From positions 215,001 to 279,000 of the forward strand of contig JALHMB010000006.1 of NCBI GenBank assembly GCA_022844275.1: DNA of 64,000 nucleotides. The letters run 5' to 3'. A model generated the notes under the pieces. It was not told where the DNA came from. It did not search any database and saw only the letters and a list, made by a program, of their open reading frames with translations. The first letter of the stretch is position 1. Each line of letters begins with the position of its first letter. Origin of the DNA: Hyphomicrobiaceae bacterium. GTDB taxonomy: Bacteria > Pseudomonadota > Alphaproteobacteria > Rhizobiales > Hyphomicrobiaceae. A program made the translations under genes and the position numbers. Of this stretch, positions 1-64,000 are shown in pieces.

Positions 1-1
1 G

Positions 2-964
2 CTCGAGCCCGTGCGCTACGCCGTTTTCGATACGCGCGCCGCGCACCGCCTAAGCGTCGAGCGCAGCCCGGCTGGCGAACTCGTCGCGTCAGCCGAGCCG
101 CTGTGGGCCAATGCGCGGCCGAGCCAGCCCCGCGACAATGCGCGACCGTCAACGGCGAGTTTGTACGCTGGCGTCTATCACGCGGCGTTCTCGCAGGGCA
201 TCGAGCCCGAAACGATCATGCAGATCCTGCGTCTGCACGCTTATGAGACCGACTTCCGCCGACGGGCGCGCCTCTCCGACGAGCTCGAGCTCTTCTTCGA
301 CGTGCGAGAGGAAGGACGGGGCGAGGAGCAGCTCGGCGAATTGCTCTACTCGGCGATCATGAGTGCCGGCGAGAGCCAACGCTTCTTCCGTTTCCGCTCG
401 TCCGACGGTGTCATCGACTTCTACGACGCCGACGGAAACAACTCGCGGAAATTTTTGATCCGTCAGCCCATTCGCGGCGACGAAGCGCGGCTGACTTCAG
501 GCTTCGGCGTGCGCTATCATCCGCTGCTGAATACGCGCAAACTGCACACCGGCGTCGACTGGGCTGCTCCAATCGGAACGCCCATTCTCGCCGCGGGCAC
601 CGGCGTCATCGAAGAGGCGGGCCTCAAAGGCCAATACGGCAACTACATCCGCATCCGCCACGCGAACGGCTACCAGACGGCCTACGCACACATGAGCCGC
701 TTCGCGCCCGGCGCCGTCGCCGGCGCCAAAGTGCGCCAGAACCAAGTCATCGGCTACTCCGGCAATTCCGGCTTTTCGACAGGCCCGCATCTGCACTACG
801 AGGTGCTCGTCAACAATCAGTTTGTGGATCCGCTTGCGATCCAGGTGCCGCGCGAGCGCCGGCTCACGGGCCGCCAGCTCGCGGAGTTCCAGAAAGAGCG
901 CGGACGCATCGAGGAGCTCCTGCGGCGCCATCCAGTGCGTGTCGAGCAGATCGCTGGACGCTAA
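2..964 (+). CDS. M23 family (LytM-type) peptidoglycan endopeptidase, 5' end cut off
   Basis: The reading frame is open from the left edge, so the gene starts outside the window; a GTG at position 11 is in frame but is probably internal. The last ~160 residues form a LytM/M23 metallopeptidase domain. Counting from the GTG, the zinc ligands are H179 and D183 (motif HTGVD) and H262 of the HLH motif, with H227 (YAHMS) and H260 as catalytic histidines. The region before it resembles the linker/OapA-like part of long M23 proteins. Such enzymes cleave peptide cross-links of peptidoglycan in the periplasm, or act as division-related activators when inactive; here all key residues are present. It converges on gpsA. 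Family is clear; substrate is not. Confidence 0.88.
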   Translation, partial: LEPVRYAVFDTRAAHRLSVERSPAGELVASAEPLWANARPSQPRDNARPSTASLYAGVYHAAFSQGIEPETIMQILRLHAYETDFRRRARLSDELELFFDVREEGRGEEQLGELLYSAIMSAGESQRFFRFRSSDGVIDFYDADGNNSRKFLIRQPIRGDEARLTSGFGVRYHPLLNTRKLHTGVDWAAPIGTPILAAGTGVIEEAGLKGQYGNYIRIRHANGYQTAYAHMSRFAPGAVAGAKVRQNQVIGYSGNSGFSTGPHLHYEVLVNNQFVDPLAIQVPRERRLTGRQLAEFQKERGRIEELLRRHPVRVEQIAGR

Positions 965-970
965 GGCAAC

Positions 971-1023
971 GGACTTGAAATTCTCCTCAGCTCGAGGCGA
1001 GGTGGGGAGTGAACTTCAAGTCC
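971..1023. terminator. Long inverted repeat between convergent genes
   Basis: GGACTTGAA (971-979) pairs perfectly with TTCAAGTCC (1015-1023), and a partial inner stem of CTCC against GGGAG follows. It lies between the converging M23 peptidase and gpsA stop codons, so a bidirectional terminator is likely. No U-tract follows on either strand, so intrinsic termination is not certain. Confidence 0.4.
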
Positions 1024-1040
1024 AAAGGAGCTTTAGCGCG

Positions 1041-2042
1041 TCACATCTCCGAACGGAAAGGTCGCGAAAGCAGGCCTTCGATGGCCGCATCGACGCTGAG
1101 CATACCCTCGATGATGGCGTGGACGGCGGCTGCGATCGGCACCTCGATGCCATGTGCGTCGGCACTGCGAACGGCAGCGGCGGCCGTGTAGACGCCTTCA
1201 GCCGTCGAATGGAGTTCGGTGAGAGCTTCGGCGAGCGTGCGTCCCTTCCCGAGCAGGCGACCGAGCCGCATATTGCGCGACTGTGGACTTCCGCACGTCA
1301 ACAGCAGATCACCGAGGCCTGAAAGACCAACAAGCGTGTCAGGATTGGCGCCGAAGGCCGCTCCGAGGCGGCGCATCTCCGCGAAGCCACGCGTGACGAG
1401 GGCTGCGTGCGCACTGGCGCCGAGGCCGCGCCCATCGACAATGCCAGCAGCAATTGCAAGCACGTTCTTCATGGCACCGCCGAAGACGACGCCGGTCGTG
1501 TCGTCCGTCCAGTAGAGGCGGAAGTGGCGGCATCCAATCGCGGTGACGAGCGCCATACCGATTGCCTCGTCCGCGCAGGCGAGCGTCAGAGCCGTCGGCA
1601 GGCCGCGCACGACGTCCTCGGCAAAACCGGGGCCGGACAGCACGGCCATCGTGCAGGCCGGCAGCGACTCCGCCAGCACGTCGGTCATCAGCTTGCCCGT
1701 GCTCGTCTCGAGCCCTTTGGAGCAGATTACGACGGGCGTTCCGGGCGCAATGTGCGGTGCGAGCGCGAGGGCCATCGCACGCTGTGTCTGTGCGGGTGTG
1801 GCGAGCAGAATGGCATCGACTTTCGAGAGCCGCGCGAGATCGCTCGTGGCCGTCAGCTCGGCATCGAGCGAGAGTCCCGGAAGATAAGCGGCATTCGTGT
1901 GACGGGCATTGATCTCATCCACGACCGAAGGATCGCGTGCCCAGAGCAGCGTCTGCCTGCCGGCGAGACGTGCAGCCTCGGCGAGCGCAGTGCCCCAGGC
2001 GCCGCCACCGACAACGCCGATGCTGTCGATAGAAGCGCTCAC
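1041..2042 (-). CDS. gpsA: Glycerol-3-phosphate dehydrogenase [NAD(P)+]
   Basis: Cytosolic enzyme that reduces dihydroxyacetone phosphate to sn-glycerol-3-phosphate, the backbone of phospholipids. The N-terminus carries the dinucleotide-binding motif GVVGGGAWGTALA (residues ~9-21). The catalytic lysine lies in AMKNVLAIAAG, followed by the conserved GLSGLGDLLLTC segment. Length (333 aa) is normal. Its start overlaps the stop of the small upstream gene by four bases (ATGA), so it is translationally coupled as the last gene of a run that includes the molybdopterin-domain protein. In many Rhizobiales gpsA lies beside tsaD; here tsaD is about 29 kb away, which suggests a local rearrangement. Confidence 0.96.
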   Translation of the reverse strand: MSASIDSIGVVGGGAWGTALAEAARLAGRQTLLWARDPSVVDEINARHTNAAYLPGLSLDAELTATSDLARLSKVDAILLATPAQTQRAMALALAPHIAPGTPVVICSKGLETSTGKLMTDVLAESLPACTMAVLSGPGFAEDVVRGLPTALTLACADEAIGMALVTAIGCRHFRLYWTDDTTGVVFGGAMKNVLAIAAGIVDGRGLGASAHAALVTRGFAEMRRLGAAFGANPDTLVGLSGLGDLLLTCGSPQSRNMRLGRLLGKGRTLAEALTELHSTAEGVYTAAAAVRSADAHGIEVPIAAAVHAIIEGMLSVDAAIEGLLSRPFRSEM

Positions 2043-2245
2043 GTCTTGCGCTCGTTCGTGCCTTTGACCGACGCACTGTGAGACGGTTCTTCGCCTTCGG
2101 AGGTGCTGCTCGCGCCGCGCACGGCGCGCGCCTTGGATTTGCGCCTGACAAGGTTCTGGCGCAGCTTCAGGGCGAGACGCGCTTCACGCTTTGCGCGCCT
2201 GCTGTCGCCGCCATCGCTTTTGCGCTGTCCAGTCATCGCGTTCAC
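2039..2245 (-). CDS. Small basic hypothetical protein (68 aa) in the gpsA operon
   Basis: Not a named family that I recognise. It is supported as a real gene because it overlaps both neighbours by exactly four bases: its ATG with the stop of the molybdopterin-domain gene and its stop with the gpsA start. The protein is strongly basic, with an R/K-rich helix-forming core (RRAKREARLALKLRQNLVRRK) and a Ser/Glu-rich tail; no signal peptide or membrane segment is seen. Short alphaproteobacterial proteins with a similar 'RREARLAxxLRxNLxRRKxQxR' look are often annotated as hypothetical. An RNA- or ribosome-associated role is a guess from charge alone. Confidence 0.65.
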   Translation of the reverse strand: MNAMTGQRKSDGGDSRRAKREARLALKLRQNLVRRKSKARAVRGASSTSEGEEPSHSASVKGTNERKT

Positions 2246-2997
2246 CCCATGAGGCCGGCGGCCGTAAGCCTCGCCCTGAGGTCGGCTTCTGCAGCAGCGA
2301 GACGGTCGGCATCTGTCGCACGCAGGACGAGCTCAGTGCCGTAGAGACGACCGTCGCGGACGAAGGGATAGCTGCCCATGGAAACATCGGGAAAGCCCTT
2401 TTGCGATGCCTCGAGCGGTGCTGCGACCTCGCCCTCGGGCTTCAGCATCTCGATGTTCAGCGAGAGCATCTTACGCCCTGTCTTAAGCTCCGGCGTCACA
2501 GAATCGAGCATGGCCTGCATCACGACGGGGATGCCCGCCATGACAATGACGTTCTCGAGCCGGAAGCCGGGCGCAACCGACAACTTGTTCTTCACGAGGC
2601 TCGCCCCATGGGGGATGCGCGCCATACGCAGGCGTGCTGGCGTCGCCTCGACGCCGCGGCGCGCGTAATTCTCGAGCATGAGCGCCTTGACCTCGGGATG
2701 ATGATCGATCGTCACGCCGAAGGCCTTGGCGATGCTGTCGGCCGTGATGTCGTCGTGGGTTGGACCAATGCCGCCGGTCGTGAAGACGTACGTGTAGCGA
2801 GCACGCAGCTCGTTGACGGCCGAGACGATCTCGTCCTCGAAGTCCCCGACGACGCGCACCTCCTTCAGGCGGATGCCGATCATCGTGCAGTGATCGGCAA
2901 TCGTGCCGATATTCTTGTCCTTCGTACGCCCCGAAAGGATCTCGTCCCCGATCACGAGCAGCGCCGCTGTCACCGTCTCATCGCTTGCGTCGGTCAT
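2242..2997 (-). CDS. Molybdopterin-binding domain protein (CinA N-terminal / MoaB-MogA fold)
   Basis: Length 251 aa. The N-terminal ~170 residues are a MoCF-biosynthesis-type domain with LVIGDEILSGRTKDKN near the start and TTGGIGPTHDDITADSIAKA around residues 73-92, the signature of the MoaB/MogA/CinA-N fold. The C-terminal nicotinamide-nucleotide amidase domain of full CinA is missing, so this is the stand-alone form common in alphaproteobacteria, usually annotated as competence/damage-inducible protein A or molybdopterin-binding protein. Its exact reaction is not established. It starts 31 bases after the Do-like protease gene and is coupled downstream to the small basic gene and gpsA. Confidence 0.88.
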   Translation of the reverse strand: MTDASDETVTAALLVIGDEILSGRTKDKNIGTIADHCTMIGIRLKEVRVVGDFEDEIVSAVNELRARYTYVFTTGGIGPTHDDITADSIAKAFGVTIDHHPEVKALMLENYARRGVEATPARLRMARIPHGASLVKNKLSVAPGFRLENVIVMAGIPVVMQAMLDSVTPELKTGRKMLSLNIEMLKPEGEVAAPLEASQKGFPDVSMGSYPFVRDGRLYGTELVLRATDADRLAAAEADLRARLTAAGLMG

Positions 2998-3028
2998 GGC
3001 GCTCTCGTCGCTCCTGGTCGGCTGCGGA

Positions 3029-4471
3029 TCAGCCTGGAATTTGCAGTTGCACGACCTGCCGGCCGCGCTTGATCACAAGACGCCACAAGGAAGGGCGGCG
3101 CGCGAGGATCTTCTCGAGTTCGACGACCGACTCGGCTTGCTGTTCATTGACCGAGACAATGATGTCGCCGGTTCTAAGGTTGAGCCGATCGGAGACCGAT
3201 CCGGGCCGCACACTCAAAACGACAGTGCCGGAGGTCTCGTCGAGATCGAGTTCGTCGGCCACATGCGGCAGCAGGTTGGCAATGCGCGCACCGTCGAGCG
3301 GATGCTCGCCCGTGAAATTGCGCACGTCGTCCTGTCCGATCGGTGGCGACGGCTCCAGGGGAAGCCGGAGCGATACCGGGCGTCCCTTGCGGATAACTTC
3401 GACCTGCACGACCTGCCCGATGCCGCGCGTGGCGAGGCGATAATTGACGGCTCGGGCATCCGTGACCTCGTGGCTATCGACCGTCGTGATGACGTCACCT
3501 GGCTCGAGACCCGCCACCGCGGCGGGGCCGTCCTTGTGCACGCGCGTCACAAGGGCGCCGGACGAGCGGTTGAGGCGCAGGCCCTCGGCGATCTCGCGCG
3601 TAATGGAATCGAGGCGCGCACCGAGCCACGGGCGTTGGATCTTCTTGCCCGTCAGCGCGCTGTCGACGTAGAGCCGCACGAGATTAGACGGTATCGCGAA
3701 GCCGACACCGTGCGAGCCGCCGGAGCCGGAATAAATCGCCGTATTGATGCCAATCAGTCGGCCGGCCATGTCGACGAGCGCACCGCCGGAGTTGCCCGGA
3801 TTGATCGCCGCATCAGTCTGGATATAGGACTGGATATCGGCGCGCCCGATCTCGGAGCGGCCGAGCGCTGAAATGATGCCGCTCGTCACGGTCTGGCCGA
3901 CACCGAAGGGGTTGCCGATGGCGAGGACGAGATCGCCGACCTCGGCAATGTCGGAATCCTCGAATTGAAGCGAGGGGAATTTTCCATCGCCGCCGTCGAT
4001 CCGCAGAATGGCAATATCCGTCTTCTCGTCCTGGAGGACGATCCGGGCATCGAACTCGCGCCGATCGGCGAGCACGACTCGAATCTCCGCGGTCGCACCG
4101 ACCTTGACCACATGAGTGTTGGTCACGATGACGCCGTCGGGCGAAACGATCACGCCGGAGCCGAGCGCGCTCTGAACGCGGTCGCGGGACATGCCCATGC
4201 GGTCGCGGAAAAAGTCGCGAAAGAGATCGCCGGAGAGACCAGGCGGCTGAGCGGCGACCCGCCCCCGCGCATAGACGTTGACGACGGCCGGGGCCGCGCG
4301 CTTGACGATGGGCGCGTAGGAGTACTGCGCGGCCGCACGCGAGGGAGGCGGCTCCTTGCGTTGTGCTTGTGCCGCTGCGGGGCCGAGATGCCCAAGCGCA
4401 GGGAGCAGGAGAAGTACCGCGAGGGCGGTCCCCCAAGCATACCTTCGCCTGGACGTACGCGAAATGATCAT
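3029..4471 (-). CDS. Do/DegP-like periplasmic serine protease with two PDZ domains
   Basis: Predicted 480 aa. The start at 4471 (MIISRTSRRR) is chosen because it has an upstream AAGG and because a longer in-frame start would lie inside the promoter -10 element. Residues 1-35 form a signal peptide ending near AAAQA. The trypsin-like domain carries the full triad: H120 (NTHVV), D152 (KTDIAIL) and S228 (GNSGG). PDZ domains follow at about 280-370 and 395-480. The family degrades or refolds damaged envelope proteins. In Rhizobiales a Do-like protease normally follows rplQ at the end of the spc/alpha cluster; here it directly follows adk. Confidence 0.93.
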   Translation of the reverse strand: MIISRTSRRRYAWGTALAVLLLLPALGHLGPAAAQAQRKEPPPSRAAAQYSYAPIVKRAAPAVVNVYARGRVAAQPPGLSGDLFRDFFRDRMGMSRDRVQSALGSGVIVSPDGVIVTNTHVVKVGATAEIRVVLADRREFDARIVLQDEKTDIAILRIDGGDGKFPSLQFEDSDIAEVGDLVLAIGNPFGVGQTVTSGIISALGRSEIGRADIQSYIQTDAAINPGNSGGALVDMAGRLIGINTAIYSGSGGSHGVGFAIPSNLVRLYVDSALTGKKIQRPWLGARLDSITREIAEGLRLNRSSGALVTRVHKDGPAAVAGLEPGDVITTVDSHEVTDARAVNYRLATRGIGQVVQVEVIRKGRPVSLRLPLEPSPPIGQDDVRNFTGEHPLDGARIANLLPHVADELDLDETSGTVVLSVRPGSVSDRLNLRTGDIIVSVNEQQAESVVELEKILARRPSLWRLVIKRGRQVVQLQIPG

Positions 4472-4533
4472 TGGTGCCTTATGAGCCTCCCCCGGCACCG
4501 GAAGCTTCCAGAGCGACCATGCGCGGGTCAAGA

Positions 4534-4562
4534 CTTATAGTGCAGACCGGCGTGTGGTTGAA
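4534..4562 (-). promoter_or_regulatory. Candidate sigma-70-type promoter of the Do-like protease gene
   Basis: On the minus strand TTCAAC is followed after 17 bases by TATAAG, giving a start of transcription about 55 bases before the chosen ATG at 4471. It sits in the ~150-base gap between adk and the protease, where rpsM-rpsK-rpoA-rplQ would be expected. Consensus match only. Confidence 0.45.
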
Positions 4563-4620
4563 GCGCCGGACAGTCACACGGCGCCCCGATGCAGTTGCCG
4601 AGGTAGTGCCGACGAGCCAC

Positions 4621-5274
4621 TCAGGGGAGTTTGGCGAGAATATCCGCGATCGCGACGGCGACCTCCTCGATCGGCGCCATGCCGTCGACCGCATGAAGGT
4701 TACCCTTGCAGAAGTAGTAGCCGATGAGCGGCGAAGTCTCGCGGTAGTAGGCCATCATGCGAGTCGTGACGGTCTCCGCATTGTCGTCCGCGCGTCGCGT
4801 GAAATCCGTGCTACCGCAGACATCGCAGACGCCACGCACCTTCGGCCGCTTGAAGCGGTCGTGATAGCCCTCGCCGCAGTTGGCGCAGGCGTAACGGCCT
4901 ACAATGCGCTCGACGAGCCGGTTGTAGTCGACCTTGAGCTCGATCACAGCGTCCATGCGATCGCCCTTGCTGGCGAGCATCGTGTCGAGCGCAGCGGCCT
5001 GCTGCAGCGTGCGGGGGAAACCGTCGAGAATGAAGCCGTTCTTGCAGTCCGGCTTCTCGATGCGCTCTGCGATGATGCCGACGACAACATCGTCCGAGAC
5101 AAGCTCGCCCTTGTCCATAAGGGCCTTGGCCTTGAGGCCGATCTCGCTGCCCGCCTTGACCGCGGCGCGCAGCATCTCTCCGGTCGAGAGCTGGATTAGA
5201 TTGCGGTTCTTGGCGAGCTGCTGTGCCTGCGTCCCCTTACCCGCCCCCGGCGGGCCCAACAGGATCAGTTTCAT
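4621..5274 (-). CDS. adk: Adenylate kinase, zinc-binding LID type
   Basis: Catalyses ATP + AMP = 2 ADP in the cytosol. P-loop GPPGAGKGT at residues 7-15, AMP-binding STGEMLR and the DGFPRT motif are all present. The LID carries CANC and CDVC, so it is the zinc-coordinating form. Length 217 aa is usual for the long-LID type. The ATG overlaps the secY stop by four bases, the standard secY-adk arrangement. Downstream, rpsM, rpsK, rpoA and rplQ are missing from their usual place. Confidence 0.97.
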   Translation of the reverse strand: MKLILLGPPGAGKGTQAQQLAKNRNLIQLSTGEMLRAAVKAGSEIGLKAKALMDKGELVSDDVVVGIIAERIEKPDCKNGFILDGFPRTLQQAAALDTMLASKGDRMDAVIELKVDYNRLVERIVGRYACANCGEGYHDRFKRPKVRGVCDVCGSTDFTRRADDNAETVTTRMMAYYRETSPLIGYYFCKGNLHAVDGMAPIEEVAVAIADILAKLP

Positions 5275-6635
5275 CGCCGGCCACTCCGCGAACTCGCGCC
5301 TCTGAGCTTCGCCTTCTTGATGAGTCCTTCGTACTGATGCGCGAGCAGATGGCTCTGCACCTGGGCCACGGTATCCATGGTGACACTGACGGCGATAAGC
5401 AGGGAGGTGCCGCCGAAGTAGAAGGGCACGGCTGCGTAGGCGATCAGCAGCTCGGGCAGGACGCAGACGATCGCTAGGTAGATCGCACCAACGAGCGTGA
5501 TGCGGGTCAGCACGTAGTCGATGTACTCGGCCGTTTTCTGGCCGGGGCGGATGCCCGGCAGATAGCCACCGTACTTGCGCAGATTGTCAGCCGTGTCGTT
5601 CGCATTGAACACGACGGCCGTGTAGAAAAACGCGAAGAAGATGATCATCGCCACATAGATGACGATGTGCAGTGGCTGGCCGCGGCCGAGAGCGGCGACG
5701 ATCGCGGTCAGCCACTCGTTACTGCCGCCTGAGCCCTGGCTGAACTGCGCGGCCGTGATTGGCAGCAGCAGTAGCGACGAAGCAAAAATCGGCGGAATGA
5801 CGCCGGCGGTGTTGAGCTTCAAGGGCAGGTGCGAGGCCTCACCCTGGAACATGCGGTTGCCGACCTGGCGCTTCGGGTACTGAATGAGCAGGCGGCGCTG
5901 CGCGCGTTCCATGAAGACGATCGCCGCAACGACGGCCAGCATCAGCAGGAGAAGCATGAGGAGCAGCGGTGTCGCCAGCGCGCCAGTGCGAGCCAGCTCG
6001 AAGAGGCCGATGATAGCGCTCGGTAGGCCGGCGACGATGCCGGCAAAGATGATGAGCGAGATGCCATTGCCGACGCCGCGCGCGGTGATCTGCTCGCCTA
6101 GCCACATGAGGAACATGGTGCCGCCGACCAGTGTGATCACGGTCGACATGCGGAAGAACCATCCGGGCTCGATAACCACGGAGCCAGCGGAGCCACTCGA
6201 GCCTTCTAGGCCAATAGCGATGCCGTAGGCCTGGAAAGCCGCCAGCACCACGGTCAGGTATCGGGTGTACTGGTTGATCTGCTTGCGGCCCTGCTCGCCC
6301 TCCTTCTTGAGGGCTTCGAGCTTGGGCGAGACCGACGACATCAGCTGCATGATGATCGATGCAGAGATGTACGGCATGATGTTGAGCGCGAAGATCGCCA
6401 TGCGCTCGATCGCACCGCCGGCGAACAGATTGACCATGCCGAGAATGCCGGACGCATTCTGCCGGAAGGTCTCCGCGAACGCGACGGGATCGATGCCGGG
6501 CATCGGGATGAACGTGCCGATGCGGTAGACGATAAGCGCCCCCAGCGTGAACCAGATCCGCTTCTTGAGCTCCTCCGCCTTCGAAAAGGCGCCGAAGTTC
6601 AGATTGGCAGCAAGTTGCTCGGCGGCCGATACCAT
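5271..6635 (-). CDS. secY: Preprotein translocase channel subunit SecY
   Basis: Core of the inner-membrane Sec translocon, working with SecE, SecG and SecA. The 454-aa protein has ten hydrophobic membrane spans and begins in the cytosol with LKKRIWFTLGALIVYRIG. Conserved blocks include PMPGID (plug region), GLPSAIIGLFELARTG and the cytosolic loop RRLLIQYPKRQVG that contacts the ribosome. It follows rplO after about 170 bases, a gap that could hold a secondary promoter although I see no clear one, and is coupled to adk by an ATGA overlap. Confidence 0.97.
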   Translation of the reverse strand: MVSAAEQLAANLNFGAFSKAEELKKRIWFTLGALIVYRIGTFIPMPGIDPVAFAETFRQNASGILGMVNLFAGGAIERMAIFALNIMPYISASIIMQLMSSVSPKLEALKKEGEQGRKQINQYTRYLTVVLAAFQAYGIAIGLEGSSGSAGSVVIEPGWFFRMSTVITLVGGTMFLMWLGEQITARGVGNGISLIIFAGIVAGLPSAIIGLFELARTGALATPLLLMLLLLMLAVVAAIVFMERAQRRLLIQYPKRQVGNRMFQGEASHLPLKLNTAGVIPPIFASSLLLLPITAAQFSQGSGGSNEWLTAIVAALGRGQPLHIVIYVAMIIFFAFFYTAVVFNANDTADNLRKYGGYLPGIRPGQKTAEYIDYVLTRITLVGAIYLAIVCVLPELLIAYAAVPFYFGGTSLLIAVSVTMDTVAQVQSHLLAHQYEGLIKKAKLRGASSRSGRR

Positions 6636-6805
6636 GGCGTGTCAGGCTCCCCGGACGGGCTCAGGCCCCGCACCGGAGCGCCGGGCGGAGCCAAGTGATT
6701 TTCGCTTCAACATGGGGCTTGGACAGGTTCGGCGCAACTGGCACCAGCGACGCGGCAGCAAGTAACCGCTCCGTACCCGATTCCGCCCCAACCGACTTTG
6801 CGGCC

Positions 6806-7357
6806 TTATTCGACGTCGGACGATTTTTTCCTGCCGCCCGACTTGGCCTTCTTGGCAGCCGTCTTGGCGCGCTTGGCCTCATCGGCCGCGAGCACCTTGC
6901 GCTCGATCAGCGTGATCGCGCCGCCGGCCTGCTCGATAGCCGCGCGCGCGGAAGCCGTGGCGTGATTTACCGTCAGCTTGAGCGCAGCCTTGAGCTCGCC
7001 GCCGCCGAGAATGCGCACGCCACTCAGTTCGCGGCGCACGAGGCCCGCGGCCTTGAGGGCTGCGACGTCGACGGGCTTACCAGCATCGAGGCGGCCCGTG
7101 TCGACAGCGCCCTGCAGGTTGCCGAGCGACACCTCGTTGAACTCATCGCGGCTGCGTGAGCGGAAGCCACGCTTCGGCAAGCGCCGATGGAGCGGCATCT
7201 GGCCGCCCTCGAAGCCACCGATCGCAACACCCGTGCGTGCCGTCTGGCCCTTGCCGCCGCGCCCGCCCGTCTTGCCGACGCCCGAGCCGATGCCGCGCCC
7301 GATCCGGAGGCGCGATTTGCGCGAACCGGCATTGTCCTTGATGTCGTTGAGCCGCAT
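6806..7357 (-). CDS. rplO: 50S ribosomal protein L15
   Basis: Begins [20 protein letters not shown] and has the Gly-rich stretch [20 protein letters not shown] typical of L15's extended N-terminus, followed by the conserved [12 protein letters not shown]. At 183 aa it is longer than the ~145-160 aa norm because of a Lys/Ala-rich C-terminal tail (from about residue 160), a common alphaproteobacterial feature. Assembles late into the 50S subunit. Lies between rpmD and secY in the usual spc order. Confidence 0.97.
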
Positions 7358-7387
7358 GGCCCCGCGCTCCTTCTTTGCCCGACGCCG

Positions 7388-7597
7388 CTATTTCGTCTCT
7401 TCGACGATTTTGACGAGGTGCGAGATCCTGTTGATCATGCCGCGCACGTCCGGCGTATCGACGAGCGTGCGCCGGCGGTGCAGCTTGTTGAGACCGAGAC
7501 CGATGAGGGTCTGGCGCTGGACGTCCGGGCGCCGCGTGGGGCTCGCGATCTGCTCGACGGTAATCGTCTTGCCGCCGCCGCTCTTTCCGTCTGCCAT
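7388..7597 (-). CDS. rpmD: 50S ribosomal protein L30
   Basis: Predicted 69 aa. The ATG at 7597 ([10 protein letters not shown]) is preferred over an in-frame upstream start because GAGG lies about eleven bases before it. The body [20 protein letters not shown] and the ending [15 protein letters not shown] match L30 of alphaproteobacteria. Sits 30 bases before rplO and after rpsE, in spc-operon order. Confidence 0.95.
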
Positions 7598-7665
7598 TGT
7601 CTTCGTGTCCTCTGGCCCTGGTTCAGGCGGCACGGCTTAGTGCCGACCGGATCGGGGAGATTTGC

Positions 7666-8238
7666 CTAATCCTGCGCGGCCTCGGTGGCCTCGCCCGCCG
7701 TATCGCGCCGGCGTGCCACGATCTCGCTCACCTTCTTGCTGCGACGGGCAGCAACGGCACGCGGGTTCTCCTGCGTCTTCAGCGCGTCGAACGTCGCGCG
7801 AACCATGTTGTACGGGTTCGACGAGCCGAGCGACTTTGCGACGACATCACGTACGCCGAGCGCATCGAACACCGCACGCATCGGGCCGCCGGCAATGATG
7901 CCGGTGCCTGGAGGCGCCGCGCGCAGAACGACGCGGCCTGCGCCGTGACGACCCTTGCAGTCATGGTGCAGCGTGCGCTTGTCGCGCATCGGCACGCGCA
8001 GCATGGCGCGGCGCGCAGCCTCGCCGGCCTTACGGATGGCTTCGGGCACTTCGCGCGCCTTGCCATGGCCGAAGCCTACCTGGCCCTGCTGGTCGCCGAC
8101 GACCACGAGCGCCGCGAAGCCGAACCGCTTGCCGCCCTTCACAACTTTGGCGACGCGATTGATGTGGACGAGCTTCTCGGTGAAGTCGCCCTTGCGATCG
8201 TCGTCGCGGTCGCGGTCGCGTGAGGGATTGCGTGCCAC
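7666..8238 (-). CDS. rpsE: 30S ribosomal protein S5
   Basis: 190 aa. The N-terminus is a charged R/D stretch ([17 protein letters not shown]), then the double-stranded RNA-binding fold with [17 protein letters not shown] and the C-terminal fold with [19 protein letters not shown]5 contributes to decoding accuracy and mRNA unwinding at the 30S entry. Spectinomycin-contact residues around [10 protein letters not shown] look wild type. It lies between rplR and rpmD. Confidence 0.97.
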
Positions 8239-8257
8239 GTCGATAAACCTTTCTTGC

Positions 8258-8620
8258 TCAGAAGCTCAGGCCGCCTTCGCGGGCCGCATCGGCCAACGAC
8301 TTGACGCGACCGTGATACAGATAACCGCCACGATCGAAGACGACCTCGGCGACACCCGCCTTGACCGCACGCTCGGCAAGGAGCTTGCCGACTTCGGCAG
8401 CAGCAGCCTTGTCGGCACCGGTCTTGAGCTTGCCCTTGAGATCCTTCTCGATGCTCGAGGCAGCCGCAACCGTCACGCCCCTGGCGTCGTCGATCACCTG
8501 CGCATAGATGTGCTTGGACGAACGGAAAACCGACAGGCGCGGCTTGCCGTTCGCAACCTTCTTCAAGGTCCGCCGTACGCGCTGGGCGCGGCGTTGGAAC
8601 TGTTTGTCGTGGGCGCTCAT
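8258..8620 (-). CDS. rplR: 50S ribosomal protein L18
   Basis: 120 aa, normal length. It has the basic N-terminal [36 protein letters not shown] segment (seen in two parts here) and ends in the conserved [21 protein letters not shown]-type motif. L18 binds 5S rRNA together with L5 and L25. It is placed between rplF and rpsE with short spacers. Confidence 0.97.
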
Positions 8621-8632
8621 CGGCTCTCTCGC

Positions 8633-9172
8633 TTACTTCTTCTTGCCTTCCTTGCGCAGGATGAATTCGCCCTGATAGCGAACACCCTTGCCCTGGTACG
8701 GCTCCGGCGGACGATAGGCGCGGATCTCCGCGGCCACCTGCCCGACCTTCTGCTTGTCGATCCCCGAGATCAGCAGGTGATCCTGGCGCGGACCACCGAG
8801 CTTCACATCGATGTCAGCGGGGACCTTGTAGTTGATCTCGTGGCTGAACCCGAGTTGCAGCGTCAGATCCTTGCCCTTGAGCTGGGCACGGAAACCAACG
8901 CCGTGGATCTCGAGCGTCTCGGCATAGCCGGTGACGACACCCTTGATCTGATTGTCGACGAGCGTGCGCGCGAGGCCCCACATGGCGCGTGCGCGCTGCG
9001 TGTCCTCGCGCGGCGTCACAGAAACGCCGTCAGCGGTCTTCTCGACCTTGACGTCCTCGGGCAGCGTCACGGAGAGCTCGCCCTTCGGACCCTTGACCTT
9101 GACCGTCTGGCCGCTCACGTCCGCCTGTACGTTGGCGGGAATGGGGACCGGCTTCTTACCGATGCGCGACAT
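8633..9172 (-). CDS. rplF: 50S ribosomal protein L6
   Basis: 179 aa, two tandem L6 folds. Starts [12 protein letters not shown]; the C-terminal half contains the signature [24 protein letters not shown], seen at residues ~155-179. L6 contacts the sarcin-ricin loop region near the factor-binding site. Follows rpsH after 56 bases and precedes rplR by 12 bases. Confidence 0.97.
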
Positions 9173-9228
9173 CGCCTCAGTTCCTCAATTCAAATCATCT
9201 GGCTGCAGGCACCCGAGGCGCCCACGCC

Positions 9229-9627
9229 TTAGAACACGCTGCAAAGCACCTCGCCGCCGACCTGCTCCTCGCGTGCCCGGGTGTCGGACATCACGCCCTT
9301 CGGCGTCGAAAGGATCGAAAGGCCGAGTCCGTTGGCAACCGTCGGCAGATCGCGAAGCGGCGAGTACACGCGACGGCCGGGCTTGGAGACGCGAGCGATC
9401 TCCTTGATCGCCGGCTGGCCGTTCAAGTACTTGAGCTCGATCTCGAGTTCGGACATGCCGTTCTTGTGATCGACGCGCGTGTAGCCGCGTATATAGCCTT
9501 CTTCGGTCAGCACGTCGAGGACGCGCGTCCGGAGATTGGAGGCCGGACTCGTGACCTTCGGCCGCCGCCGCATCTGCGCATTGCGGATGCGGGTCAGCAT
9601 ATCGCCGAGCGGATCGTTCATCGCCAT
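9229..9627 (-). CDS. rpsH: 30S ribosomal protein S8
   Basis: 132 aa. The ATG at 9627 ([11 protein letters not shown]) is chosen because AAGGA lies about eight bases upstream; the longer open frame runs back into rpsN and is not S8-like. The C-terminal motif [20 protein letters not shown] is characteristic. S8 binds helix 21 of 16S rRNA and is known in other bacteria to repress the spc operon by binding its mRNA; I did not identify the operator here. Confidence 0.97.
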
Positions 9628-9641
9628 AGGATCTCGTCCTT

Positions 9642-9947
9642 CTACCAGCTCGACTTGACCATGCCGGGGATCATGCCCTGGCTTGCCAGCTCGCGGAGCT
9701 GGTTGCGGCACAGCTTGAGCTTGCGATAGTAGCCGCGCGAGCGGCCGGTGATTTCGCAACGGTTGCGGATACGCGTCTTTGACGAGTTCCGCGGCAGCTC
9801 GGCGAGCTTGAGGTTCGCCGCAAAGCGCTCCTCCGTCGGCCGCTTCTGGTCAGCCACGATCTCCTTCAGCGCCTTGCGCCGAGCCGCGTACTGATCCACC
9901 AGCTTACGCCGGCGCTGGTTCTTGTTGATCGAGCTCTTCTTCGCCAT
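9642..9947 (-). CDS. rpsN: 30S ribosomal protein S14, zinc-free long form
   Basis: 101 aa starting [14 protein letters not shown]. It lacks the CxxC pairs of the short zinc form and ends in [20 protein letters not shown], the long alphaproteobacterial type. The ATG at 9947 is preceded by AGGA. It contacts the 16S 3' domain. Located between rplE and rpsH as usual. Confidence 0.96.
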
Positions 9948-10013
9948 TAGGTCCTCCAAGACCCATATGCCGGCAGGGATACGACCTGCCTCATCGAATT
10001 CTGCTCCAGAGAC

Positions 10014-10709
10014 CTAGCTCCGGAAGGGGAAGTTGAAGGCACGCAGCAGCTCGCGCGCCTCGTCGTCGGTACCAGCGGTCGTGCACACGATCACGTCCAT
10101 GCCCCAGATCTCGTCGACCTGATCGTAGTCGATCTCGGGGAACACGATGTGCTCCTTGAGACCGAGCGCAAAGTTGCCGCGACCGTCGAAGCTCTTCGGG
10201 TTCAGCCCGCGGAAGTCCTTCACGCGCGGCAGCGCGATCGTGACCAAGCGGTCCAGAAACTCATACATGCGGTCGCCGCGTAGCGTGACCTTGGCGCCGA
10301 GCGCCATGTTCTCGCGCACCTTGTATGTTGCGATCGACTTGCGCGCCCGCGTCACGACAGGCCGCTGGCCTGCGATCATCGAGAGATCCTTCGAAGCATT
10401 CTCGACCTTCTTGCGGTCGTTGACGGCTTCTCCGACGCCCATATTGAGCACAATCTTCTCGAGGCGCGGAATGCGCATCGGGTTCTCGTACTTGAAGTGC
10501 TCCGCGAGCTTCTTGCGAATCTCCTGCTCGTAGAGCGTCTTCATGCGCGGCTTGTAGTCCGCGGGACGCGGCTTGCGCGGCGCTGCAGCGGGACCGGCCG
10601 CGGGCTTGCCCTTGGCTTCCTTGGCCGGCGGACCCTTGCCCTGCGTGGGCTTGCCGCCTTTGGCGCCAGCGGGGGCGCTACCGCCCTTCTGTTTCGCGTT
10701 ATCGGCCAT
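10014..10709 (-). CDS. rplE: 50S ribosomal protein L5 with a low-complexity N-terminal extension
   Basis: The conserved L5 body begins near residue 52 ([20 protein letters not shown]) and runs through [17 protein letters not shown] and [19 protein letters not shown] to FNFPFRS. Ahead of it is a ~50-residue Ala/Lys/Gly/Pro-rich extension ([20 protein letters not shown] and more), so the protein is 231 aa against the usual ~180-185. The ATG at 10709 lies three bases after the rplX stop with an AAGG upstream, so the extension is probably translated. L5 binds 5S rRNA and touches the P-site tRNA. The extension's role is unknown. Confidence 0.95.
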
Positions 10710-10712
10710 GAC

Positions 10713-11039
10713 TTATGCCTTCTCCGGAATGACTTCGCCCGAGCGCTTCGAGAACCGCACCTTGCGGCCATCCTCGAGGAACTTGAAACCGACGCGCGTC
10801 GGCTTGCCGTCCTTCGGATCCTCGAGCGCGAGGTTCGACAGATTGATCGTTGCTTCCTTGGAGATGATTCCGCCTTCCGTCGTGGCGCTCTGCTTCTGGT
10901 GACGACGCACCATGTTCACGCCACGCACAAGCGCGCGGTTCTCCTTCGGGATCACCTTGATGACCTCGCCGTGCTTGCCCTTGTCGCGGCCCGCGAGCAC
11001 GATGACGTGGTCGCCCTTCTTGATCTTGAGCGACGGCAT
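10713..11039 (-). CDS. rplX: 50S ribosomal protein L24
   Basis: 108 aa with the KOW motif near the start ([20 protein letters not shown]) and the conserved [21 protein letters not shown]24 is an early assembly initiator on 23S rRNA. One base separates it from the rplN stop region and three from rplE, so translation is likely coupled. Confidence 0.96.
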
Positions 11040-11040
11040 C

Positions 11041-11409
11041 TCAGAGCACCTCCGGCGCCAGCGACATGATCTTCACGTGCTTGCGCGCGCGCAACTCACG
11101 CGTGACCGGTCCGAAGATGCGCGTGCCGATCGGATCGCCGTTGGCATTGACGAGCACTGCGGCGTTGCGGTCGAAGCGGATCAGCGAGCCGTCGGCGCGA
11201 CGCACGCCCTTGGCGGTGCGCACGATCACGGCCTTCATGACCTGGCCCTTCTTCACCTTGCCGCGCGGGATGGCTTCCTTCACCGACACAACGATCGTGT
11301 CACCGATCGTCGCGTAACGGCGCTTCGAGCCGCCGAGCACCTTGATGCACTGCACGCGACGGGCGCCGGAGTTGTCGGCGACGTCGAGATTTGATTCCAT
11401 CTGGATCAT
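11041..11409 (-). CDS. rplN: 50S ribosomal protein L14
   Basis: 122 aa, standard length, starting [27 protein letters not shown] as in other alphaproteobacteria, with the conserved [12 protein letters not shown] and [14 protein letters not shown]14 forms an intersubunit bridge and interacts with L19. Sits between rpsQ and rplX. Confidence 0.97.
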
Positions 11410-11437
11410 GGGGCGATCCTCAATCCTTCCTGCCGCT

Positions 11438-11674
11438 TCAGACCGACTGCTTCAGTGCGACCCAGCGCTTGTGGCGCGAGATCGGAGCGCTCTCCTGGAT
11501 GCGCACCTTGTCGCCGACCTTGAACGTGTTCTCCTCGTCATGCGCCTGGTACTTCTTCGACCGGCGCACGGTCTTCTTCAGCAGTGGGTGCGTGAAGCGG
11601 CGCTCCACCTCGACCACGATCGTCTTGTTGTTCTTGTCGGAGACAACGACGCCGTTGAGAATGCGCTTTGGCAT
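11438..11674 (-). CDS. rpsQ: 30S ribosomal protein S17
   Basis: 78 aa OB-fold protein starting [20 protein letters not shown], with the motif [21 protein letters not shown] primary 16S rRNA-binding protein. Twelve to fifteen bases separate it from rpmC, in S10-operon order. Confidence 0.96.
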
Positions 11675-11688
11675 GATCGTGCTCCTAC

Positions 11689-11901
11689 TTACTTGCTGGC
11701 CGACGCCGGGGCATTGCCCCTGAGCGAACGGGCAAATGTCTTCACGCGCGCGATCTCGCGGCGAACCACGCGGATGCGCGCCGTGTTCTCGAGCTGGCCG
11801 GACGCCGCCTGGAAGCGCAGGTTGAACTGCTCCTTCTTCAGCTTCACCAGCTCCTCGTCGAGCTGATCGAGCGTCATGCCCTTGAATTTCTCTGTCGCCA
11901 T
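11689..11901 (-). CDS. rpmC: 50S ribosomal protein L29
   Basis: 70 aa helical protein: [20 protein letters not shown], then [28 protein letters not shown] (spans two conserved helices). It lies at the peptide exit tunnel next to L23 and contributes to docking of SRP and trigger factor in characterised bacteria. Located between rplP and rpsQ. Confidence 0.96.
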
Positions 11902-11943
11902 GTCAGGCCTCTCAAACTTTCTCAGTCCGTCCGCAGGCGATCA

Positions 11944-12354
11944 TCACAGCAGGCGGGTGACGATGCGCGTCGCGATCGGCAGCTTGGCAGCCCCGAGCGT
12001 CAGCGCCTCGCGCGCGACATTGTCCGGCACGCCATCGATCTCGAACATGATGCGGCCCGGCTTGACCCGGCACACCCAGAGCTCCGGGCTGCCCTTGCCC
12101 GAGCCCATGCGCACCTCGGCCGGCTTCTTCGTCACCGGCACGTCCGGGAAAATGCGGATCCACACGCGGCCCGCACGCTTCATGTGACGCGTGATGGCAC
12201 GGCGCGCAGCCTCGATCTGGCGCGCGCTCAAGCGCTCCGGCGCGGCCGCCTTCAGGCCGTGCGAGCCGAAGTTGAGATCGGTTCCGCCCTTGGCAGCGCC
12301 GTGAATACGGCCCTTGTGCTGCTTGCGGAACTTCGTCCGTTTTGGTTGCATCAT
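11944..12354 (-). CDS. rplP: 50S ribosomal protein L16
   Basis: 136 aa starting [19 protein letters not shown] and containing [20 protein letters not shown] and [21 protein letters not shown]16 organises the A-site of the peptidyl-transferase region. Either of two adjacent ATGs could be the start. Located between rpsC and rpmC. Confidence 0.97.
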
Positions 12355-12375
12355 GACAGTCGTTCCTCGAAGGCT

Positions 12376-13128
12376 TTACTCGCCGCGCGGCCGGCGGTCG
12401 CCGCGATCACCCCGATCGCCGCGATCCTCGCGCCGGCGACGATCACCGCCACCACCCTCCTGCGACTCGAGCGCACGACGCTCGGACGCCATCGGGTCAT
12501 GCTCGATGATCTCGCCCTTATAGATCCACACTTTCACGCCGATGATCCCGTAGGCCGTGCGTGCAATGCCGTAGCCGAAGTCAATGTCGGCACGCAGCGT
12601 ATGCAGCGGCACGCGGCCCTCGCGATACCACTCGACGCGAGCAATCTCGGCGCCGCCGAGACGGCCCGACACGTTGATACGAATGCCCTGCGCACCGAGC
12701 CGCAGTGCCGACTGCACAGCGCGCTTCATGGCGCGGCGGAAAGCCACGCGGCGCTCGAGCTGCTGAGCGATCGTCTCGGCCACGAGAACTGCGTCGATCT
12801 CGGGCTTGCGCACCTCGACGATGTTGAGATGCACCTCCGACTGCGTGAGGCGCGCGAGCTCGCCGCGCAGCTTCTCGATGTCGGCGCCCTTCTTGCCGAT
12901 CAGAATACCGGGGCGTGCCGAGTGGACCGTCACGCGGCACTTCTTGTGCGGGCGCTCGATCACGATCTTCGCAATGCCGGCCTGACGCTGCATCTTCAGG
13001 ATGTGCTCGCGCATCTTCCTGTCTTCGTGCAGCAGCTTGCCGTACTCGGCCCGGCTCGCGAACCAGCGGCTGTCCCAGGTACGATTGATGCCGACGCGAA
13101 GGCCGACGGGATTGACCTTGTGACCCAT
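12376..13128 (-). CDS. rpsC: 30S ribosomal protein S3 with an RGD-rich C-terminal tail
   Basis: 250 aa from the ATG at 13128 ([20 protein letters not shown]). The start shares one base with the rplV stop (TGATG). The KH domain carries [15 protein letters not shown], and the body ends with [12 protein letters not shown]. After about residue 215 comes a disordered charged tail with [21 protein letters not shown]3 lines the mRNA entry tunnel and has helicase-like function in known systems. The tail is variable among alphaproteobacteria. Confidence 0.97.
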
Positions 13129-13538
13129 CAGGCGGCCTCCTCTGCTGTGGCCTCGGGCGCGGACTTGGCCGCAACCTCGCGCACGATCACGGTGAGCTGC
13201 GAGAACGGCTTTATGATCCCGCCCGAGCGACCACGCCCGCGGGCATGGAAGCGCTTCATGACGAGGTTCTTGCCGACCCAGGCTTCGGAGACGATCAGAT
13301 CGTCGACGTCGAGGCCGTGATTGTTCTCGGCGTTGGCAATCGCGCTCATGAGGCACTTGCGCACGTCGACCGCAATGCGCTTCCTCGAGAACTCGAGTTC
13401 GGTCAGCGCCGTCTGCACCTTCTTGCCGCGGATCATCGCCGCAACGAGATTGAGCTTCTGGGGCGAGACGCGCAGATTGCGCACCACGGCCTGGACCTCG
13501 TTCTCCGGCAGACGCCGTTCGGCTTTGGGCTTGCCCAT
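13128..13538 (-). CDS. rplV: 50S ribosomal protein L22
   Basis: 136 aa from [20 protein letters not shown]; the longer open frame upstream lies in rpsS and is unrelated. Conserved motifs are [20 protein letters not shown] and [20 protein letters not shown], the latter from the exit-tunnel hairpin where macrolide resistance arises in other species. No obvious resistance-type change is visible. Overlaps rpsC by one base. Confidence 0.96.
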
Positions 13539-13539
13539 T

Positions 13540-13821
13540 TTATCTGCCCTTCGTCGCTTTCTTGTCGCCGCTGTGGCCATGGAAGGTGCGCGTCGGCGCG
13601 AACTCGCCGAACTTGTGCCCCACCATGTCCTCGTTGACATTCACGGGAATGTGCTTCTGGCCGTTGTGAACGCCGAACGTGAGCCCGACGAACTGCGGCA
13701 GGATCGTCGAACGGCGCGACCAGATCTTGATGATCTCGCTGCGACCGCCCCCGCGCACTTTATCGGCCTTCTTCAAGAGATAGCCGTCGACGAACGGGCC
13801 TTTCCAAACAGAACGTGCCAC
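13540..13821 (-). CDS. rpsS: 30S ribosomal protein S19 (GTG start)
   Basis: 93 aa. There is no ATG at the conserved start; GTG at 13821 gives (M)[20 protein letters not shown], and GGAG lies about nine bases upstream, so a GTG start is well supported. The ending [20 protein letters not shown] is typical. S19 with S13 contacts tRNA and the 23S A-site finger. The rplV ATG follows almost immediately. Confidence 0.96.
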
Positions 13822-13832
13822 GATCGATGCTC

Positions 13833-14654
13833 CTACTTGCTCTTGCTGCGCGTGCGGACGATGAACTTGTCTGTCGCCTTGTTCTTGCGAGTCTTGAAGC
13901 CCTTGGTTGGCTTGCCCCAGGGGGTCGCCCAGTGCTTGCCGCCCTTGGTGCGACCACCGTTCGGGTGATCGACCGGGTTCATCATGACCGAGCGCACGGT
14001 CGGACGAATGCCGAGCCAGCGGGTGCGGCCCGCCTTGCCGATCGACACGTTGCCGTGATCGGGGTTCGAGACCGCGCCGACCGTCGCCATGCACTCCTGG
14101 CGCACGCGCCGCGTCTCGCCCGACTTGAGCTTCAGTACGGCCCAGCCGGCATCGCGGCCGACGAGCTGCACGAAGGCGCCTGCGGAGCGCGCAATCTGTC
14201 CACCACGACCAGCCTTGAGCTCGACGTTGTGCACGATCGTGCCGATCGGGATCGACGAGAGCGGCATGGCATTGCCGGGCTTCACGTCGACAGCGCTGCC
14301 CGCGACGACCTTGTCGCCGACGTTGAGGCGCTGCGGCGCGAGAATGTAGGCGAGCTCGCCGTCCGTGTACTTGACGAGCGCGATAAAGGCAGTCCGGTTC
14401 GGATCATACTCGAGCCGCTCGACCGTGCCCTCGACATCGAACTTGCGACGGCGGAAGTCCACGAGGCGATAGGCCTGCTTATGGCCGCCGCCAATGTGGC
14501 GCATGGTGATGCGCCCGTGGTTGTTGCGGCCGCCCGTCTTGGACTTGCCCTCGACGAGCATCTTGACCGGCGCGCCCTTCCACAGGTGATCGCGGTCCAC
14601 GAGCACGAGCTGGCGTCGGCCTGGCGATGTCGGGCGATATGTCTTCAGTGCCAT
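13833..14654 (-). CDS. rplB: 50S ribosomal protein L2 with a variant loop after the conserved histidine
   Basis: 273 aa. N-terminal OB and central SH3-like folds are conserved ([40 protein letters not shown]). Near the C-terminus the usual 'MNPVDHPHGGGEGR' loop reads [19 protein letters not shown]: the catalytically implicated His (DH) is kept, but the next His is Asn and the Gly/Glu loop is altered and about two residues shorter. L2 is required for subunit joining and peptidyl-transferase activity. The ending [20 protein letters not shown] is normal. Confidence 0.97.
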
Positions 14655-14670
14655 GGTCGTTCTCTATTCC

Positions 14671-14964
14671 TCAGAGCCCCGTCGTGATGTCGATCGAGTG
14701 CCCTTCCTCGAGCGTCACGATGGCTTTCTTGATCTCGCCCTGACGAGCGACGATGCCCTTGAAGGCCTTCAGCTTGCCCTTGCGGACGATGGTATTCACA
14801 GCCTTCACCTTGACGTTGAAGAGCTGCTCGACCGCCGCCTTGATCTCCGGCTTGGTCGCTGAGCGCGCGACCTTGAATATCACCTGGTTGGCCTCGGAGG
14901 CCATGGTCGCCTTCTCGGTGATGACCGGCGCGCGAATGATGTCGTAGGCCTTGAGTTTGCTCAT
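14671..14964 (-). CDS. rplW: 50S ribosomal protein L23
   Basis: 97 aa, starts [20 protein letters not shown] and ends in [20 protein letters not shown] plus a short tail. L23 sits at the tunnel exit and is the docking site for trigger factor and SRP in characterised bacteria. It overlaps the rplD stop by four bases (ATGA). Confidence 0.97.
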
Positions 14965-15581
14965 TTGAAGCGCTCCTCGAGGGCGGCGACGGCGGCCTTG
15001 GTCAGCACCAGCTTCTGGCGGCGCAGGATGTCGTAGACGTTGATTCCCTGTACGGGCAGCAGGTCGATGTTCGGAATGTTGCGCACGGCCTGCACGAAGC
15101 CGATGTCGAGGTCCGTGCCATCAATGAAGAGCGCGTTCGTGAGCCCGAGCGCAGCGAGCTGCGCCTTGAGGCCCTTCGTCTTGCCGTCCGCAGAGGCAGC
15201 CTTCTCGAGCACGACGATCTCGCCGGCCTTGGCCTTGGCGGAGAGCGCGTGACGGAGCGCGAGCGCGCGCACCTTCTTTGGCAGCGCGATCGCATGGCTG
15301 CGCGGCTTCGGACCGAAGGCCTTGCCGCCACCGCGCCACTGCGGCACGGACTTGTCGCCGTGACGGGCGCCGCCGGTGCCCTTCTGCTTGTACATCTTCT
15401 TGCCCGTGACGGTCACTTCGGACCGGTCCTGGGCATGATGCGTGCCGGCCATGCGCTTCAGCAGCTGCCAGCGCACGGTGCGCTGGATGAGATCCGGGCG
15501 CGGCTCCAGGTTGAAGATCGCGTCGGCAAGCTCGACCGTGCCGGCCGAACTCGCATCGAGCGTGGTGACTGGGGTCTGCAT
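14961..15581 (-). CDS. rplD: 50S ribosomal protein L4
   Basis: 206 aa with [38 protein letters not shown], given in parts here: the tunnel-lining loop is [17 protein letters not shown]4 is a known autogenous repressor of the S10 operon in gamma-proteobacteria; whether that applies here cannot be told. Its ATG shares one base with the rplC stop (TGATG), and its stop overlaps rplW. Confidence 0.97.
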
Positions 15582-16294
15582 CAGGCCTGCTCCGTCGTCG
15601 TCTGAGCGGCGGCGCCAGCAGCGCGCGCACGGAAGGCACCAGGCTTCGGCGCATCCTTCGGCGCCTTCTTCACGGCGTCGCGGATCAGCACCCAGCCACC
15701 CTTGGAGCCCGGCACCGCGCCGCGCACCAGAATGAGGCCTCGCTCGACATCCGTCTTGACCACCTCGAGGTTGAGCGTCGTGATGCGCTCATCGCCCATG
15801 TGGCCGGCCATCTTCTTGCCCTTGAAGACCTTGCCGGGATCCTGGCGCTGACCGGTCGAACCGAGCGAGCGGTGCACGACCGAGACGCCGTGCGTCGCGC
15901 GCAGACCGCCGAAGTTCCAGCGCTTCATGCCACCCTGGAACCCCTTGCCCTGGCTCGTGCCCGTCACGTCGACGAGCTGGCCGGTGACGAAGTGGTCGGC
16001 CGTGATCTCGGCGCCGACTTCGATCAGGTTTTCCGGGCTCACGCGGAACTCGGCGAGCTTGCGCTTCGGCTCGACCTCGGCGCGCGCGAAACCGCCGCGC
16101 TCGGCCTTGGTCACGCGGTTCGGCTTACGCTTACCGGCGCCGAGCTGGAGCGCGGTGTAGCCGTTCTTCTCTTGCGTCAGGTGGGCGACGACCTGGAGGT
16201 TGTCGAGCTTCAGCACGGTCACGGGAATATGCTCCCCGGTCTCCGTGAAGAGCCGCGTCATGCCGACCTTCTGTGCAATCACTCCGGAACGCAT
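15581..16294 (-). CDS. rplC: 50S ribosomal protein L3
   Basis: 237 aa from the ATG at 16294 ([20 protein letters not shown]); AAAGGA lies at a good distance, whereas the ATG nine bases earlier would sit directly on the ribosome binding site. The conserved extension [20 protein letters not shown] and the [20 protein letters not shown] region reach the peptidyl-transferase centre. The C-terminus is an Ala-rich tail. Follows rpsJ after about 90 bases. Confidence 0.96.
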
Positions 16295-16387
16295 CCGTTG
16301 CATTCCTTTCCTAAAGGACTGAGCCACTGGTTCCTGTCCGATCCGCCGAAGCGCGCCTCACGGCACGCCATCAGCGCCGGACAGCCG

Positions 16388-16696
16388 TCAGAGCTTGATC
16401 TCCACGTCGACGCCGGCCGCGAGGTCCAGCTTCATGAGCGCGTCCACCGTCTGCGGCGTCGGATCGACGATATCGAGGAGCCGCTTGTGGGTCCGCATCT
16501 CGAACTGCTCACGGCTCTTCTTGTCGATGTGCGGCGAGCGGTTCACCGTGAACCGCTCGATGCGGGTCGGAAGCGGAATCGGGCCGCGCACCTCGGCGCC
16601 GGTTCGCTTCGCCGTGTTCACGATCTCACGGGTCGACGCATCGAGAATTCGATGGTCGAACGCCTTGAGTCGGATCCGGATGTTTTGGCCGTTCAT
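16388..16696 (-). CDS. rpsJ: 30S ribosomal protein S10 / NusE
   Basis: 102 aa: [40 protein letters not shown] and the ending VDVEIKL are textbook S10. Besides its place in the 30S head it is the NusE antitermination factor. It begins the S10 segment, 72 bases after tuf, and may share transcripts with the str operon. Confidence 0.97.
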
Positions 16697-16768
16697 CGTC
16701 TCACTCGTCCCGCTGGAAACGTGAGCGCCCGTTGTCTTGCAACACCGGGCGCCCGCCGCATCTCTTGA

Positions 16769-17977
16769 TTACTCGATAATTTTCGTGACCACGCCGGCGC
16801 CGACCGTACGGCCACCCTCGCGGATGGCGAAGCGCACGCGCTCCTCCATGGCGATCGGCTGGATCAGGTCGACGAGGAACTCGGCGTTGTCGCCGGGCAT
16901 GACCATCTCCGTCCCTTCCTTCAGCGTCACGATGCCGGTCACGTCGGTCGTGCGGAAGTAGAACTGCGGACGGTAGTTGTTGAAGAACGGCGTGTGGCGG
17001 CCACCCTCTTCCTTCGTGAGGATGTAGGCCTCGGCCATGAACTTCTTGTGCGGCTTCACGGAGCCCGGCTTCGCGAGCACCTGGCCACGCTCCACGGCTT
17101 CCTTGTCGATGCCGCGCAGGAGGCAGCCGACGTTGTCGCCAGCCTCGCCAGAGTCGAGGAGCTTGCGGAACATCTCGACGCCGGTGACGACCGTCTTCTG
17201 CGTGTCCTTGAGGCCGACGATCTCGGCTTCCTCACCGACCTTGATGGTGCCGCGCTCGATGCGGCCCGTGACGACCGTACCGCGGCCCGAGATCGAGAAC
17301 ACGTCTTCGATCGGGAGCAGGAACGGCTTGTCTTTCGGACGCTCGGGGAGCGGGATGTAGGTGTCGAGCGCCTCGTAGAGCTTGAGGATCGCCTCGTCGG
17401 CGAGCGGGCCCTTCTCACCGTTGAGCGCCTTGATCGCGGCGCCACGGATCACGGGAACGTCGTCGCCCGGGAACTGGTACTGCTTGAGGAGCTCACGCAC
17501 CTCGAGCTCGACGAGGTCGAGGAGCTCTTCGTCATCGACAATGTCGCACTTGTTGAGGAACACAACGATGTAGGGCACACCGACCTGGCGCGCGAGCAGG
17601 ATGTGCTCGCGGGTCTGCGGCATCGGGCCGTCGACCGCGGACACGACCAGGATAGCGCCGTCCATCTGGGCGGCACCGGTGATCATGTTCTTCACGTAGT
17701 CGGCGTGGCCGGGGCAGTCGACGTGGGCGTAGTGCCGATTCGCTGTCGAGTACTCGACGTGGCTCGTCGCGATCGTGAGGATCTTCGTCGGGTCGCGGCG
17801 GCCCTGGCTCTCTGAGGCCTTGGCAACTTCGTCGTAGGCGATCGCCGTCTTCGTCCAACCCTTGTCGGCCGAGACCTTCGTCAATGCCGCCGTCAGCGTC
17901 GTCTTGCCGTGGTCGACGTGACCAATCGTGCCGACGTTGCAGTGGGGCTTATTGCGATCGAATTTCTCCTTGCCCAT
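16769..17977 (-). CDS. tuf: Elongation factor Tu with an enlarged, altered switch I region
   Basis: GTPase that delivers aminoacyl-tRNA to the ribosome. P-loop GHVDHGKT (19-26), DCPGH (87-91) and NKCD (142-145) are standard, and domains 2 and 3 look normal. The effector loop is not: where most EF-Tu read 'EEKARGIT', this protein reads [20 protein letters not shown] (residues 55-74). The key Thr is kept (KILT for RGIT), the conserved Arg-Gly is lost, and about six residues are added, which accounts for the length of 402 aa against ~396. It follows fusA by about 78 bases in the str operon. It may not be the only tuf copy in the genome. Confidence 0.96.
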
Positions 17978-18055
17978 CTCAGGCTCTCCTCATGCGTCTG
18001 GACGACTGGCGTCCGCTTTGAACTTGGAAGTCGTATTGAATTTCGTCCTCGGGGA

Positions 18056-20128
18056 TCAGGCGTATTTGGCCTTCACCTCCTCGGCAACGTTGCGCGGTAC
18101 CTCGGCGTAGTGTGCGAACTGCATCGTGTAGGACGCGCGTCCCTGGCTCATCGAGCGCAGCTGGCTCACATAGCCGAACATGTTCGCTAGCGGCACGTGA
18201 GCCCGAATGACAGTCGCGTTGCCGCGCATCTCCTGGTTGCGAATCTGGCCGCGCCGGCTGTTGATGTCGCCGATGACGCCGCCGACGAAGTCGCCGGGTG
18301 TCACCACCTCGACGTCCATGATCGGCTCCAGGAGCTTGATGCCCGCTTTCTGGCAACCCTCGCGCATTGCCTGACGCGATGCGATTTCGAACGCGATCGC
18401 GGAGCTGTCCACCTCGTGGAAGGCACCGTCGAACAACGTCACCTTGGTATCGACCAGCGGGAAGCCGATGAGCACACCGCTTGCCCAGATGCTCTCGACA
18501 CCCTTCTCCACGCCGGGGATGTATTCCTTCGGCACGGTGCCGCCCACGATCTCGGACTCGAACTCATTGCCCGAACCCGGCTCCCGCGGCTCGAGACGCA
18601 GCTTGACGCGGGCGAACTGGCCCGAACCGCCAGACTGCTTCTTGTGCGTGTAGTCGATGTCGGTCGCGCGGGCGAGCGTCTCGCGGTAGGCGACCTGCGG
18701 CGCGCCGGTCGCCACCTCGACACCGTGCGTGCGGCGCAGGATGTCGACCTTGATCTCGAGATGCAGCTCGCCCATGCCCTTGATGATGGTCTCGCCGCTC
18801 TCCGGATCCGTGTTGACACGGAAGGAAGGATCCTCGGTCGCGAGCTTCGCGAGCGCGGCACCCATCTTCTCCTGGTCACCCTTCGACTTCGGCTCCACCT
18901 TCATCTCGATGACGGGCTCGGGGAACTCCATCTTCTCGAGAATGACGCGGTTGGTCGGGTCGGAGAGCGTCTCGCCCGTGCGGGTATCCTTGAGGCCGAG
19001 CAGCGCGACGATGTCGCCGGCATAGGCCTCCTTGATCTCCTCGCGGTTGTTGGCGTGCATCAAGAGGATGCGGCCAACGCGCTCGCGGCGATCACGGGTC
19101 GTGTTGATGACGTGCATGCCGCTTTCGAGCTTGCCCGAATAAATGCGGGCAAAGGTCAGCACGCCGTAGGGATCGTCCATGATCTTGAAGGCGAGCAGGG
19201 ACAGCGGATCACTGTCGATCGGCCGACGTACGACCGGCTCGCCGTTCTTCGGATCTATGCCTGTGAAAGCCTCGCGATCGGCCGGCGACGGCAGGAAGTC
19301 GACAACGGCATCGAGAAGGGGCTGTACGCCCTTGTTCTTGAAGGCCGAGCCGCACATCATGGGATAGAAGGCGCGCGTGATGGTGGCCTTGCGAATGCAC
19401 TTCTTCAGCGTCGCGACATCGGGCTCTTTGCCGTCGAAGTAAGCGGCGAGCGCATCATCGTCCATCTCGACCGCGGCTTCGATCATCGCGGCGCGGAATT
19501 CGTTCGCCTTGTCGACGAGGTCGGCCGGAATGTCGGTCTCAGCGAACTTCGCACCCTTGTCGTCGCCTTCCCAGATGATCGCTTTCATCTTGAGGAGATC
19601 GACAACGCCCGTGAAGCTGCTTTCGGCGCCTATCGGGATCTGCAGCGGCACGGCGCGCGCGCCGAGCTTCTCGCCGATGTCCTCGAGGCACATGTAGAAG
19701 TCTGCGCCCGTCTTATCCATCTTGTTGGCAAAGATGATGCGCGGCACGCCGTACTTGTCGCCCTGGCGCCAGACGGTCTCGGTCTGCGGCTCCACACCCT
19801 GGTTGCCATCGAGCACGCACACGGCGCCGTCGAGCACGCGCAGCGAACGCTCGACCTCGATCGTGAAGTCGACGTGGCCTGGCGTGTCGATGATGTTCAG
19901 CCGCTTGCCGGCCCAGAACGTCGTCGTGGCAGCCGACGTGATCGTGATGCCTTTCTCCTGCTCCTGGACCATGAAATCCATGGTCGCGGCGCCGTCATGC
20001 ACCTCGCCGATCTTGTGGCTCTTGCCGGTGTAGAAGAGGATCCGCTCAGTCGTCGTCGTCTTCCCAGCATCAATGTGGGCCATGATGCCGAAGTTGCGGT
20101 AGTCCTCGATCGCGTATTCGCGGGCCAT
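18056..20128 (-). CDS. fusA: Elongation factor G
   Basis: 690 aa translocase GTPase. G1 [15 protein letters not shown], switch I with [21 protein letters not shown] and NKMD are present, followed by domains II-V ending ...[23 protein letters not shown] moves tRNA-mRNA after peptide transfer and helps ribosome recycling. Unlike tuf next to it, the switch I motif is canonical. It lies 22 bases after rpsG. Confidence 0.98.
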
Positions 20129-20149
20129 ATTCGTTGCCTCGTCGTCCGG

Positions 20150-20620
20150 TTACCAGCGGTAGTGCGAGAAGGCGCGGTTGGCTTCCGCCATCTTGTGCGT
20201 ATCTTCGCGCTTCTTCACCGCCGTGCCGCGGTTGTTGGCGGCGTCCAAAAGCTCGGCCGACAACCGCTCTTCCATCGTATTCTCATTACGGGCGCGCGCC
20301 GCCGTGATCAGCCAGCGGATCGCCAGCGCCTGACGGCGCTCGTTACGCACCTCGACCGGGACCTGGTACGTCGCACCGCCTACGCGGCGTGAGCGGACCT
20401 CGACCGAGGGCATCACGTTCTCGAGCGCCTGGTGGAACATCGGCAGCGCGTCCGCCTTGGCGCGCTGCTGCATCTTGTCGAGAGCACCGTAGACGATGCG
20501 CTCGGCCGTCGACTTCTTGCCCTCGACCATGATCGAGTTCATGAACTTCGAAACCACCAGGTCCCCAAACTTCGGGTCCGGGTTGATTTCCCGCTTCTCG
20601 GCACGATGGCGACGCGACAT
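20150..20620 (-). CDS. rpsG: 30S ribosomal protein S7
   Basis: 156 aa from the ATG at 20620 ([20 protein letters not shown]); the longer frame upstream overlaps the rpsL-rpsG spacer. [20 protein letters not shown] and the ending [11 protein letters not shown] are characteristic. S7 nucleates the 30S head; in E. coli it represses the str operon via the rpsL-rpsG spacer. Here that spacer is 108 bases and could hold such a structure, but I did not fold it. Confidence 0.97.
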
Positions 20621-20728
20621 GCGCTCGTTCCTTCTCGTCTCTTGTCTTGTGCCGCCCGCTCGGGGCAAGTCTTCCAAATACGAGAGCGCCGCTCCACATA
20701 GGGCGGCGCCCACTTGTCTCTTCGATAC

Positions 20729-21100
20729 TTACTTCGGCCGCTTGGCGCCGTACTTCGAGCGGCGTTGTTTGCGGTTGGCCACACCCTGCGTGTCGAGCAC
20801 GCCGCGGATGATGTGGTAGCGCACGCCCGGAAGGTCCTTCACGCGGCCGCCACGGATCATCACCACAGAGTGCTCCTGGAGGTTATGACCCTCGCCAGGA
20901 ATGTAGCCGATGACCTCGAAGCCGTTCGTGAGGCGGATCTTGGCGACCTTGCGGAGCGCCGAGTTCGGCTTCTTCGGCGTCGTCGTATAGACGCGCGTGC
21001 AGACGCCGCGCTTCTGCGGGCAGGCCTCCATGGCCGGGACCTTGTTACGCTCCCGGGGCTTCACCCGCGGCTTGCGGATCAGCTGCTGAATAGTCGGCAT
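20729..21100 (-). CDS. rpsL: 30S ribosomal protein S12
   Basis: 123 aa from [20 protein letters not shown] at 21100. The loop [13 protein letters not shown] and [14 protein letters not shown] carry wild-type lysines at the streptomycin positions (K43 and K88 in E. coli numbering), so streptomycin sensitivity is the default reading. First gene of the str operon; rpoB/rpoC, often just upstream in bacteria, are not adjacent here. Confidence 0.97.
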
Positions 21101-21504
21101 CGCGCCTCGTCCGTACCTCGAGCACCCTCCCCACACGGGACCGGATGCGCCAAACCTGACGAGCCGAGCTGCCCATTTTCTAGGGCACCCAGCTCGCAAC
21201 ACCAGAGGATCGAACGTCCGCAACCGCGGCGCGCCGATCTTGGTCCGAAATTGTCCTCTGCTTGAGAACGATAGTGTTTAGGGGCGACTAGCAATGAGCC
21301 AGAGGCTTTATTCGCAGGCAGCTCATGATTGCCGATGACGGCTTCTGTGCCTGCAAAGCCCCGCCCGATAGCGCCCTACGACCTACCGTGAGAGTGGGCG
21401 CAAAATATACACGTCGAATTATAAGGTCAACACCCTTGGCCAACGATTTTGTCGCGGGCCCCAAAAATTACGGAAACCAGCATTTTATCGATACTTTTCA
21501 CGCT
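21101..21504. other. Gene-free leader and spacer upstream of rpsL
   Basis: About 400 bases with no supported gene. The right part contains the str-operon promoter candidate (21402-21430); the remaining ~295 bases would be an unusually long 5' leader for rpsL. The stretch 21,300-21,430 is visibly richer in A/T than the coding sequence around it. I see no recognisable riboswitch and no clear leader peptide. Confidence 0.6.
21402..21430 (-). promoter_or_regulatory. Candidate promoter of the str operon (rpsL-rpsG-fusA-tuf)
   Basis: On the minus strand TTGACC is followed after exactly 17 bases by TATTTT, close to the housekeeping sigma consensus, and a TATAAT lies within the spacer. Start of transcription would be near 21395. 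No other comparably good match was seen between this site and rpsL. Confidence 0.6.
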
Positions 21505-22296
21505 TCAGGGCAGGCCGATCCGGCCCCAGCCCGGGAGCTTCAGGGCCGGCCGGCGCACGTCGATGCCCGCAATAGCCCCCATGAAATTGAACTCGATGCC
21601 CTCGACCCAACCCACCGTAAACCCGATCAGCCCCTTGGCGAGAAATTGAACGCCTGTGCGACTTGGCGTCAGGCCGAAGTAGACCGGACCCTCCGTGAAA
21701 TCCTTGCCGATGGCGGTTGGTAGGAGGCCGGGTGCCAGCGCCGGCACCACGCGAGCGACATAGGCGATGAACGTGTTGGAGTTCGGCCCTGGCCACGCCT
21801 TGTAGCTGCCCGCATCCGAGAAGGGGTATTCGGCAACGGCCCGCTCGATATCGGCGATAGCGGCCGTTGCGGTGGACCCCCGGATGGAGGCCACGATCGC
21901 GGGAGCGTTGCTGTACCAGTGGCTGTCCGGCGAAAGGTGGTCCGTCCGGACGGGGCGCCCCCAGCCGACAACGTCATACCGCGTATAGCGCGGCGCGCCC
22001 GCGGCCTTGGTCACGATCCAGGTGTGGTGCGCGAATATGCCCTTCCACCCGCCCGTGCGGCCGGCCAGAACATACACGACGGGCTCGGGATCTGCCGCGG
22101 CAGGCTTCAGGATGCCGGTCGGCGACCAGTTCGCGCTGCGCCAGTTCCAGGCCGTATTGTTCCACGTCCACCATGCAGCATGCGCCGCGAGGGGGATCAG
22201 AAAAAGATAAAGAAGAACCTTGCCCATCCGCCTCACCGATCGTCGGATTGAGTGCCGCCTGGATTTACTAGGCGCTTGTGGGACGGCCTCAGTCAT
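21505..22296 (-). CDS. DUF3750 family protein
   Basis: 263 aa from the ATG at 22296 (MTEAVPQAPSKSRRHSIRRS), which has GGAG five bases upstream; an internal ATG at 22224 is possible. A membrane segment follows (GKVLLYLFLIPLAAHAAWW). The body shows the DUF3750 pattern: an early HTWIVTKAAG, YTRYDVVGWG, then WYSNAPAIVASI, and a Gly-rich C-terminal part. Function is unknown; the family is common in proteobacterial inner membranes/periplasm. It precedes the str operon on the same strand. Confidence 0.8.
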   Translation of the reverse strand: MTEAVPQAPSKSRRHSIRRSVRRMGKVLLYLFLIPLAAHAAWWTWNNTAWNWRSANWSPTGILKPAAADPEPVVYVLAGRTGGWKGIFAHHTWIVTKAAGAPRYTRYDVVGWGRPVRTDHLSPDSHWYSNAPAIVASIRGSTATAAIADIERAVAEYPFSDAGSYKAWPGPNSNTFIAYVARVVPALAPGLLPTAIGKDFTEGPVYFGLTPSRTGVQFLAKGLIGFTVGWVEGIEFNFMGAIAGIDVRRPALKLPGWGRIGLP

Positions 22297-22380
22297 GGAC
22301 ACTCCGAACTTGCAAAGGCACGCATTCCAATAGATCGGCCGTCGGACCAACGCGCTGATCTCTCAACGCCGCCGCACAAC

Positions 22381-23982
22381 CTACCCGTCGATCTCCGCTG
22401 GGGCGAATCCGGCCGCCCTCGCATCCGCCTCACTGCAGAACCAGCGTTCACCGCGCGCGGAAACGACCCGCAACCTCACATAGGTAGGCGACCACGGCAG
22501 GTGGTAAGTCTTGACCGTATCGCCGCGCCGCCCCTCGACCTTGCCCTTGATCGGGCAGCCTTCCGGCGCCTTTGACTTGGCCTCGTTCCAGACCCGCGTG
22601 CGCCACTCGGCGGCCCGTTCGGGGGCGGCCGTACTGCTCCAGAGGCCGACCTTGGCCTGCTGCGCCTTGGCCTGAACACTGCGGTAACGCGCCATCATGC
22701 CGGCTTCAGCCAGCACGTGGCCGCCTTCGACGAGAGCACTCGCGATATCGGTCGTGCCGGCCGTGCAGATGGCGCGCACGATGCCGACATCATCCTTGCC
22801 GGACGGCTCACAGCTCAATTGGCGGCCGGAGACGAGACGCGAGAGCGCGGTTTGGGCCGCCTCACCGCAGCGCCAGCGGCGATTGTCGGACCTCATGCAC
22901 ACCTGATCGCGCTCAGGTGCCTCGATACCATCCAGGCGGATCGTCTGCTGGCCTATGCGGAGCATGTCACCGCCGATCGCAAAAGCGCGACCGACAATCG
23001 GCGGATCCGATGCCTTGAAGGGCACGAGGCTCGAGAGCGACATCGAGGGTAGGCTCGGCAAACTCTGGGGCGATGGCGTGAGGCTCGCCGGCCAGAGCCA
23101 GACGGTGGCGAGAACGGCGGCGACGATAGCGCCACCGCCGGCAATCGTGTGCCCGACCTGAGTTGGAATGCGGCGCAGGGGCACTGTAATGGCTGCGAGA
23201 ATTGCGGGACCGGGGCCATAACGCAGACGTGGCGTCAGACCAGCGAGGAGACAGATCGCGCCGACGCTCATGATCAGCATCGCCTCGCCGTCCAAACTTC
23301 CGGTCAAGAAGGTCCGCGCGAGGGCCGAGACCAACGCTACGGCACCTGCCAGCATCAGCGGGCCCGAAACGCCCGGCCTGCCGAGGAATTCGATCAGCGG
23401 CCGGCTGGCCGTCGCGAGCCCTCCGCCCGCAATGCGGCTGAGGAAAGCAAGATTGCCGCCGGTCCATGCGGCACTTCCGAGCCCGGCGCGACCGAGCCAG
23501 CGGCCCGACGCTCCCAGCCGCGCGCCTGCCTTGCGACCACCGTGCATGAGGCCGTGTGCAGACGCGACCGAAGCACGCCGAATGCCATATGCTGATGCGA
23601 TGGACGCGCGCCGGATACCGTGTGCTGAGATCATCGATGCCTGCCGAATGCCTCGCCCAGACGCCGCAATGAACTGCCGCGAGCCCGCTGCCGATGCGGC
23701 CAGCGCTTGCTTCAGTCCTCGACCCGAGGCCGCGAGCCCGTGCCGCGCGCCGCGAACGGAAGCAGCCGAAGCGCGCCGCGCGCCGTCACCGGCAGCCTCC
23801 GCGCTCTTGCGACCGAGACGTGCAGCGCTTTCAGCCGCGCGAATTGCGCCGTCCTGCGCCGATCGCTTGATTTCCTCAGCGCGCTCGCGGCGGTGCTCCC
23901 GCCGGATCGCGATCGTCGTCTTGACGTACTTGTGCCACTCAAAGCCTTCGCTTTTGCGGCGCCAGGGCCAGAGCTTGGCCAT
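22381..23982 (-). CDS. Membrane-anchored thermonuclease-like protein with 11-residue repeats
   Basis: 533 aa. Residues 75-146 form seven units of exactly 11 residues with pattern S-x-x-G-h-R/K (Ser at 75, 86, ... 141; Gly at 78, 89, ... 144). Two to three hydrophobic segments follow (about 207-228, 234-250, 278-297). Residues ~325-455 are a staphylococcal-nuclease-like domain with RLDGIEAPE, matching Arg35 and Glu43 of SNase, but the second catalytic Arg (YGR) is replaced by VGI. The C-terminus (GCPIKGKVE ... GERWFCSEADARAAG) is the 'sunset' domain also found in ExoI-like proteins. Nuclease activity is therefore doubtful. The repeat may form an amphipathic basic helix. Confidence 0.8.
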   Translation of the reverse strand: MAKLWPWRRKSEGFEWHKYVKTTIAIRREHRRERAEEIKRSAQDGAIRAAESAARLGRKSAEAAGDGARRASAASVRGARHGLAASGRGLKQALAASAAGSRQFIAASGRGIRQASMISAHGIRRASIASAYGIRRASVASAHGLMHGGRKAGARLGASGRWLGRAGLGSAAWTGGNLAFLSRIAGGGLATASRPLIEFLGRPGVSGPLMLAGAVALVSALARTFLTGSLDGEAMLIMSVGAICLLAGLTPRLRYGPGPAILAAITVPLRRIPTQVGHTIAGGGAIVAAVLATVWLWPASLTPSPQSLPSLPSMSLSSLVPFKASDPPIVGRAFAIGGDMLRIGQQTIRLDGIEAPERDQVCMRSDNRRWRCGEAAQTALSRLVSGRQLSCEPSGKDDVGIVRAICTAGTTDIASALVEGGHVLAEAGMMARYRSVQAKAQQAKVGLWSSTAAPERAAEWRTRVWNEAKSKAPEGCPIKGKVEGRRGDTVKTYHLPWSPTYVRLRVVSARGERWFCSEADARAAGFAPAEIDG

Positions 23983-24268
23983 GCGGATGCCCCTCTAGCA
24001 GCCTCGTGGGCCGCGTTGTCGCCGGGAACGGCCACGTCTGGCGTGGTCGCTAAGTCACCGGCGCACGAATCGCATGTGCACTTTCGATGCGAGAGAAACA
24101 TGGCTCGAGCACGGCGCCAAGGCCGGGCGGGAGTGACCTGTGATCAATCTGTGCGTGCGTGGCCATCGCGTCTTCGACGCGAGCATGACTGCCGCCCTCG
24201 CAACCCGCCGTGCCGGAGGCGCGTCTTCGACACGACGGGACACCCCGATCCCCCGTCTTTTATGACTT

Positions 24269-24709
24269 TCAGCGTGCGACCGCCGCTTCGAGCAACGAGC
24301 GCAGCGAACCGGTCGGCGCGACCGATTTGCGCGTCTCCATGTCGAAGAACACGTTCACGCACTCCGAGGTCGCAACGCACGCGTCGCCGACGAAGATGCC
24401 GTAGCCCGTCGTGACCGAGCGGTTGCCGAGCTTCAGGAAGCGCGAGCCGACCTCCACCGTACCGGGATAGAAAATCTCGCGGCGAAAATCGATCGCCGCC
24501 CGCGCCAGCACGAAGTCGATACGCGCGTCCGTGCCAGCATCCTGCAGGAGCTTGTAGTAGAGCTCGCAGCGTCCCGCCTCGATATACGAAGCGATCGATA
24601 CGTTGTTGACGTGTCCGAGCTTGTCAGTGTCGCAGAAGCGGACCGTCACCGGCGTGAAAAGCTCGAAGGTCGCGCGCCGGGTCAGATCCTTGGCCGTCTC
24701 GTGTTGCAT
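24269..24709 (-). CDS. Acyl-CoA thioesterase, hotdog fold (YbgC/4HBT type)
   Basis: 146 aa from the ATG at 24709 (MQHETAKDLTRRATFE). The conserved active-site region is VRFCDTDKLGHVNNVSIASY with the usual Asp, followed by DFRREIFYPGTVEVGSR. The family hydrolyses acyl- or aroyl-CoA thioesters in the cytosol; the true substrate is not predictable. It lies 38 bases downstream of the hydratase-family gene, so co-transcription is likely. The ~285 bases further downstream, before the nuclease-like gene's start, contain nothing I can identify. Confidence 0.85.
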   Translation of the reverse strand: MQHETAKDLTRRATFELFTPVTVRFCDTDKLGHVNNVSIASYIEAGRCELYYKLLQDAGTDARIDFVLARAAIDFRREIFYPGTVEVGSRFLKLGNRSVTTGYGIFVGDACVATSECVNVFFDMETRKSVAPTGSLRSLLEAAVAR

Positions 24710-24747
24710 GTCTCGCTGATCATCCCAATGTTTTGATTTTTGACGGA

Positions 24748-25521
24748 TCAGGCGCCGGTGGCGCGCACGCTGCCTATCCCATCGATCGTGAAATCGAAAG
24801 TCTCGCCCGCGGCGATCGGCAGCGTCGGGATGAGGCTCCCGGTGATGACGACCTGCCCAGCGGCAAGTGGCTTGCCGCGCGACGCCGCAAGGTTCGCGAT
24901 CCACGCGAGCGCTCCCATGGGATCGTCGGTCTTGCCGCTGTGCTTGCCCGATCCCGTCGTGAGATTGCCCGCGAGGCCGTTGAGCTCGAGGCTTGCGGGC
25001 ACTTTCACCGGCGCGCCGAGAACGATGCCGGCATTCCACGCGTTGTCACAAATGAGCGTGTGTGCCTTCGAGGTCTTGTAGTCGGCATTGCGGTCCTCGA
25101 TAAGCTCGAAGGCCGGCATGACCTCGACGATAGCAGCGCGGACTTCCTCCCGCGTGTAGGGCGTGGGTCGCGGCTCAAAGGTCTCGCCGACGCGCACGGC
25201 AAGCTCACACTCCATGACGACGTGCATGTGATCGGAGAGCTTGATGGTCGCAGGCGAGGTGTGGATACGCTTGGAATAGATCACGCCGCCGCAGGGATGA
25301 TCGATGCCCATGAGCGCCTGCATGACCTTCGTCGTCGTCGCGATCTTGAGACCGCCAACCGGGCCGTAGAGAGGAATCCACAGATCGCGGAGAGCTTCCT
25401 GCGCCGCATACGCCTCGTCGATGGTCCGCGGCGCAATGTCCTCGGGCAGATTGCGGAAGGGCGCGCGCGTACGGTGTGCATCTGCGATATAGCGGGCAGC
25501 CGCGGCAGGATCGAAGGGCAT
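24748..25521 (-). CDS. 2-keto-4-pentenoate hydratase / fumarylacetoacetate hydrolase family enzyme
   Basis: 257 aa, full length for the MhpD-like group. Features include GGLKIATTTKVMQALMGID, the acidic metal site MECELAVRVGE and EVMPAFELIEDRN, and the GSLIPTLPIAAGETF motif near the end. Related enzymes hydrate 2-keto-4-pentenoate or decarboxylate 4-oxalocrotonate in aromatic catabolism. No other catechol-pathway genes are nearby, so the physiological role is open. Its start faces the composite palindromic repeat and htpG. Confidence 0.85.
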   Translation of the reverse strand: MPFDPAAAARYIADAHRTRAPFRNLPEDIAPRTIDEAYAAQEALRDLWIPLYGPVGGLKIATTTKVMQALMGIDHPCGGVIYSKRIHTSPATIKLSDHMHVVMECELAVRVGETFEPRPTPYTREEVRAAIVEVMPAFELIEDRNADYKTSKAHTLICDNAWNAGIVLGAPVKVPASLELNGLAGNLTTGSGKHSGKTDDPMGALAWIANLAASRGKPLAAGQVVITGSLIPTLPIAAGETFDFTIDGIGSVRATGA

Positions 25522-25566
25522 GGCGTTCCTCGAGAGTTCTCTGTGGGCACGATTGGCGGCGTCACC

Positions 25567-25642
25567 CTAGTGTGATGATCGAGAAATTCGCCAGCCCTCG
25601 CGGCACGGTATCCAGCGAATTTCTCGATCTGCATCACACTAG
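25567..25642 (+). repeat. Palindromic repeat A, copy 1 (76 bp)
   Basis: Starts CTAGTGTGATGATCGAG and continues AAATTCGC; ends GCGAATTTCTCGATC, then TGCATCACACTAG. The arms pair over about 25 bases with a 3-base bulge (GCA) in the right arm, around a ~23-base centre. A second copy in reverse orientation is at 57968-58043, with only about eight differences in 76 positions. Confidence 0.9.
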
Positions 25643-25655
25643 CTAGTTCATGATT

Positions 25656-25731
25656 CTAGTGTCCCTTTTGATTCCGAGTTCGCTCGGACACTCGCATCTA
25701 GGTTAAGCGAACTTCGGAATAGGGACACTAG
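25656..25731 (+). repeat. Palindromic repeat B, copy 1 (76 bp)
   Basis: Starts CTAGTGTCCCTTTTGATTCC and ends GCGAACTTCGGAAT, then AGGGACACTAG. The arms pair with a bulge of about four bases (TTTT) in the left arm. It shares its first seven bases (CTAGTGT) and the inner TTCGC with repeat A, so A and B look like relatives. It lies 13 bases after A, and the same A-13-B unit recurs inverted at 57877-58043. Confidence 0.9.
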
Positions 25732-25797
25732 CGCGGACATGGTGGCCGGCAAACCCGCTTTGCAACCCTGCCCATCTGGACACTGACCACCACGGGG

Positions 25798-25825
25798 CTT
25801 GAACGAGCGCGGTCCCGCGCTTTAT
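25798..25825 (+). promoter_or_regulatory. Candidate heat-shock-type promoter of htpG
   Basis: CTTGAA is followed after 16 bases by CTTTAT (then C), resembling alphaproteobacterial RpoH promoters (CTTGA-type -35 box). Transcription would start about 33 bases before the htpG ATG. This fits a heat-shock gene, but it is a consensus match only. Confidence 0.45.
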
Positions 25826-25865
25826 CAGAGGCAACCGTTGTGAAGGAAAATAGGAGAACGCAGCG

Positions 25866-27773
25866 ATGAGCACCGACCGCCCGTCGCCCGCGGGAGCGCG
25901 CCCCTTTCAGGCCGAGGTGTCGCGCCTGCTGCACCTCATGGTGCATTCGGTCTACACCGAAAAGGACATCTTCCTGCGTGAGCTGATCTCGAATGCGTCC
26001 GACGCTTGCGATAAGCTCCGCTATGAGGCGATTGCGCGTCCAGAGCTGATCGGCGACGACGCGCGCCTCGCGATCCGCATCGAGACGGACAAGGAAGCAG
26101 GCCGGCTCGTCATCGCCGACAACGGCATCGGCATGAACGAGAGCGAGCTCGCCGAGAATCTTGGCACGATCGCCCGCTCGGGCACGCGCGCCTTCATCGA
26201 ACGCCTCGGCAAGGACGGCGAGAACTCCGCGCTCATCGGTCAATTCGGCGTTGGCTTCTATTCGGCCTTCATGGTGGCCGATCACATCGAGGTTCTGAGC
26301 CGCAAGGCCGGCGAGGATGCGGTCTGGCTTTGGTCGTCCGACGGCGCGAACGGTTTCACGATCGCGCCCGCACCAGAAGGCGACGCGGCCAAGGTGGCGC
26401 GCGGCACGCGGATCACGCTGCATCTCAAGGATGACGCGAAGAACTTTCTCGAAGACTACGAGATCGAGCGCATTGTCAAAACCTACTCCGATCACATCCT
26501 CTTCCCCGTCGAGCTGATCGGTGCGGACGGCGCAGCAAAGCAGCTCAACTCGGCAAGTGCGCTCTGGCAGCGGTCCAAGAGCGAGGTGAAGCCGGACGAG
26601 TACACCGAGGCCTACCGCAGCATTGCCGGACAGCTCGACCAGCCGGCGCTGACCGTCCACTACAAGGCCGAAGGTCGCCAGTCCTACGCGGCGCTCCTGT
26701 TCGTGCCGACGCAGCGGCCATTCGATCTCTTCGATGTCGAGCGCAAGGGACGCGTGAAGCTTTACGTTCGTCGCGTGTTCATCACCGAGGACGCGGCACT
26801 GCTGCCGGGATATCTCCGCTTCGTCCGCGGTGTGATCGATAGCGAGGACGTGCCACTCAACATTAGCCGCGAGATGCTGCAGAACAATCCGGCCGTGGCA
26901 CAGATCCGCCGCGCCGTGACGGCCAAGGTCATAGGTGAGCTGGAGACGCTGGCGAACAAAGAGCCGAAGAATTTCATGCAGATCTGGGAAATCTTCGGGC
27001 AGGCGCTCAAAGAAGGTATCTACGAGGATTTCGAGCGCCGCGAGCAGCTCCTGAAGCTCGCGCGCTTTCGCTCTACGGTGGGCGACGACTGGCGTTCGCT
27101 CAGCGAGTATGTCGCGGACATGCGCGAAGGCCAAACGGATATCTACTATCTCGTCGGCGAAAGTCTCGATCGCCTCAAAGCGAGCCCGCAGCTCGAGGCC
27201 GCGAAAGAACGCGGCGTCGAAGTGCTGCTGCTCCACGATCCCGTGGATGCCTTCTGGACGACATCGGCACCGAAGTTCGACGGCAAGGCGCTGAAGTCGC
27301 TCTCGCAGGGCGATGTCGATCTCTCCGCGGTTCCGCTGAAAGAGAATGCGACGCCGAAGGCCGATCCGCCGAAGGATGTCGGTGATCTCATTTCCTCGCT
27401 CAAGGCGGCGCTCGGCGAGGAAGTCGACGACGTCAAGGTCTCGCAGCGGCTCGTCAGCTCGCCGGCCTGCCTCGTTGCCAATGCGCACGGCCCCGATCGC
27501 ACGCTGGAGCGAATGTTGCAGCGCCAGCAGCGTGGCCTCAACGTGAAGCCGGTGCTGGAGATCAATCCCGCTCATCCGCTGATCGCGGCCATCGACCGCG
27601 CACGCCTCGCGACCGACCTCATCGCGGTCGATGACCTCGCACATTTGCTGCTCGACCAGGCGCGCATTGTCGAAGGCGAGCTGCCGAGCGATCCCGCCCG
27701 CTTCGCCGAGCGACTGAACCGCTACCTGGTTGCCGGCCTCAATGCCCCGAACACAGAAGGCAGACCCGCATGA
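25866..27773 (+). CDS. htpG: Molecular chaperone HtpG (Hsp90)
   Basis: 635 aa cytosolic ATP-dependent chaperone. The GHKL nucleotide-binding domain shows [44 protein letters not shown] and [17 protein letters not shown]. The middle domain carries [19 protein letters not shown] and [15 protein letters not shown], and the C-terminal dimerisation region follows. TAGGAG precedes the ATG. Its stop overlaps the start of the M3 peptidase gene by four bases (ATGA), so the chaperone and a peptidase are translationally coupled. Confidence 0.97.
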
Positions 27774-29848
27774 GCGACAAAAAGGCGAAGGCCAACGGCG
27801 CGGCCTCCGCGCGCAATCCCCTGCTCGGTGCGTGGAAGACGCCCTTCGAGCTCCCGCCCTTCGAGAAGATCAAGCCGGCGCACTTCCGTCCGGCCATCGA
27901 CAAGGCCATCGAGACACATAAGGCCGAAGTCGAGAAAATCCTTTCCAGCACGGCTTCGCCGAACTTCGGCAATACGATCGCTGCCATGGAAAAGGCCGGC
28001 GCCCAGCTCACACGTGTGCTTCGCGTCTTCTACAATCTGACGAGCTCCGATACGAACCCGGAGCTGCAGGCTATCGAGCGTGACATCGCGCCGATCCTGT
28101 CGCGTCACGGCACCGAGATCTCTCTTGATCCGCGTTTCTTCGCGCGCGTCGACACCATCTTTCAGCGCGGTAAACGTCAGAAGCTCGATGCCGAGCAGCG
28201 CCGCGTACTCGAGCGCACGCATTCGAGCCTCATCCGCGCCGGCGCGCAGCTCGATCCTGAGGCCAAGAAGCGCATGGCCGAGATCAATGCGCGGCTTGCG
28301 TCACTCGGCACGACGTTCGGCCAGAACGTGCTCGCCGACGAGCAGAGCTATAAGCTCGTTCTGGAAACCGAAGCGGATCTCGCCGGGCTCCCTGACTTCG
28401 TGCGCGCGGCGGCAAAGCGTGCCGGTGACGACCTCGGCCATCCCGGCAAGCATGTCATCACGCTCGGGCGTTCGAGCATCGAGAGCTTCCTGCAGTTCTC
28501 GACGCGACGTGATCTGCGCGAAGCGGCATTTGCAGCGTGGATCCGGCGCGGCGAGGGCGGCGGAGAGCACGACAATCGCGCTGTCGCGACGGAGATCCTG
28601 ACGCTCAGGGCCGAGCGTGCGCGGCTTCTCGGCTTCGAGACCTTCGCGAAGTTCCGCCTCGAAGATGCCATGGCGAAAACGCCGGAAGCCGTGCGCGGAC
28701 TGCTCGACGAAGTGTGGGCTGCGGCCGTCAAGAAAGCAGATGAAGAGCGTGACATGCTTCAGCGCATGATCGATCGCGAGGGCGGCAACTTTCAGGTCGA
28801 GGCCTGGGACTGGCGGCACTACGCGGAGAAAGTGCGCAAGGCCGAGTTCGATCTCGACGAGGGCGCGATCAAGCCCTACCTGCAGCTCGACCGCATGATT
28901 GAAGCGGCCTTCAATACTGCGACGCGTCTCTTCGGCCTCACCTTCGAGGAACGTACCGATCTGCCGAAGTACCATCCTGACGTCCGCACCTGGGAGGTCA
29001 AGCGCACTGACGGCACGCACGTCGGCGTTTTCGTCGGCGACTACTTCGCGCGCCCCTCGAAGCGTTCGGGCGCCTGGATGAGCGCATTCCGCAGCCAGCA
29101 GCGCCTCAAGGGCGACATCCATCCCATCATCGTCAACAATCTCAACTTCGCGCGCGGCGCCGACGGCGCGCCGACGTTGCTGAGCTTCGATGACGCGCGC
29201 ACGCTCTTCCACGAGTTCGGTCACGCCCTGCACGGGCTCCTGTCCGACGTGACCTATACCTCGATCGCAGGAACGGCCGTCTCGACGGACTTCGTCGAGC
29301 TGCCCTCACAGCTCTTCGAGCACTGGCTCGAGGAGCGCGATGTCCTGCGGCAGTTCGCCCGCCACTATGAGACCGGCGCGCCAATCCCGGACACGCTCAT
29401 CGACCGGCTCGACGCGGCCAGCAAGTTCAACCAGGGTTTTGCGACCGTCGAGTATGTCTCCTCCGCACTCGCGGACATGGAGCTGCACGCGCTTGAGAAG
29501 TTCGACGGCTTCGATCTTTCGCGCTTCGAAGCCGAGATGCTGCAGCGGATCGGTATGCCGCGCCAGATCGTCATGCGCCATCGCCTGCCACACTTCGCGC
29601 ACATCTTCTCGGGCGGCGGCTACGCAGCCGGCTACTACAGCTACATGTGGTCCGAGGTCATGGACGCCGATGCCTTCGAGGCCTTCGAGGAAACCGGCAA
29701 CGCCTTCGATCCGGAGACCGCGAAGAAGCTTGCCGAGTTCATCTACTCGGCCGGCAATCGCCGCGATCCCGCAGAGGCCTACACGCTGTTCCGTGGGCGG
29801 CTACCGACGTCGCACGCCATGCTGAAGAACCGCGGGTTGATTGGCTAG
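27770..29848 (+). CDS. M3 family zinc oligopeptidase (Dcp / oligopeptidase A type)
   Basis: 692 aa, cytosolic by lack of a signal peptide. The zinc-binding motif HEFGH lies in [20 protein letters not shown] at about residues 476-495. A later [20 protein letters not shown] and [20 protein letters not shown] are typical of the Dcp/OpdA group. Such enzymes trim small peptides, including products of larger proteases. Coupling to htpG suggests a joint role in protein quality control. The closest of Dcp and OpdA cannot be decided by eye; length and ending favour peptidyl-dipeptidase Dcp. Confidence 0.93.
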
Positions 29849-29862
29849 TCGCGACGTAACCA

Positions 29863-30423
29863 TCAGGGAAGGTGCGGCCGTCGACGACGAGGGGTGGTCA
29901 TAGCGGCGAGCATCATTTGCTGGAAGATTACGAAGGTCATCGCCGTGAAGCGGACTTTCGGCTCTTTCGTATCACTCTCGAATTCTGCCAGGACCTCGGG
30001 GGCTCTGTCCGGCATTTGGTCGCCTATCCTTAGTCGGCCACATACGGCGCTGACTTCAGGAGTGTCGAAACGTAGGGGCTTCTTGGAATGAGCAATCGCA
30101 TTTCGGACGTCGCGCATCATACCAATATGTCGTCTAGTCACCTTGCCAATCAGGCCTAGCGCGTAGGCGAACTTTGTTCGGGCAGATAGCGATGCAAGTG
30201 GTCCGAACCCGCGAAAAAGCTCTGTCGTCTCCTCGCTATTGAGCGAGATCATACTGCATAGCAGCAATTGTTCGGTGGCTTCTTCGAGCAGAGTGCCGCA
30301 AACGAGTGCGATAGCTACGTCATTCTCCTCGTCAATGATGCGATGGACCTCATCCATATCCTCTTGCGTGCGCGGCAATCTGCTTAGCTTTCTAAGAGCG
30401 GTAATATCTGTTTCAAGCGTCAT
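29863..30423 (-). CDS. MltR-like protein of unknown function (lower-GC gene)
   Basis: 186 aa, no signal or membrane segment. The core FGPLASLSARTKFAYALGLI followed by MMRDVRNAIAHSKKPLRFDT resembles the MltR (mannitol operon repressor) family; the RN-x-x-AH motif is its hallmark. MltR homologues exist widely without mannitol genes, and none are near here. By eye the gene and its flanks have clearly lower GC and different codon use than neighbours, pointing to recent acquisition. It sits between the dcp-like gene and tsaD, convergent with the former, and is probably a single-gene insertion. Confidence 0.7.
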   Translation of the reverse strand: MTLETDITALRKLSRLPRTQEDMDEVHRIIDEENDVAIALVCGTLLEEATEQLLLCSMISLNSEETTELFRGFGPLASLSARTKFAYALGLIGKVTRRHIGMMRDVRNAIAHSKKPLRFDTPEVSAVCGRLRIGDQMPDRAPEVLAEFESDTKEPKVRFTAMTFVIFQQMMLAAMTTPRRRRPHLP

Positions 30424-30472
30424 GAAATAAATCCATTTATCAAATTCGCCTCAGTGCGCTCATTGCATCTTG

Positions 30473-31579
30473 TCATGCCTTCGTACCAAGCCGACCCGAG
30501 CCGATGACGGGCGTAGCGTCTGCATCGAGGGGCCAGCGAGCCCGGGCGGCGAAGTCGAGTGCGCTCGTGTTGTTGCGCACGAGATGCTCGGCACCAGCCC
30601 ATGCGACCATCGCAGCATTGTCAGTGCAGAGCGCGATCGGCGGGATCGAGAGGCGCACGCCTTCGCGCGTGGCGAGATCAGCGAGACCTCCGCGCAGCCG
30701 CTGGTTAGCCGCAACACCGCCGGCCACCACGAGCACATCAGCCTCCGCTCGCTGTCGGGCTATGCGCAGCGCCGTCCGCGTGCGATCGACGACGGCCTCG
30801 ACCACGGCCTGCTCGAAGCAGGCGCAGAGATCGGCGATGGCCTGGTCGTCGAGCGGCGCGGCAGATTGCGCGGCGAGGCGCACGGCCGTCTTGAGCCCGG
30901 CGAACGAGAAGTGCGGTTCCGCCCGTCCGAGCATGGGCCGCGGCAGGGCAAAGCGATCAGCGCGCCCACCTCGTGCTGCCTTCTCGACGGACGGACCTCC
31001 CGGCTGCGGGAGACCCAGGAGCTTCGCCGTCTTGTCGAAAGCCTCGCCGAGTGCGTCGTCGATCGTGGTGCCGAGACGCACGTAGCGACCCACATCCTCG
31101 ATCAGTAGCAGTTGTGTATGCCCGCCCGAGACCAGCAGCAGCACGTAGGGCGGCTTCAGGCCTTCGGCCAGTCCGGGCGTGAGCGCGTGTGCTTCGAGAT
31201 GGTTCACTGCGATCAGCGGCAGACCGTGGACGAGCGCGATGGCCTTGGCCTCGATGAGCCCGACGAGCACGCCGCCGATGAGACCTGGCCCGCCAGTTGC
31301 CGCAACCGCCGAGAGATCGCCAAACCGGATGCCCGCTTCTGAAAGCGCCGCCCCGATGATCTCGTCGAGACATTCGACGTGCGCCCGCGCCGCAATTTCG
31401 GGGACGACGCCCCCATAAGGTCGGTGTTGCTCCCATTGCGATCGAACGACGCTGGAGAGGATCCGGCCCCGCCCATCAACGCCGCGCGCCACAACGGCCG
31501 CGGCGGTTTCGTCGCAGCTCGTCTCGATACCGAGAACGAGTTGGGTCCGCCCCGCTCCGGGTCCTGGATGGTCGTTCAC
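30473..31579 (-). CDS. tsaD: tRNA N6-adenosine threonylcarbamoyltransferase TsaD
   Basis: 368 aa from the GTG at 31579 (V)[24 protein letters not shown]; the frame is open further upstream, but that part looks non-coding and would leave little room before hemC. Metal-binding motif [10 protein letters not shown] and the ASKHA-type [18 protein letters not shown] are present. With TsaB, TsaC and TsaE it makes t6A at position 37 of ANN-decoding tRNAs. Divergent from hemC, as in many Rhizobiales. The start has only a weak ribosome binding site. Confidence 0.94.
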
Positions 31580-31683
31580 ACGCGCCTGCTGATGGAAGCG
31601 ATTGCATCGCGCCCCGCGGGCGGGCATAGACTGCCGGCGCGGCGCTCCTAATTCGCGCTGCGGTAGCATCGACCGAGGACATC

Positions 31684-32613
31684 TTGCAACAACCGCGGCT
31701 TCGCATCGGCACCCGTGGCTCGGCCCTGGCCCTCGCGCAGGCCCATGAAGTGCGGCGCCGGCTCATGGCCGCGCATGGCATGACAGAGGCAGAGATCGAG
31801 ATCGTCGTCATCCGCACGACGGGCGACCGCATTCAGGACCGGCCGCTGAGCGAGGCCGGCGGCAAGGGCCTGTTCACCAAGGAGATCGAGGAAGGGTTGC
31901 TCGACCGTTCGATCGACCTCGCCGTGCATTCCATGAAGGACATGCCGACGGTCCTGCCGGAAGGCCTGGCCATCACAGCCATGCTGCCGCGCGAGGACGT
32001 GCGGGATGCCTTCATCAGTTCGAAGTGGCCGTCGATCGAAGCGCTGCCACAGGGCGCGGTGGTGGGGTCGTCTTCGCTCCGGCGTCAGGCGCAGCTTCGG
32101 CGCTTTCGGGCGGACCTCAAGGTCGTGATGTATCGCGGCAATGTGGAGACGCGCTTGCGGAAGCTTGGCGAAGGCGCGGTGGACGCGACACTGCTGGCGG
32201 TTGCCGGCCTCAAGCGTCTGGGCCTCGCCGATCGCATCACCGCAACAATCGCCGATGACTTCATGCTGCCAGCGGTGGCGCAGGGCGCTATCGGTATCGA
32301 ATGCCGCTTCGACGACGAGGATACAGCGGCGCTTCTCGATCCGCTCAACGACGTCTCGACTTCGCTCTGTGTGACGGCGGAGCGCGCCTTCCTCGGCCGG
32401 CTCGAAGGCTCCTGCCGCACGCCGATCGCAGGCCTCGGAACGCTCGACGATGGTGTGTTTACCTTTCGCGGCGAGATCCTGACGCCGGACGGCAGCGAGA
32501 GCCACGCGACGAGCCGCAGCGGGGCACCAGCCGCCGCCGTCCAACTCGCCACGGAGGCCGCCGAGGAGCTGCTGGCAAAGGCCGGCCCCGGCTTCTTCGG
32601 AGCGCACGGCTGA
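31684..32613 (+). CDS. hemC: Hydroxymethylbilane synthase (porphobilinogen deaminase)
   Basis: 309 aa. It begins with TTG at 31684, preceded by GAGG, giving (M)[20 protein letters not shown]. Joins four porphobilinogens to hydroxymethylbilane in the tetrapyrrole pathway. VHSMKDMPT and [10 protein letters not shown] motifs are conserved, and the dipyrromethane cofactor Cys lies in [12 protein letters not shown] (about residue 243). Its stop overlaps the hemD start by one base (TGATG). Confidence 0.96.
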
Positions 32614-33347
32614 TGCTATTCCTTGTGACGCGGCCGGAACCCGAGGGCGACAAGCTCAAGGGCCAGATCGAAGCCATCGGCCAGGAGGCCGTGGTCGAGC
32701 CGCTCATGGAAGCGGAGCTGCTCCCCGAGGCCATCGATGATCTCAATGGCATCGTGGCGCTGATCGCGACGAGCCGCAATGCGCTCAGGGCGCTGTCACA
32801 GTCACCCTATCTGCATGATGCGGTCGCCATTCCGCTGTTCGTGGTCGGGCAGGGCACGGCGGAAGCGGCCCGCGACCTTGGCTTCGAGCGAATTTCCATC
32901 GGGCAAGGCTCGGTCAGCGGCTTTGCCGCGGCCATTGCCGGAACGCTCGACCCAGCGGATGGGATGATCGTGCATCTGGCCGGCGATGTGCAGGCCGGCG
33001 ACCTCGCTGGCGAGCTCGGGGAGCTTGGATTTCGCGTGCTGCAACCCGTCGTCTATCGTATGAAGGCGGCGGAGGCCCTGAGCGAGGGTACGCGGGAGGC
33101 GATCGGCGAAGGCGCGATCGACGGTGTGGTGCTGATGTCGCCGCGCACGGCGCGGATCTATGCCGGGCTGATCAAGCGCCACAATCTGACCGATGCCGCC
33201 GCGGAGATCGTGCATGTGTGCCTGTCCGACGCGGTCGCCCGTGCGCTCTCAGCCCTCGGCGATGTACCGATCGAGGTCGCGGAGAAACCAACTTTGAACG
33301 CTATTCTTGAGCAGATTGAACAAGTTGCAGATCGATTGGACAACTGA
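32613..33347 (+). CDS. hemD: Uroporphyrinogen-III synthase
   Basis: 244 aa from the ATG at 32613 ([20 protein letters not shown]), sharing a base with the hemC stop. Sequence conservation in this family is low; identification rests on TRPEPEG at the start, the LIATSRNALRAL segment, the QPVVYRMKAAEAL segment and its place directly after hemC. It cyclises hydroxymethylbilane with inversion of ring D. Confidence 0.92.
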   Translation: MLFLVTRPEPEGDKLKGQIEAIGQEAVVEPLMEAELLPEAIDDLNGIVALIATSRNALRALSQSPYLHDAVAIPLFVVGQGTAEAARDLGFERISIGQGSVSGFAAAIAGTLDPADGMIVHLAGDVQAGDLAGELGELGFRVLQPVVYRMKAAEALSEGTREAIGEGAIDGVVLMSPRTARIYAGLIKRHNLTDAAAEIVHVCLSDAVARALSALGDVPIEVAEKPTLNAILEQIEQVADRLDN

Positions 33348-33453
33348 AGGTTTAGCCACGAAACTGAGGATCAATTTCCAGCGCATTGACTTGGCGCATG
33401 TCTCGCGACGACCGACCGGGTCAAGTATCGCGTAGCGGAAGGATGAGGCAGCG

Positions 33454-35151
33454 ATGACGAACGGCACGCAGGGTTCAGGTCCAAAGCGGCCGCACGCGAC
33501 GATCGAAGGCAAGGCCACGGAGATCAAGCCGGAGCCGGCGAAGTCCGCGGCATCGAGTTCTGCGTCAGCGGCCGGGCCCCCCACTGGCCCCTCGACGGAT
33601 CACCGCGCGACGGCAGAGAAGGTGGCGGGCGCTGCCGCGAGCGTCGCTGCCGAGAGCAAAAAGGTCGACCCGCCGAAGACCGCTTCGGCCGCCTCAGCTT
33701 CTGCTCCCTCGGCAAGCAAACCGACTGCTGCGCCGCCGCCTGCCAAGTCCAGTGGCTTCGGCTCGATTGTTTCGCACACGGTTGCCGGCGTCGTCGGCGG
33801 CGCGCTCGTGCTGCTCGCGGGTCCGCTCCTCGGCATCGGCGGGCCGGATACGACGAAAGTTTCGCCCGAGGTCGGCCAGCGTCTCGCAGCGCTCGAGGAT
33901 GCCGCGCGCAAAGCTGCGCAACCTGTCCTCTCGCCAGATGTCACCAAGCGCCTCGCCGGCATCGAGCAGGGCGTCGATCAACTGCGGACCGTTACGTCGG
34001 CGATCCCGAGCCTAGGCGAAGGTCAGGTGCGCCTCGACAACGAGACAAAGGCGCTCAAGGATCAGCTTGCGAGTCGCACAGGTCCCGGCAGTGATGCCGA
34101 GCGCCTCGCGCGCATGGATGAGCGGCTTTCGGCGCTCGCAGCGGCCGCGCTCGCCGACCCGAAAGGCGCCGGTCCCATCCCACAGCTCGCGCAGATCACG
34201 GGCCGCATTGCCGATCTCGAGACGGCGCTGACCAACCGCCTCGCGGCGGCCCGCCGCGACATGGCGACGGAGATCGAGAGCAAGCTCGCCACGACGGCCG
34301 AAGCCGCCGAGGCCGCACGCTCGGGCACACAGCGCCTCGACCGCGAGGTGACGTCGATGAAGTCGGATCTGACGCGCACGGCTCAGCGCGTCGATCAGAC
34401 GAAAACGGACACCGATCGCCTTTCCGAAGTCGCGCGATCGGCGCAGGACGAGATCGCGAGTATCAAGTCGGCACTCGATGCGCTCCGTCGCGACACGGCA
34501 AAACCCGCCGATGTCAGCGCGGCCGTTGCGCCCGCCACCGCGCGCGTCGCCAAGCTCGAAAGCAGCGTCGATGCCGTGCTCAAGGCGGAAGCTGATCGCC
34601 GCAGCAATGCCGAGCGCATCGTGCTCTCGCTCGAGCTCGGTAATCTCAAGCGCGCCATCGATCGCGGTGGCAGCTTTGCGAGCGAACTTGCTGAAGTGCG
34701 CAAGGTGGCCGGCAATCGCCTAGATCTCGGTGTCCTCCAGCGCTACCAGGACGAAGGCCTGCCGACCATTGCGGACCTTGCGCGCCAGTTCCGCCCGCTC
34801 ACCGGCACCATTATCGATGCCGATGCCGAGAAGCAGGACGCTTCTGTCGTGGACCGCTTGATGTCCGGCGCGCGCACCATCGTGCGCGTGCGCAAGCTGA
34901 CGCCCGACGCCGATGACAACTCCGTCGAAGCGACGGTCGCACGCATGGAAGGCGCACTGAACGACGGCCGCCTCGCCGACGTCATGCGCTACGCCAAGAC
35001 GCTGCCGCCGAAGAGCATCACCGGACCGACCAGAGCGTGGCTCGACAGGGTCGCGGCACGCCAGTCCGTCGAAGAAGCCATCGTCACCATCGATCGCCAG
35101 CTCAAGTCGTCGCTCGGAGCGGCTCCCGCTGCGAAGGATGCCAAGCAATGA
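33454..35151 (+). CDS. Mic60/mitofilin-like inner-membrane protein
   Basis: 565 aa. Residues 1-100 are a disordered Ala/Pro/Ser/Lys-rich cytosolic part, followed by one membrane segment at about 105-130 (IVSHTVAGVVGGALVLLAGP), a long heptad-like coiled coil through ~400, and a C-terminal mitofilin-like domain (DRLMSGARTIVRVRKLTPDA; GALNDGRLADVMRYAKTLPP). It is the alphaproteobacterial Mic60 relative, recognised by its place between hemD and hemY. In studied species such proteins shape inner-membrane folds or contact the outer membrane. Overlaps hemY by four bases. Confidence 0.88.
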   Translation: MTNGTQGSGPKRPHATIEGKATEIKPEPAKSAASSSASAAGPPTGPSTDHRATAEKVAGAAASVAAESKKVDPPKTASAASASAPSASKPTAAPPPAKSSGFGSIVSHTVAGVVGGALVLLAGPLLGIGGPDTTKVSPEVGQRLAALEDAARKAAQPVLSPDVTKRLAGIEQGVDQLRTVTSAIPSLGEGQVRLDNETKALKDQLASRTGPGSDAERLARMDERLSALAAAALADPKGAGPIPQLAQITGRIADLETALTNRLAAARRDMATEIESKLATTAEAAEAARSGTQRLDREVTSMKSDLTRTAQRVDQTKTDTDRLSEVARSAQDEIASIKSALDALRRDTAKPADVSAAVAPATARVAKLESSVDAVLKAEADRRSNAERIVLSLELGNLKRAIDRGGSFASELAEVRKVAGNRLDLGVLQRYQDEGLPTIADLARQFRPLTGTIIDADAEKQDASVVDRLMSGARTIVRVRKLTPDADDNSVEATVARMEGALNDGRLADVMRYAKTLPPKSITGPTRAWLDRVAARQSVEEAIVTIDRQLKSSLGAAPAAKDAKQ

Positions 35152-36752
35152 TCCGCCTCATCCTGTATCTCGTCGGTGTTGGCCTTCTTGCGACAGGCCT
35201 TGCATGGCTCGCCGATCGGCCTGGCCAGATGGTCCTCCAGTGGCAGGGCTACGAGATCGAGACCACTGTCTTCCGCGCCGTCGTCATGTTCGCGTTTCTC
35301 ATCGGCCTCGCGATTTTCCTCTGGTCGCTGGCGCGCCAGTTGTGGAACAGCCCCGCCGCCCTCGGCCGCATCGTCAATCGGCGCCGCCAGGAGCGCGGGC
35401 TCGAGGCGCTGTCGAGCGGCATGATCGCCATCGGCGCCGGCGACCGTTCGCAGGCGATGCGCCACGCCATCCAGGCGCGCAAGGCACTTCCTAATGAGCC
35501 GCTGACACACCTGCTGCGCGCGCAGGCGGCCCAACTCTCCGGCGACCGCACAACGGCACGCCGCATCTTCGAGGCCATGCTCGGTTCGAAAGAGACCGAG
35601 CAGCTCGGTTTGCGCGGATTATTTCTCGAAGCCGAGCGCGAGGGTGAGCACGAAGCCGCGCGCCAGTTCGCGGAACGCGCGCTGCGCCTCAATCCGCAGC
35701 TCGGCTGGCCGATCGATGCGCTCTTCGAGCTGCAGTGCCGGGCGTCGGACTGGGTTGGTGCGCTCAACACGCTCGCAGCCGGCAAGCGCAATGGCCATTT
35801 CGACAAGGCCGTCGCCGATCGCCGTCGGGGCGTCATTCTTACGGCTCAGGCGCAGATCCTCGAAGACACGAACCCTGAAAGAGCCCTTACGCTCGCCATG
35901 GAGGCGCACAGCCTCGCGCCCGATCTCGTCGAGGCAGGGGCCATCGCCGGACGCCTCTTCTCCTCGCGCGGCCAGACGAGCAAGGTCGCCCGCGTCATCG
36001 AGCAGACTTGGAGGCGCGCGCCGCACCCCGATCTCGCCATCGCCTATGCCTATGCGCGGCCCGGCGACAGTCCAAAAGATCGTCTCGACCGCGTGAAGAA
36101 CCTCGCGCGCACGACACCACATTCCGTCGAGGCGCCGATCGCGGTCGCGCACGCAGCCATCGAGGCGCACGACTGGGCGGAAGCGCGCAAAGCACTGGCA
36201 CCGCTGGTCGACGGTCGCCTCTCGCAGCGCGTGTGCACGCTTATGGCGCGCATCGAGGGTGAGCAGTTCGGCAATGCCGGGCGCGTGCGCGAGTGGCTTG
36301 CTCGCGCGACCAATGCGCCGCGTGATCCTGCGTGGACGGCGGACGGCATCGTGGCTGAGCGGTGGGCGGCGATCTCGCCGGTCACGGGAACGCTCGATGC
36401 CTTCCAGTGGAAGGTGCCCGTCGAGCAGAAGGGCACACAGGATGAGGAACTCGCGCTTGCCAAGCTCGAAGAGTTGATGGCGCTCGGCGAGGCGAAGAAC
36501 GAGAAGGTCATCGAAGCCAAGCGCGTCGCCGACGACGACGTGCCTCAGACGGTCGAGGTGCGAACCGTGCCGATCACGGAGGCGAAGCCAGTCACGAGAC
36601 CGACGAGTGTACCAACGGGTGCCCCTTCGCGCTCGAATGGGGCAGCGTCGGAGCCCTTCGTGCCGACGCGCGCACCGGATGATCCCGGCATCGACGATGA
36701 CGAGCCGGCACCACGTGCCAAGCCTGCGGCAAAGGCCGGAACGGCGGCTTAA
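35148..36752 (+). CDS. hemY: HemY-like TPR membrane protein
   Basis: 534 aa from MIRLILYLVGVGLLATGLAW at 35148, whose ATG overlaps the upstream stop. Two N-terminal membrane helices (~1-20 and ~42-65) are followed by tetratricopeptide-like helices (for example EREGEHEAARQFAERALRLN and RRAPHPDLAIAYAYARPGDS). The tail after ~450 is disordered and rich in Pro/Ala/Asp. HemY of this type (not the protoporphyrinogen oxidase of the same name) has an unclear role in haem metabolism or envelope organisation. Fourth gene of the hemC-hemD-Mic60-hemY operon. Confidence 0.9.
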   Translation: MIRLILYLVGVGLLATGLAWLADRPGQMVLQWQGYEIETTVFRAVVMFAFLIGLAIFLWSLARQLWNSPAALGRIVNRRRQERGLEALSSGMIAIGAGDRSQAMRHAIQARKALPNEPLTHLLRAQAAQLSGDRTTARRIFEAMLGSKETEQLGLRGLFLEAEREGEHEAARQFAERALRLNPQLGWPIDALFELQCRASDWVGALNTLAAGKRNGHFDKAVADRRRGVILTAQAQILEDTNPERALTLAMEAHSLAPDLVEAGAIAGRLFSSRGQTSKVARVIEQTWRRAPHPDLAIAYAYARPGDSPKDRLDRVKNLARTTPHSVEAPIAVAHAAIEAHDWAEARKALAPLVDGRLSQRVCTLMARIEGEQFGNAGRVREWLARATNAPRDPAWTADGIVAERWAAISPVTGTLDAFQWKVPVEQKGTQDEELALAKLEELMALGEAKNEKVIEAKRVADDDVPQTVEVRTVPITEAKPVTRPTSVPTGAPSRSNGAASEPFVPTRAPDDPGIDDDEPAPRAKPAAKAGTAA

Positions 36753-36790
36753 ACTCCCGCGCCCCCGCCTTTCATGACTTGGAATACGCT

Positions 36791-38158
36791 TCAGCGCGCC
36801 GAACGATCGCCGCCGAAGACGATGCGAGCACGCACGCCACGGCCTGCCCGGCTCTTGATATCGAGACGCGCGCCGTTCGCCGCGGCAAGCGAGCGCGTCA
36901 GTGGCAGTCCGAGGCCGGTCTTGCGCGGTGCGCTGCCGGCCGCATTGCTCTTTTCGGCAGGCGGCATTCCAGGGCCGTTGTCCTCGACCTCGACCCACAC
37001 CTCGCCATTCAGCTCATAGCCCGTCGTCACCTTGATGCGCACCGACGGGCCACCATGCTTCATGCTGTTGGAGACGAGGTTGATCAACATCTGCCGGACA
37101 TTCAGGCGGTCCGCCGTCACGCGCGGCAGGCCGCCGCCGAGCGCCGCCTCGAGCCGGGCACCGGATTTCTCGGCCAACGGTTGCAGCGACGTGTTCATGG
37201 CCTCGACCTCGGCATTGAGATCGATCTCGGCAAGGACGCGCGCCGAACCCGGCTGGCTCGGTGCATCGCGCAGAATGCCGTCGACGACCTCCAGGCCATG
37301 TCGCGCGCTCGCGAGAATGTCGCGGACATAGCCGCGGTAGCGCTCGTTCGGCCACGGTCCGAGGCGCTCCTCGGTGATGACCTCGGCAAGCGAGATGATG
37401 GCCGCCAGCGGCGTACGAATCTCGTGCGCGAGATGGGCATGATGCTCGTCCGCGTCACGCGCAGGACTGAGCTTGGGGGCGACGTCGGCCTTGGGCGCAG
37501 GCATCGGCGCGGCAACGGGTGGAATTGCTTTGGCCGTGGGGGGGGCCGAATCCTCATTGGCCGGCGCCTCGACCCCGGCCGTTATACGCGCGGAACCCTG
37601 TCGTATGCGCCGCGCAATCTCGCGCAGCGTCTCCATGTCGTTGAGCGGCGGACTTGGGATTGTGCTTGCCGGCGACTTGGCACGCTCGGGCGGATCATCC
37701 CTCAGGACCGGCGCAACTTTCGCCCGGAGCGCGCTGGCAGGCGCAGGCGCTTCTCGGCGCCGCACATCCTTGCGCTCGACTACCGACTTCCTGAGTGACC
37801 CGGCAATCACCATCAGCAGGCCAGGGCCGACGCTTTCATCGAGCGTGCGCACTTCACAGGCGAGTGTGCGTATGCCGCCCGTCGTCCAGAACTTCAGCGG
37901 TTCGACCGTGCTGCTTGTCGTTTCGAGGAACGAGCCCTGGGCGAAACGCGTGCGCAGCGCTCTGAGCCCCGGCACAACGCTGTCGAGCACGGGCGACATC
38001 GTCGGGGTGCCCCATACCGCGCCGCCCCGCCCGTTGGCCGCAGCAACGGCCCCGCGATCCACATCGATAATCCAAGCGGGCTCGCTGATGCCGGACAGTG
38101 TCTCGGCAAGAGCGCTTTCGATCGGATTTTTAGGAACGAAGTTCAATGGACAATCCAC
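36791..38158 (-). CDS. Soluble sensor histidine kinase
   Basis: About 455 aa. The start is uncertain: GTG at 38158 ((V)DCPLNFVPKNPIESALAETL) is preferred over an earlier ATG at 38248 because the preceding 30 residues look non-coding. A PAS-like N-terminal region (SGISEPAWIIDVDRG) is followed by a Pro/Ala linker, a HisKA motif LAHEIRTPLAAIISLAEVIT with the phospho-accepting His, an N box LVSNSMKHGG, VEDNGPGM, and GLGLPLTRSLAAANG. No membrane segment is seen. No response regulator gene lies next to it, so it is an orphan kinase. Converges on hemY. Confidence 0.87.
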   Translation of the reverse strand: MDCPLNFVPKNPIESALAETLSGISEPAWIIDVDRGAVAAANGRGGAVWGTPTMSPVLDSVVPGLRALRTRFAQGSFLETTSSTVEPLKFWTTGGIRTLACEVRTLDESVGPGLLMVIAGSLRKSVVERKDVRRREAPAPASALRAKVAPVLRDDPPERAKSPASTIPSPPLNDMETLREIARRIRQGSARITAGVEAPANEDSAPPTAKAIPPVAAPMPAPKADVAPKLSPARDADEHHAHLAHEIRTPLAAIISLAEVITEERLGPWPNERYRGYVRDILASARHGLEVVDGILRDAPSQPGSARVLAEIDLNAEVEAMNTSLQPLAEKSGARLEAALGGGLPRVTADRLNVRQMLINLVSNSMKHGGPSVRIKVTTGYELNGEVWVEVEDNGPGMPPAEKSNAAGSAPRKTGLGLPLTRSLAAANGARLDIKSRAGRGVRARIVFGGDRSAR

Positions 38159-38285
38159 TGCTCCGGCCGGCGCGTTCTCCGTTTGTTTACAGCGCCGACT
38201 CGCCGCCTGTCCAGCACCGCAGGGTGGCAGGACCCAAGGGAGCGGCAATCATCCACAGTCGTACGGCCGCAGTGCGCGCTACCGG

Positions 38286-38675
38286 CTACTTCTTTTCGGC
38301 TGCTTTGGGACTGCTCGCCTTGGTGCTGGGTGTCGCCTTCGCAGTGGTAGCTTTGGGAGTTGCCTTGATCTTCTTTATATCCTTGCCCCAGCAGACGTTC
38401 GCGTGAGCGGTGCACGTGTGCTCGTCGAATACGATAAAATCGAGGAATAGCTCGCACTTCACGTTCTTTTCGCCGACGCGATAGTCCTTGACGTTGCGCT
38501 TGGCCATCGTGGCCACGATGTGCTTGTCGAGCAGCGCGAGGGCATCGCGTGTCGGGCCTTCCTTGCCGTAATCGTTGACCTCGAAAGCAAGCACATCGCA
38601 CTCCGCCATGGCCGGAGATGCCGCGAGCACGAAAGCGAGGCCCGCCGCCGCTGAAAAGAGAGAAAGTGCTCGCAT
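38286..38675 (-). CDS. Small secreted protein of unknown function
   Basis: 129 aa. A clear signal peptide (MRALSLFSAAAGLAFVLAAS, then PAMA) is cleaved before ECDVLAFEVND. The mature part has four cysteines (EC, VKCELF, EHTCTAHANVC), suggesting two disulfides in the periplasm. The C-terminal ~30 residues are a Lys/Ala/Thr/Pro-rich tail (IKATPKATTAKATPSTKASS). No known domain is recognised. It lies just upstream of the histidine kinase on the same strand and divergent from the lytic transglycosylase. Confidence 0.75.
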   Translation of the reverse strand: MRALSLFSAAAGLAFVLAASPAMAECDVLAFEVNDYGKEGPTRDALALLDKHIVATMAKRNVKDYRVGEKNVKCELFLDFIVFDEHTCTAHANVCWGKDIKKIKATPKATTAKATPSTKASSPKAAEKK

Positions 38676-38933
38676 CGCCGTTCCTTTCGCGGATCGCCAG
38701 TATGCAGAGACGTGCGCAAACGCAGCGCACGTGCCGCCATTAACCTTGTCTGGCTATAGCGGCCGTGCCAAGCCTTTGCCAGCCCTTGCAGGTGATCCAG
38801 CAGTGGACGCGGCAGAAGCGCAACAAGGGGCCCCGCGCGGTCGTTATTCGCGGAACGACCGTCCCCGCATGATTTTGCCGTATTGGCTCGGCTATCAATG
38901 CCGTTCATTCCAGCCCTTTTTCCGAGGACATGC

Positions 38934-40190
38934 ATGCGCCGGACTGCCCGCCTTACTGCCTGCGCCGTTTCCATTCTCGCCACCTTCGCGGCCCTCTTGT
39001 CTCCCGGCGTCGGCGCGCTCGCTGCTGCACCGCCCGCCAACCCGAGCACGGCGAACTGCCAGAACACCGGCAGCTTCGACGCCTGGCTCAGGAATTTCCG
39101 CCGCGAGGCTGCCGCAGCAGGCGTCACGCAGGCAACTCTCTCGGCCGTTCTCGAAGACATGACGCTGGACCAGGGCATCATTCAGCGTGATCGCCGCCAG
39201 ACATTCTTCGGGCAGAGCTTCGTCGATTTCCGCGGCAAGCTCGTCTCGCGCAACCGCATTACCAATGGGCAGCGCCAGATGGAGCGCTACCGCGACGTCT
39301 TTGCGCGGGCCGAGAAGGAATACGGCGTGCCGGCCCCGGTCATCACTGGCTTCTGGGCACTCGAAAGCGACTTCGGCGCCGGCATGGGCAAGCTCTCGGT
39401 GCTGCGCTCGCTGGCGACGCTCGCCTATGACTGCCGCCGCGGCGAGATGTTCACGCGCGAATTCATCGCCGCCCTCAAGATCATCGACCGCGGCGACCTC
39501 AAACCCAGCGACATGATCGGCTCCTGGGCCGGCGAACTCGGCCAGACGCAGTTCCTGCCGACCCACTATCTTGCCCACGCCGTCGACTACGACGGCGACG
39601 GCCGCCGCGATCTCTTCTCGAGCCCTGCCGACGTGATCGGCTCGACGGCTGCCTACCTCAAGCACCTCGGCTGGCGCGCGGGCGAGCCCTGGCTCGAGGA
39701 AGTGCGCGCACCACGCAATCTGAACTGGGCCGAAGCAGATCTCACCATCCAGCATCCGCGCAGCCAATGGGCGAAGTGGGGCGTGACGGGCGCCGATGGA
39801 AAGCCGATCCCCTCTGATGCGAAGCCCGCATCTCTGCTCGCGCTCATGGGGCGCGACGGGCCGCTGTTCCTCGTCTACGACAACTTCAAGATCTATCTCG
39901 AATGGAACCAGTCGCTGAACTACGCGACGACCGTCGGCTATCTTGCCACGCGCTATGCGGGTGCGCCCGAGATGCGCGACGTAGGCAAGGACATTCCCTC
40001 GCTGAGCCTCGATCAGGCCAAGGAGCTGCAGACGCTTCTCGCACAGCGGGGCCATGATGTGGGCCGTATCGACGGCATCATCGGCGCCGGCACGCGCGCG
40101 GCCGTGAAGAAGGAGCAGCTTCGGCTCGGCATGGTCGCGGATGCCTATCCCACGACCGAGCTGATGGAGAAGCTCAGGAGCAAGCGTTAG
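38934..40190 (+). CDS. Lytic murein transglycosylase (MltB family) with peptidoglycan-binding domain
   Basis: 418 aa from the ATG at 38934 (MRRTARLTACAVSILATFAA), which follows GAGG by seven bases. Signal peptide to about residue 31. The SLT-type catalytic domain has the acid Glu in GFWALESDFGAG (E144), and GELGQTQFLPTHYLAHAVDY is typical of MltB. The final ~60 residues form a PG-binding domain (LQTLLAQRGHDVGRIDGIIG). Cleaves glycan strands to 1,6-anhydro-muropeptides in the periplasm. Its stop overlaps the convergent EamA gene by four bases. Confidence 0.93.
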   Translation: MRRTARLTACAVSILATFAALLSPGVGALAAAPPANPSTANCQNTGSFDAWLRNFRREAAAAGVTQATLSAVLEDMTLDQGIIQRDRRQTFFGQSFVDFRGKLVSRNRITNGQRQMERYRDVFARAEKEYGVPAPVITGFWALESDFGAGMGKLSVLRSLATLAYDCRRGEMFTREFIAALKIIDRGDLKPSDMIGSWAGELGQTQFLPTHYLAHAVDYDGDGRRDLFSSPADVIGSTAAYLKHLGWRAGEPWLEEVRAPRNLNWAEADLTIQHPRSQWAKWGVTGADGKPIPSDAKPASLLALMGRDGPLFLVYDNFKIYLEWNQSLNYATTVGYLATRYAGAPEMRDVGKDIPSLSLDQAKELQTLLAQRGHDVGRIDGIIGAGTRAAVKKEQLRLGMVADAYPTTELMEKLRSKR

Positions 40191-41149
40191 CGCTCGTCGG
40201 TTCGCGTCTCCACCGGGGCCTTCACCAAAAAGCGCGCCGCGCGCCACGGGCGGCCATCGATCGCCGCGAGGCCGAGAGCGATCATCACCATGCCGACGAT
40301 GTGCCTCAGTTCGAGCATCTCCCCGAGAAAAATCATGCCGAGGAGAATGGCGCTGACAGGGATCAGCAGCGTCACGAGCGAGGTATTGCTCGCACCTGCC
40401 GTCGCAAGTAGTCGGAAGAAGAGAACGTAGGCGAATGCCGTGGAAAGCGTGGCGATGCCAATCAGTGCTACGATGGCATTGAGGCTGGGCGCGGGGAGCG
40501 ACCACGGACGGTCGAGCACTAGCATCATGGGCAGGAGCAGAATGCTCGACGCAGTAAGCTGACCGGCAGCCGTAGCCATGGGGGCGACCCCCATGGCCCG
40601 AAACCGACGCCCGAAAATGCCAGCGAAACCATAGCTGACGGCGGCCGCGACACACGCGAGCTGGGCCACGACATTGGTGCCGAGGGCGCGCGCCGCATCA
40701 CCCCCGATCATGATAGCAACGCCGGCGAGCCCCGCCAGCACGCCGAGAATGCGCCCGCCGGTCAACTTCTCGTCCGCTGTCAGGACATGCGCCAGCACGA
40801 CGGTGAAAAGAGGCGTCGAGGCATTCAAGATCGACGCGACACCCGAGGCAATGTGCTGCTGTCCCCAGACAATTAGCGAGAAGGGGATAGCGTTGTTGAG
40901 GAGCCCCATGCCGAAGAAGGCGATCCAAACGCGCCGTTCCGAAGGCATTCTGATGCCGGCAACCTTCAGGACAGCGACCAGCACCAGCGCAGCCAGGACA
41001 ACGCGGGCAACGACGATGGTGAAGACTGGCAGTTCCTTGACGGCAACCGCATTAAAGAAGAATGCGCCTCCCCAGACGGCCGCCAGCGTGATCAGCGTCG
41101 CCCATTCGAGCGCGGTCATCGGCCGGTTGACTGCTGGGCTCTGTGACAT
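40187..41149 (-). CDS. EamA/RhaT-type drug-metabolite transporter
   Basis: 320 aa from the ATG at 41149 (MSQSPAVNRPMTALEWATLI), with GGAG upstream; the open frame before it is not conserved-looking. Ten hydrophobic helices in two EamA repeats (WGGAFFFNAVAVKELPVFTI near the start; VSYGFAGIFGRRFRAMG in the middle). Inner-membrane exporter or permease with unknown substrate. No linked regulator is evident. Confidence 0.88.
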   Translation of the reverse strand: MSQSPAVNRPMTALEWATLITLAAVWGGAFFFNAVAVKELPVFTIVVARVVLAALVLVAVLKVAGIRMPSERRVWIAFFGMGLLNNAIPFSLIVWGQQHIASGVASILNASTPLFTVVLAHVLTADEKLTGGRILGVLAGLAGVAIMIGGDAARALGTNVVAQLACVAAAVSYGFAGIFGRRFRAMGVAPMATAAGQLTASSILLLPMMLVLDRPWSLPAPSLNAIVALIGIATLSTAFAYVLFFRLLATAGASNTSLVTLLIPVSAILLGMIFLGEMLELRHIVGMVMIALGLAAIDGRPWRAARFLVKAPVETRTDER

Positions 41150-41252
41150 GAGTTTCTCCGCAGGCCGGACTTGGCCCCGTGGGCTGAGACTGTCGCTTGA
41201 GCCCGGAGGCGGCGCGATCCGTTTCTTGCCGTCGAATTGAGTGCCCGAGCGC

Positions 41253-41945
41253 TTATGAGCGCGGCACCGCGACGAACGCCATGCGCGCGGGGTTGTGCCC
41301 GAGGTTCGGCTGGCGGCGGCGCGCATCGAAGCCGGCGGCTGAGAGGATCGCGAGAATGTCCGTCTCGCTGTAGTGCGCGAGCCCGAGCGCGGCCCGCGTC
41401 TTGCGGTAGTCCGAGAAGAACGTGCGTGCGAGCCCGACGAAGCTCGCGATGAAAAAGCCGTTCGCAGCTGCGAGCTTCAAGAGCGCCATGACATCGGTGA
41501 GCGGTCCCACATCCGGCGGTATGACGTCGGCGATCAGCAGTTGCCCATCGGGTTTGAGCAGTCGGCGCCAGGTCGCCAGCAGACTGTCCAGGTCGGCGCG
41601 GCTCAGATACTGCAGGACCGAGTTCACGACGATCAGATCGAGGCTCGCGTCAGGAATCTCGCCGAGTTGCTCAGGCGCCATCACCACGACATTGCCGAGC
41701 AAGCCGAACTTCTGCTTGAGGCGCGTGCGCACAAGCTCCGCACCATCACAGAGGTGCAAGACTTGGCATTGCTTTGCAACAAGGTCCGCCGATAGTGCCT
41801 CGCCACATCCGAAATCGAGTACGGCTGGACGCCCTTGCGGCAGTGCATCAACGAGTTGGCGTGCGATCAATTCATAGTGCACGGCCTTGTGACGCGCGTT
41901 GACGTAGATCGGCGTATCTTGGTTCCAGTACTCGCGCCAGCTCAT
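41253..41945 (-). CDS. SAM-dependent class I methyltransferase
   Basis: 230 aa from the ATG at 41945 (MSWREYWNQDTPIYVNARHK). Motif I is VLDFGCGEALSADLVAK; the later LDLIVVNSVLQYLSRADLD and WRRLLKPDGQLLIADVIPP are motifs II and III of the Rossmann methyltransferases. The SAM-binding fold is clear; the acceptor is unknown. A HYSETDILAILSAAGFD C-terminal motif is common in small-molecule methyltransferases. Divergent from the glutamate dehydrogenase gene, with ~190 bases between that should hold both promoters. Confidence 0.88.
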   Translation of the reverse strand: MSWREYWNQDTPIYVNARHKAVHYELIARQLVDALPQGRPAVLDFGCGEALSADLVAKQCQVLHLCDGAELVRTRLKQKFGLLGNVVVMAPEQLGEIPDASLDLIVVNSVLQYLSRADLDSLLATWRRLLKPDGQLLIADVIPPDVGPLTDVMALLKLAAANGFFIASFVGLARTFFSDYRKTRAALGLAHYSETDILAILSAAGFDARRRQPNLGHNPARMAFVAVPRS

Positions 41946-42137
41946 GTGAGGCCCTGTCTGCTTGCCGTTCCGGCGGCATCTCCCAAGTTCCACCGAGGGA
42001 CGCGCCGCGCACTGTCATACTCGAAGCTCGATTCCTGGGCATTATGCACTATCTGCCAGCTGCGCACGTTGCGCGATGGCACAGAGCGCCTCTACTGGAG
42101 GACGCAACGTCGCATTCGAATCTGAAAGGACCAGCCC

Positions 42138-45100
42138 ATGGCGAACAACGCACTGGCTGAGGCCCCCCGCGCGAACACACACCCGATCAACGCCGTGCTC
42201 GACGCGTTGAAATCGAGCGCACCTGACACGCAAGGCCGCCTCGTCCTCGCCCGAGCGCTTCTCGGGTCGTCCGACGAGGCCGCGCTCTCCGACCATCCGA
42301 CCAAGGAGCTCGCAGCGCTCGTCGACCATGCCATGGCTTTCCTCCAGGAAAAGCCGGCTGGCGCGCCGAAGGTCGGGATTCGTCCCCTCGGCGGCGACCG
42401 CGCCGTGATCGAGATTCTCAATCAGGACATGCCCTTCCTGATGGACAGTATCGCGGCCGAGTTGCACGCACGCGGCCTGGCGATCGATCTCGTGTTGCAT
42501 CCGCTGATCAAGAGCGAGCGCACACCCGATGGCCGCTTGGTGCGCATTCTCGCGAGCGGTGACCAAAGCTGGAATGACGGCCGCCAGGAGAGCTACATCG
42601 CGGTCCAAGTCGCAGGTCTCGCGGCAGGTGAAGGCGACACGATCGTCGCGACGCTCAAGGACATCCTCAAAGAAGTCCGCACTGCCGTCGGCGACTGGCA
42701 GGCCATGCTGGCGCGCCTGAGGAAGGCCATCGCCGATCTGGAGAGGGCGCCTGCGAGCGTACCTGCGCCCATGCGCAGGGAGGCGGTCGAATTCTTGAAG
42801 TGGCTCGAAGCTGGCAACATTACGCTCCTCGGCATGCGCGACTACCGCCTCGACGGTGACATGCAGACCGGCACGCTCTCGGCGGACGACGGTGTCGGCC
42901 TCGGGCTGTTGCAGGACCCGAAAGTACTCGTGCTGCGTCGCGGCACCGAGTTCGTGGCGCTGACGCCGGAGATCCGCGAGTTCTATCTCCAGCCGGATCC
43001 GCTCATCATCACCAAGGCCAATGTGCGCAGCCGTGTCCACCGGCGCGCCTATATGGACTACATCGGCGTGAAGACCTACCGCGCCGACGGCACACTCGCG
43101 GGTGAGCTGCGCATCATCGGGCTCTTCACATCGCAAGCGTACGTGAAGCTGCCGCGCGAGATCCCCATCCTACGCCAGAAGATCGAGGGCGTGCTCGAGC
43201 GTTCGAGCTTCCCGCCGGAGAGCCACGCGGGAAAATCGCTGCTCAACGTGCTCGAAACCTTCCCGCGCGACGAGCTGTTCCAAATCAGCACCGAAGAGCT
43301 GGCGACGTGGTCTGCGGGCATCCTCGATCTGGAGCTGCGGCCGCGCGTGCGCGTGTTCGCGCGCGTCGATCGCTTCGATCGTTTTGTCTCCGTGCTCGTA
43401 TTCGTGCCAAGGGACCGCTTCTCGACGCGCGTGCGCGAGGAGATCGGAAGTTATCTCGCGCAGACCTACCGTGGACACGTATCAGCCTTCACGCCCTACT
43501 TTGCCGAGGGCCAGCTCACACGCGTGCACTTCATCATTGGTCGCCATGAAGGCACCACGCCGAATGTAACGACGGAGACGCTCGAACAGGGCGTCGCGAC
43601 GATCGTAAAGACCTGGCAGGATCGCCTTGCCGAAGCGCTCCAAAAGGCGGGGCCGAAGACGGCGGCGTTGGCCAGCAAGTATCGCGAGGCTTTCTCGGCG
43701 GGGTACGCGGAGTTCTTTCCGACGGCACGCGCGCTCGAAGATATCCGGCGCATCGAGCGGCTGGGACCGGACCGCCCGCTCGCCATCGACTTCTATGTCG
43801 AGAAATCCAGCGGCACCGAGCGGCTGCGCGCCGCCGTCTATCGCTTCGACGATCCAATCCGGCTCTCGGAGCGCGTACCGGTGCTCGAGAACCTCGGCTT
43901 CTCGGTCGTAGACGAGCGCACGTACGAGATCGCGCCGCGCTTCGGCGACATGATCCGCAAGGTCGTGCTGCACGACATGGTGCTGGAGCCGATCGACGGC
44001 GCCGCTATCGATATCAAGAAGCATGACGAGCGGCTCGAGGATGCCTTCCGCGCGGTGCTCGCAGGTGTCGCGAGCAGCGACACGTTCAACCGGCTGATCA
44101 TCGCGGCCGGCGCGGACTGGCGCGAAGCGGCGCTCATGCGCTCCTATGCGGCCTACATGCGCCAGCTCGGCCTACCGTTCGGCCCTGCTTACATTGCAGC
44201 GACGCTCATCGGTCATGCCGGCATCGCACGGGATCTCATCGAGCTTTTCCATCACCGCTTCAATCCCGATCAGGGCGGCTCGGCCGATGAGCGTCTCGCG
44301 AACGAGGCCCCGATCCGCGAGCGCATTGCAGGCGCGCTCTCGACCGTCCAGAGCCTAGATGAAGATCGCATCATCAATCATCTGCTGAGCCTCGTCGGCG
44401 CGACCGTGCGCACGAACTTCTACCAGAAGGACAAGAAGGGCCTGCCGCCGGAGACCATCGCCGTTAAGCTCGTGGGCCGTGAAATCGAGTTCATGCCGCG
44501 CCCGCGCACATACCGTGAGATCTGGGTCGCAAGCCCGCGCGTCGAGGGCGTACATCTGCGCTTTGCACCGATCGCGCGCGGCGGCATCCGCTGGTCGGAT
44601 CGCGCGCAGGACTTCCGCACGGAAGTGCTCGGCCTCGTCAAGGCGCAGCAGGTGAAGAACGCGGTGATCGTGCCCGCCGGCTCCAAAGGCGGCTTCCTGC
44701 CGAAGCTGATGCCGCGCGGCGGCTCGCGCGAGGCGGTCCAGGCCGAAGGTATCGCGGCCTACCGCATTTTCATCTCGGCCATGCTCGATCTCACCGACAA
44801 TCTCGTTGACGGGAAGATCGTGCCGCCGGACCGCATCGTGCGCTACGACGGCGATGACCCTTATCTCGTCGTAGCGGCCGACAAGGGCACGGCTACATTC
44901 TCAGATCTCGCCAACGAGCTTTCGACGAGCCGCGATTTCTGGCTCGGCGATGCTTTCGCTTCGGGCGGCTCGGCCGGCTACGACCACAAGAAGATGGGTA
45001 TCACGGCGCGCGGCGCCTGGGAGTGCGTCAAGCGCCACTTCCGCGAGATGGACGTCGATATCCAGACGCAGCCCTTCACCGTTATCGGCGTCGGCGACAT

Positions 45101-46964
45101 GTCGGGCGACGTGTTCGGCAATGGGATGTTGCTCTCGCCCGCCATCTGCCTGCTTGCCGCATTCGATCATCGCGACATCTTCATCGATCCGAGCCCGGAT
45201 GCGGCCGCGAGCCTCACCGAGCGAGCGCGCCTCTTCGCGCTGCCCCGTTCGAGCTGGCAGGACTACAACAAGGTGCTGATCTCCAAGGGTGGCGGCATCT
45301 TCTCGCGATCATCGAAGTCGGTGCCGCTGTCGCCCGAGATCCAGGCCATGCTCGGCGTCAAAGCTCAGCACATGACGCCCGCCGAGTTGATGAACGCGAT
45401 CCTCAAGACCAAGGCCGACCTACTTTGGTTCGGCGGCATTGGTACGTACATCCGCGCCTCGACGGAAACGGACGCCGATGCCGGCGACCGCGCCAACGAT
45501 GCCATCCGCATCACGCCACAGGAACTGAAGGCGAAGGTCATCGGCGAAGGCGCCAACCTCGGCGTGACGCAGCGCGCGCGCATGGAGCTCGCGGCTCGCG
45601 GCGTGCGCCTCAACACGGACTTCATCGACAATTCGGCGGGCGTGAACTCCTCCGACCAGGAGGTGAACATCAAGATCGCGGTCGTTCCGGTCGTCAAATC
45701 CGGCCGCCTCGACATCACGGCGCGCAACAAGCTGCTCGCCAGCATGACCGACGAGGTCGCCGACGCTGTCCTGCGCAACAATTATCAGCAGTCGCTGGCG
45801 CTGAGCCTCGCCGAACGCAATGCCGTGGCTGATCTCAGCGGTCACGCACGCCTTATCGAAGCTCTGGAGCAGCGCGGCATTCTCGAGCGCGAGATCGAGT
45901 TCCTGCCCTCCCTGCCGGAGATCGCCGTGCGTCAGTCGTCAGGTCGCGGACTTACGCGGCCGGAACTCGCGGTGTTGTTGAGCTACGCCAAGATTGCGCT
46001 GCGCAGCGACTTGCTCGCGAGCGCGGTGCCCGATGCGCCGGCACTCGAGCCCCGCCTCATCGAGTACTTTCCGCCGGAGCTGGCGCGCGCCTATCCCGAT
46101 GATCTGAGGCGCCATCAGCTCCGCCGCGAAATCATTGCGACCACGGTGACCAATGCCATCGTCAACCGGCTCGGCGCGGCAGCACCCCAGCGCATGGCAG
46201 ACGAAACGGCGCGGCCCGTCCACGAGATCGCCTACGCCTTCACGGTCGCGCGTTCCGTTCTCGGGCTCAACGACATCTGGCCGCGCATCGATGCCCTCGA
46301 CAATCGCATCGATGGCGCTTCGCAGCTCGATCTCTACGCCCGCACGCAGGAAGCCCTCGCGCACACGACGCGCTGGTTCCTGCGCGACGGCCAGGCGGCG
46401 GCCGATCTCGATGGGGCAATCGCGACCCACACCAAAGGCTCAGCCGAGCTCATGGCTCTCATTGCGCGGGGCTTCGGAGAGGAAGTCAAAGCCCAGCTCC
46501 ACGAGAACGCGCAGGCCCTGGTCGACAGCCAGGTGCCTGTCGATTTGGCCAACGATCTCGCGCGTCTGGCTCTGCTCGTCGATGCACCAGCCATTACGGA
46601 AGCCGCGGCGCAGGCCAAAGCCCCGTACGCGACGGCAGCGCGCGTGGTGCTCGGTCTCAACAAGCGCTTCCATCTGCGCAATCTCATCGACTCCGGCCGG
46701 CGCATTCGCGCCACGGATGCCTACGACATGATGGCCGTAGCGGGAGCCGAGCAGGCTCTGCTCGAAGCGCGCCGCCGGATTGCCCTCGGCATTCTGGCGA
46801 CGCCCGGCGAGGATGCGCTGACGCGCTGGAACGAGCAGCACGCGAGCGAGATTGCCCGCGTCGCGGCGGCTCTGAACGATCTCGGTACGAGCGGGCCGCT
46901 GACGCCGGCGCGCCTCATGGTCGCTGCTACGCGCCTCGGGGATCTGTCGCGCACTTCTGCCTGA
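42138..46964 (+). CDS. NAD-specific glutamate dehydrogenase, large 180-kDa class
   Basis: 1608 aa, usual length for the GDH-180 group. Oxidatively deaminates glutamate to 2-oxoglutarate with NAD+, mainly in amino-acid catabolism. The N-terminal half has ACT-like regulatory folds (LNQDMPFLMDSIAAELHARG). The catalytic core includes APIARGGIRWSDRAQDFRTE, NAVIVPAGSKGGFLPK and KGTATFSDLANELSTSRDFW, then DFIDNSAGVNSSDQEVNIKI. The C-terminal helical domain is present. No frameshift is seen across the 4.8 kb. Confidence 0.97.
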   Translation: MANNALAEAPRANTHPINAVLDALKSSAPDTQGRLVLARALLGSSDEAALSDHPTKELAALVDHAMAFLQEKPAGAPKVGIRPLGGDRAVIEILNQDMPFLMDSIAAELHARGLAIDLVLHPLIKSERTPDGRLVRILASGDQSWNDGRQESYIAVQVAGLAAGEGDTIVATLKDILKEVRTAVGDWQAMLARLRKAIADLERAPASVPAPMRREAVEFLKWLEAGNITLLGMRDYRLDGDMQTGTLSADDGVGLGLLQDPKVLVLRRGTEFVALTPEIREFYLQPDPLIITKANVRSRVHRRAYMDYIGVKTYRADGTLAGELRIIGLFTSQAYVKLPREIPILRQKIEGVLERSSFPPESHAGKSLLNVLETFPRDELFQISTEELATWSAGILDLELRPRVRVFARVDRFDRFVSVLVFVPRDRFSTRVREEIGSYLAQTYRGHVSAFTPYFAEGQLTRVHFIIGRHEGTTPNVTTETLEQGVATIVKTWQDRLAEALQKAGPKTAALASKYREAFSAGYAEFFPTARALEDIRRIERLGPDRPLAIDFYVEKSSGTERLRAAVYRFDDPIRLSERVPVLENLGFSVVDERTYEIAPRFGDMIRKVVLHDMVLEPIDGAAIDIKKHDERLEDAFRAVLAGVASSDTFNRLIIAAGADWREAALMRSYAAYMRQLGLPFGPAYIAATLIGHAGIARDLIELFHHRFNPDQGGSADERLANEAPIRERIAGALSTVQSLDEDRIINHLLSLVGATVRTNFYQKDKKGLPPETIAVKLVGREIEFMPRPRTYREIWVASPRVEGVHLRFAPIARGGIRWSDRAQDFRTEVLGLVKAQQVKNAVIVPAGSKGGFLPKLMPRGGSREAVQAEGIAAYRIFISAMLDLTDNLVDGKIVPPDRIVRYDGDDPYLVVAADKGTATFSDLANELSTSRDFWLGDAFASGGSAGYDHKKMGITARGAWECVKRHFREMDVDIQTQPFTVIGVGDMSGDVFGNGMLLSPAICLLAAFDHRDIFIDPSPDAAASLTERARLFALPRSSWQDYNKVLISKGGGIFSRSSKSVPLSPEIQAMLGVKAQHMTPAELMNAILKTKADLLWFGGIGTYIRASTETDADAGDRANDAIRITPQELKAKVIGEGANLGVTQRARMELAARGVRLNTDFIDNSAGVNSSDQEVNIKIAVVPVVKSGRLDITARNKLLASMTDEVADAVLRNNYQQSLALSLAERNAVADLSGHARLIEALEQRGILEREIEFLPSLPEIAVRQSSGRGLTRPELAVLLSYAKIALRSDLLASAVPDAPALEPRLIEYFPPELARAYPDDLRRHQLRREIIATTVTNAIVNRLGAAAPQRMADETARPVHEIAYAFTVARSVLGLNDIWPRIDALDNRIDGASQLDLYARTQEALAHTTRWFLRDGQAAADLDGAIATHTKGSAELMALIARGFGEEVKAQLHENAQALVDSQVPVDLANDLARLALLVDAPAITEAAAQAKAPYATAARVVLGLNKRFHLRNLIDSGRRIRATDAYDMMAVAGAEQALLEARRRIALGILATPGEDALTRWNEQHASEIARVAAALNDLGTSGPLTPARLMVAATRLGDLSRTSA

Positions 46965-47079
46965 ATTCTCCAGGCAGTATCGGGGCAGGAGCTTAGATCT
47001 TGAGCTTCGGGCCCCCTGCGGGCATCCTGTCATGATGGGTGGCATGCCGCGGGGGCGGGCCTCCGTGGGGAACTGAGGC

Positions 47080-48474
47080 ATGTCCACAAAAGTTGCGGCG
47101 ACCGGGGCCACGGCGCCGCCTGCTGCCCTTGCTGGCTGGGCGATGTTCGACTGGGCCGGCCAGCCCTTCTACACGCTCGTGCAGACTTTCCTGTTCGCGC
47201 CCTACTTCGCCAATGCCGTCGTTTCCGATCCGAGCCAGGGGCAGGCAGCCTGGGGCTATGCCGCAGCCTTCGCCGGCGTCATCGTCGCGATCGGCAGCCC
47301 GATCCTTGGCGCCGTCGCCGACAGCGGCGGCCGGCGCAAGCCCTGGATCGCGCTTTTCAGCCTCATGCTGGTCGTCGGGCTTTGCCTGCTGTGGTTCGCG
47401 ACACCGAAGCTCCAGGGACCGATGTTCTTCCTCGTGCTCGCAGGCTATGCGCTCGCCTTCGCCGGCGCCGAGTTCGCCGCCGTCTTCAACAATTCGATCA
47501 TGCCGACGCTCGTGCGCAAGGATCAGCTCGGACGGCTCTCGGGCATCGCCTGGGGGCTCGGCTATGCCGGCGGTCTCGTGAGCCTCGCACTCGTCGCTGG
47601 ATTCATCGTCACCGATCCCTCGAGCGGCAAGACGATGCTCGGCATGGATCCGATCCTCAATCTCGATCAGGCGAGCCGCGAGGGCGATCGCCTCGTCGGA
47701 CCGCTGTGCGCGGCCTGGTTCATCCTGTTCGTGATCCCCTTCTTCCTGTTCGTGCCGGACAATAGGCAAGCGGGCCGTCCGCATTCGGAGAGCCCGATCC
47801 GCGATGCGCTGAAATCTCTTTGGGCCACGGTTCGCAACCTGCCGAACGACCGCAACATCCTCTGGATGCTCATCGCGCGGATGCTCTACGCCGACGGGCT
47901 CGCAGCCATCTTCGTGTTCGGCGGCATCTATGGCGCGTCGGTCTTCGGCTGGCGCACGTTCGATCTCGGCCTGTTCGGCATTATCCTCGCGGCGACCGGA
48001 GCGGTCGGAGCCGTCATCGGCGGCCTGCTCGATGACCGCGTAGGGGCAAAGACCGTCATCGTCGGCTCGATCGTGATCCTTCTGATTGGCTTCTTAGGCA
48101 TTCTCTCGGTGGACAAGGGAAGCGTGCTCTTCGGTGTGCCGATCGCGGAAAAACAGCCGGGCTCGGGCGCCTTCTCGTCGCAGGGCGAACAGATCTTCCT
48201 AGCCTTCGCGATCCTGATCGGGCTGGTCGCGGCGCCCGTGCAAGCCGCCGGCCGCTCGCTGCTTGCGCGCCTCGCGCCGCCCGAGCGCATGACGCAGTAC
48301 TTCGGCCTCTTCGCCTTCTCAGGCAAGGCGACGGCCTTTGCCGCGCCATTGGCGATCGCGCTCGTGACGACGCTGAGCGGCAGTCAGCGGTGGGGCATCG
48401 CGACGACGGCCCTTTTCCTGATCGGCGGACTCATTTTCATGCTGCCCGTGCAGGAGACGCGGCGGTCCGAATGA
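47080..48474 (+). CDS. MFS transporter, UMF1 family
   Basis: 464 aa with about twelve membrane helices. The start GWAMFDWAGQPFYTLVQTFL and the GSPILGAVADSGGRRKPWI loop are the signature of the UMF1 (unknown MFS 1) group, related to vacuole effluxer Atg22. Substrate is unknown. It follows gdh by about 115 bases on the same strand and is followed by a strong hairpin. Confidence 0.9.
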   Translation: MSTKVAATGATAPPAALAGWAMFDWAGQPFYTLVQTFLFAPYFANAVVSDPSQGQAAWGYAAAFAGVIVAIGSPILGAVADSGGRRKPWIALFSLMLVVGLCLLWFATPKLQGPMFFLVLAGYALAFAGAEFAAVFNNSIMPTLVRKDQLGRLSGIAWGLGYAGGLVSLALVAGFIVTDPSSGKTMLGMDPILNLDQASREGDRLVGPLCAAWFILFVIPFFLFVPDNRQAGRPHSESPIRDALKSLWATVRNLPNDRNILWMLIARMLYADGLAAIFVFGGIYGASVFGWRTFDLGLFGIILAATGAVGAVIGGLLDDRVGAKTVIVGSIVILLIGFLGILSVDKGSVLFGVPIAEKQPGSGAFSSQGEQIFLAFAILIGLVAAPVQAAGRSLLARLAPPERMTQYFGLFAFSGKATAFAAPLAIALVTTLSGSQRWGIATTALFLIGGLIFMLPVQETRRSE

Positions 48475-48477
48475 TTG

Positions 48478-48511
48478 GACCCCGACGCAGCAGGGGAACT
48501 GCGCCGGGGTC
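48478..48511. terminator. Hairpin between convergent genes
   Basis: GACCCCG and CGCAG pair with CTGCG and CGGGGTC around the loop CAGGGGAA, interrupted by one mismatch. It starts right after the MFS gene stop and lies before the convergent small secreted gene. No U-tract, so possibly Rho-assisted. Confidence 0.5.
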
Positions 48512-48542
48512 TGCGGCAGGACGACAGGGATCGGGGGGAGGA

Positions 48543-48830
48543 TCAGTCGTCGTCGCCGTAGCGGCACTCGTGGAAGCGCTTCCACCAGTAGTTGCTGCCC
48601 GTGTTCATCGCCTTGCGATAGAGCCAGTAGCAGGGGCGGTGAGCGTTGTAGTAGCCGTAGCCGCCGTAGACGATCGGCGCGCCGAGCACGATGCCGACAC
48701 CGAATTTTCCGAAGTGCTTGTGCTTATGGCCGGCTTCGGCCTGGGGTGCGGCAAGGCCGCTGCCGCCGACGATCGCGACAGAAAGGGCGGCGAGCGCAGC
48801 GGTCTTGGTGAGGGCAGACTTGAGGGACAT
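48543..48830 (-). CDS. Small secreted Gly/Tyr-rich protein of unknown function
   Basis: 95 aa. Signal peptide MSLKSALTKTAALAALSVAI to about AEA (residue 33), then HKHKHFGKFGVGIVLG and a Tyr/Trp/Cys-rich end (RPCYWLYRKAMNTGSNYWWK, then RFHECRYGDDD). Two cysteines could form one disulfide. Short exported proteins with a 'C-W-x-x-x-KA-x-x-TGSxYWW-x-R' ending occur in Rhizobiales as hypothetical proteins. A His/Lys cluster at the mature N-terminus could bind metal, but that is a guess. Confidence 0.75.
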   Translation of the reverse strand: MSLKSALTKTAALAALSVAIVGGSGLAAPQAEAGHKHKHFGKFGVGIVLGAPIVYGGYGYYNAHRPCYWLYRKAMNTGSNYWWKRFHECRYGDDD

Positions 48831-48871
48831 TGGTATTCTCCTATCGGCGTGAGCTGTTGAACCGGGTTCAG

Positions 48872-48891
48872 GTGGCGGGGATCACCGCCAC
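48872..48891. promoter_or_regulatory. Perfect palindrome upstream of the small secreted protein gene
   Basis: GTGGCGG-GGATCA-CCGCCAC, a 7-bp perfect inverted repeat about 42 bases upstream of the ATG at 48830. It could be an operator or a 5'-leader hairpin. A run of consecutive G residues lies further right near 48963-48971, also in gene-free sequence. Confidence 0.3.
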
Positions 48892-49100
48892 TTGCCCGAT
48901 CTGTCGCAGCCACTCCGAAATAGGTTCAAAGCCCGTCGAAGATTTTTTCCCCCTCAGTCTCCGGGGGGGGGCGTCGGCAGGGTGAAACCCCAAGCGCATC
49001 GACCCCCAGTGGAACGCATGTTAAGAGACGCGGCCGCTAGGCCCCAAGGGCCGGCCTGCACCCGTCAGATCGTCCGTTAACCCATCCGCCGGAATGCGCC

Positions 49101-50405
49101 ATGACCACACGTGATCCCCTCAAGCTCGGCGTTGCCGGCCTCGGAACTGTTGGCGCTGGGCTCATCCAGCTCCTCAAGGCCCATGGGTCCAAGCTCGCCG
49201 ACCAGCTTCACCGCCCGGTCGAGGTGGTGGCCGTCTCGGCTCGCAGCCGCGGCAAGGATCGCGGCGTATCGCTCGAAGGCGTTCGCTGGGTGGATGACCC
49301 TGTAGCGCTTGCGACGGACCCGGCCATCGACTGCTTCGTCGAGCTGATCGGTGGGGAAGACGGCGTCGCCCGGAGCGCGGTGGAAGCTGCGCTCGCTGCC
49401 GGCAAGCACGTAGTGACCGCCAACAAGGCACTCCTTGCCCATCACGGTTTCGAGCTTGCCCAGCTCGCCGAGAAGCACAACGTCGCGCTCAATTTCGAGG
49501 CCGCCGTCGCGGGCGGCATTCCCGCGATCAAAACCGTGCGCGAGGCGCTGGTCGGTAATCAAGTCCACCGCGTGTCCGGCATCCTCAACGGCACCTGCAA
49601 TTACATCCTGAGCAAAATGCAGGAGGAGCGCCTGCCGTTCGCGGACGTGTTGCGAGAGGCGCAGGCCAAGGGCTACGCCGAGGCCGATCCGACCTTCGAC
49701 ATCGGTGGTTTCGATGCCGCGCACAAGCTCACGCTGCTGACGAGCCTCGTATTCGGCACGCGCGTCGCCTTCGACCAGATCCACATCGAGGGCATTCAGA
49801 CCATCACCGACGCGGACATCGATGCGGCAGACGAGCTCGGCTATCGCATCAAACTGCTCGGCGTCGCGACGCTAACCGAGAGCGGCATCGAAAGCCGCGT
49901 CACGCCGGTGATGATTCCCGTGGAGGCCGCCATCGCGGGCGTGTCGGGCGTCACCAACGCCGTCGCGCTCGACGCGGATTTCGCAGGCAGCCTGCTGCTC
50001 GTGGGTCCTGGTGCCGGCGCTCGCGCCACGGCTTCGGCTGTCGCGAGCGACATCGTGGATATTGCCGCGGGTTTCGTGCTGCCGCCCTTCGGTGTGCCGT
50101 CATCGCGGCTCAAAGCGCACAAGCGAGCGGCGCTCGGCCAGCACAAGGGCGACTACTACGTTCGTTTCTCGGCCTTCGACCGGCCGGGCGTGATGGCGGC
50201 GATCACCAAGCGCATGGCGGAACAGGAAGTGTCGCTCGACAGCATCGTGCAGCGCGGCCCACGCGGCGCACCCGGCACGCTCGCCAATATCGTGATCATC
50301 ACGCACGAGACGACGGAAGCCGCGATCCGCAAGGCACTCGACGATATCGAGGCCGACGGCAAGGTCGCCGAGAAGCCGCAGATGATCCGCATCGAGGTGA
50401 TGTGA
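49101..50405 (+). CDS. hom: Homoserine dehydrogenase
   Basis: 434 aa. Reduces aspartate semialdehyde to homoserine for methionine and threonine. NAD-binding VAGLGTVGAGLIQLL (10-24); ILNGTCNYILSKMQEERLPF and AEADPTFDIGGFDAAHKLTL (catalytic Lys/Asp region); and a C-terminal ACT domain from about 352 (YYVRFSAFDRPGVMAAITKR) implying allosteric control. The ~270 bases upstream hold no gene; I saw no SAM-type riboswitch there. Confidence 0.96.
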   Translation: MTTRDPLKLGVAGLGTVGAGLIQLLKAHGSKLADQLHRPVEVVAVSARSRGKDRGVSLEGVRWVDDPVALATDPAIDCFVELIGGEDGVARSAVEAALAAGKHVVTANKALLAHHGFELAQLAEKHNVALNFEAAVAGGIPAIKTVREALVGNQVHRVSGILNGTCNYILSKMQEERLPFADVLREAQAKGYAEADPTFDIGGFDAAHKLTLLTSLVFGTRVAFDQIHIEGIQTITDADIDAADELGYRIKLLGVATLTESGIESRVTPVMIPVEAAIAGVSGVTNAVALDADFAGSLLLVGPGAGARATASAVASDIVDIAAGFVLPPFGVPSSRLKAHKRAALGQHKGDYYVRFSAFDRPGVMAAITKRMAEQEVSLDSIVQRGPRGAPGTLANIVIITHETTEAAIRKALDDIEADGKVAEKPQMIRIEVM

Positions 50406-50702
50406 GTGCGCTGGCCGAAAAGTGGCATGGATGATTCTTCCATTTTTTCCGCCATCCGAGCTAATTAATATATCTTCTTCAGCAAAAACTGAGACTGTGC
50501 AGCCAGAACGCCGACGCACTTAGAGAGCACCTTCCGTCAGCTTCCAGCTACATTTCGCTCCGTCAACAACAGCATCGAGCTGGTCCAGTTCAGGCTCGGC
50601 ACGCCGCACCCGAGGCAATCCACGCGCATCGTAGCGCGGGCGATGACTCTGGCCGCTGTGTGCTGCCCGTCTCGGACGGCTCGGCAAAAAGGAGCCTGTA
50701 TC
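50406..50702 (+). other. Gene-free spacer between hom and the hydrolase
   Basis: About 300 bases with a short A/T-rich patch near 50,455-50,480 (AATTAATATATC). It probably holds the promoter of the hydrolase gene; no convincing gene, tRNA or hairpin was found. Confidence 0.5.
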
Positions 50703-51467
50703 ATGGGATTGATGTCATACTCTCTCTTGCTGGCCAGCAGCCTAGTGTTCGCCCTCGCGGCAGCCGTGCCCGCACACGCCGCCCCCATCAAGAACGTCGT
50801 GCTCGTGCATGGCGCTTTCGCCGACGGCTCGGGCTGGCGTGGTGTCCACGATGAGCTGACGAAACGCGGCTATCGCGTCACCATCGTCCAAAGCCCGCTG
50901 ACCTCGCTTGCCGAAGACGTCGCCGCAACGAAGCGGGCACTCGACCGACAGGACGGTCCCGCCATCCTAGTCGGCCACAGCTGGGGTGGCACGGTCATCA
51001 CCGAAGCCGGTGTCCATTCCAAAGTCGCGGGCCTCGTCTATGTCTCGGCGCTCTCGCCTGACGCCGGGGAGTCGACCGCGCAGCAGTATGCAGGCTTCGT
51101 CACGCCGCCCGAATTCGTAATCGACACGCATAGCGATGGCTTCGGCTTCGTCAAGGCAGAGAACTTCAAGGCTGGCTTCGCCGCCGATGCGAGCGATGCC
51201 GACGCAGCTTTCATGCGCGTCTCGCAAGTGCCGATCAACATGTCGGTCTTCGAGACCAAGCTCCAGCACGCCGCTTGGCGGACCAAGCCGAGCTGGGCAG
51301 TGATCGCGACCGATGACAAGGCCTTCGACCTTCGCATGCTCCGCCATATGGCGAAGCGCATCGACGCGAAGATCACCGAAGTCGCCGCGAGCCACGCGGT
51401 TTACATGACGCAGCCGAAGATCGTCGCCGACGTGATCGACCGCGCAGCAAAAGCGGCGTTGAAGTGA
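50703..51467 (+). CDS. Exported alpha/beta hydrolase
   Basis: 254 aa from the ATG at 50703 (MGLMSYSLLLASSLVFALAA), with GGAG eight bases upstream; an earlier in-frame start is less likely because it would precede the signal peptide by 20 residues. Signal peptide to about AHA (26). Nucleophile Ser in VGHSWGG (S93), acid in IATDDKAFD and His in AASHAVYM. The group resembles the small salicylate esterase/MhpC-like hydrolases often annotated simply as alpha/beta hydrolase. Substrate unknown, location periplasmic. Confidence 0.88.
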   Translation: MGLMSYSLLLASSLVFALAAAVPAHAAPIKNVVLVHGAFADGSGWRGVHDELTKRGYRVTIVQSPLTSLAEDVAATKRALDRQDGPAILVGHSWGGTVITEAGVHSKVAGLVYVSALSPDAGESTAQQYAGFVTPPEFVIDTHSDGFGFVKAENFKAGFAADASDADAAFMRVSQVPINMSVFETKLQHAAWRTKPSWAVIATDDKAFDLRMLRHMAKRIDAKITEVAASHAVYMTQPKIVADVIDRAAKAALK

Positions 51468-51486
51468 AAAGGCTTCCACAAACAAC

Positions 51487-51514
51487 AATGCCCCTGGAGC
51501 ATTCCGGGGGCATT
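51487..51514. terminator. Terminator hairpin between convergent genes
   Basis: AATGCCCC pairs with GGGGCATT around a 12-base loop, and imperfect pairing extends outward (AACA with TGTT). It lies between the hydrolase stop and the convergent trcR stop, so it may serve both. Confidence 0.6.
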
Positions 51515-51557
51515 CTTGTTCAAGCTATAGAGCCGACGCGACGACTGCGCCACGACG

Positions 51558-52310
51558 TCAGTCGTTGTCCGCTTCCTCTTCCTTCTTATCGCCGCTGCCG
51601 AGCTCCTTAAGGCGCTCGAACATGCGCGAGGCCTGCGCCTCCTCCGTCTCCTCGGGCTCAGCCGGCGGCTCGGGGAAGCTCACATCGGGCTGCGGCCCGA
51701 GGCCGGGCACCGTCTCTGACGTCGGCAGCAGTGTGCCGGCCTTCGGCTCGACCGGCGCAGCGCCCGCAGGCGCCGGCGGCACGCGCTTGGAAGCCTTCGC
51801 CACCTCGTTATCGAGATCGATCTGCGAGCAGAGGCCGAGCGTCACCGGATCCTGCGGTGTCAGGTTCGATGCATTCCAGTGCGTGCGCTCGCGGATCGCG
51901 GCAATCGTGGGCTTAGTCGTGCCGACGAGGCGGATGATCTGACTGTCCTTGAGCTCGGGATGATTGCGCAGCAGCCACATCACCGCATTCGGACGATCCT
52001 GGCGGCGCGAGACCGGCGTATAGCGGGGGCCGCGCTTGGTCTTGACCGGCGGGATCTCGACCTTCGACTCCTGCAGCCGCAAGCGATAGTCGCCATCCTC
52101 CTCGCCGCGCTTGATCTCCTCGCGGCTGAGCTGGCCGGATGCGATCGGGTCCATGCCCTTGATGCCCTGCGCGACATCGCCATCGGCAATGCCCTTGACC
52201 TCGAGGTGATGGAGGCCGCAGAACTCCGCGATCTGATCGAAGCTCAGCGAGGTGTTTTCCACCAGCCAGACGGCCGTCGCTTTCGGCATCAGCGGTTTGC
52301 GGTTGCTCAT
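51558..52310 (-). CDS. trcR: Cell-cycle transcriptional regulator TrcR (DUF1013)
   Basis: 250 aa. The conserved part covers residues ~1-165: MPKATAVWLVENTSLSFDQI, AEFCGLHHLEVKGIADGDVA and GPRYTPVSRRQDRPNAVMWL, plus LVGTTKPTIAAIRERTHWNA, with two helix-turn-helix-like segments. The rest is an acidic, Pro-rich tail (PPAEPEETEEAQASRMFERL). The family is restricted to alphaproteobacteria and is associated with RNA polymerase and cell-cycle transcription in Caulobacter. A symmetric site lies ~35-70 bases upstream. Confidence 0.88.
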   Translation of the reverse strand: MSNRKPLMPKATAVWLVENTSLSFDQIAEFCGLHHLEVKGIADGDVAQGIKGMDPIASGQLSREEIKRGEEDGDYRLRLQESKVEIPPVKTKRGPRYTPVSRRQDRPNAVMWLLRNHPELKDSQIIRLVGTTKPTIAAIRERTHWNASNLTPQDPVTLGLCSQIDLDNEVAKASKRVPPAPAGAAPVEPKAGTLLPTSETVPGLGPQPDVSFPEPPAEPEETEEAQASRMFERLKELGSGDKKEEEADND

Positions 52311-52334
52311 GGTGTGGGCTTTCCAGGTAATGGG

Positions 52335-52378
52335 CTTTTAGGGCCTGCTCGATACGTCGAGCAGCCGGTCTTTTAGGG
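52335..52378 (-). promoter_or_regulatory. Palindrome flanked by direct repeats upstream of trcR
   Basis: A perfect inverted repeat CTGCTCGA-TACG-TCGAGCAG (52345-52364) is framed by two identical copies of CTTTTAGGG (52335-52343 and 52370-52378). The block lies 25-68 bases upstream of the trcR ATG. Possible operator (perhaps autoregulatory) or 5'-leader hairpin; both are inferences. Confidence 0.45.
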
Positions 52379-52536
52379 GGTGAGGGAGGGGTTCAGGCGT
52401 GCTTATAGCGCGATGCCCGCTTCGAGGGCAACCGGGAGATGAGTGTCGGCTGACGATTGTGCGATCGCTCCGATCCCTGATGGCTAACGCCCCTATCATA
52501 CAGGCCAAAGAGCCGGGCTGAACCGAGGAGCTAACC

Positions 52537-53148
52537 ATGCCAAAGCTCGAGTTCTGGTACGACTTCGCGTCGAGCTATTCCTATCTCGCTGCCATGCGGA
52601 TCGACGCTCTTGCCGAGGCCGCGGGCGTCGACATTGCCTATCGCCCCTTTCTCCTCGGCCCGATTTTCAAGGCACAGGGGCTAACGACGTCACCCTTCGT
52701 CGCCAACCCGGCCAAGGGCAACTACATGGCCCGCGACATCGCGCGCATTTCAGCTCTTCGCGGCATGGCATTCCATGTGCCCGAGCCCTTTCCCGCGCAC
52801 AGCCTCGCAGCGGCGCGCATCGGGATGGTCGCCGAAGAAGAAGGCTGGATCAGCCCATTCACACGCGCTGTGTTCGCCACCGAATTCGCCGATCGCGCTG
52901 ACATCGCCGCACCCGAGACACTCACCCGGATCGTCAGCCAACTCGGTCATGATCCCGCTCGCGTGATGGCACGCACAGGCGTCGACGAGGTGAAGTCGGC
53001 TCTCCGCGCGCGTACGGAAGCTGCTGCAAGCAAAGGCATCTTCGGCGCTCCGACATTCATCACGGAGGACGGTGAACTCTTCTGGGGCGACGATCGTCTG
53101 GAGGACGCACTGGCGTGGGCAACAGGAACGTGCAAACGCCCGGCCTGA
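52537..53148 (+). CDS. 2-hydroxychromene-2-carboxylate isomerase-like DsbA-family protein
   Basis: 203 aa, no signal peptide. Starts MPKLEFWYDFASSYSYLAAM: the DsbA/kappa-GST thioredoxin fold in which the CxxC is replaced by a Ser motif (SSYSY), as in NahD-type isomerases. GIFGAPTFITEDGELFWGDD is the conserved cis-Pro region and C-terminal motif. Glutathione-dependent isomerisation of an aromatic-degradation intermediate is the family's known reaction; without other naphthalene genes the true role is open. Confidence 0.87.
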   Translation: MPKLEFWYDFASSYSYLAAMRIDALAEAAGVDIAYRPFLLGPIFKAQGLTTSPFVANPAKGNYMARDIARISALRGMAFHVPEPFPAHSLAAARIGMVAEEEGWISPFTRAVFATEFADRADIAAPETLTRIVSQLGHDPARVMARTGVDEVKSALRARTEAAASKGIFGAPTFITEDGELFWGDDRLEDALAWATGTCKRPA

Positions 53149-53223
53149 ATGATTGTTCACCACAAATCAGTACTTTAGCGCTGTGTGCAGTGATATGTTG
53201 CGCACGGGTTTAACGAGGGAGCC

Positions 53224-53523
53224 GTGAAGATGAAGCGTTGGGTTTTGGAATTGAGCGCCATGGGGCTGGTGCTTGCGTTGATTGGCGGGGCCGCCTATGC
53301 GCAGGCGCCGAAAGCCGAGACGAAAGCCGCGCCGGCAAAGACGGAGAAGAAAACCGTCAAAAAAAGCGCTCCCTCGGCTTGCAAGGGCCTTGATGAGAAA
53401 GCCTGCGGGGCGAACACCGGTTGCTCGTGGATCAAGGCGACGAAGACCAAGGCCGGCGTCGAGCGCAAAGCTTATTGCCGGCTGAAGACCACGCCGCCGA
53501 AGAAGGCACCAGCCAAGAAGTAG
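53224..53523 (+). CDS. Small exported cysteine-motif protein
   Basis: 99 aa starting at GTG 53224 (or ATG 53230, MKRWVLELSAMGLVLALIGG). Signal peptide ending near AYAQA. A Lys/Ala-rich linker is followed by a compact motif CKGLDEKACGANTGCSWI ... AYCRLK with Cys spacing C-x7-C-x5-C-x17-C and a Trp after the third Cys, then another Lys/Pro-rich tail. The arrangement recalls a minimal PSI-like disulfide module. Function unknown. A strong terminator follows. Confidence 0.75.
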   Translation: MKMKRWVLELSAMGLVLALIGGAAYAQAPKAETKAAPAKTEKKTVKKSAPSACKGLDEKACGANTGCSWIKATKTKAGVERKAYCRLKTTPPKKAPAKK

Positions 53524-53551
53524 CCTGTCCGTCACAACATAAAACTTACCG

Positions 53552-53580
53552 CCGCCGGAGCCCTGCCCCGGCGGTTTTCT
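53552..53580 (+). terminator. Intrinsic terminator after the small cysteine protein
   Basis: CCGCCGG-agccctgcc-CCGGCGG followed by TTTTCTTTT: a perfect 7-bp GC stem with a T-rich tract. This is the clearest Rho-independent terminator in the window, and it also argues against the earliest possible comEC start at 53582. Confidence 0.85.
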
Positions 53581-53665
53581 TTTGCTAGCTTCGGATTGCT
53601 CGCCTGCACCGGCTAATCTTGCTTTCCTCCAACGCCCCTCTAACGTGGCACGCGACGGGGTAGGC

Positions 53666-55876
53666 ATGGGGCAGCTCTTCGCGACAGCATTGGGCGCACT
53701 GGAGCGCGAGCAGGATCGCTGGTTCCTCTGGGCACCGGTACTGCTCGGCTGTGGCATTGCCACATACTTCGCGCTGACCTTTGAGCCTGCACCTCTCGCG
53801 GCGGCTGGAGCCCTCGCCATTGCAGCCATCATCCGCTGGCGCTGGCGCGAGGGAAGCGCGGCAGCCATTGCCGGCGGCGCGATATTCGCTGTCGTGCTCG
53901 GTTTTCTCCTGGCGCTGAGCCGAGCGTACTTTGTCGCCGCGCCAGTCATCACGGACGAGCGCAGCACTCATACAGTCATAGGCTGGATCGAGCTGGTCGA
54001 GCCGCGCGAGGAACGCGGCGAGCGCCTGACAATTCGCGTGCACGATATCGCCGGTCTCGCGGCGGAGCGACGGCCATCGCGTATACGCGTGCGCACGCTC
54101 ACAGCCGATCCGACTCTCAGAGCCGGCGACGCTGTGAACATGCGCGCCATGCTCTCGCCGCCGGCAGGCCCCTCGCATCCAGGTGGCTACGACTTTGCCC
54201 GGCAGGCGTGGTTCCAGGGCCTCGGCGGCGTCGGCTATACGCTCTCGCAGCCGCAGCGGACCACGATCTCCGCAACCACGCCCTGGGATCTCAAGGCGCG
54301 CACGACCTTCAACCGGCTGCGCCAGGCGATCGCCCAGCGCGTTACCACCGTGCTGCCGGACGAGCGCGGCGCCATTGCCGTCGCCCTTATCACAGGTGAG
54401 CGCGGCGCCATCAGCGCGGCGACCAATGCCGCCTATCGCGACTCAGGCCTCATCCACATCCTCTCCATCTCCGGCCTGCACATGGCGATCATGGCCGGCG
54501 CTATGTTCTTTACCGCGCGCTTCGTGCTCGCGCTCATACCTGCGATCGCGCTGCGCCACGATATCCGCAAATGGGCCGCCATCGCGGGCGCGTTCGGTGC
54601 GCTCGGCTATCTCGCCATCTCCGGTGCCTCGCCGCCGGCTGTGCGCTCGTTCCTGATGGTGCTGATCATGTTCATAGCGATCCTGCTCGATCGCCCGGCG
54701 CTGGCACTGCGCAATGTCGCGCTCGCCGCACTTGCGATGCTCATCGTCATGCCGGAGAGCCTGATCGATGTAGGCTTTCAGATGTCGTTCGCGGCCGTCG
54801 TCGCGCTCGTCGCGGGTTACGAAGCCTGGCGCGACCGCCGCGATCCCGCAGGCACGCCCGAGCGCGGCCGGATCTGGCGCGCGCCGTTCATCTTCCTCGG
54901 CGGCATCGTGGCGTCGACGCTGATCGCGAGCCTCGCGGTCGCGCCGTTCGGCCTCTATCATTTCCACCAGAGCCAGCAGTACGCGATGCTGGCGAACCTG
55001 CTCGCCGTGCCGGCGGTCAATCTCCTGATTATGCCGGCCGCGCTCGCGACGCTGCTGGCGCTGCCCTTCGGCTTCGAGGCCGCGCCGCTTCAGATCATGG
55101 GTCTCGGCATTTCCTTCATGAGCGGGGTCGCTGTCTGGGTGGCCGCACTGCCCGGCTCCGTGATCCGCGTCGCGGCCATTCCGGCAGCAAGCTTCGGGCT
55201 CATCATCGTCGGCGGCACTTGGTTGCTGCTCTGGCGGACGCGCCTGCGCATCTGGGGATTGGCGACCATCGCTGCGGGCCTGGCGCTGGCGCCTTTTGAA
55301 CCGCGACCGGACATTCTCGTCAGCCGCTCCGGTACGCTCGTCGCGGCGCGCGGCGACGATGGTCGCCTCTCGGCCCTCGCGGGACGATCCGACCACTTCG
55401 ACCTCGGCCGCTGGCTCGAGTGGGATGGTGATGGCCGCCCACCCGCAAGCGTCGCCGATGTCGCCCCGCCCGCCTCGATCTTCTCATGCGACGCCAACGG
55501 CTGTATTGCGCGCGTGAAAGGCCGCCGACTGGCCGTGCCGCGACACCCGTCGGCACTCCGCGACGACTGTTCGCGCGCCGAGATCTTGGTGCTGAAGAAT
55601 GCGCGGCCGCGCACCTGCGAGCCATCTGCGCTGGCGATAGACGCCGCCGCGCTCCGACGTGAGGGCGCGCACGCCCTGCACCTCCGTGGCGCCGAGATTA
55701 CCGTGACGACGGTTGCCGGAGTGCACGGACGCCGGCTATGGACCCTGGAGCCGGAGGTGCGACCCAAGCAACGTCCACGCACGCCCCAGCGAACGCCACC
55801 CCCGACCGAGCGGAGGCTGCCATCGGGACTGCTCGAGGTTGCCGCACCCGAGGGTGCTGGCGCCGGCGACGAATAG
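53666..55876 (+). CDS. comEC: ComEC/Rec2 family DNA-uptake channel protein
   Basis: About 736 aa from the ATG at 53666 (MGQLFATALGALEREQDRWF), preceded by GGGGTAGG. Around ten membrane helices. An N-terminal OB-like soluble loop (ITDERSTHTVIGWIELVEPR) is followed by the Competence domain with LIHILSISGLHMAIMAGAMF and GASPPAVRSFLMVLIMFIAI. The C-terminal part is a degenerate beta-lactamase-like region with few metal ligands and a Pro-rich tail. The family forms the inner-membrane channel for transformation, but many alphaproteobacteria carry it without other competence genes, as here. Confidence 0.88.
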   Translation: MGQLFATALGALEREQDRWFLWAPVLLGCGIATYFALTFEPAPLAAAGALAIAAIIRWRWREGSAAAIAGGAIFAVVLGFLLALSRAYFVAAPVITDERSTHTVIGWIELVEPREERGERLTIRVHDIAGLAAERRPSRIRVRTLTADPTLRAGDAVNMRAMLSPPAGPSHPGGYDFARQAWFQGLGGVGYTLSQPQRTTISATTPWDLKARTTFNRLRQAIAQRVTTVLPDERGAIAVALITGERGAISAATNAAYRDSGLIHILSISGLHMAIMAGAMFFTARFVLALIPAIALRHDIRKWAAIAGAFGALGYLAISGASPPAVRSFLMVLIMFIAILLDRPALALRNVALAALAMLIVMPESLIDVGFQMSFAAVVALVAGYEAWRDRRDPAGTPERGRIWRAPFIFLGGIVASTLIASLAVAPFGLYHFHQSQQYAMLANLLAVPAVNLLIMPAALATLLALPFGFEAAPLQIMGLGISFMSGVAVWVAALPGSVIRVAAIPAASFGLIIVGGTWLLLWRTRLRIWGLATIAAGLALAPFEPRPDILVSRSGTLVAARGDDGRLSALAGRSDHFDLGRWLEWDGDGRPPASVADVAPPASIFSCDANGCIARVKGRRLAVPRHPSALRDDCSRAEILVLKNARPRTCEPSALAIDAAALRREGAHALHLRGAEITVTTVAGVHGRRLWTLEPEVRPKQRPRTPQRTPPPTERRLPSGLLEVAAPEGAGAGDE

Positions 55877-56008
55877 GCCGGGTTGACAGTCCGAGCGGTG
55901 CCGCATAATTTGCGCCACCTTTTTAATGGGCACCGCTGTTCGTTGCCGCACCGCTCCACCGGGAGCGCTGAGCGCCATGACACATTGCCCCCAACTGAGG
56001 CCTTGGTC

Positions 56009-56134
56009 ATGAAAGTCCGCAACTCCTTGAAATCCCTTCGGAGCCGCCATCGCGGCAACCGCCTCGTGCGCCGCAAGGGCCGGGTCTATGTGATCAACAA
56101 GTCCAACCCGCGCTTCAAGGCGCGCCAGGGCTAA
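56009..56134 (+). CDS. rpmJ: 50S ribosomal protein L36, zinc-free form
   Basis: 41 aa: [20 protein letters not shown] then [20 protein letters not shown] and G. The zinc ligands (Cys/His) of the short type are absent, giving the long C-minus form typical of alphaproteobacteria, where rpmJ is located alone and outside the spc operon, as here. The ATG is preceded by CTGAGG at a suitable distance. Confidence 0.95.
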
Positions 56135-56146
56135 AACTTGATCCCC

Positions 56147-56169
56147 TCTCCCCGTATAGAACGGGGAGA
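56147..56169. terminator. Perfect hairpin between rpmJ and the convergent ymdB-like gene
   Basis: TCTCCCCGT-ATAGA-ACGGGGAGA, a 9-bp perfect stem with a 5-base loop between two convergent genes. CTCTCCCCG-type palindromes of this kind are widely repeated in Rhizobiales intergenic DNA, so it may be both terminator and dispersed repeat. Confidence 0.55.
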
Positions 56170-56197
56170 AGGAGAAGAAAGCGGCAACGACCTTCTG

Positions 56198-57022
56198 TTA
56201 CTCCTCCCAGAAGTCGATCGTGCGCGGCCGCAGTGCGCCGCCCATCTGTAGCGCCTGGGCTTTGATCGCGAGGCCGGTCTTGGGATCGAGCTCCATCGCC
56301 AGCCCACACAGTGTCCCGGCCCCAAGCGACGGTTCCATTCGCCCCTTCGGGATGCGCGTCAGAAACCGATTGAGCGGCTCCTCGGGCTGCATGCCGAGCA
56401 CCGAGTTGTAATCCCCGCACATTCCCGCGTCCGACATGTATGCCGTGCCGCCCGGAAGTATCCGGTCATCGCTGGTCGGCACATGCGTATGCGTGCCGAC
56501 GACGCATGACACGCGCCCGTCGAGATAGATCCCCAGCGCCTCTTTTTCGCTCGTCGCCTCGGCATGGAAGTCGACCAGAATCGCGTCTGCGCCCGTACCG
56601 AGCGGACAGACCTCGAGCTCGGCGTCGATGGCGCGGAAGGGGCAATCGAGCTCCGGCATGAAGATGCGCCCCATGGCATTCATGACCAGCACTTCGGCGC
56701 CGTTGCGGGCCTTGTAGAGACCGGCGCCACGCCCCGGCGTGCCCGTTGGATAGTTCAGCGGGCGCAGCAGGCGCGGCTGGCGCTCGATGAACACGAGGGT
56801 CTCGCGCTGGTCCCAGCTGTGATTGCCGAGCGTGACCGCATCGGCGCCAGCCGCGAGAAGATCTTCGAAGATGGCCTCGGTAATACCGAAGCCGCCAGCG
56901 GAGTTCTCGCCATTGACGACGACGAAGTCGAGCCGATAGCGCTCGATCAGCACCGGCAGATTCCCGATGACCACGTCGCGGCCGCTGCGGCCGACCACAT
57001 CCCCGAGAAACAGCAGGCGCAT
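56198..57022 (-). CDS. YmdB-like metallophosphoesterase (TIGR00282 family)
   Basis: 274 aa. Metal-binding motifs are in order: GDVVGRSGRDVV near residue 7, VNGENSAGG, GNHSWDQRETL, DFHAEATSEKEA and GTHTHVPTSDD. The Bacillus homologue is a cyclic-nucleotide phosphodiesterase affecting development; the alphaproteobacterial substrate is not known. It starts one base after the cyclo-ligase stop and so is the last gene of the formate dehydrogenase gene run. Confidence 0.92.
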   Translation of the reverse strand: MRLLFLGDVVGRSGRDVVIGNLPVLIERYRLDFVVVNGENSAGGFGITEAIFEDLLAAGADAVTLGNHSWDQRETLVFIERQPRLLRPLNYPTGTPGRGAGLYKARNGAEVLVMNAMGRIFMPELDCPFRAIDAELEVCPLGTGADAILVDFHAEATSEKEALGIYLDGRVSCVVGTHTHVPTSDDRILPGGTAYMSDAGMCGDYNSVLGMQPEEPLNRFLTRIPKGRMEPSLGAGTLCGLAMELDPKTGLAIKAQALQMGGALRPRTIDFWEE

Positions 57023-57023
57023 T

Positions 57024-57632
57024 TCAGGTGTCCGGGCGTTGCCGGGCTCCTGACGGCGTCAGGACCCAATCAAGGCGCTCGTCATAGTCGAGATGGGGCA
57101 CGGCGTCGACCTCCAGCTCATCTAGGCCAAGGCCGATCGCGAGGATTGGTTTCAATGTCCTCAGATGGCGGAGCGTGCGATCATAGTAACCGCCGCCGTA
57201 ACCAAGGCGGTATCCATGCGTGTCGAACGCGAGCAGCGGCACAAGGAGGATGTCGGGAAGGACGACGGAGCGATCGGGGGCCGGCTGGCGGATTCCCCAT
57301 ACACCGGGGATGAGCGGATCACCGGGTGCCCAAGCGCGAAAAAGCAGCGGCTCGGCTTTGCCCTGCATGACCGGAAGGGCCAGCGAATGCCCCTTGGCCC
57401 TGAGCGCCGCCATAAGCGGGAGCGGCCAGATCTCGCCATCCATGGGGTAGTAGCCGGACACAATGCCGGTCGGGCGATCACCGAGCAGCGCCATGCCGCA
57501 GCGCACGAGCCCCTCGTTGACGCCTGAGCCGAGCTTGGCGAGCGCATCGGCGCGCCGCGCCTTCTGACGCTCGCGCAAGATGCGCTTGAGGTTGAGGCTC
57601 TCCTCAGCCGCGCTGTGCGAAGCGGTCGACAT
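57024..57632 (-). CDS. 5-formyltetrahydrofolate cyclo-ligase
   Basis: 202 aa. ATP-dependent conversion of 5-formyl-THF to 5,10-methenyl-THF. Conserved features: RQKARRADALAKLG near the N-terminus, the PLMAALRAKGHSLALPVM segment and the C-terminal signature YRLGYGGGYYDRTLRHL. It begins two bases after the fdsD stop and ends one base before the YmdB-like gene. Being at the end of the formate dehydrogenase operon, it links formate oxidation to folate one-carbon chemistry by position. Confidence 0.93.
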   Translation of the reverse strand: MSTASHSAAEESLNLKRILRERQKARRADALAKLGSGVNEGLVRCGMALLGDRPTGIVSGYYPMDGEIWPLPLMAALRAKGHSLALPVMQGKAEPLLFRAWAPGDPLIPGVWGIRQPAPDRSVVLPDILLVPLLAFDTHGYRLGYGGGYYDRTLRHLRTLKPILAIGLGLDELEVDAVPHLDYDERLDWVLTPSGARQRPDT

Positions 57633-57634
57633 TG

Positions 57635-57874
57635 TCAGGCCTGATGGGCAGTCGCCTGCGGTGTGGGGTGAAGCTTCCTGAGCGCCGCGAGCGCGAGTGG
57701 ATCGAGGCCGGCGCCGCCACTGTCGAGATGCTCGAAGATGCCGCGGCGCATGCGCGGATCCCAGAAATCCTTGATGTGCTGGGCGATCTGCGGCACGGCG
57801 CGCGCCTCGCCCTGCGGCGCGAAGGCCTTGGCGATCTGGTTCGCCATCATGACGAGTTTGTCATGCTGCTGCAT
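57635..57874 (-). CDS. fdsD: Formate dehydrogenase delta subunit
   Basis: 79 aa: KLVMMANQIAKAFAPQGEAR, VPQIAQHIKDFWDPRMRRGI and a final segment rich in Leu/Pro/Ala. This is the small FdsD/delta protein that accompanies fdsGBA and is needed for active enzyme in other bacteria, perhaps in cofactor insertion. Its ATG comes three bases after the fdhD stop, and the likely Shine-Dalgarno (GGGA, eight bases upstream) lies inside palindromic repeat B copy 2. Confidence 0.9.
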   Translation of the reverse strand: MQQHDKLVMMANQIAKAFAPQGEARAVPQIAQHIKDFWDPRMRRGIFEHLDSGGAGLDPLALAALRKLHPTPQATAHQA

Positions 57875-57876
57875 TG

Positions 57877-57954
57877 CTAGTGTCCCGATTCCGAAGTTCG
57901 CAATACCTTGATGCTGGCGTCCCGAGCGAACTTCGGAATCAAAAGGGACACTAG
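57877..57954 (-). repeat. Palindromic repeat B, copy 2 (78 bp)
   Basis: Read on the minus strand it begins CTAGTGTCCCTTTTGATTCC, like copy 1, and ends GCGAACTTCGGAATC then GGGACACTAG. It is the distal half of the composite unit. Its final TAG is the fdhD stop codon, and its GGGA is placed to serve as the fdsD ribosome binding site. Confidence 0.9.
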
Positions 57955-58872
57955 GAACCTAAACTTGCCAGTGTGATTCAGATCTAGAAATTCGCTCGAT
58001 ACCGCTCCGCGAGAGCTGGCGAATTTCTCGATCATCACACTAGCCGGCTTTCCGCTTTTGTCCTGAGCCGCAACGGCCTCAGGAATACGTTCTGGATGTG
58101 TGAAAATCTCGAATCCGTCCTGGCGTGCAACGGCGGCAAGCGTGATGCCGACAGCTTCGGCCGTTTCAAGGGCGAGTTTTGTCGGTGCCGAAACCGCGAC
58201 GATGACCGGCGCGCCCGCTCTTGCCGCCTTCTGTACCATCTCGACGGATACGCGGCTCGTCAGAAGAATGAGGCCGCTACGCAGATCCGTCCCGCGGCGC
58301 CTGAGCCCGCCAATGAGCTTGTCGAGCGCGTTGTGCCGGCCGACATCCTCGGCAATGGCGACGAGACCCTGCTCGCGATTCCAGAAACCCGCCCCATGCA
58401 CGGCGCGCGTGCGCACGTTGAGTTCTTGAGCCGGCGCGAGCGAGGCCATCGCCTTCATGATATCCGCCGCAGTGAAGGTGACGTCGCTCGATACACGTGC
58501 CAGCTTGGCGGTAGCGGCCTCGAGGCTCTCGACACCGCACAACCCGCAGCCCGTCGGCCCCGTGATCTGACGGCGGCGCGTAGCAAGCTCGATACCGCGA
58601 CCTTTGGCGAGCCACATCCTGAGCTCGATCCCCTCAGCATGCTCGACGACATCCAATCCCTCGATGTCCGCGGGCTCTTTGATGATGCCCTCGCTGAGGC
58701 TGAAGCCGTATGCGAAATCCTCGAGGTTCGTGGGCGACGCCATCATCACGGCATACGTCGTCCCGTCATAAACGAGCGCCACAGGCACCTCCAACGGCAC
58801 CTCGCGCTCCATCGCGGTGGCGGCAGAAGCCGTCACCTTGATCGAGCGAACGCGGGCGGTGGCGTCGGTCAT
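57877..58872 (-). CDS. fdhD: Formate dehydrogenase accessory sulfurtransferase FdhD with a repeat-encoded C-terminus
   Basis: FdhD passes sulfur from IscS to the molybdenum cofactor before insertion into the formate dehydrogenase. The sulfur-transfer motif is TGPTGCGLCGVESLE (C109 and C112). The normal protein ends after a 'FEIFTHPERIPE' region; here 276 residues of FdhD-like sequence are followed by 54 residues (SVMIEKFASSRGAVSSEFLD and on to SGH) encoded by the composite palindromic repeat, which also supplies the TAG stop. Total 331 aa against the usual ~270-280. It lies nine bases after fdsA. The core should function; the effect of the tail is unknown. Confidence 0.93.
   Translation of the reverse strand: MTDATARVRSIKVTASAATAMEREVPLEVPVALVYDGTTYAVMMASPTNLEDFAYGFSLSEGIIKEPADIEGLDVVEHAEGIELRMWLAKGRGIELATRRRQITGPTGCGLCGVESLEAATAKLARVSSDVTFTAADIMKAMASLAPAQELNVRTRAVHGAGFWNREQGLVAIAEDVGRHNALDKLIGGLRRRGTDLRSGLILLTSRVSVEMVQKAARAGAPVIVAVSAPTKLALETAEAVGITLAAVARQDGFEIFTHPERIPEAVAAQDKSGKPASVMIEKFASSRGAVSSEFLDLNHTGKFRFLVSLLIPKFARDASIKVLRTSESGH
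57968..58043 (-). repeat. Palindromic repeat A, copy 2 (76 bp)
   Basis: On the minus strand it begins CTAGTGTGATGATCGAG, continues AAATTCGC, and ends with GAATCACACTGG. About eight positions differ from copy 1 at 25567-25642, mostly in the loop. A 13-base spacer (57955-57967), itself similar to the spacer at locus 1, separates it from repeat B copy 2. It lies within the fdhD reading frame. Confidence 0.9.
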
Positions 58873-58881
58873 TGCATCACG

Positions 58882-61764
58882 CTATTCCGCAGCCTCGACG
58901 GCTGCAATCCGCCGGCTCGCCTGCGCAAAGGCCTCATAGTCCTCCTGGTATTGCGTCGGGCCGTTGGAGAGGCCGACCTGTACGGCCGTCACCTTGTACT
59001 CGGGGCAGTTGGTTGCCCAGTCGGAGAATTCGGTCGTGATGACGTTCGCCTGGGTCATGGGATGGTGGAAGGTCGTGTAGACGACGCCAGGCGCCACGCG
59101 ATCCGTAATGAGCGCGCGCAGGGCCGTCTCGCCTGCCCGCGACTGGATGCGCACCCAATCACCTTCCTTGATGCCACGCTGCTCGGCATCGTGCGGATGG
59201 ATCTCTAGGCGGTCCTCCTCGTGCCAGACGACGTTCTCCGTCCGCCGCGTCTGTGCGCCGACATTGTACTGCGAGAGAGTGCGCCCCGTGGTCAGCAGCA
59301 GCGGGAAGCGCGGTCCCGTGCGCTCGTCCGTCGGCACGTACTCGGTGAGCACGAACTTGCCCTTGCCGCGCGCGAACGTCGTCGCGTGCATGATGGGCGA
59401 GCCTTCGGGGTTGGCGTCGTTGCAGGGCCACTGCACGGAGCCCATTTCCTCGATCTTCTTGAAGCTCACGTTTTTGAAGGTCGGCGTCAGCGCCGCGATC
59501 TCGTCCATGACCTGGCTTGGATGCGTGTAGTTCCAGTCGAGCCCGACGGCTTTGGCGATAAGCTGCGTGATTTCCCAATCGGCATAGCCGCCGTTGCGTG
59601 GCGTCATCACCTTGCGCACGAGCTGGATCCGTCGCTCGGCGTTCGTGAACGTGCCGTCCTTCTCCAGGAAGGTCGAGCCGGGCAGGAAGACGTGCGCGTA
59701 GTTCGCCGTCTCATTGAGGAACAGATCCTGCACGACCACGCATTCCATGGCCGCGAGACCCGCCGAGACGTGCGAGGTGTTGGGATCGGACTGCAGAATG
59801 TCCTCGCCCTGGATATAGATGGCCTTGAACGTGCCTTCCACGGCCGCGTCGAGCATGTTGGGAATGCGCAGGCCCGGCTCCGGATTGAGCTTCGCGCCCC
59901 AGAACTCCTCAAACATCGTGCGCGTCGTGTCGTCGGAGATGTGGCGATAGCCCGAAAGCTCGTGCGGGAAGGAGCCCATGTCGCAGGCACCCTGCACGTT
60001 GTTCTGGCCGCGCAGCGGGTTCACGCCGACGCCGCGACGACCGAGGTTGCCGGTCACCATGGCGAGGTTCGCGATGGCCATGACCGTCGTCGAGCCCTGG
60101 CTGTGCTCGGTAACGCCAAGACCGTAGTAGATGGCCGCATTGCCGCCCGTCGCGTAAAGGCGCGCAGCAGCGCGCAGCTCGGCCGGATCGACACCCGTGA
60201 ACTTCGCTGTCGCCTCCGGGGAATGGCGCTCCTCGGCGACGAAGGCCGCCCATTCCTGGAATTCGTCCATCTCGCAACGCTCGCGAACGAACTTCTCGTT
60301 GACGAGACCTTCGGTGACAATCACATGCGCCATAGCCGTGAGGACAGCCACGTTCGTGCCCGGCAGAAGCGGCAGATGATGCGCCGCCTCGATGTGGGCC
60401 GAGCGCACGAGGTCAATGCGACGCGGATCGACCACAATCAGCTTGGCGCCCTCGCGCAGCCGCTTCTTCATGCGGCTCGCGAACACCGGGTGACCGTCCG
60501 TCGGGTTGGCGCCGATGACCATCATGACATCCGAATCTTCGACCGAATCGAAGTCCTGCGTGCCAGCGGAGGTTCCGAACGCGGTCTTGAGCCCGTAGCC
60601 GGTCGGCGAATGGCAAACACGCGCGCACGTGTCGACGTTGTTCACGCCGAAGCCGGCGCGGATCAGCTTCTGTATGAGGAAGGTCTCCTCGTTCGTGCAA
60701 CGCGAGGACGTGATGCCGCCGACCGCATCGCGGCCGTACTGGAACTGAATGCGCTTGAACTCGGAAGCGACGCGACCGATGGCCTCTTCCCACGTCGTCT
60801 CGCGCCAAGGATCGGTGATCTTGTCACGCACCATGGGCTTCGTGATGCGCTCCTTGTGGGTCGCATAACCCCAGGCAAAGCGGCCCTTTACGCAAGAGTG
60901 CCCGCGGTTGGCCTTGCCATCCTTGTAGGGGACCATGCGCACGACTTCCTCGCCGCGCATCTCCGCCTTGAAGGAGCAGCCGACACCGCAATAGGCGCAC
61001 GTCGTGACGACCGAGTGCTCGGGCTGGCCGATGTCGATGAGCGACTTCTCGCTGAGCGTCGCCGTCGGGCAAGCCTGGACGCAGGCGCCGCACGAAACGC
61101 ACTCGCTGTCGAGGAAGTTCTCCGACATGCCGGCCGCGACGCGGCTCTCGAAGCCACGCCCCGCGATCGTCAACGCGAACGTGCCCTGCACTTCCTCGCA
61201 GGCGCGCACGCAACGATTGCAGACAATGCACTTCGAGGGATCATACGTGAAGTACGGGTTGCTGGTATCCTTCGGCATCCAGGCGTCGTTCGCCGTGCCG
61301 TCCTTGGCCTTCGCGAACACATGGTTGGCGCCGTCATAGCCATAGCGCACGTCGCGCAGGCCGACCGCGCCCGCCATATCCTGCAGCTCGCAGTCGCCAT
61401 TCGCCGCGCATGTCAGGCAGTCGAGCGGATGGTCGGAAATGTAGAGCTCCATGACGCCGCGACGGAGCTGCTTCAGGCGCGAGTTCTGCGTGTGGACGAC
61501 GAGGCCGTTCATGGCTGGCGTCGTGCAGGAGGCAGGCGTGCCGGCGCGACCTTCGATCTCGACGAGACAGAGACGGCAGGAGCCGAAAGCCTCGACGCTG
61601 TCTGTTGCGCAGAGCTTCGGGATCTTGGTGCCGACCTCCATGGCGGCGCGCATGATCGACGTGCCCTCGGGCACCGTCACCTCGACGCCGTCGATGGTCA
61701 GCGTGACCATCTTCTCGGATTTCGAAGCGGGCGTTCCGTAGTCGATCTCGTTAACGAGCGTCAT
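58882..61764 (-). CDS. fdsA: NAD-dependent formate dehydrogenase, catalytic alpha subunit (molybdenum)
   Basis: 960 aa from the ATG at 61764 (MTLVNEIDYGTPASKSEKMV). N-terminal NuoG-like part: [2Fe-2S] domain (GSCRLCLVEIEG), DHPLDCLTCAANGDCE, and two ferredoxin-type clusters (CIVCNRCVRACEE and CVSCGACVQACP). Then the Mo-bis-MGD domain with its own [4Fe-4S] (CAYCGVGCSF) and the active-site Cys-His pair in CARVCHSPTGYGL; it is a Cys, not a selenocysteine, enzyme. The C-terminal domain binds the pterin. Oxidises formate to CO2 in the cytosol and passes electrons to FdsB. Confidence 0.97.
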   Translation of the reverse strand: MTLVNEIDYGTPASKSEKMVTLTIDGVEVTVPEGTSIMRAAMEVGTKIPKLCATDSVEAFGSCRLCLVEIEGRAGTPASCTTPAMNGLVVHTQNSRLKQLRRGVMELYISDHPLDCLTCAANGDCELQDMAGAVGLRDVRYGYDGANHVFAKAKDGTANDAWMPKDTSNPYFTYDPSKCIVCNRCVRACEEVQGTFALTIAGRGFESRVAAGMSENFLDSECVSCGACVQACPTATLSEKSLIDIGQPEHSVVTTCAYCGVGCSFKAEMRGEEVVRMVPYKDGKANRGHSCVKGRFAWGYATHKERITKPMVRDKITDPWRETTWEEAIGRVASEFKRIQFQYGRDAVGGITSSRCTNEETFLIQKLIRAGFGVNNVDTCARVCHSPTGYGLKTAFGTSAGTQDFDSVEDSDVMMVIGANPTDGHPVFASRMKKRLREGAKLIVVDPRRIDLVRSAHIEAAHHLPLLPGTNVAVLTAMAHVIVTEGLVNEKFVRERCEMDEFQEWAAFVAEERHSPEATAKFTGVDPAELRAAARLYATGGNAAIYYGLGVTEHSQGSTTVMAIANLAMVTGNLGRRGVGVNPLRGQNNVQGACDMGSFPHELSGYRHISDDTTRTMFEEFWGAKLNPEPGLRIPNMLDAAVEGTFKAIYIQGEDILQSDPNTSHVSAGLAAMECVVVQDLFLNETANYAHVFLPGSTFLEKDGTFTNAERRIQLVRKVMTPRNGGYADWEITQLIAKAVGLDWNYTHPSQVMDEIAALTPTFKNVSFKKIEEMGSVQWPCNDANPEGSPIMHATTFARGKGKFVLTEYVPTDERTGPRFPLLLTTGRTLSQYNVGAQTRRTENVVWHEEDRLEIHPHDAEQRGIKEGDWVRIQSRAGETALRALITDRVAPGVVYTTFHHPMTQANVITTEFSDWATNCPEYKVTAVQVGLSNGPTQYQEDYEAFAQASRRIAAVEAAE

Positions 61765-61768
61765 CTGT

Positions 61769-63343
61769 TCACTCCGCGGCCTGCGGGAATCGGCGAACCC
61801 GACGGAAATCATCGGGGAAATGCGTGAGCGCACTCATGACCGGGTACGGTGTAAACCCGCCAAGAGCGCACAAGGATCCGAACTTCATGGTGTTGCAGAG
61901 GTCGGTGACGAGCGCGAGATGATCGTCCGCGCTATCGCCGGCCATGATCTTGTCGATCGTCTCGACGCCACGCGTCGAGCCGATGCGGCAGGGCGTGCAC
62001 TTGCCGCAGCTCTCGATGGCGCAGAACTCGAAGGCGAAACGCGCCTGCTTGGCCATGTCGGCCGTGTCATCGAACACTGTGATGCCGCCGTGACCGATGA
62101 GGCCATTCTTCGCGGTGAAAGCCTCGTAGTCGAAGGGTGTGTCGAAGAGTGCACGCGGGAAGTAGGCGCCGAGCGGGCCGCCGACCTGCACGGCCTTGAC
62201 CGGGCGACCGCTGAACGTCCCGCCGCCGACATCGTCGACAAGCTCGCCGAGCGTCATGCCGAAGGCCGTCTCAAAGAGACCGCCGTGCTTGACGTTGCCC
62301 GCGAGCTGAATGGGCATGGTGCCGCGCGAGCGCCCCATGCCGAGATCGGCATAGACCTTGGCGCCTTCCGAAAGAATGAAGGGCACGGCCGCCAGTGACA
62401 GCACGTTGTTGATGACCGTCGGGCGGCCGAACAGACCCTTGTGCGCCGGCAGCGGCGGCTTGGCGCGCACGATGCCGCGCTTACCCTCGATGCTGTCGAG
62501 AAGTGCCGTCTCCTCGCCGCAGACATAGGCGCCGGCGCCCGTGCGCACATCGAGATCGAAAGCCTGCTTCGATGCCGCGACGCTCGCGCCGAGCAAACCT
62601 GCCTTGCGCGCGATGCCAATCGCTTCCTTCAGCGTCGCGATCGCGTGCGGGTATTCCGAGCGGACATAGATGTAGCCCTTGGTCGCGCCGACGGCGAGGC
62701 CGGCAATGGTCATGCCTTCGATGAGCAGGAAGGGATCGCCTTCCATGATCATGCGGTCGGCGAAGGTCGCGCTGTCGCCTTCGTCGGCATTACAGACGAT
62801 GTACTTCTGCTCGCCGGGCGTATCGTGGACCGTCTTCCACTTGATGCCTGTCGGGAAGCCCGCACCGCCACGTCCGCGCAAGCCGGACTTCGCGACGACA
62901 TCGACGATGCCCGCACCGCCGAGCCCGAGGGCCTGTTCAAGACCGACGTAACCACCGTGCGCACGATAGTCGTCGAGCGAGAGCGGATCGATGATCCCAC
63001 AGCGGGCGAACGTGAGCCGCGTCTGCCGGGCAAAGAAGCCGATCTGCTCGACGGGACCGAGCGTCCTTGCGTGCAGCCCCATGGTCGCCGGATCGCCATC
63101 GAGCAGGCCCGCGGCGACGAGACCCGGCACATCGTCGGCATCGACCGGTCCGAAGCCATGGCGCACACCCTGGCTCTCGACTTCGAGCAGCGGCTCCAGC
63201 CACATCATGCCGCGCGAGCCCGTGCGGACAATCTCGATCGCGCGGCCCGCGACCTGCGCCGCCTTGGCAAGTGCCGTTGCTACCTGGTCAGCACCGACCG
63301 CGATTGCGGCGGCATCTCTGGGAATGAAGAAGCGAACTGTCAT
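61769..63343 (-). CDS. fdsB: Formate dehydrogenase beta subunit (FMN/NAD-binding, NuoF-like)
   Basis: 524 aa. An N-terminal thioredoxin-like [2Fe-2S]-type fold without obvious ligands is followed by the NADH/FMN domain (GLRGRGGAGFPTGIKWKTVH; GAGAYVCGEETALLDSIEGK) and the C-terminal [4Fe-4S] motif ESCGKCTPCRIGSTRG. It accepts electrons from FdsA and reduces NAD+. The ATG overlaps the fdsG stop by four bases, and the fdsA start follows after four bases. Confidence 0.96.
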   Translation of the reverse strand: MTVRFFIPRDAAAIAVGADQVATALAKAAQVAGRAIEIVRTGSRGMMWLEPLLEVESQGVRHGFGPVDADDVPGLVAAGLLDGDPATMGLHARTLGPVEQIGFFARQTRLTFARCGIIDPLSLDDYRAHGGYVGLEQALGLGGAGIVDVVAKSGLRGRGGAGFPTGIKWKTVHDTPGEQKYIVCNADEGDSATFADRMIMEGDPFLLIEGMTIAGLAVGATKGYIYVRSEYPHAIATLKEAIGIARKAGLLGASVAASKQAFDLDVRTGAGAYVCGEETALLDSIEGKRGIVRAKPPLPAHKGLFGRPTVINNVLSLAAVPFILSEGAKVYADLGMGRSRGTMPIQLAGNVKHGGLFETAFGMTLGELVDDVGGGTFSGRPVKAVQVGGPLGAYFPRALFDTPFDYEAFTAKNGLIGHGGITVFDDTADMAKQARFAFEFCAIESCGKCTPCRIGSTRGVETIDKIMAGDSADDHLALVTDLCNTMKFGSLCALGGFTPYPVMSALTHFPDDFRRVRRFPQAAE

Positions 63344-63816
63344 GCCCCGGCCTCCTTCAGCAGAGCATCGAGCCGTTCGGCGGTCATGCGGCCGACGACG
63401 CGGCCGTCGATCATGGCCGATGGCGCCGTCGCGCAGAGACCGAGGCAGTAGATCGGCTCAAGCGTCACGCGACCGTCGGCGCTCGTCTCGCCGCAGGACA
63501 CGCCGAGGCGATGCTCAGCCAGCTCGACAATGGCCTCGCCGCCCATGGACTGGCAGGCCTCGGCCCGGCAGAGCTTCAGCACGTGGCGGCCAGCCGGCTT
63601 GGCGCGGAAGTCATGGTAGAAAGTGACGACGCCATGCACCTCGGCGCGGGAGAGGTTCAGCGCCTGGGCCAACACCGGCACCACAGCCTCCGGCACATAG
63701 CCGAGTGCGGACTGAACATCGTGCAGGATTTCGATCAGCTCGTCGGGACGGTTGCCGTGTTCGGCGGCAATGGCCCGCGCGGTCTCATCGGCAGTCGTAT
63801 CAGGCATAAAGGGCAC
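63340..63816 (-). CDS. fdsG: Formate dehydrogenase gamma subunit (NuoE-like)
   Basis: 158 aa. The four [2Fe-2S] cysteines are in KLCRAEACQSMGG and IYCLGLCATAPSAMI. The N-terminus DELIEILHDVQSALGYVPEA and the FYHDFRAKPAGRH segment are typical of NuoE/FdsG. First gene of the fdsGBA-fdhD-fdsD operon, with GGAAAGG upstream of the ATG and a symmetric site in the promoter region. Confidence 0.96.
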   Translation of the reverse strand: MPFMPDTTADETARAIAAEHGNRPDELIEILHDVQSALGYVPEAVVPVLAQALNLSRAEVHGVVTFYHDFRAKPAGRHVLKLCRAEACQSMGGEAIVELAEHRLGVSCGETSADGRVTLEPIYCLGLCATAPSAMIDGRVVGRMTAERLDALLKEAGA

Positions 63817-63846
63817 CTTTCCGAGCGGCGCTCATGGCGCCTAAAC

Positions 63847-63878
63847 CTTTCATCCGTCGCATTAATTTCGGATGAAAG
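63847..63878. promoter_or_regulatory. Palindromic site upstream of the fds operon
   Basis: CTTTCATCCG (63847-63856) and CGGATGAAAG (63869-63878) form a perfect 10-bp inverted repeat with a 12-base A/T-rich centre, 31-62 bases upstream of the fdsG ATG. The size and symmetry fit a regulator operator; a LysR-type FdsR often controls fds genes in other bacteria. The bases from here to the right edge contain no gene that I can support. Confidence 0.5.
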
Positions 63879-64000
63879 CGTACACGATGGCACCCTGGCA
63901 CCGCGCACCTAAAATGATTCCAGAAAGGCATTCTGGCCCGAACTTGTATGCCAATCCAATTGGTTGTTCCGATGAGTCAATCGGGGGCGCCGATGGTGCA

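Follow-up and report, generated by a model that had tools for sequence, protein, structure and literature searches.

The paired hairpins at positions 25567-25731 of the window, the 64-kb stretch of DNA analysed here, very probably represent a non-autonomous MITE of the IS630 (Tc1/mariner-like) kind that is mobilised in trans by an IS630-family transposase. The unit is small, lacks a transposase gene and occurs in many copies. Its ends are similar, not identical, to those of autonomous IS630-family elements, none of which was found in the window's own genome (G000). A TA target duplication and a preference for CTAG were also seen, the former in one clean nested case and the latter at 5 of 8 empty sites, with 3 of 8 not fitting. 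The architecture appears unusual for an IS630-type MITE, with each end doubled into a hairpin and an IHF-site-like spacer placed between the two.

Two copies of the element in the window

Two copies in the order A-spacer-B lie in the window, copy 1 at 25567-25731 (+) and copy 2 at 57877-58043 (-). They are 165-167 bp long and consist of hairpin A (76 nt), a spacer of 13 nt and hairpin B (76-78 nt). Their parts, the neighbouring genes and a related single hairpin are as follows.

961..1036, +: single A-type hairpin of a sister family (CTAAAGC type; ends CTAAAGC/GCTTTAG), no adjacent partner
24748..25521, -: neighbour of copy 1, FAA_hydrolase-family protein (PF01557), listed start 45 bp from the element
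25567..25642, +: hairpin A of copy 1; outer arm CTAGTGTGATGATCGAGAAATTCGC, loop, inner arm longer by 3 nt; like the upstream end of the G006 and G029 IS630 elements
25643..25655, +: spacer of copy 1, 13 nt, CTAGTTCATGATT; family consensus CAAGATTATGATT; IHF-site-like YAANNNNYTGATW
25656..25731, +: hairpin B of copy 1; inner arm with a TTTT bulge, loop, outer arm ending GGGACACTAG; like the downstream end of the G006 and G029 IS630 elements
25866..27773, +: neighbour of copy 1, HSP90 protein (PF00183), listed start 134 bp from the element
57877..57954, -: hairpin B of copy 2
57955..57967, -: spacer of copy 2, CAAGTTTAGGTTC
57968..58043, -: hairpin A of copy 2, entered by the FdhD reading frame
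58044..58872, -: neighbour of copy 2, FdhD/NarQ-family protein (PF02634); the open reading frame 57877-58872 stays open across the element

Global alignment of the two copies gives 20 differing positions and 2 gap columns over 167. The differences fall at 7 of 76 positions in A and 5 of 13 in the spacer, with 8 differences and the 2 gap columns in B. An earlier note, made from the letters alone, had described two palindromes of ~76 bp set 13 bp apart (A 25567-25642, B 25656-25731) and the whole unit repeated on the opposite strand at 57877-58043, with B close and the spacer partly conserved between copies. All of this is borne out; its figure of about eight differences in A was right about the similarity, the exact count being seven. 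A scan of the window for exact 14-bp inverted repeats with loops of 8-50 nt picks out two places, a single hairpin of each copy; the same scan of 20 first-order Markov shuffles of the window returned 1 in total.

Copy 1 is situated between the divergent starts of the FAA_hydrolase-family gene and the HSP90 gene. At copy 2, 55 codons of the FdhD frame (57877-58872) reach into the element. The genes beside both copies are ordinary, in agreement with the earlier reading.

Copy number and distribution

A search of the window's own genome (6.08 Mb, 24 contigs) scored at least 40 full-length A+B places from 81 candidates, and 44 distinct copies were obtained. An exact A-stem pattern occurs there at 32 places, at least one of which (C3:616069) is a member of a sister family; the reversed control gave 0. 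Over all sampled DNA, 208 pairs were reduced to 181 distinct copies, mostly from Hyphomicrobiaceae, with copies running off a stretch left out and no duplicates remaining. The element had been described as present twice, which is true of the window and far too low for the genome.

In a first sample of relatives, 14 of 60 genomes matched (own included): 5 of 5 in the genus, again with the own genome, 9 of 31 in the rest of the family and 0 of 24 others. Across the family, 46 of 103 genomes, from 18 of 25 genera, gave a match at an E value of 0.001, although the weakest of these matches may be sister families. An order-level search at 1e-6 matched 9 of 297 genomes, 4 of them outside the family and only one of those (G353) strongly. 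That genome, from another family of the order, contains two full-length copies with 80-82% identity at one locus (L244), which suggests transfer beyond the family of the window. In the named collection at least 103 stretches had matches, labelled Hyphomicrobium, Hyphomicrobiaceae, Hyphomonadaceae, Rhizobiales or Pseudomonadota. Neither the plasmid nor the phage record collection contained a match to the element, and a plasmid or phage origin was rejected on these grounds.

Among genomes with more than two sampled copies, the elements of G006 are the most alike, with a mean identity of 97% vs 83% in the window's own genome. The G006 copies (JAIEQJ loci) form a recent burst of near-identical elements, and the spacer in this species is inverted relative to the other sampled genomes. 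In G068, copies are arranged in a head-to-tail array that shares single CTAGs (L271, 70-496); similar tandem pairs are present in G011 and G028.

Hairpins A and B form one unit

In profile searches of the sampled stretches, A and B were paired in one constant order 188 times, and 25 matches were left unpaired. Twenty of the 25 were viewed; the other 5 (L134, L150, L154 and two in L167) lie near stretch ends. A nested element that splits one pair accounts for two of the 20, and a pair in which B is inverted in place for two more. Seven come from pairs of variant or sister-family type and four from a sister family; there are also two fragments and one match whose partner is cut. The remaining two are one lone A and one lone B of the main family. 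A later set of 35 unpaired matches stands outside this classification. Lone B hairpins could be underrepresented, since the sampling is biased towards whole elements and towards A hairpins whose stems are intact. Of the 181 copies, 165 have a spacer of exactly 13 nt. Judged by order and spacing, A-13-B is one element, as had been proposed; constant pairing at 13 bp holds for these 165 copies, and halves of the sister family occur singly.

One sampled element (L195, 2482-2646) has hairpin B inverted in place, with the bulge on the outer arm, and is predicted to be immobile.

The sister family, of the CTAAAGC type, was matched in only four of the 14 genomes (G000, G002, G003 and G004). It includes clean single hairpins such as that at 961-1036 of the window, so pairing is a rule of the main family and not of the whole kind. 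Through short direct repeats at the arm ends, these single hairpins could have arisen by deletion.

Register and coevolution of the arms

Consensus A aligns with the reverse complement of consensus B with 23 mismatches and 2 gap columns over ~78 positions. A and B can therefore be read as diverged inverted copies of one module, and the two palindromes, earlier called different, are not unrelated. Both hairpins have extra bases in the inner arm, about 10 nt from the CTAG, and the inner arm is the longer one in both hairpins of 177 of the 181 copies. In A the offset is +3 in 175 copies, +4 in 2 and +2 in 1; in B it is +4 in 130, +3 in 43 and +5 in 7. The exceptions are L116 and L137, whose inner A arm has the outer register, L179, whose outer A arm has the inner insertion, and L240, where B is unrecognisable. 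The first three look like conversion between arms.

In the 174 copies with spacers of 12-14 nt, the arms diverge from consensus by 3.0-4.4% and the loops by 21-29%. Inner arms are about equally conserved as outer arms, so recognition of the ends alone does not explain the conservation. Double changes that preserve pairing number 28 in the window's genome, where shuffles gave a mean of 2.9 and a maximum of 8, and 145 in all genomes but the burst genome (shuffled mean 11.4, maximum 20); these shuffles leave the shared ancestry among copies in place. By this measure the hairpin arms coevolve, which reflects either selection for hairpin DNA or correction of one arm from the other by template switching.

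Correction without selection, acting as quasipalindrome repair in an ordinary MITE, would account for the arms only and is compatible with an IS630-type origin; we regard it as possible, though doubtful. It agrees with the register conversions in L116, L137 and L179 and with the balance of mismatches, G-T and A-C being nearly equal outside the burst genome (28 vs 22 in the window's genome, 82 vs 76 without the burst genome, 117 vs 84 in all). However, such correction should erase the extra inner bases, yet these are kept in nearly all copies, and the contrast between conserved arms and variable loops also speaks against it. The near equality of G-T and A-C outside one recent burst leaves little sign of selection at the RNA level there.

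The number of mismatched arm pairs was considered as a measure of age and set aside. Its mean, of 50 pairs, is 2.11 in the window's genome, 1.97 in FPEI, 1.87 in the burst genome and 1.00 in WBUE, and perfectly paired copies number 6 of 44 in the window's genome and 0 of 31 in the burst genome. That the youngest burst does not have the most perfect arms argues against a simple clock.

Target site and gene context

At one locus (L165, 6990-7370) a complete sister-family element is nested in a main-family copy. It sits in the inner CTAG with the junction CACAC-TA-(insert)-TA-GCGAGG, so that TA is duplicated within CTAG; this is the one clean case. The outer four bases of the element are CTAG at 139 of 181 A ends and 158 of 181 B ends. 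When filled and empty orthologous sites were aligned, the flanks were joined without the element in 8 of 11 alignments, and 3 of 11 were too messy. Presence and absence at orthologous sites in the eight clear alignments points to a mobile element. By eye, the joins of five empty sites fit the target (CTCG, CTTG, CTGG, CTGC and the TA of a TAA stop), and the other three have no CTAG-like site. In the portions of the literature drawn on, ISY100 inserts at TA and duplicates it (PMC2170065), and IS630 prefers the TA in CTAG, according to the title of Tenzen and Ohtsubo 1991 as cited there (PMC2170065). The earlier statement that no target duplication is seen beyond the terminal CTAG passes over the answer, a CTAG with its inner TA duplicated being the known IS630 signature.

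Gene context was determined with a home-made gene caller, which put 161 of 166 placeable copies between genes; the analysis covers these 161 and excludes 5 copies that overlap genes and 15 at the ends of stretches. By this caller, 65 of 151 neighbouring gene ends take their stop codon from the TAG in the CTAG of the element itself, compared with 4 in the other closed frame. Between genes of the same direction, A points towards the upstream gene in 81 cases and B in 36 (p 4e-5). Near stops, A faces the stop in 68 cases and B in 25; far from stops the numbers are 30 vs 28. Non-coding CTAGs of the sampled DNA lie at stops in 60 of 258 cases. A preference of the enzyme for stop codons is not claimed from 60/258 CTAGs and 65/151 gene ends, since the denominators are unlike; the claim goes no further than an enrichment to which target and selection both contribute. 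A homolog comparison for the 65 genes that stop in the element's CTAG yielded 15 rows, including one for the same locus; 4 of the 14 others stop at the identical codon, and several are distant. These TAG stops indicate how an element can occupy gene ends with the reading frame uncut.

The closeness of so many copies to stop codons, the orientation of A towards the upstream gene and near stops, the strong hairpins and the compensatory changes would also suit a structured RNA or regulatory module (a 3' UTR element, terminator or sRNA) that is under host selection and became repeated by other means. We consider this improbable, given the little wobble preference (117 vs 84 only with the burst genome included), the presence and absence at orthologous sites and the ends held in common with insertion sequences (ISs). 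In addition, the 64-kb window contains no Rfam match at the gathering score.

Search for the mobilising enzyme

Of the 14 carriers of the first sample, 5 have the IS630-type domain PF13358; it had no match in the window's genome or in the 8 other carriers. As no IS630 transposase was found in that genome, its own copies look orphaned. Across the family, a related IS630-family transposase is present in 11 of 103 genomes. Co-occurrence with the element is weak by raw counts, with the element in 8 of 11 genomes that have the IS and 38 of 92 that do not.

Five ISs of 1.14-1.18 kb in related genomes have CTAGTG at both ends. When IS ends were compared with the hairpin arms over 25 positions, the matches for G006 were 20 (A with the upstream end), 17 (A with the downstream end), 17 (B upstream) and 22 (B downstream); for G029 they were 18, 17, 13 and 20 in the same order. 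In these two ISs the end upstream of the transposase gene appears A-like and the downstream end B-like, a preference that is clear for B and slight for A. A control set of CTAG 25-mers was discarded, as unmasked copies of the element remained in it. The asymmetry is missing in three of the five ISs compared (G004, G070 and G031), and the ends of the G004 IS resemble hairpin A of a sister family in G028. Of the 13 IS ends listed, 10 have GA at position 11, matching the outer arms in register. Folded IS ends form no long hairpins comparable to those of the MITE, which is therefore not a plain internal deletion of the IS.

The G029 transposase belongs to the IS630 family by NCBIfam NF033545 (284.9 bits, cut-off 100) and has DDE_3 and HTH domains; it found no sequence match among solved structures. 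In G006, the genome of the recent burst, two identical tandem IS630-type elements have one CTAG in common (L207, 157-2505), and both copies look interrupted near the transposase N terminus. A second IS630 group in G010 (L196, L201) has shorter transposase frames and inverted repeats starting CTAGAGC, and is perhaps related to the CTAAAGC sister family.

The RAYT-type (Y1) domain PF01797 was searched for in 18 genomes, with positive results in controls such as E. coli and Caulobacter. It was matched in three of the 18 (G007, G008 and G013) and was not found in the window's genome or, overall, in 13 of the 14 carriers. The only matching carrier, G007, has one Y1 match, whose frame has a TAG, and G013, a weak carrier in the family-wide search, has two. 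A RAYT had been put forward as a candidate mobiliser; the search disfavours it, and the transposase encoded by the matching ISs is a DDE enzyme of the IS630 family.

That the element is a REPIN or BIME, two inverted palindromes copied by a RAYT through single-stranded DNA, is accordingly very improbable. The outline is shared, with two inverted asymmetric hairpins, a bulge in each stem, a short spacer and many intergenic copies; kept arm complementarity would suit a single-stranded intermediate, and the Y1 matches of G007 and G013 would offer an enzyme. Against this stand the failure to find PF01797 in 13 of the 14 carriers, palindromes of 76-78 bp with CTAG ends in place of 20-40 bp with a GTAG or CGTC tag, insertion that duplicates TA in CTAG, and ends that resemble IS630 elements. 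That an ordinary intergenic region was simply duplicated as a segment, as the two copies in one window might suggest, is refuted for practical purposes by 44 distinct places in the window's genome, flanks that differ in 30 copies aligned, and matches in 46 of 103 family genomes.

The spacer and GANTC sites

The spacer was scored in either orientation against WATCARNNNNTTR, which we take to be the IHF consensus, using the 165 copies with a 13-nt spacer. Against this assumed consensus, 117 of the 165 copies fit at 7 or more of the 9 positions and 57 at 8 or more, and the fit is perfect in 5; G007 and G021 have perfectly fitting spacers. Flanking 13-mers (n=19668) reach at least 7 positions in 0.38% and at least 8 in 0.04%. 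Among distinct spacers, 70 of 112 reach at least 7; the copies share ancestry. With the burst genome excluded, differences amount to 15.5% at the specified IHF positions, 43.2% in the N4 and 29% in the loops. Conservation of the specified positions is thus below that of the arms and above that of the rest; the earlier view that spacer conservation is meaningful agrees with these rates. Genes for both IHF alpha and beta are present in the window's genome, above the cut-off. The region between the hairpins thus appears IHF-site-like, a putative site of IHF binding.

GANTC is about 12-fold enriched, with 2.40 per copy vs 0.20 per 167 nt of flank, and 164 of 165 copies have at least one. The four consensus sites lie in the A inner arm, the end of the spacer, the B inner arm and the B outer arm. 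A plain CcrM-site explanation of the spacer was set aside: 81 of 174 copies keep the spacer GANTC, and 152 have T at its N position, which the IHF reading fits better, and both may apply. GANTC also occurs in 7 of the 13 IS ends examined, each time at position 11 and with all four letters represented at N. Five ISs have it at their downstream end, one of these at the upstream end as well, and a sixth has it at one end; the 6 ends without it include the single visible end of the G118 IS. At this position GANTC may serve as a contact for the transposase, as a CcrM site, or in both ways.

Proposed mechanism

For the IS630-type MITE that we favour, the following course is proposed. An IS630-family transposase acting in trans would bind the outer arms of A and B, which resemble the two unlike ends of its cognate IS, and would cut beside the TA at each end. 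The whole A-spacer-B unit would then insert into the TA of a CTAG-like target, duplicating the TA. The inner arms, ~3-4 bp off register with respect to the IS ends, should be poor substrates, so that the inner bulge may have a blocking role and the unit would move whole. IHF on the 13-bp spacer could bend the DNA and bring the ends together, and GANTC near the ends would permit control by CcrM methylation. Counting against this explanation, the best matches between IS ends and arms are 18-22 of 25 and not exact; moreover, since clean single hairpins of the sister family exist, the blocking idea needs these to be deletions.

If the element arose in this way, it shows a route from the unlike ends of an IS to a pair of unlike hairpins that move jointly, a layout for which REPINs are otherwise the known example. 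If the proposed roles of the IHF-like spacer and the GANTC sites are correct, nucleoid structure and the cell cycle would both be tied to transposition. An IS630-type enzyme would also be a candidate mobiliser for two-arm intergenic repeats of Alphaproteobacteria. A bolder and rather unlikely extension is that CIR-type two-arm GANTC repeats are IS630 MITEs with movement tied to the cell cycle: IHF would bend the linker, CcrM methylation at GANTC sites close to the IS ends would gate the transposase and the arms would be re-perfected in each round. If true, the re-perfected arms would introduce a strand-folding step into the life of a DDE element.

Comparison with known systems

The literature searched, mostly titles and abstract openings, contained no description of the element. 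Two palindromes in inverted orientation around a spacer are known from REPINs and BIMEs, which are moved by RAYT-type enzymes and have a GTAG or CGTC tag. The RIB/RIP forms of E. coli bind IHF and have the IHF site between two inverted palindromes, much like the predicted arrangement here. The element differs in its hairpins of 76-78 bp and in the carriers, 13 of 14 without a detected RAYT, whereas REPIN and BIME palindromes are given as 20-40 bp in the part of the source used (PMC3733652).

With IS630 and ISY100 the element has in common insertion at TA with duplication of the TA, and the CTAG preferred by IS630; in contrast, these elements encode a transposase and the present unit has no such gene. 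Correia/NEMIS repeats of Neisseria are described, in the sections of a 2007 review drawn on here, as MITEs with TA termini and a duplicated target, the 155-bp form of which binds IHF in vitro (PMC2229807). They resemble the element in these features, the IHF site being a prediction in our case. Their IHF site is situated in a 50-bp internal stretch and not in a 13-bp spacer between hairpins, and no two-arm build is described for them in those sections.

By description only, the closest kinds appear to be RUP/IS630-Spn1 and the CIR repeats. RUP of Streptococcus pneumoniae is 107 bp long and thought to be moved by IS630-Spn1, in the same sections of the review (PMC2229807). Like the element it is a small non-coding intergenic repeat with IS630-like ends and a TA target. 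Repeats other than CIR are described there as having no arms or linker, their stem pairing the 5' end with the 3' end (PMC2229807), and RUP differs accordingly from an element with two hairpins and a spacer.

CIR (CcrM-associated intergenic repeats; Chen and Shapiro 2003, through reviews consulted in part) are found in Caulobacter and Brucella and consist of two long inverted-repeat arms with a linker, TA termini and GANTC in intergenic positions (PMC2229807, PMC10969869). They measure ~110 bp, with GANTC at or near the terminal loop, and their mobility was called unresolved in the sections used of the 2007 review (PMC2229807). The element shares the two hairpin arms and linker, the TA termini, GANTC, the intergenic location and the occurrence in Alphaproteobacteria. 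It differs in its length of 165-167 bp, in consensus GANTC sites that lie in the arms and at the spacer end, and in the link to IS630 found here. On this comparison by description, we consider the element like CIR in outline and file it as a two-hairpin IS630-type MITE rather than as a CIR.
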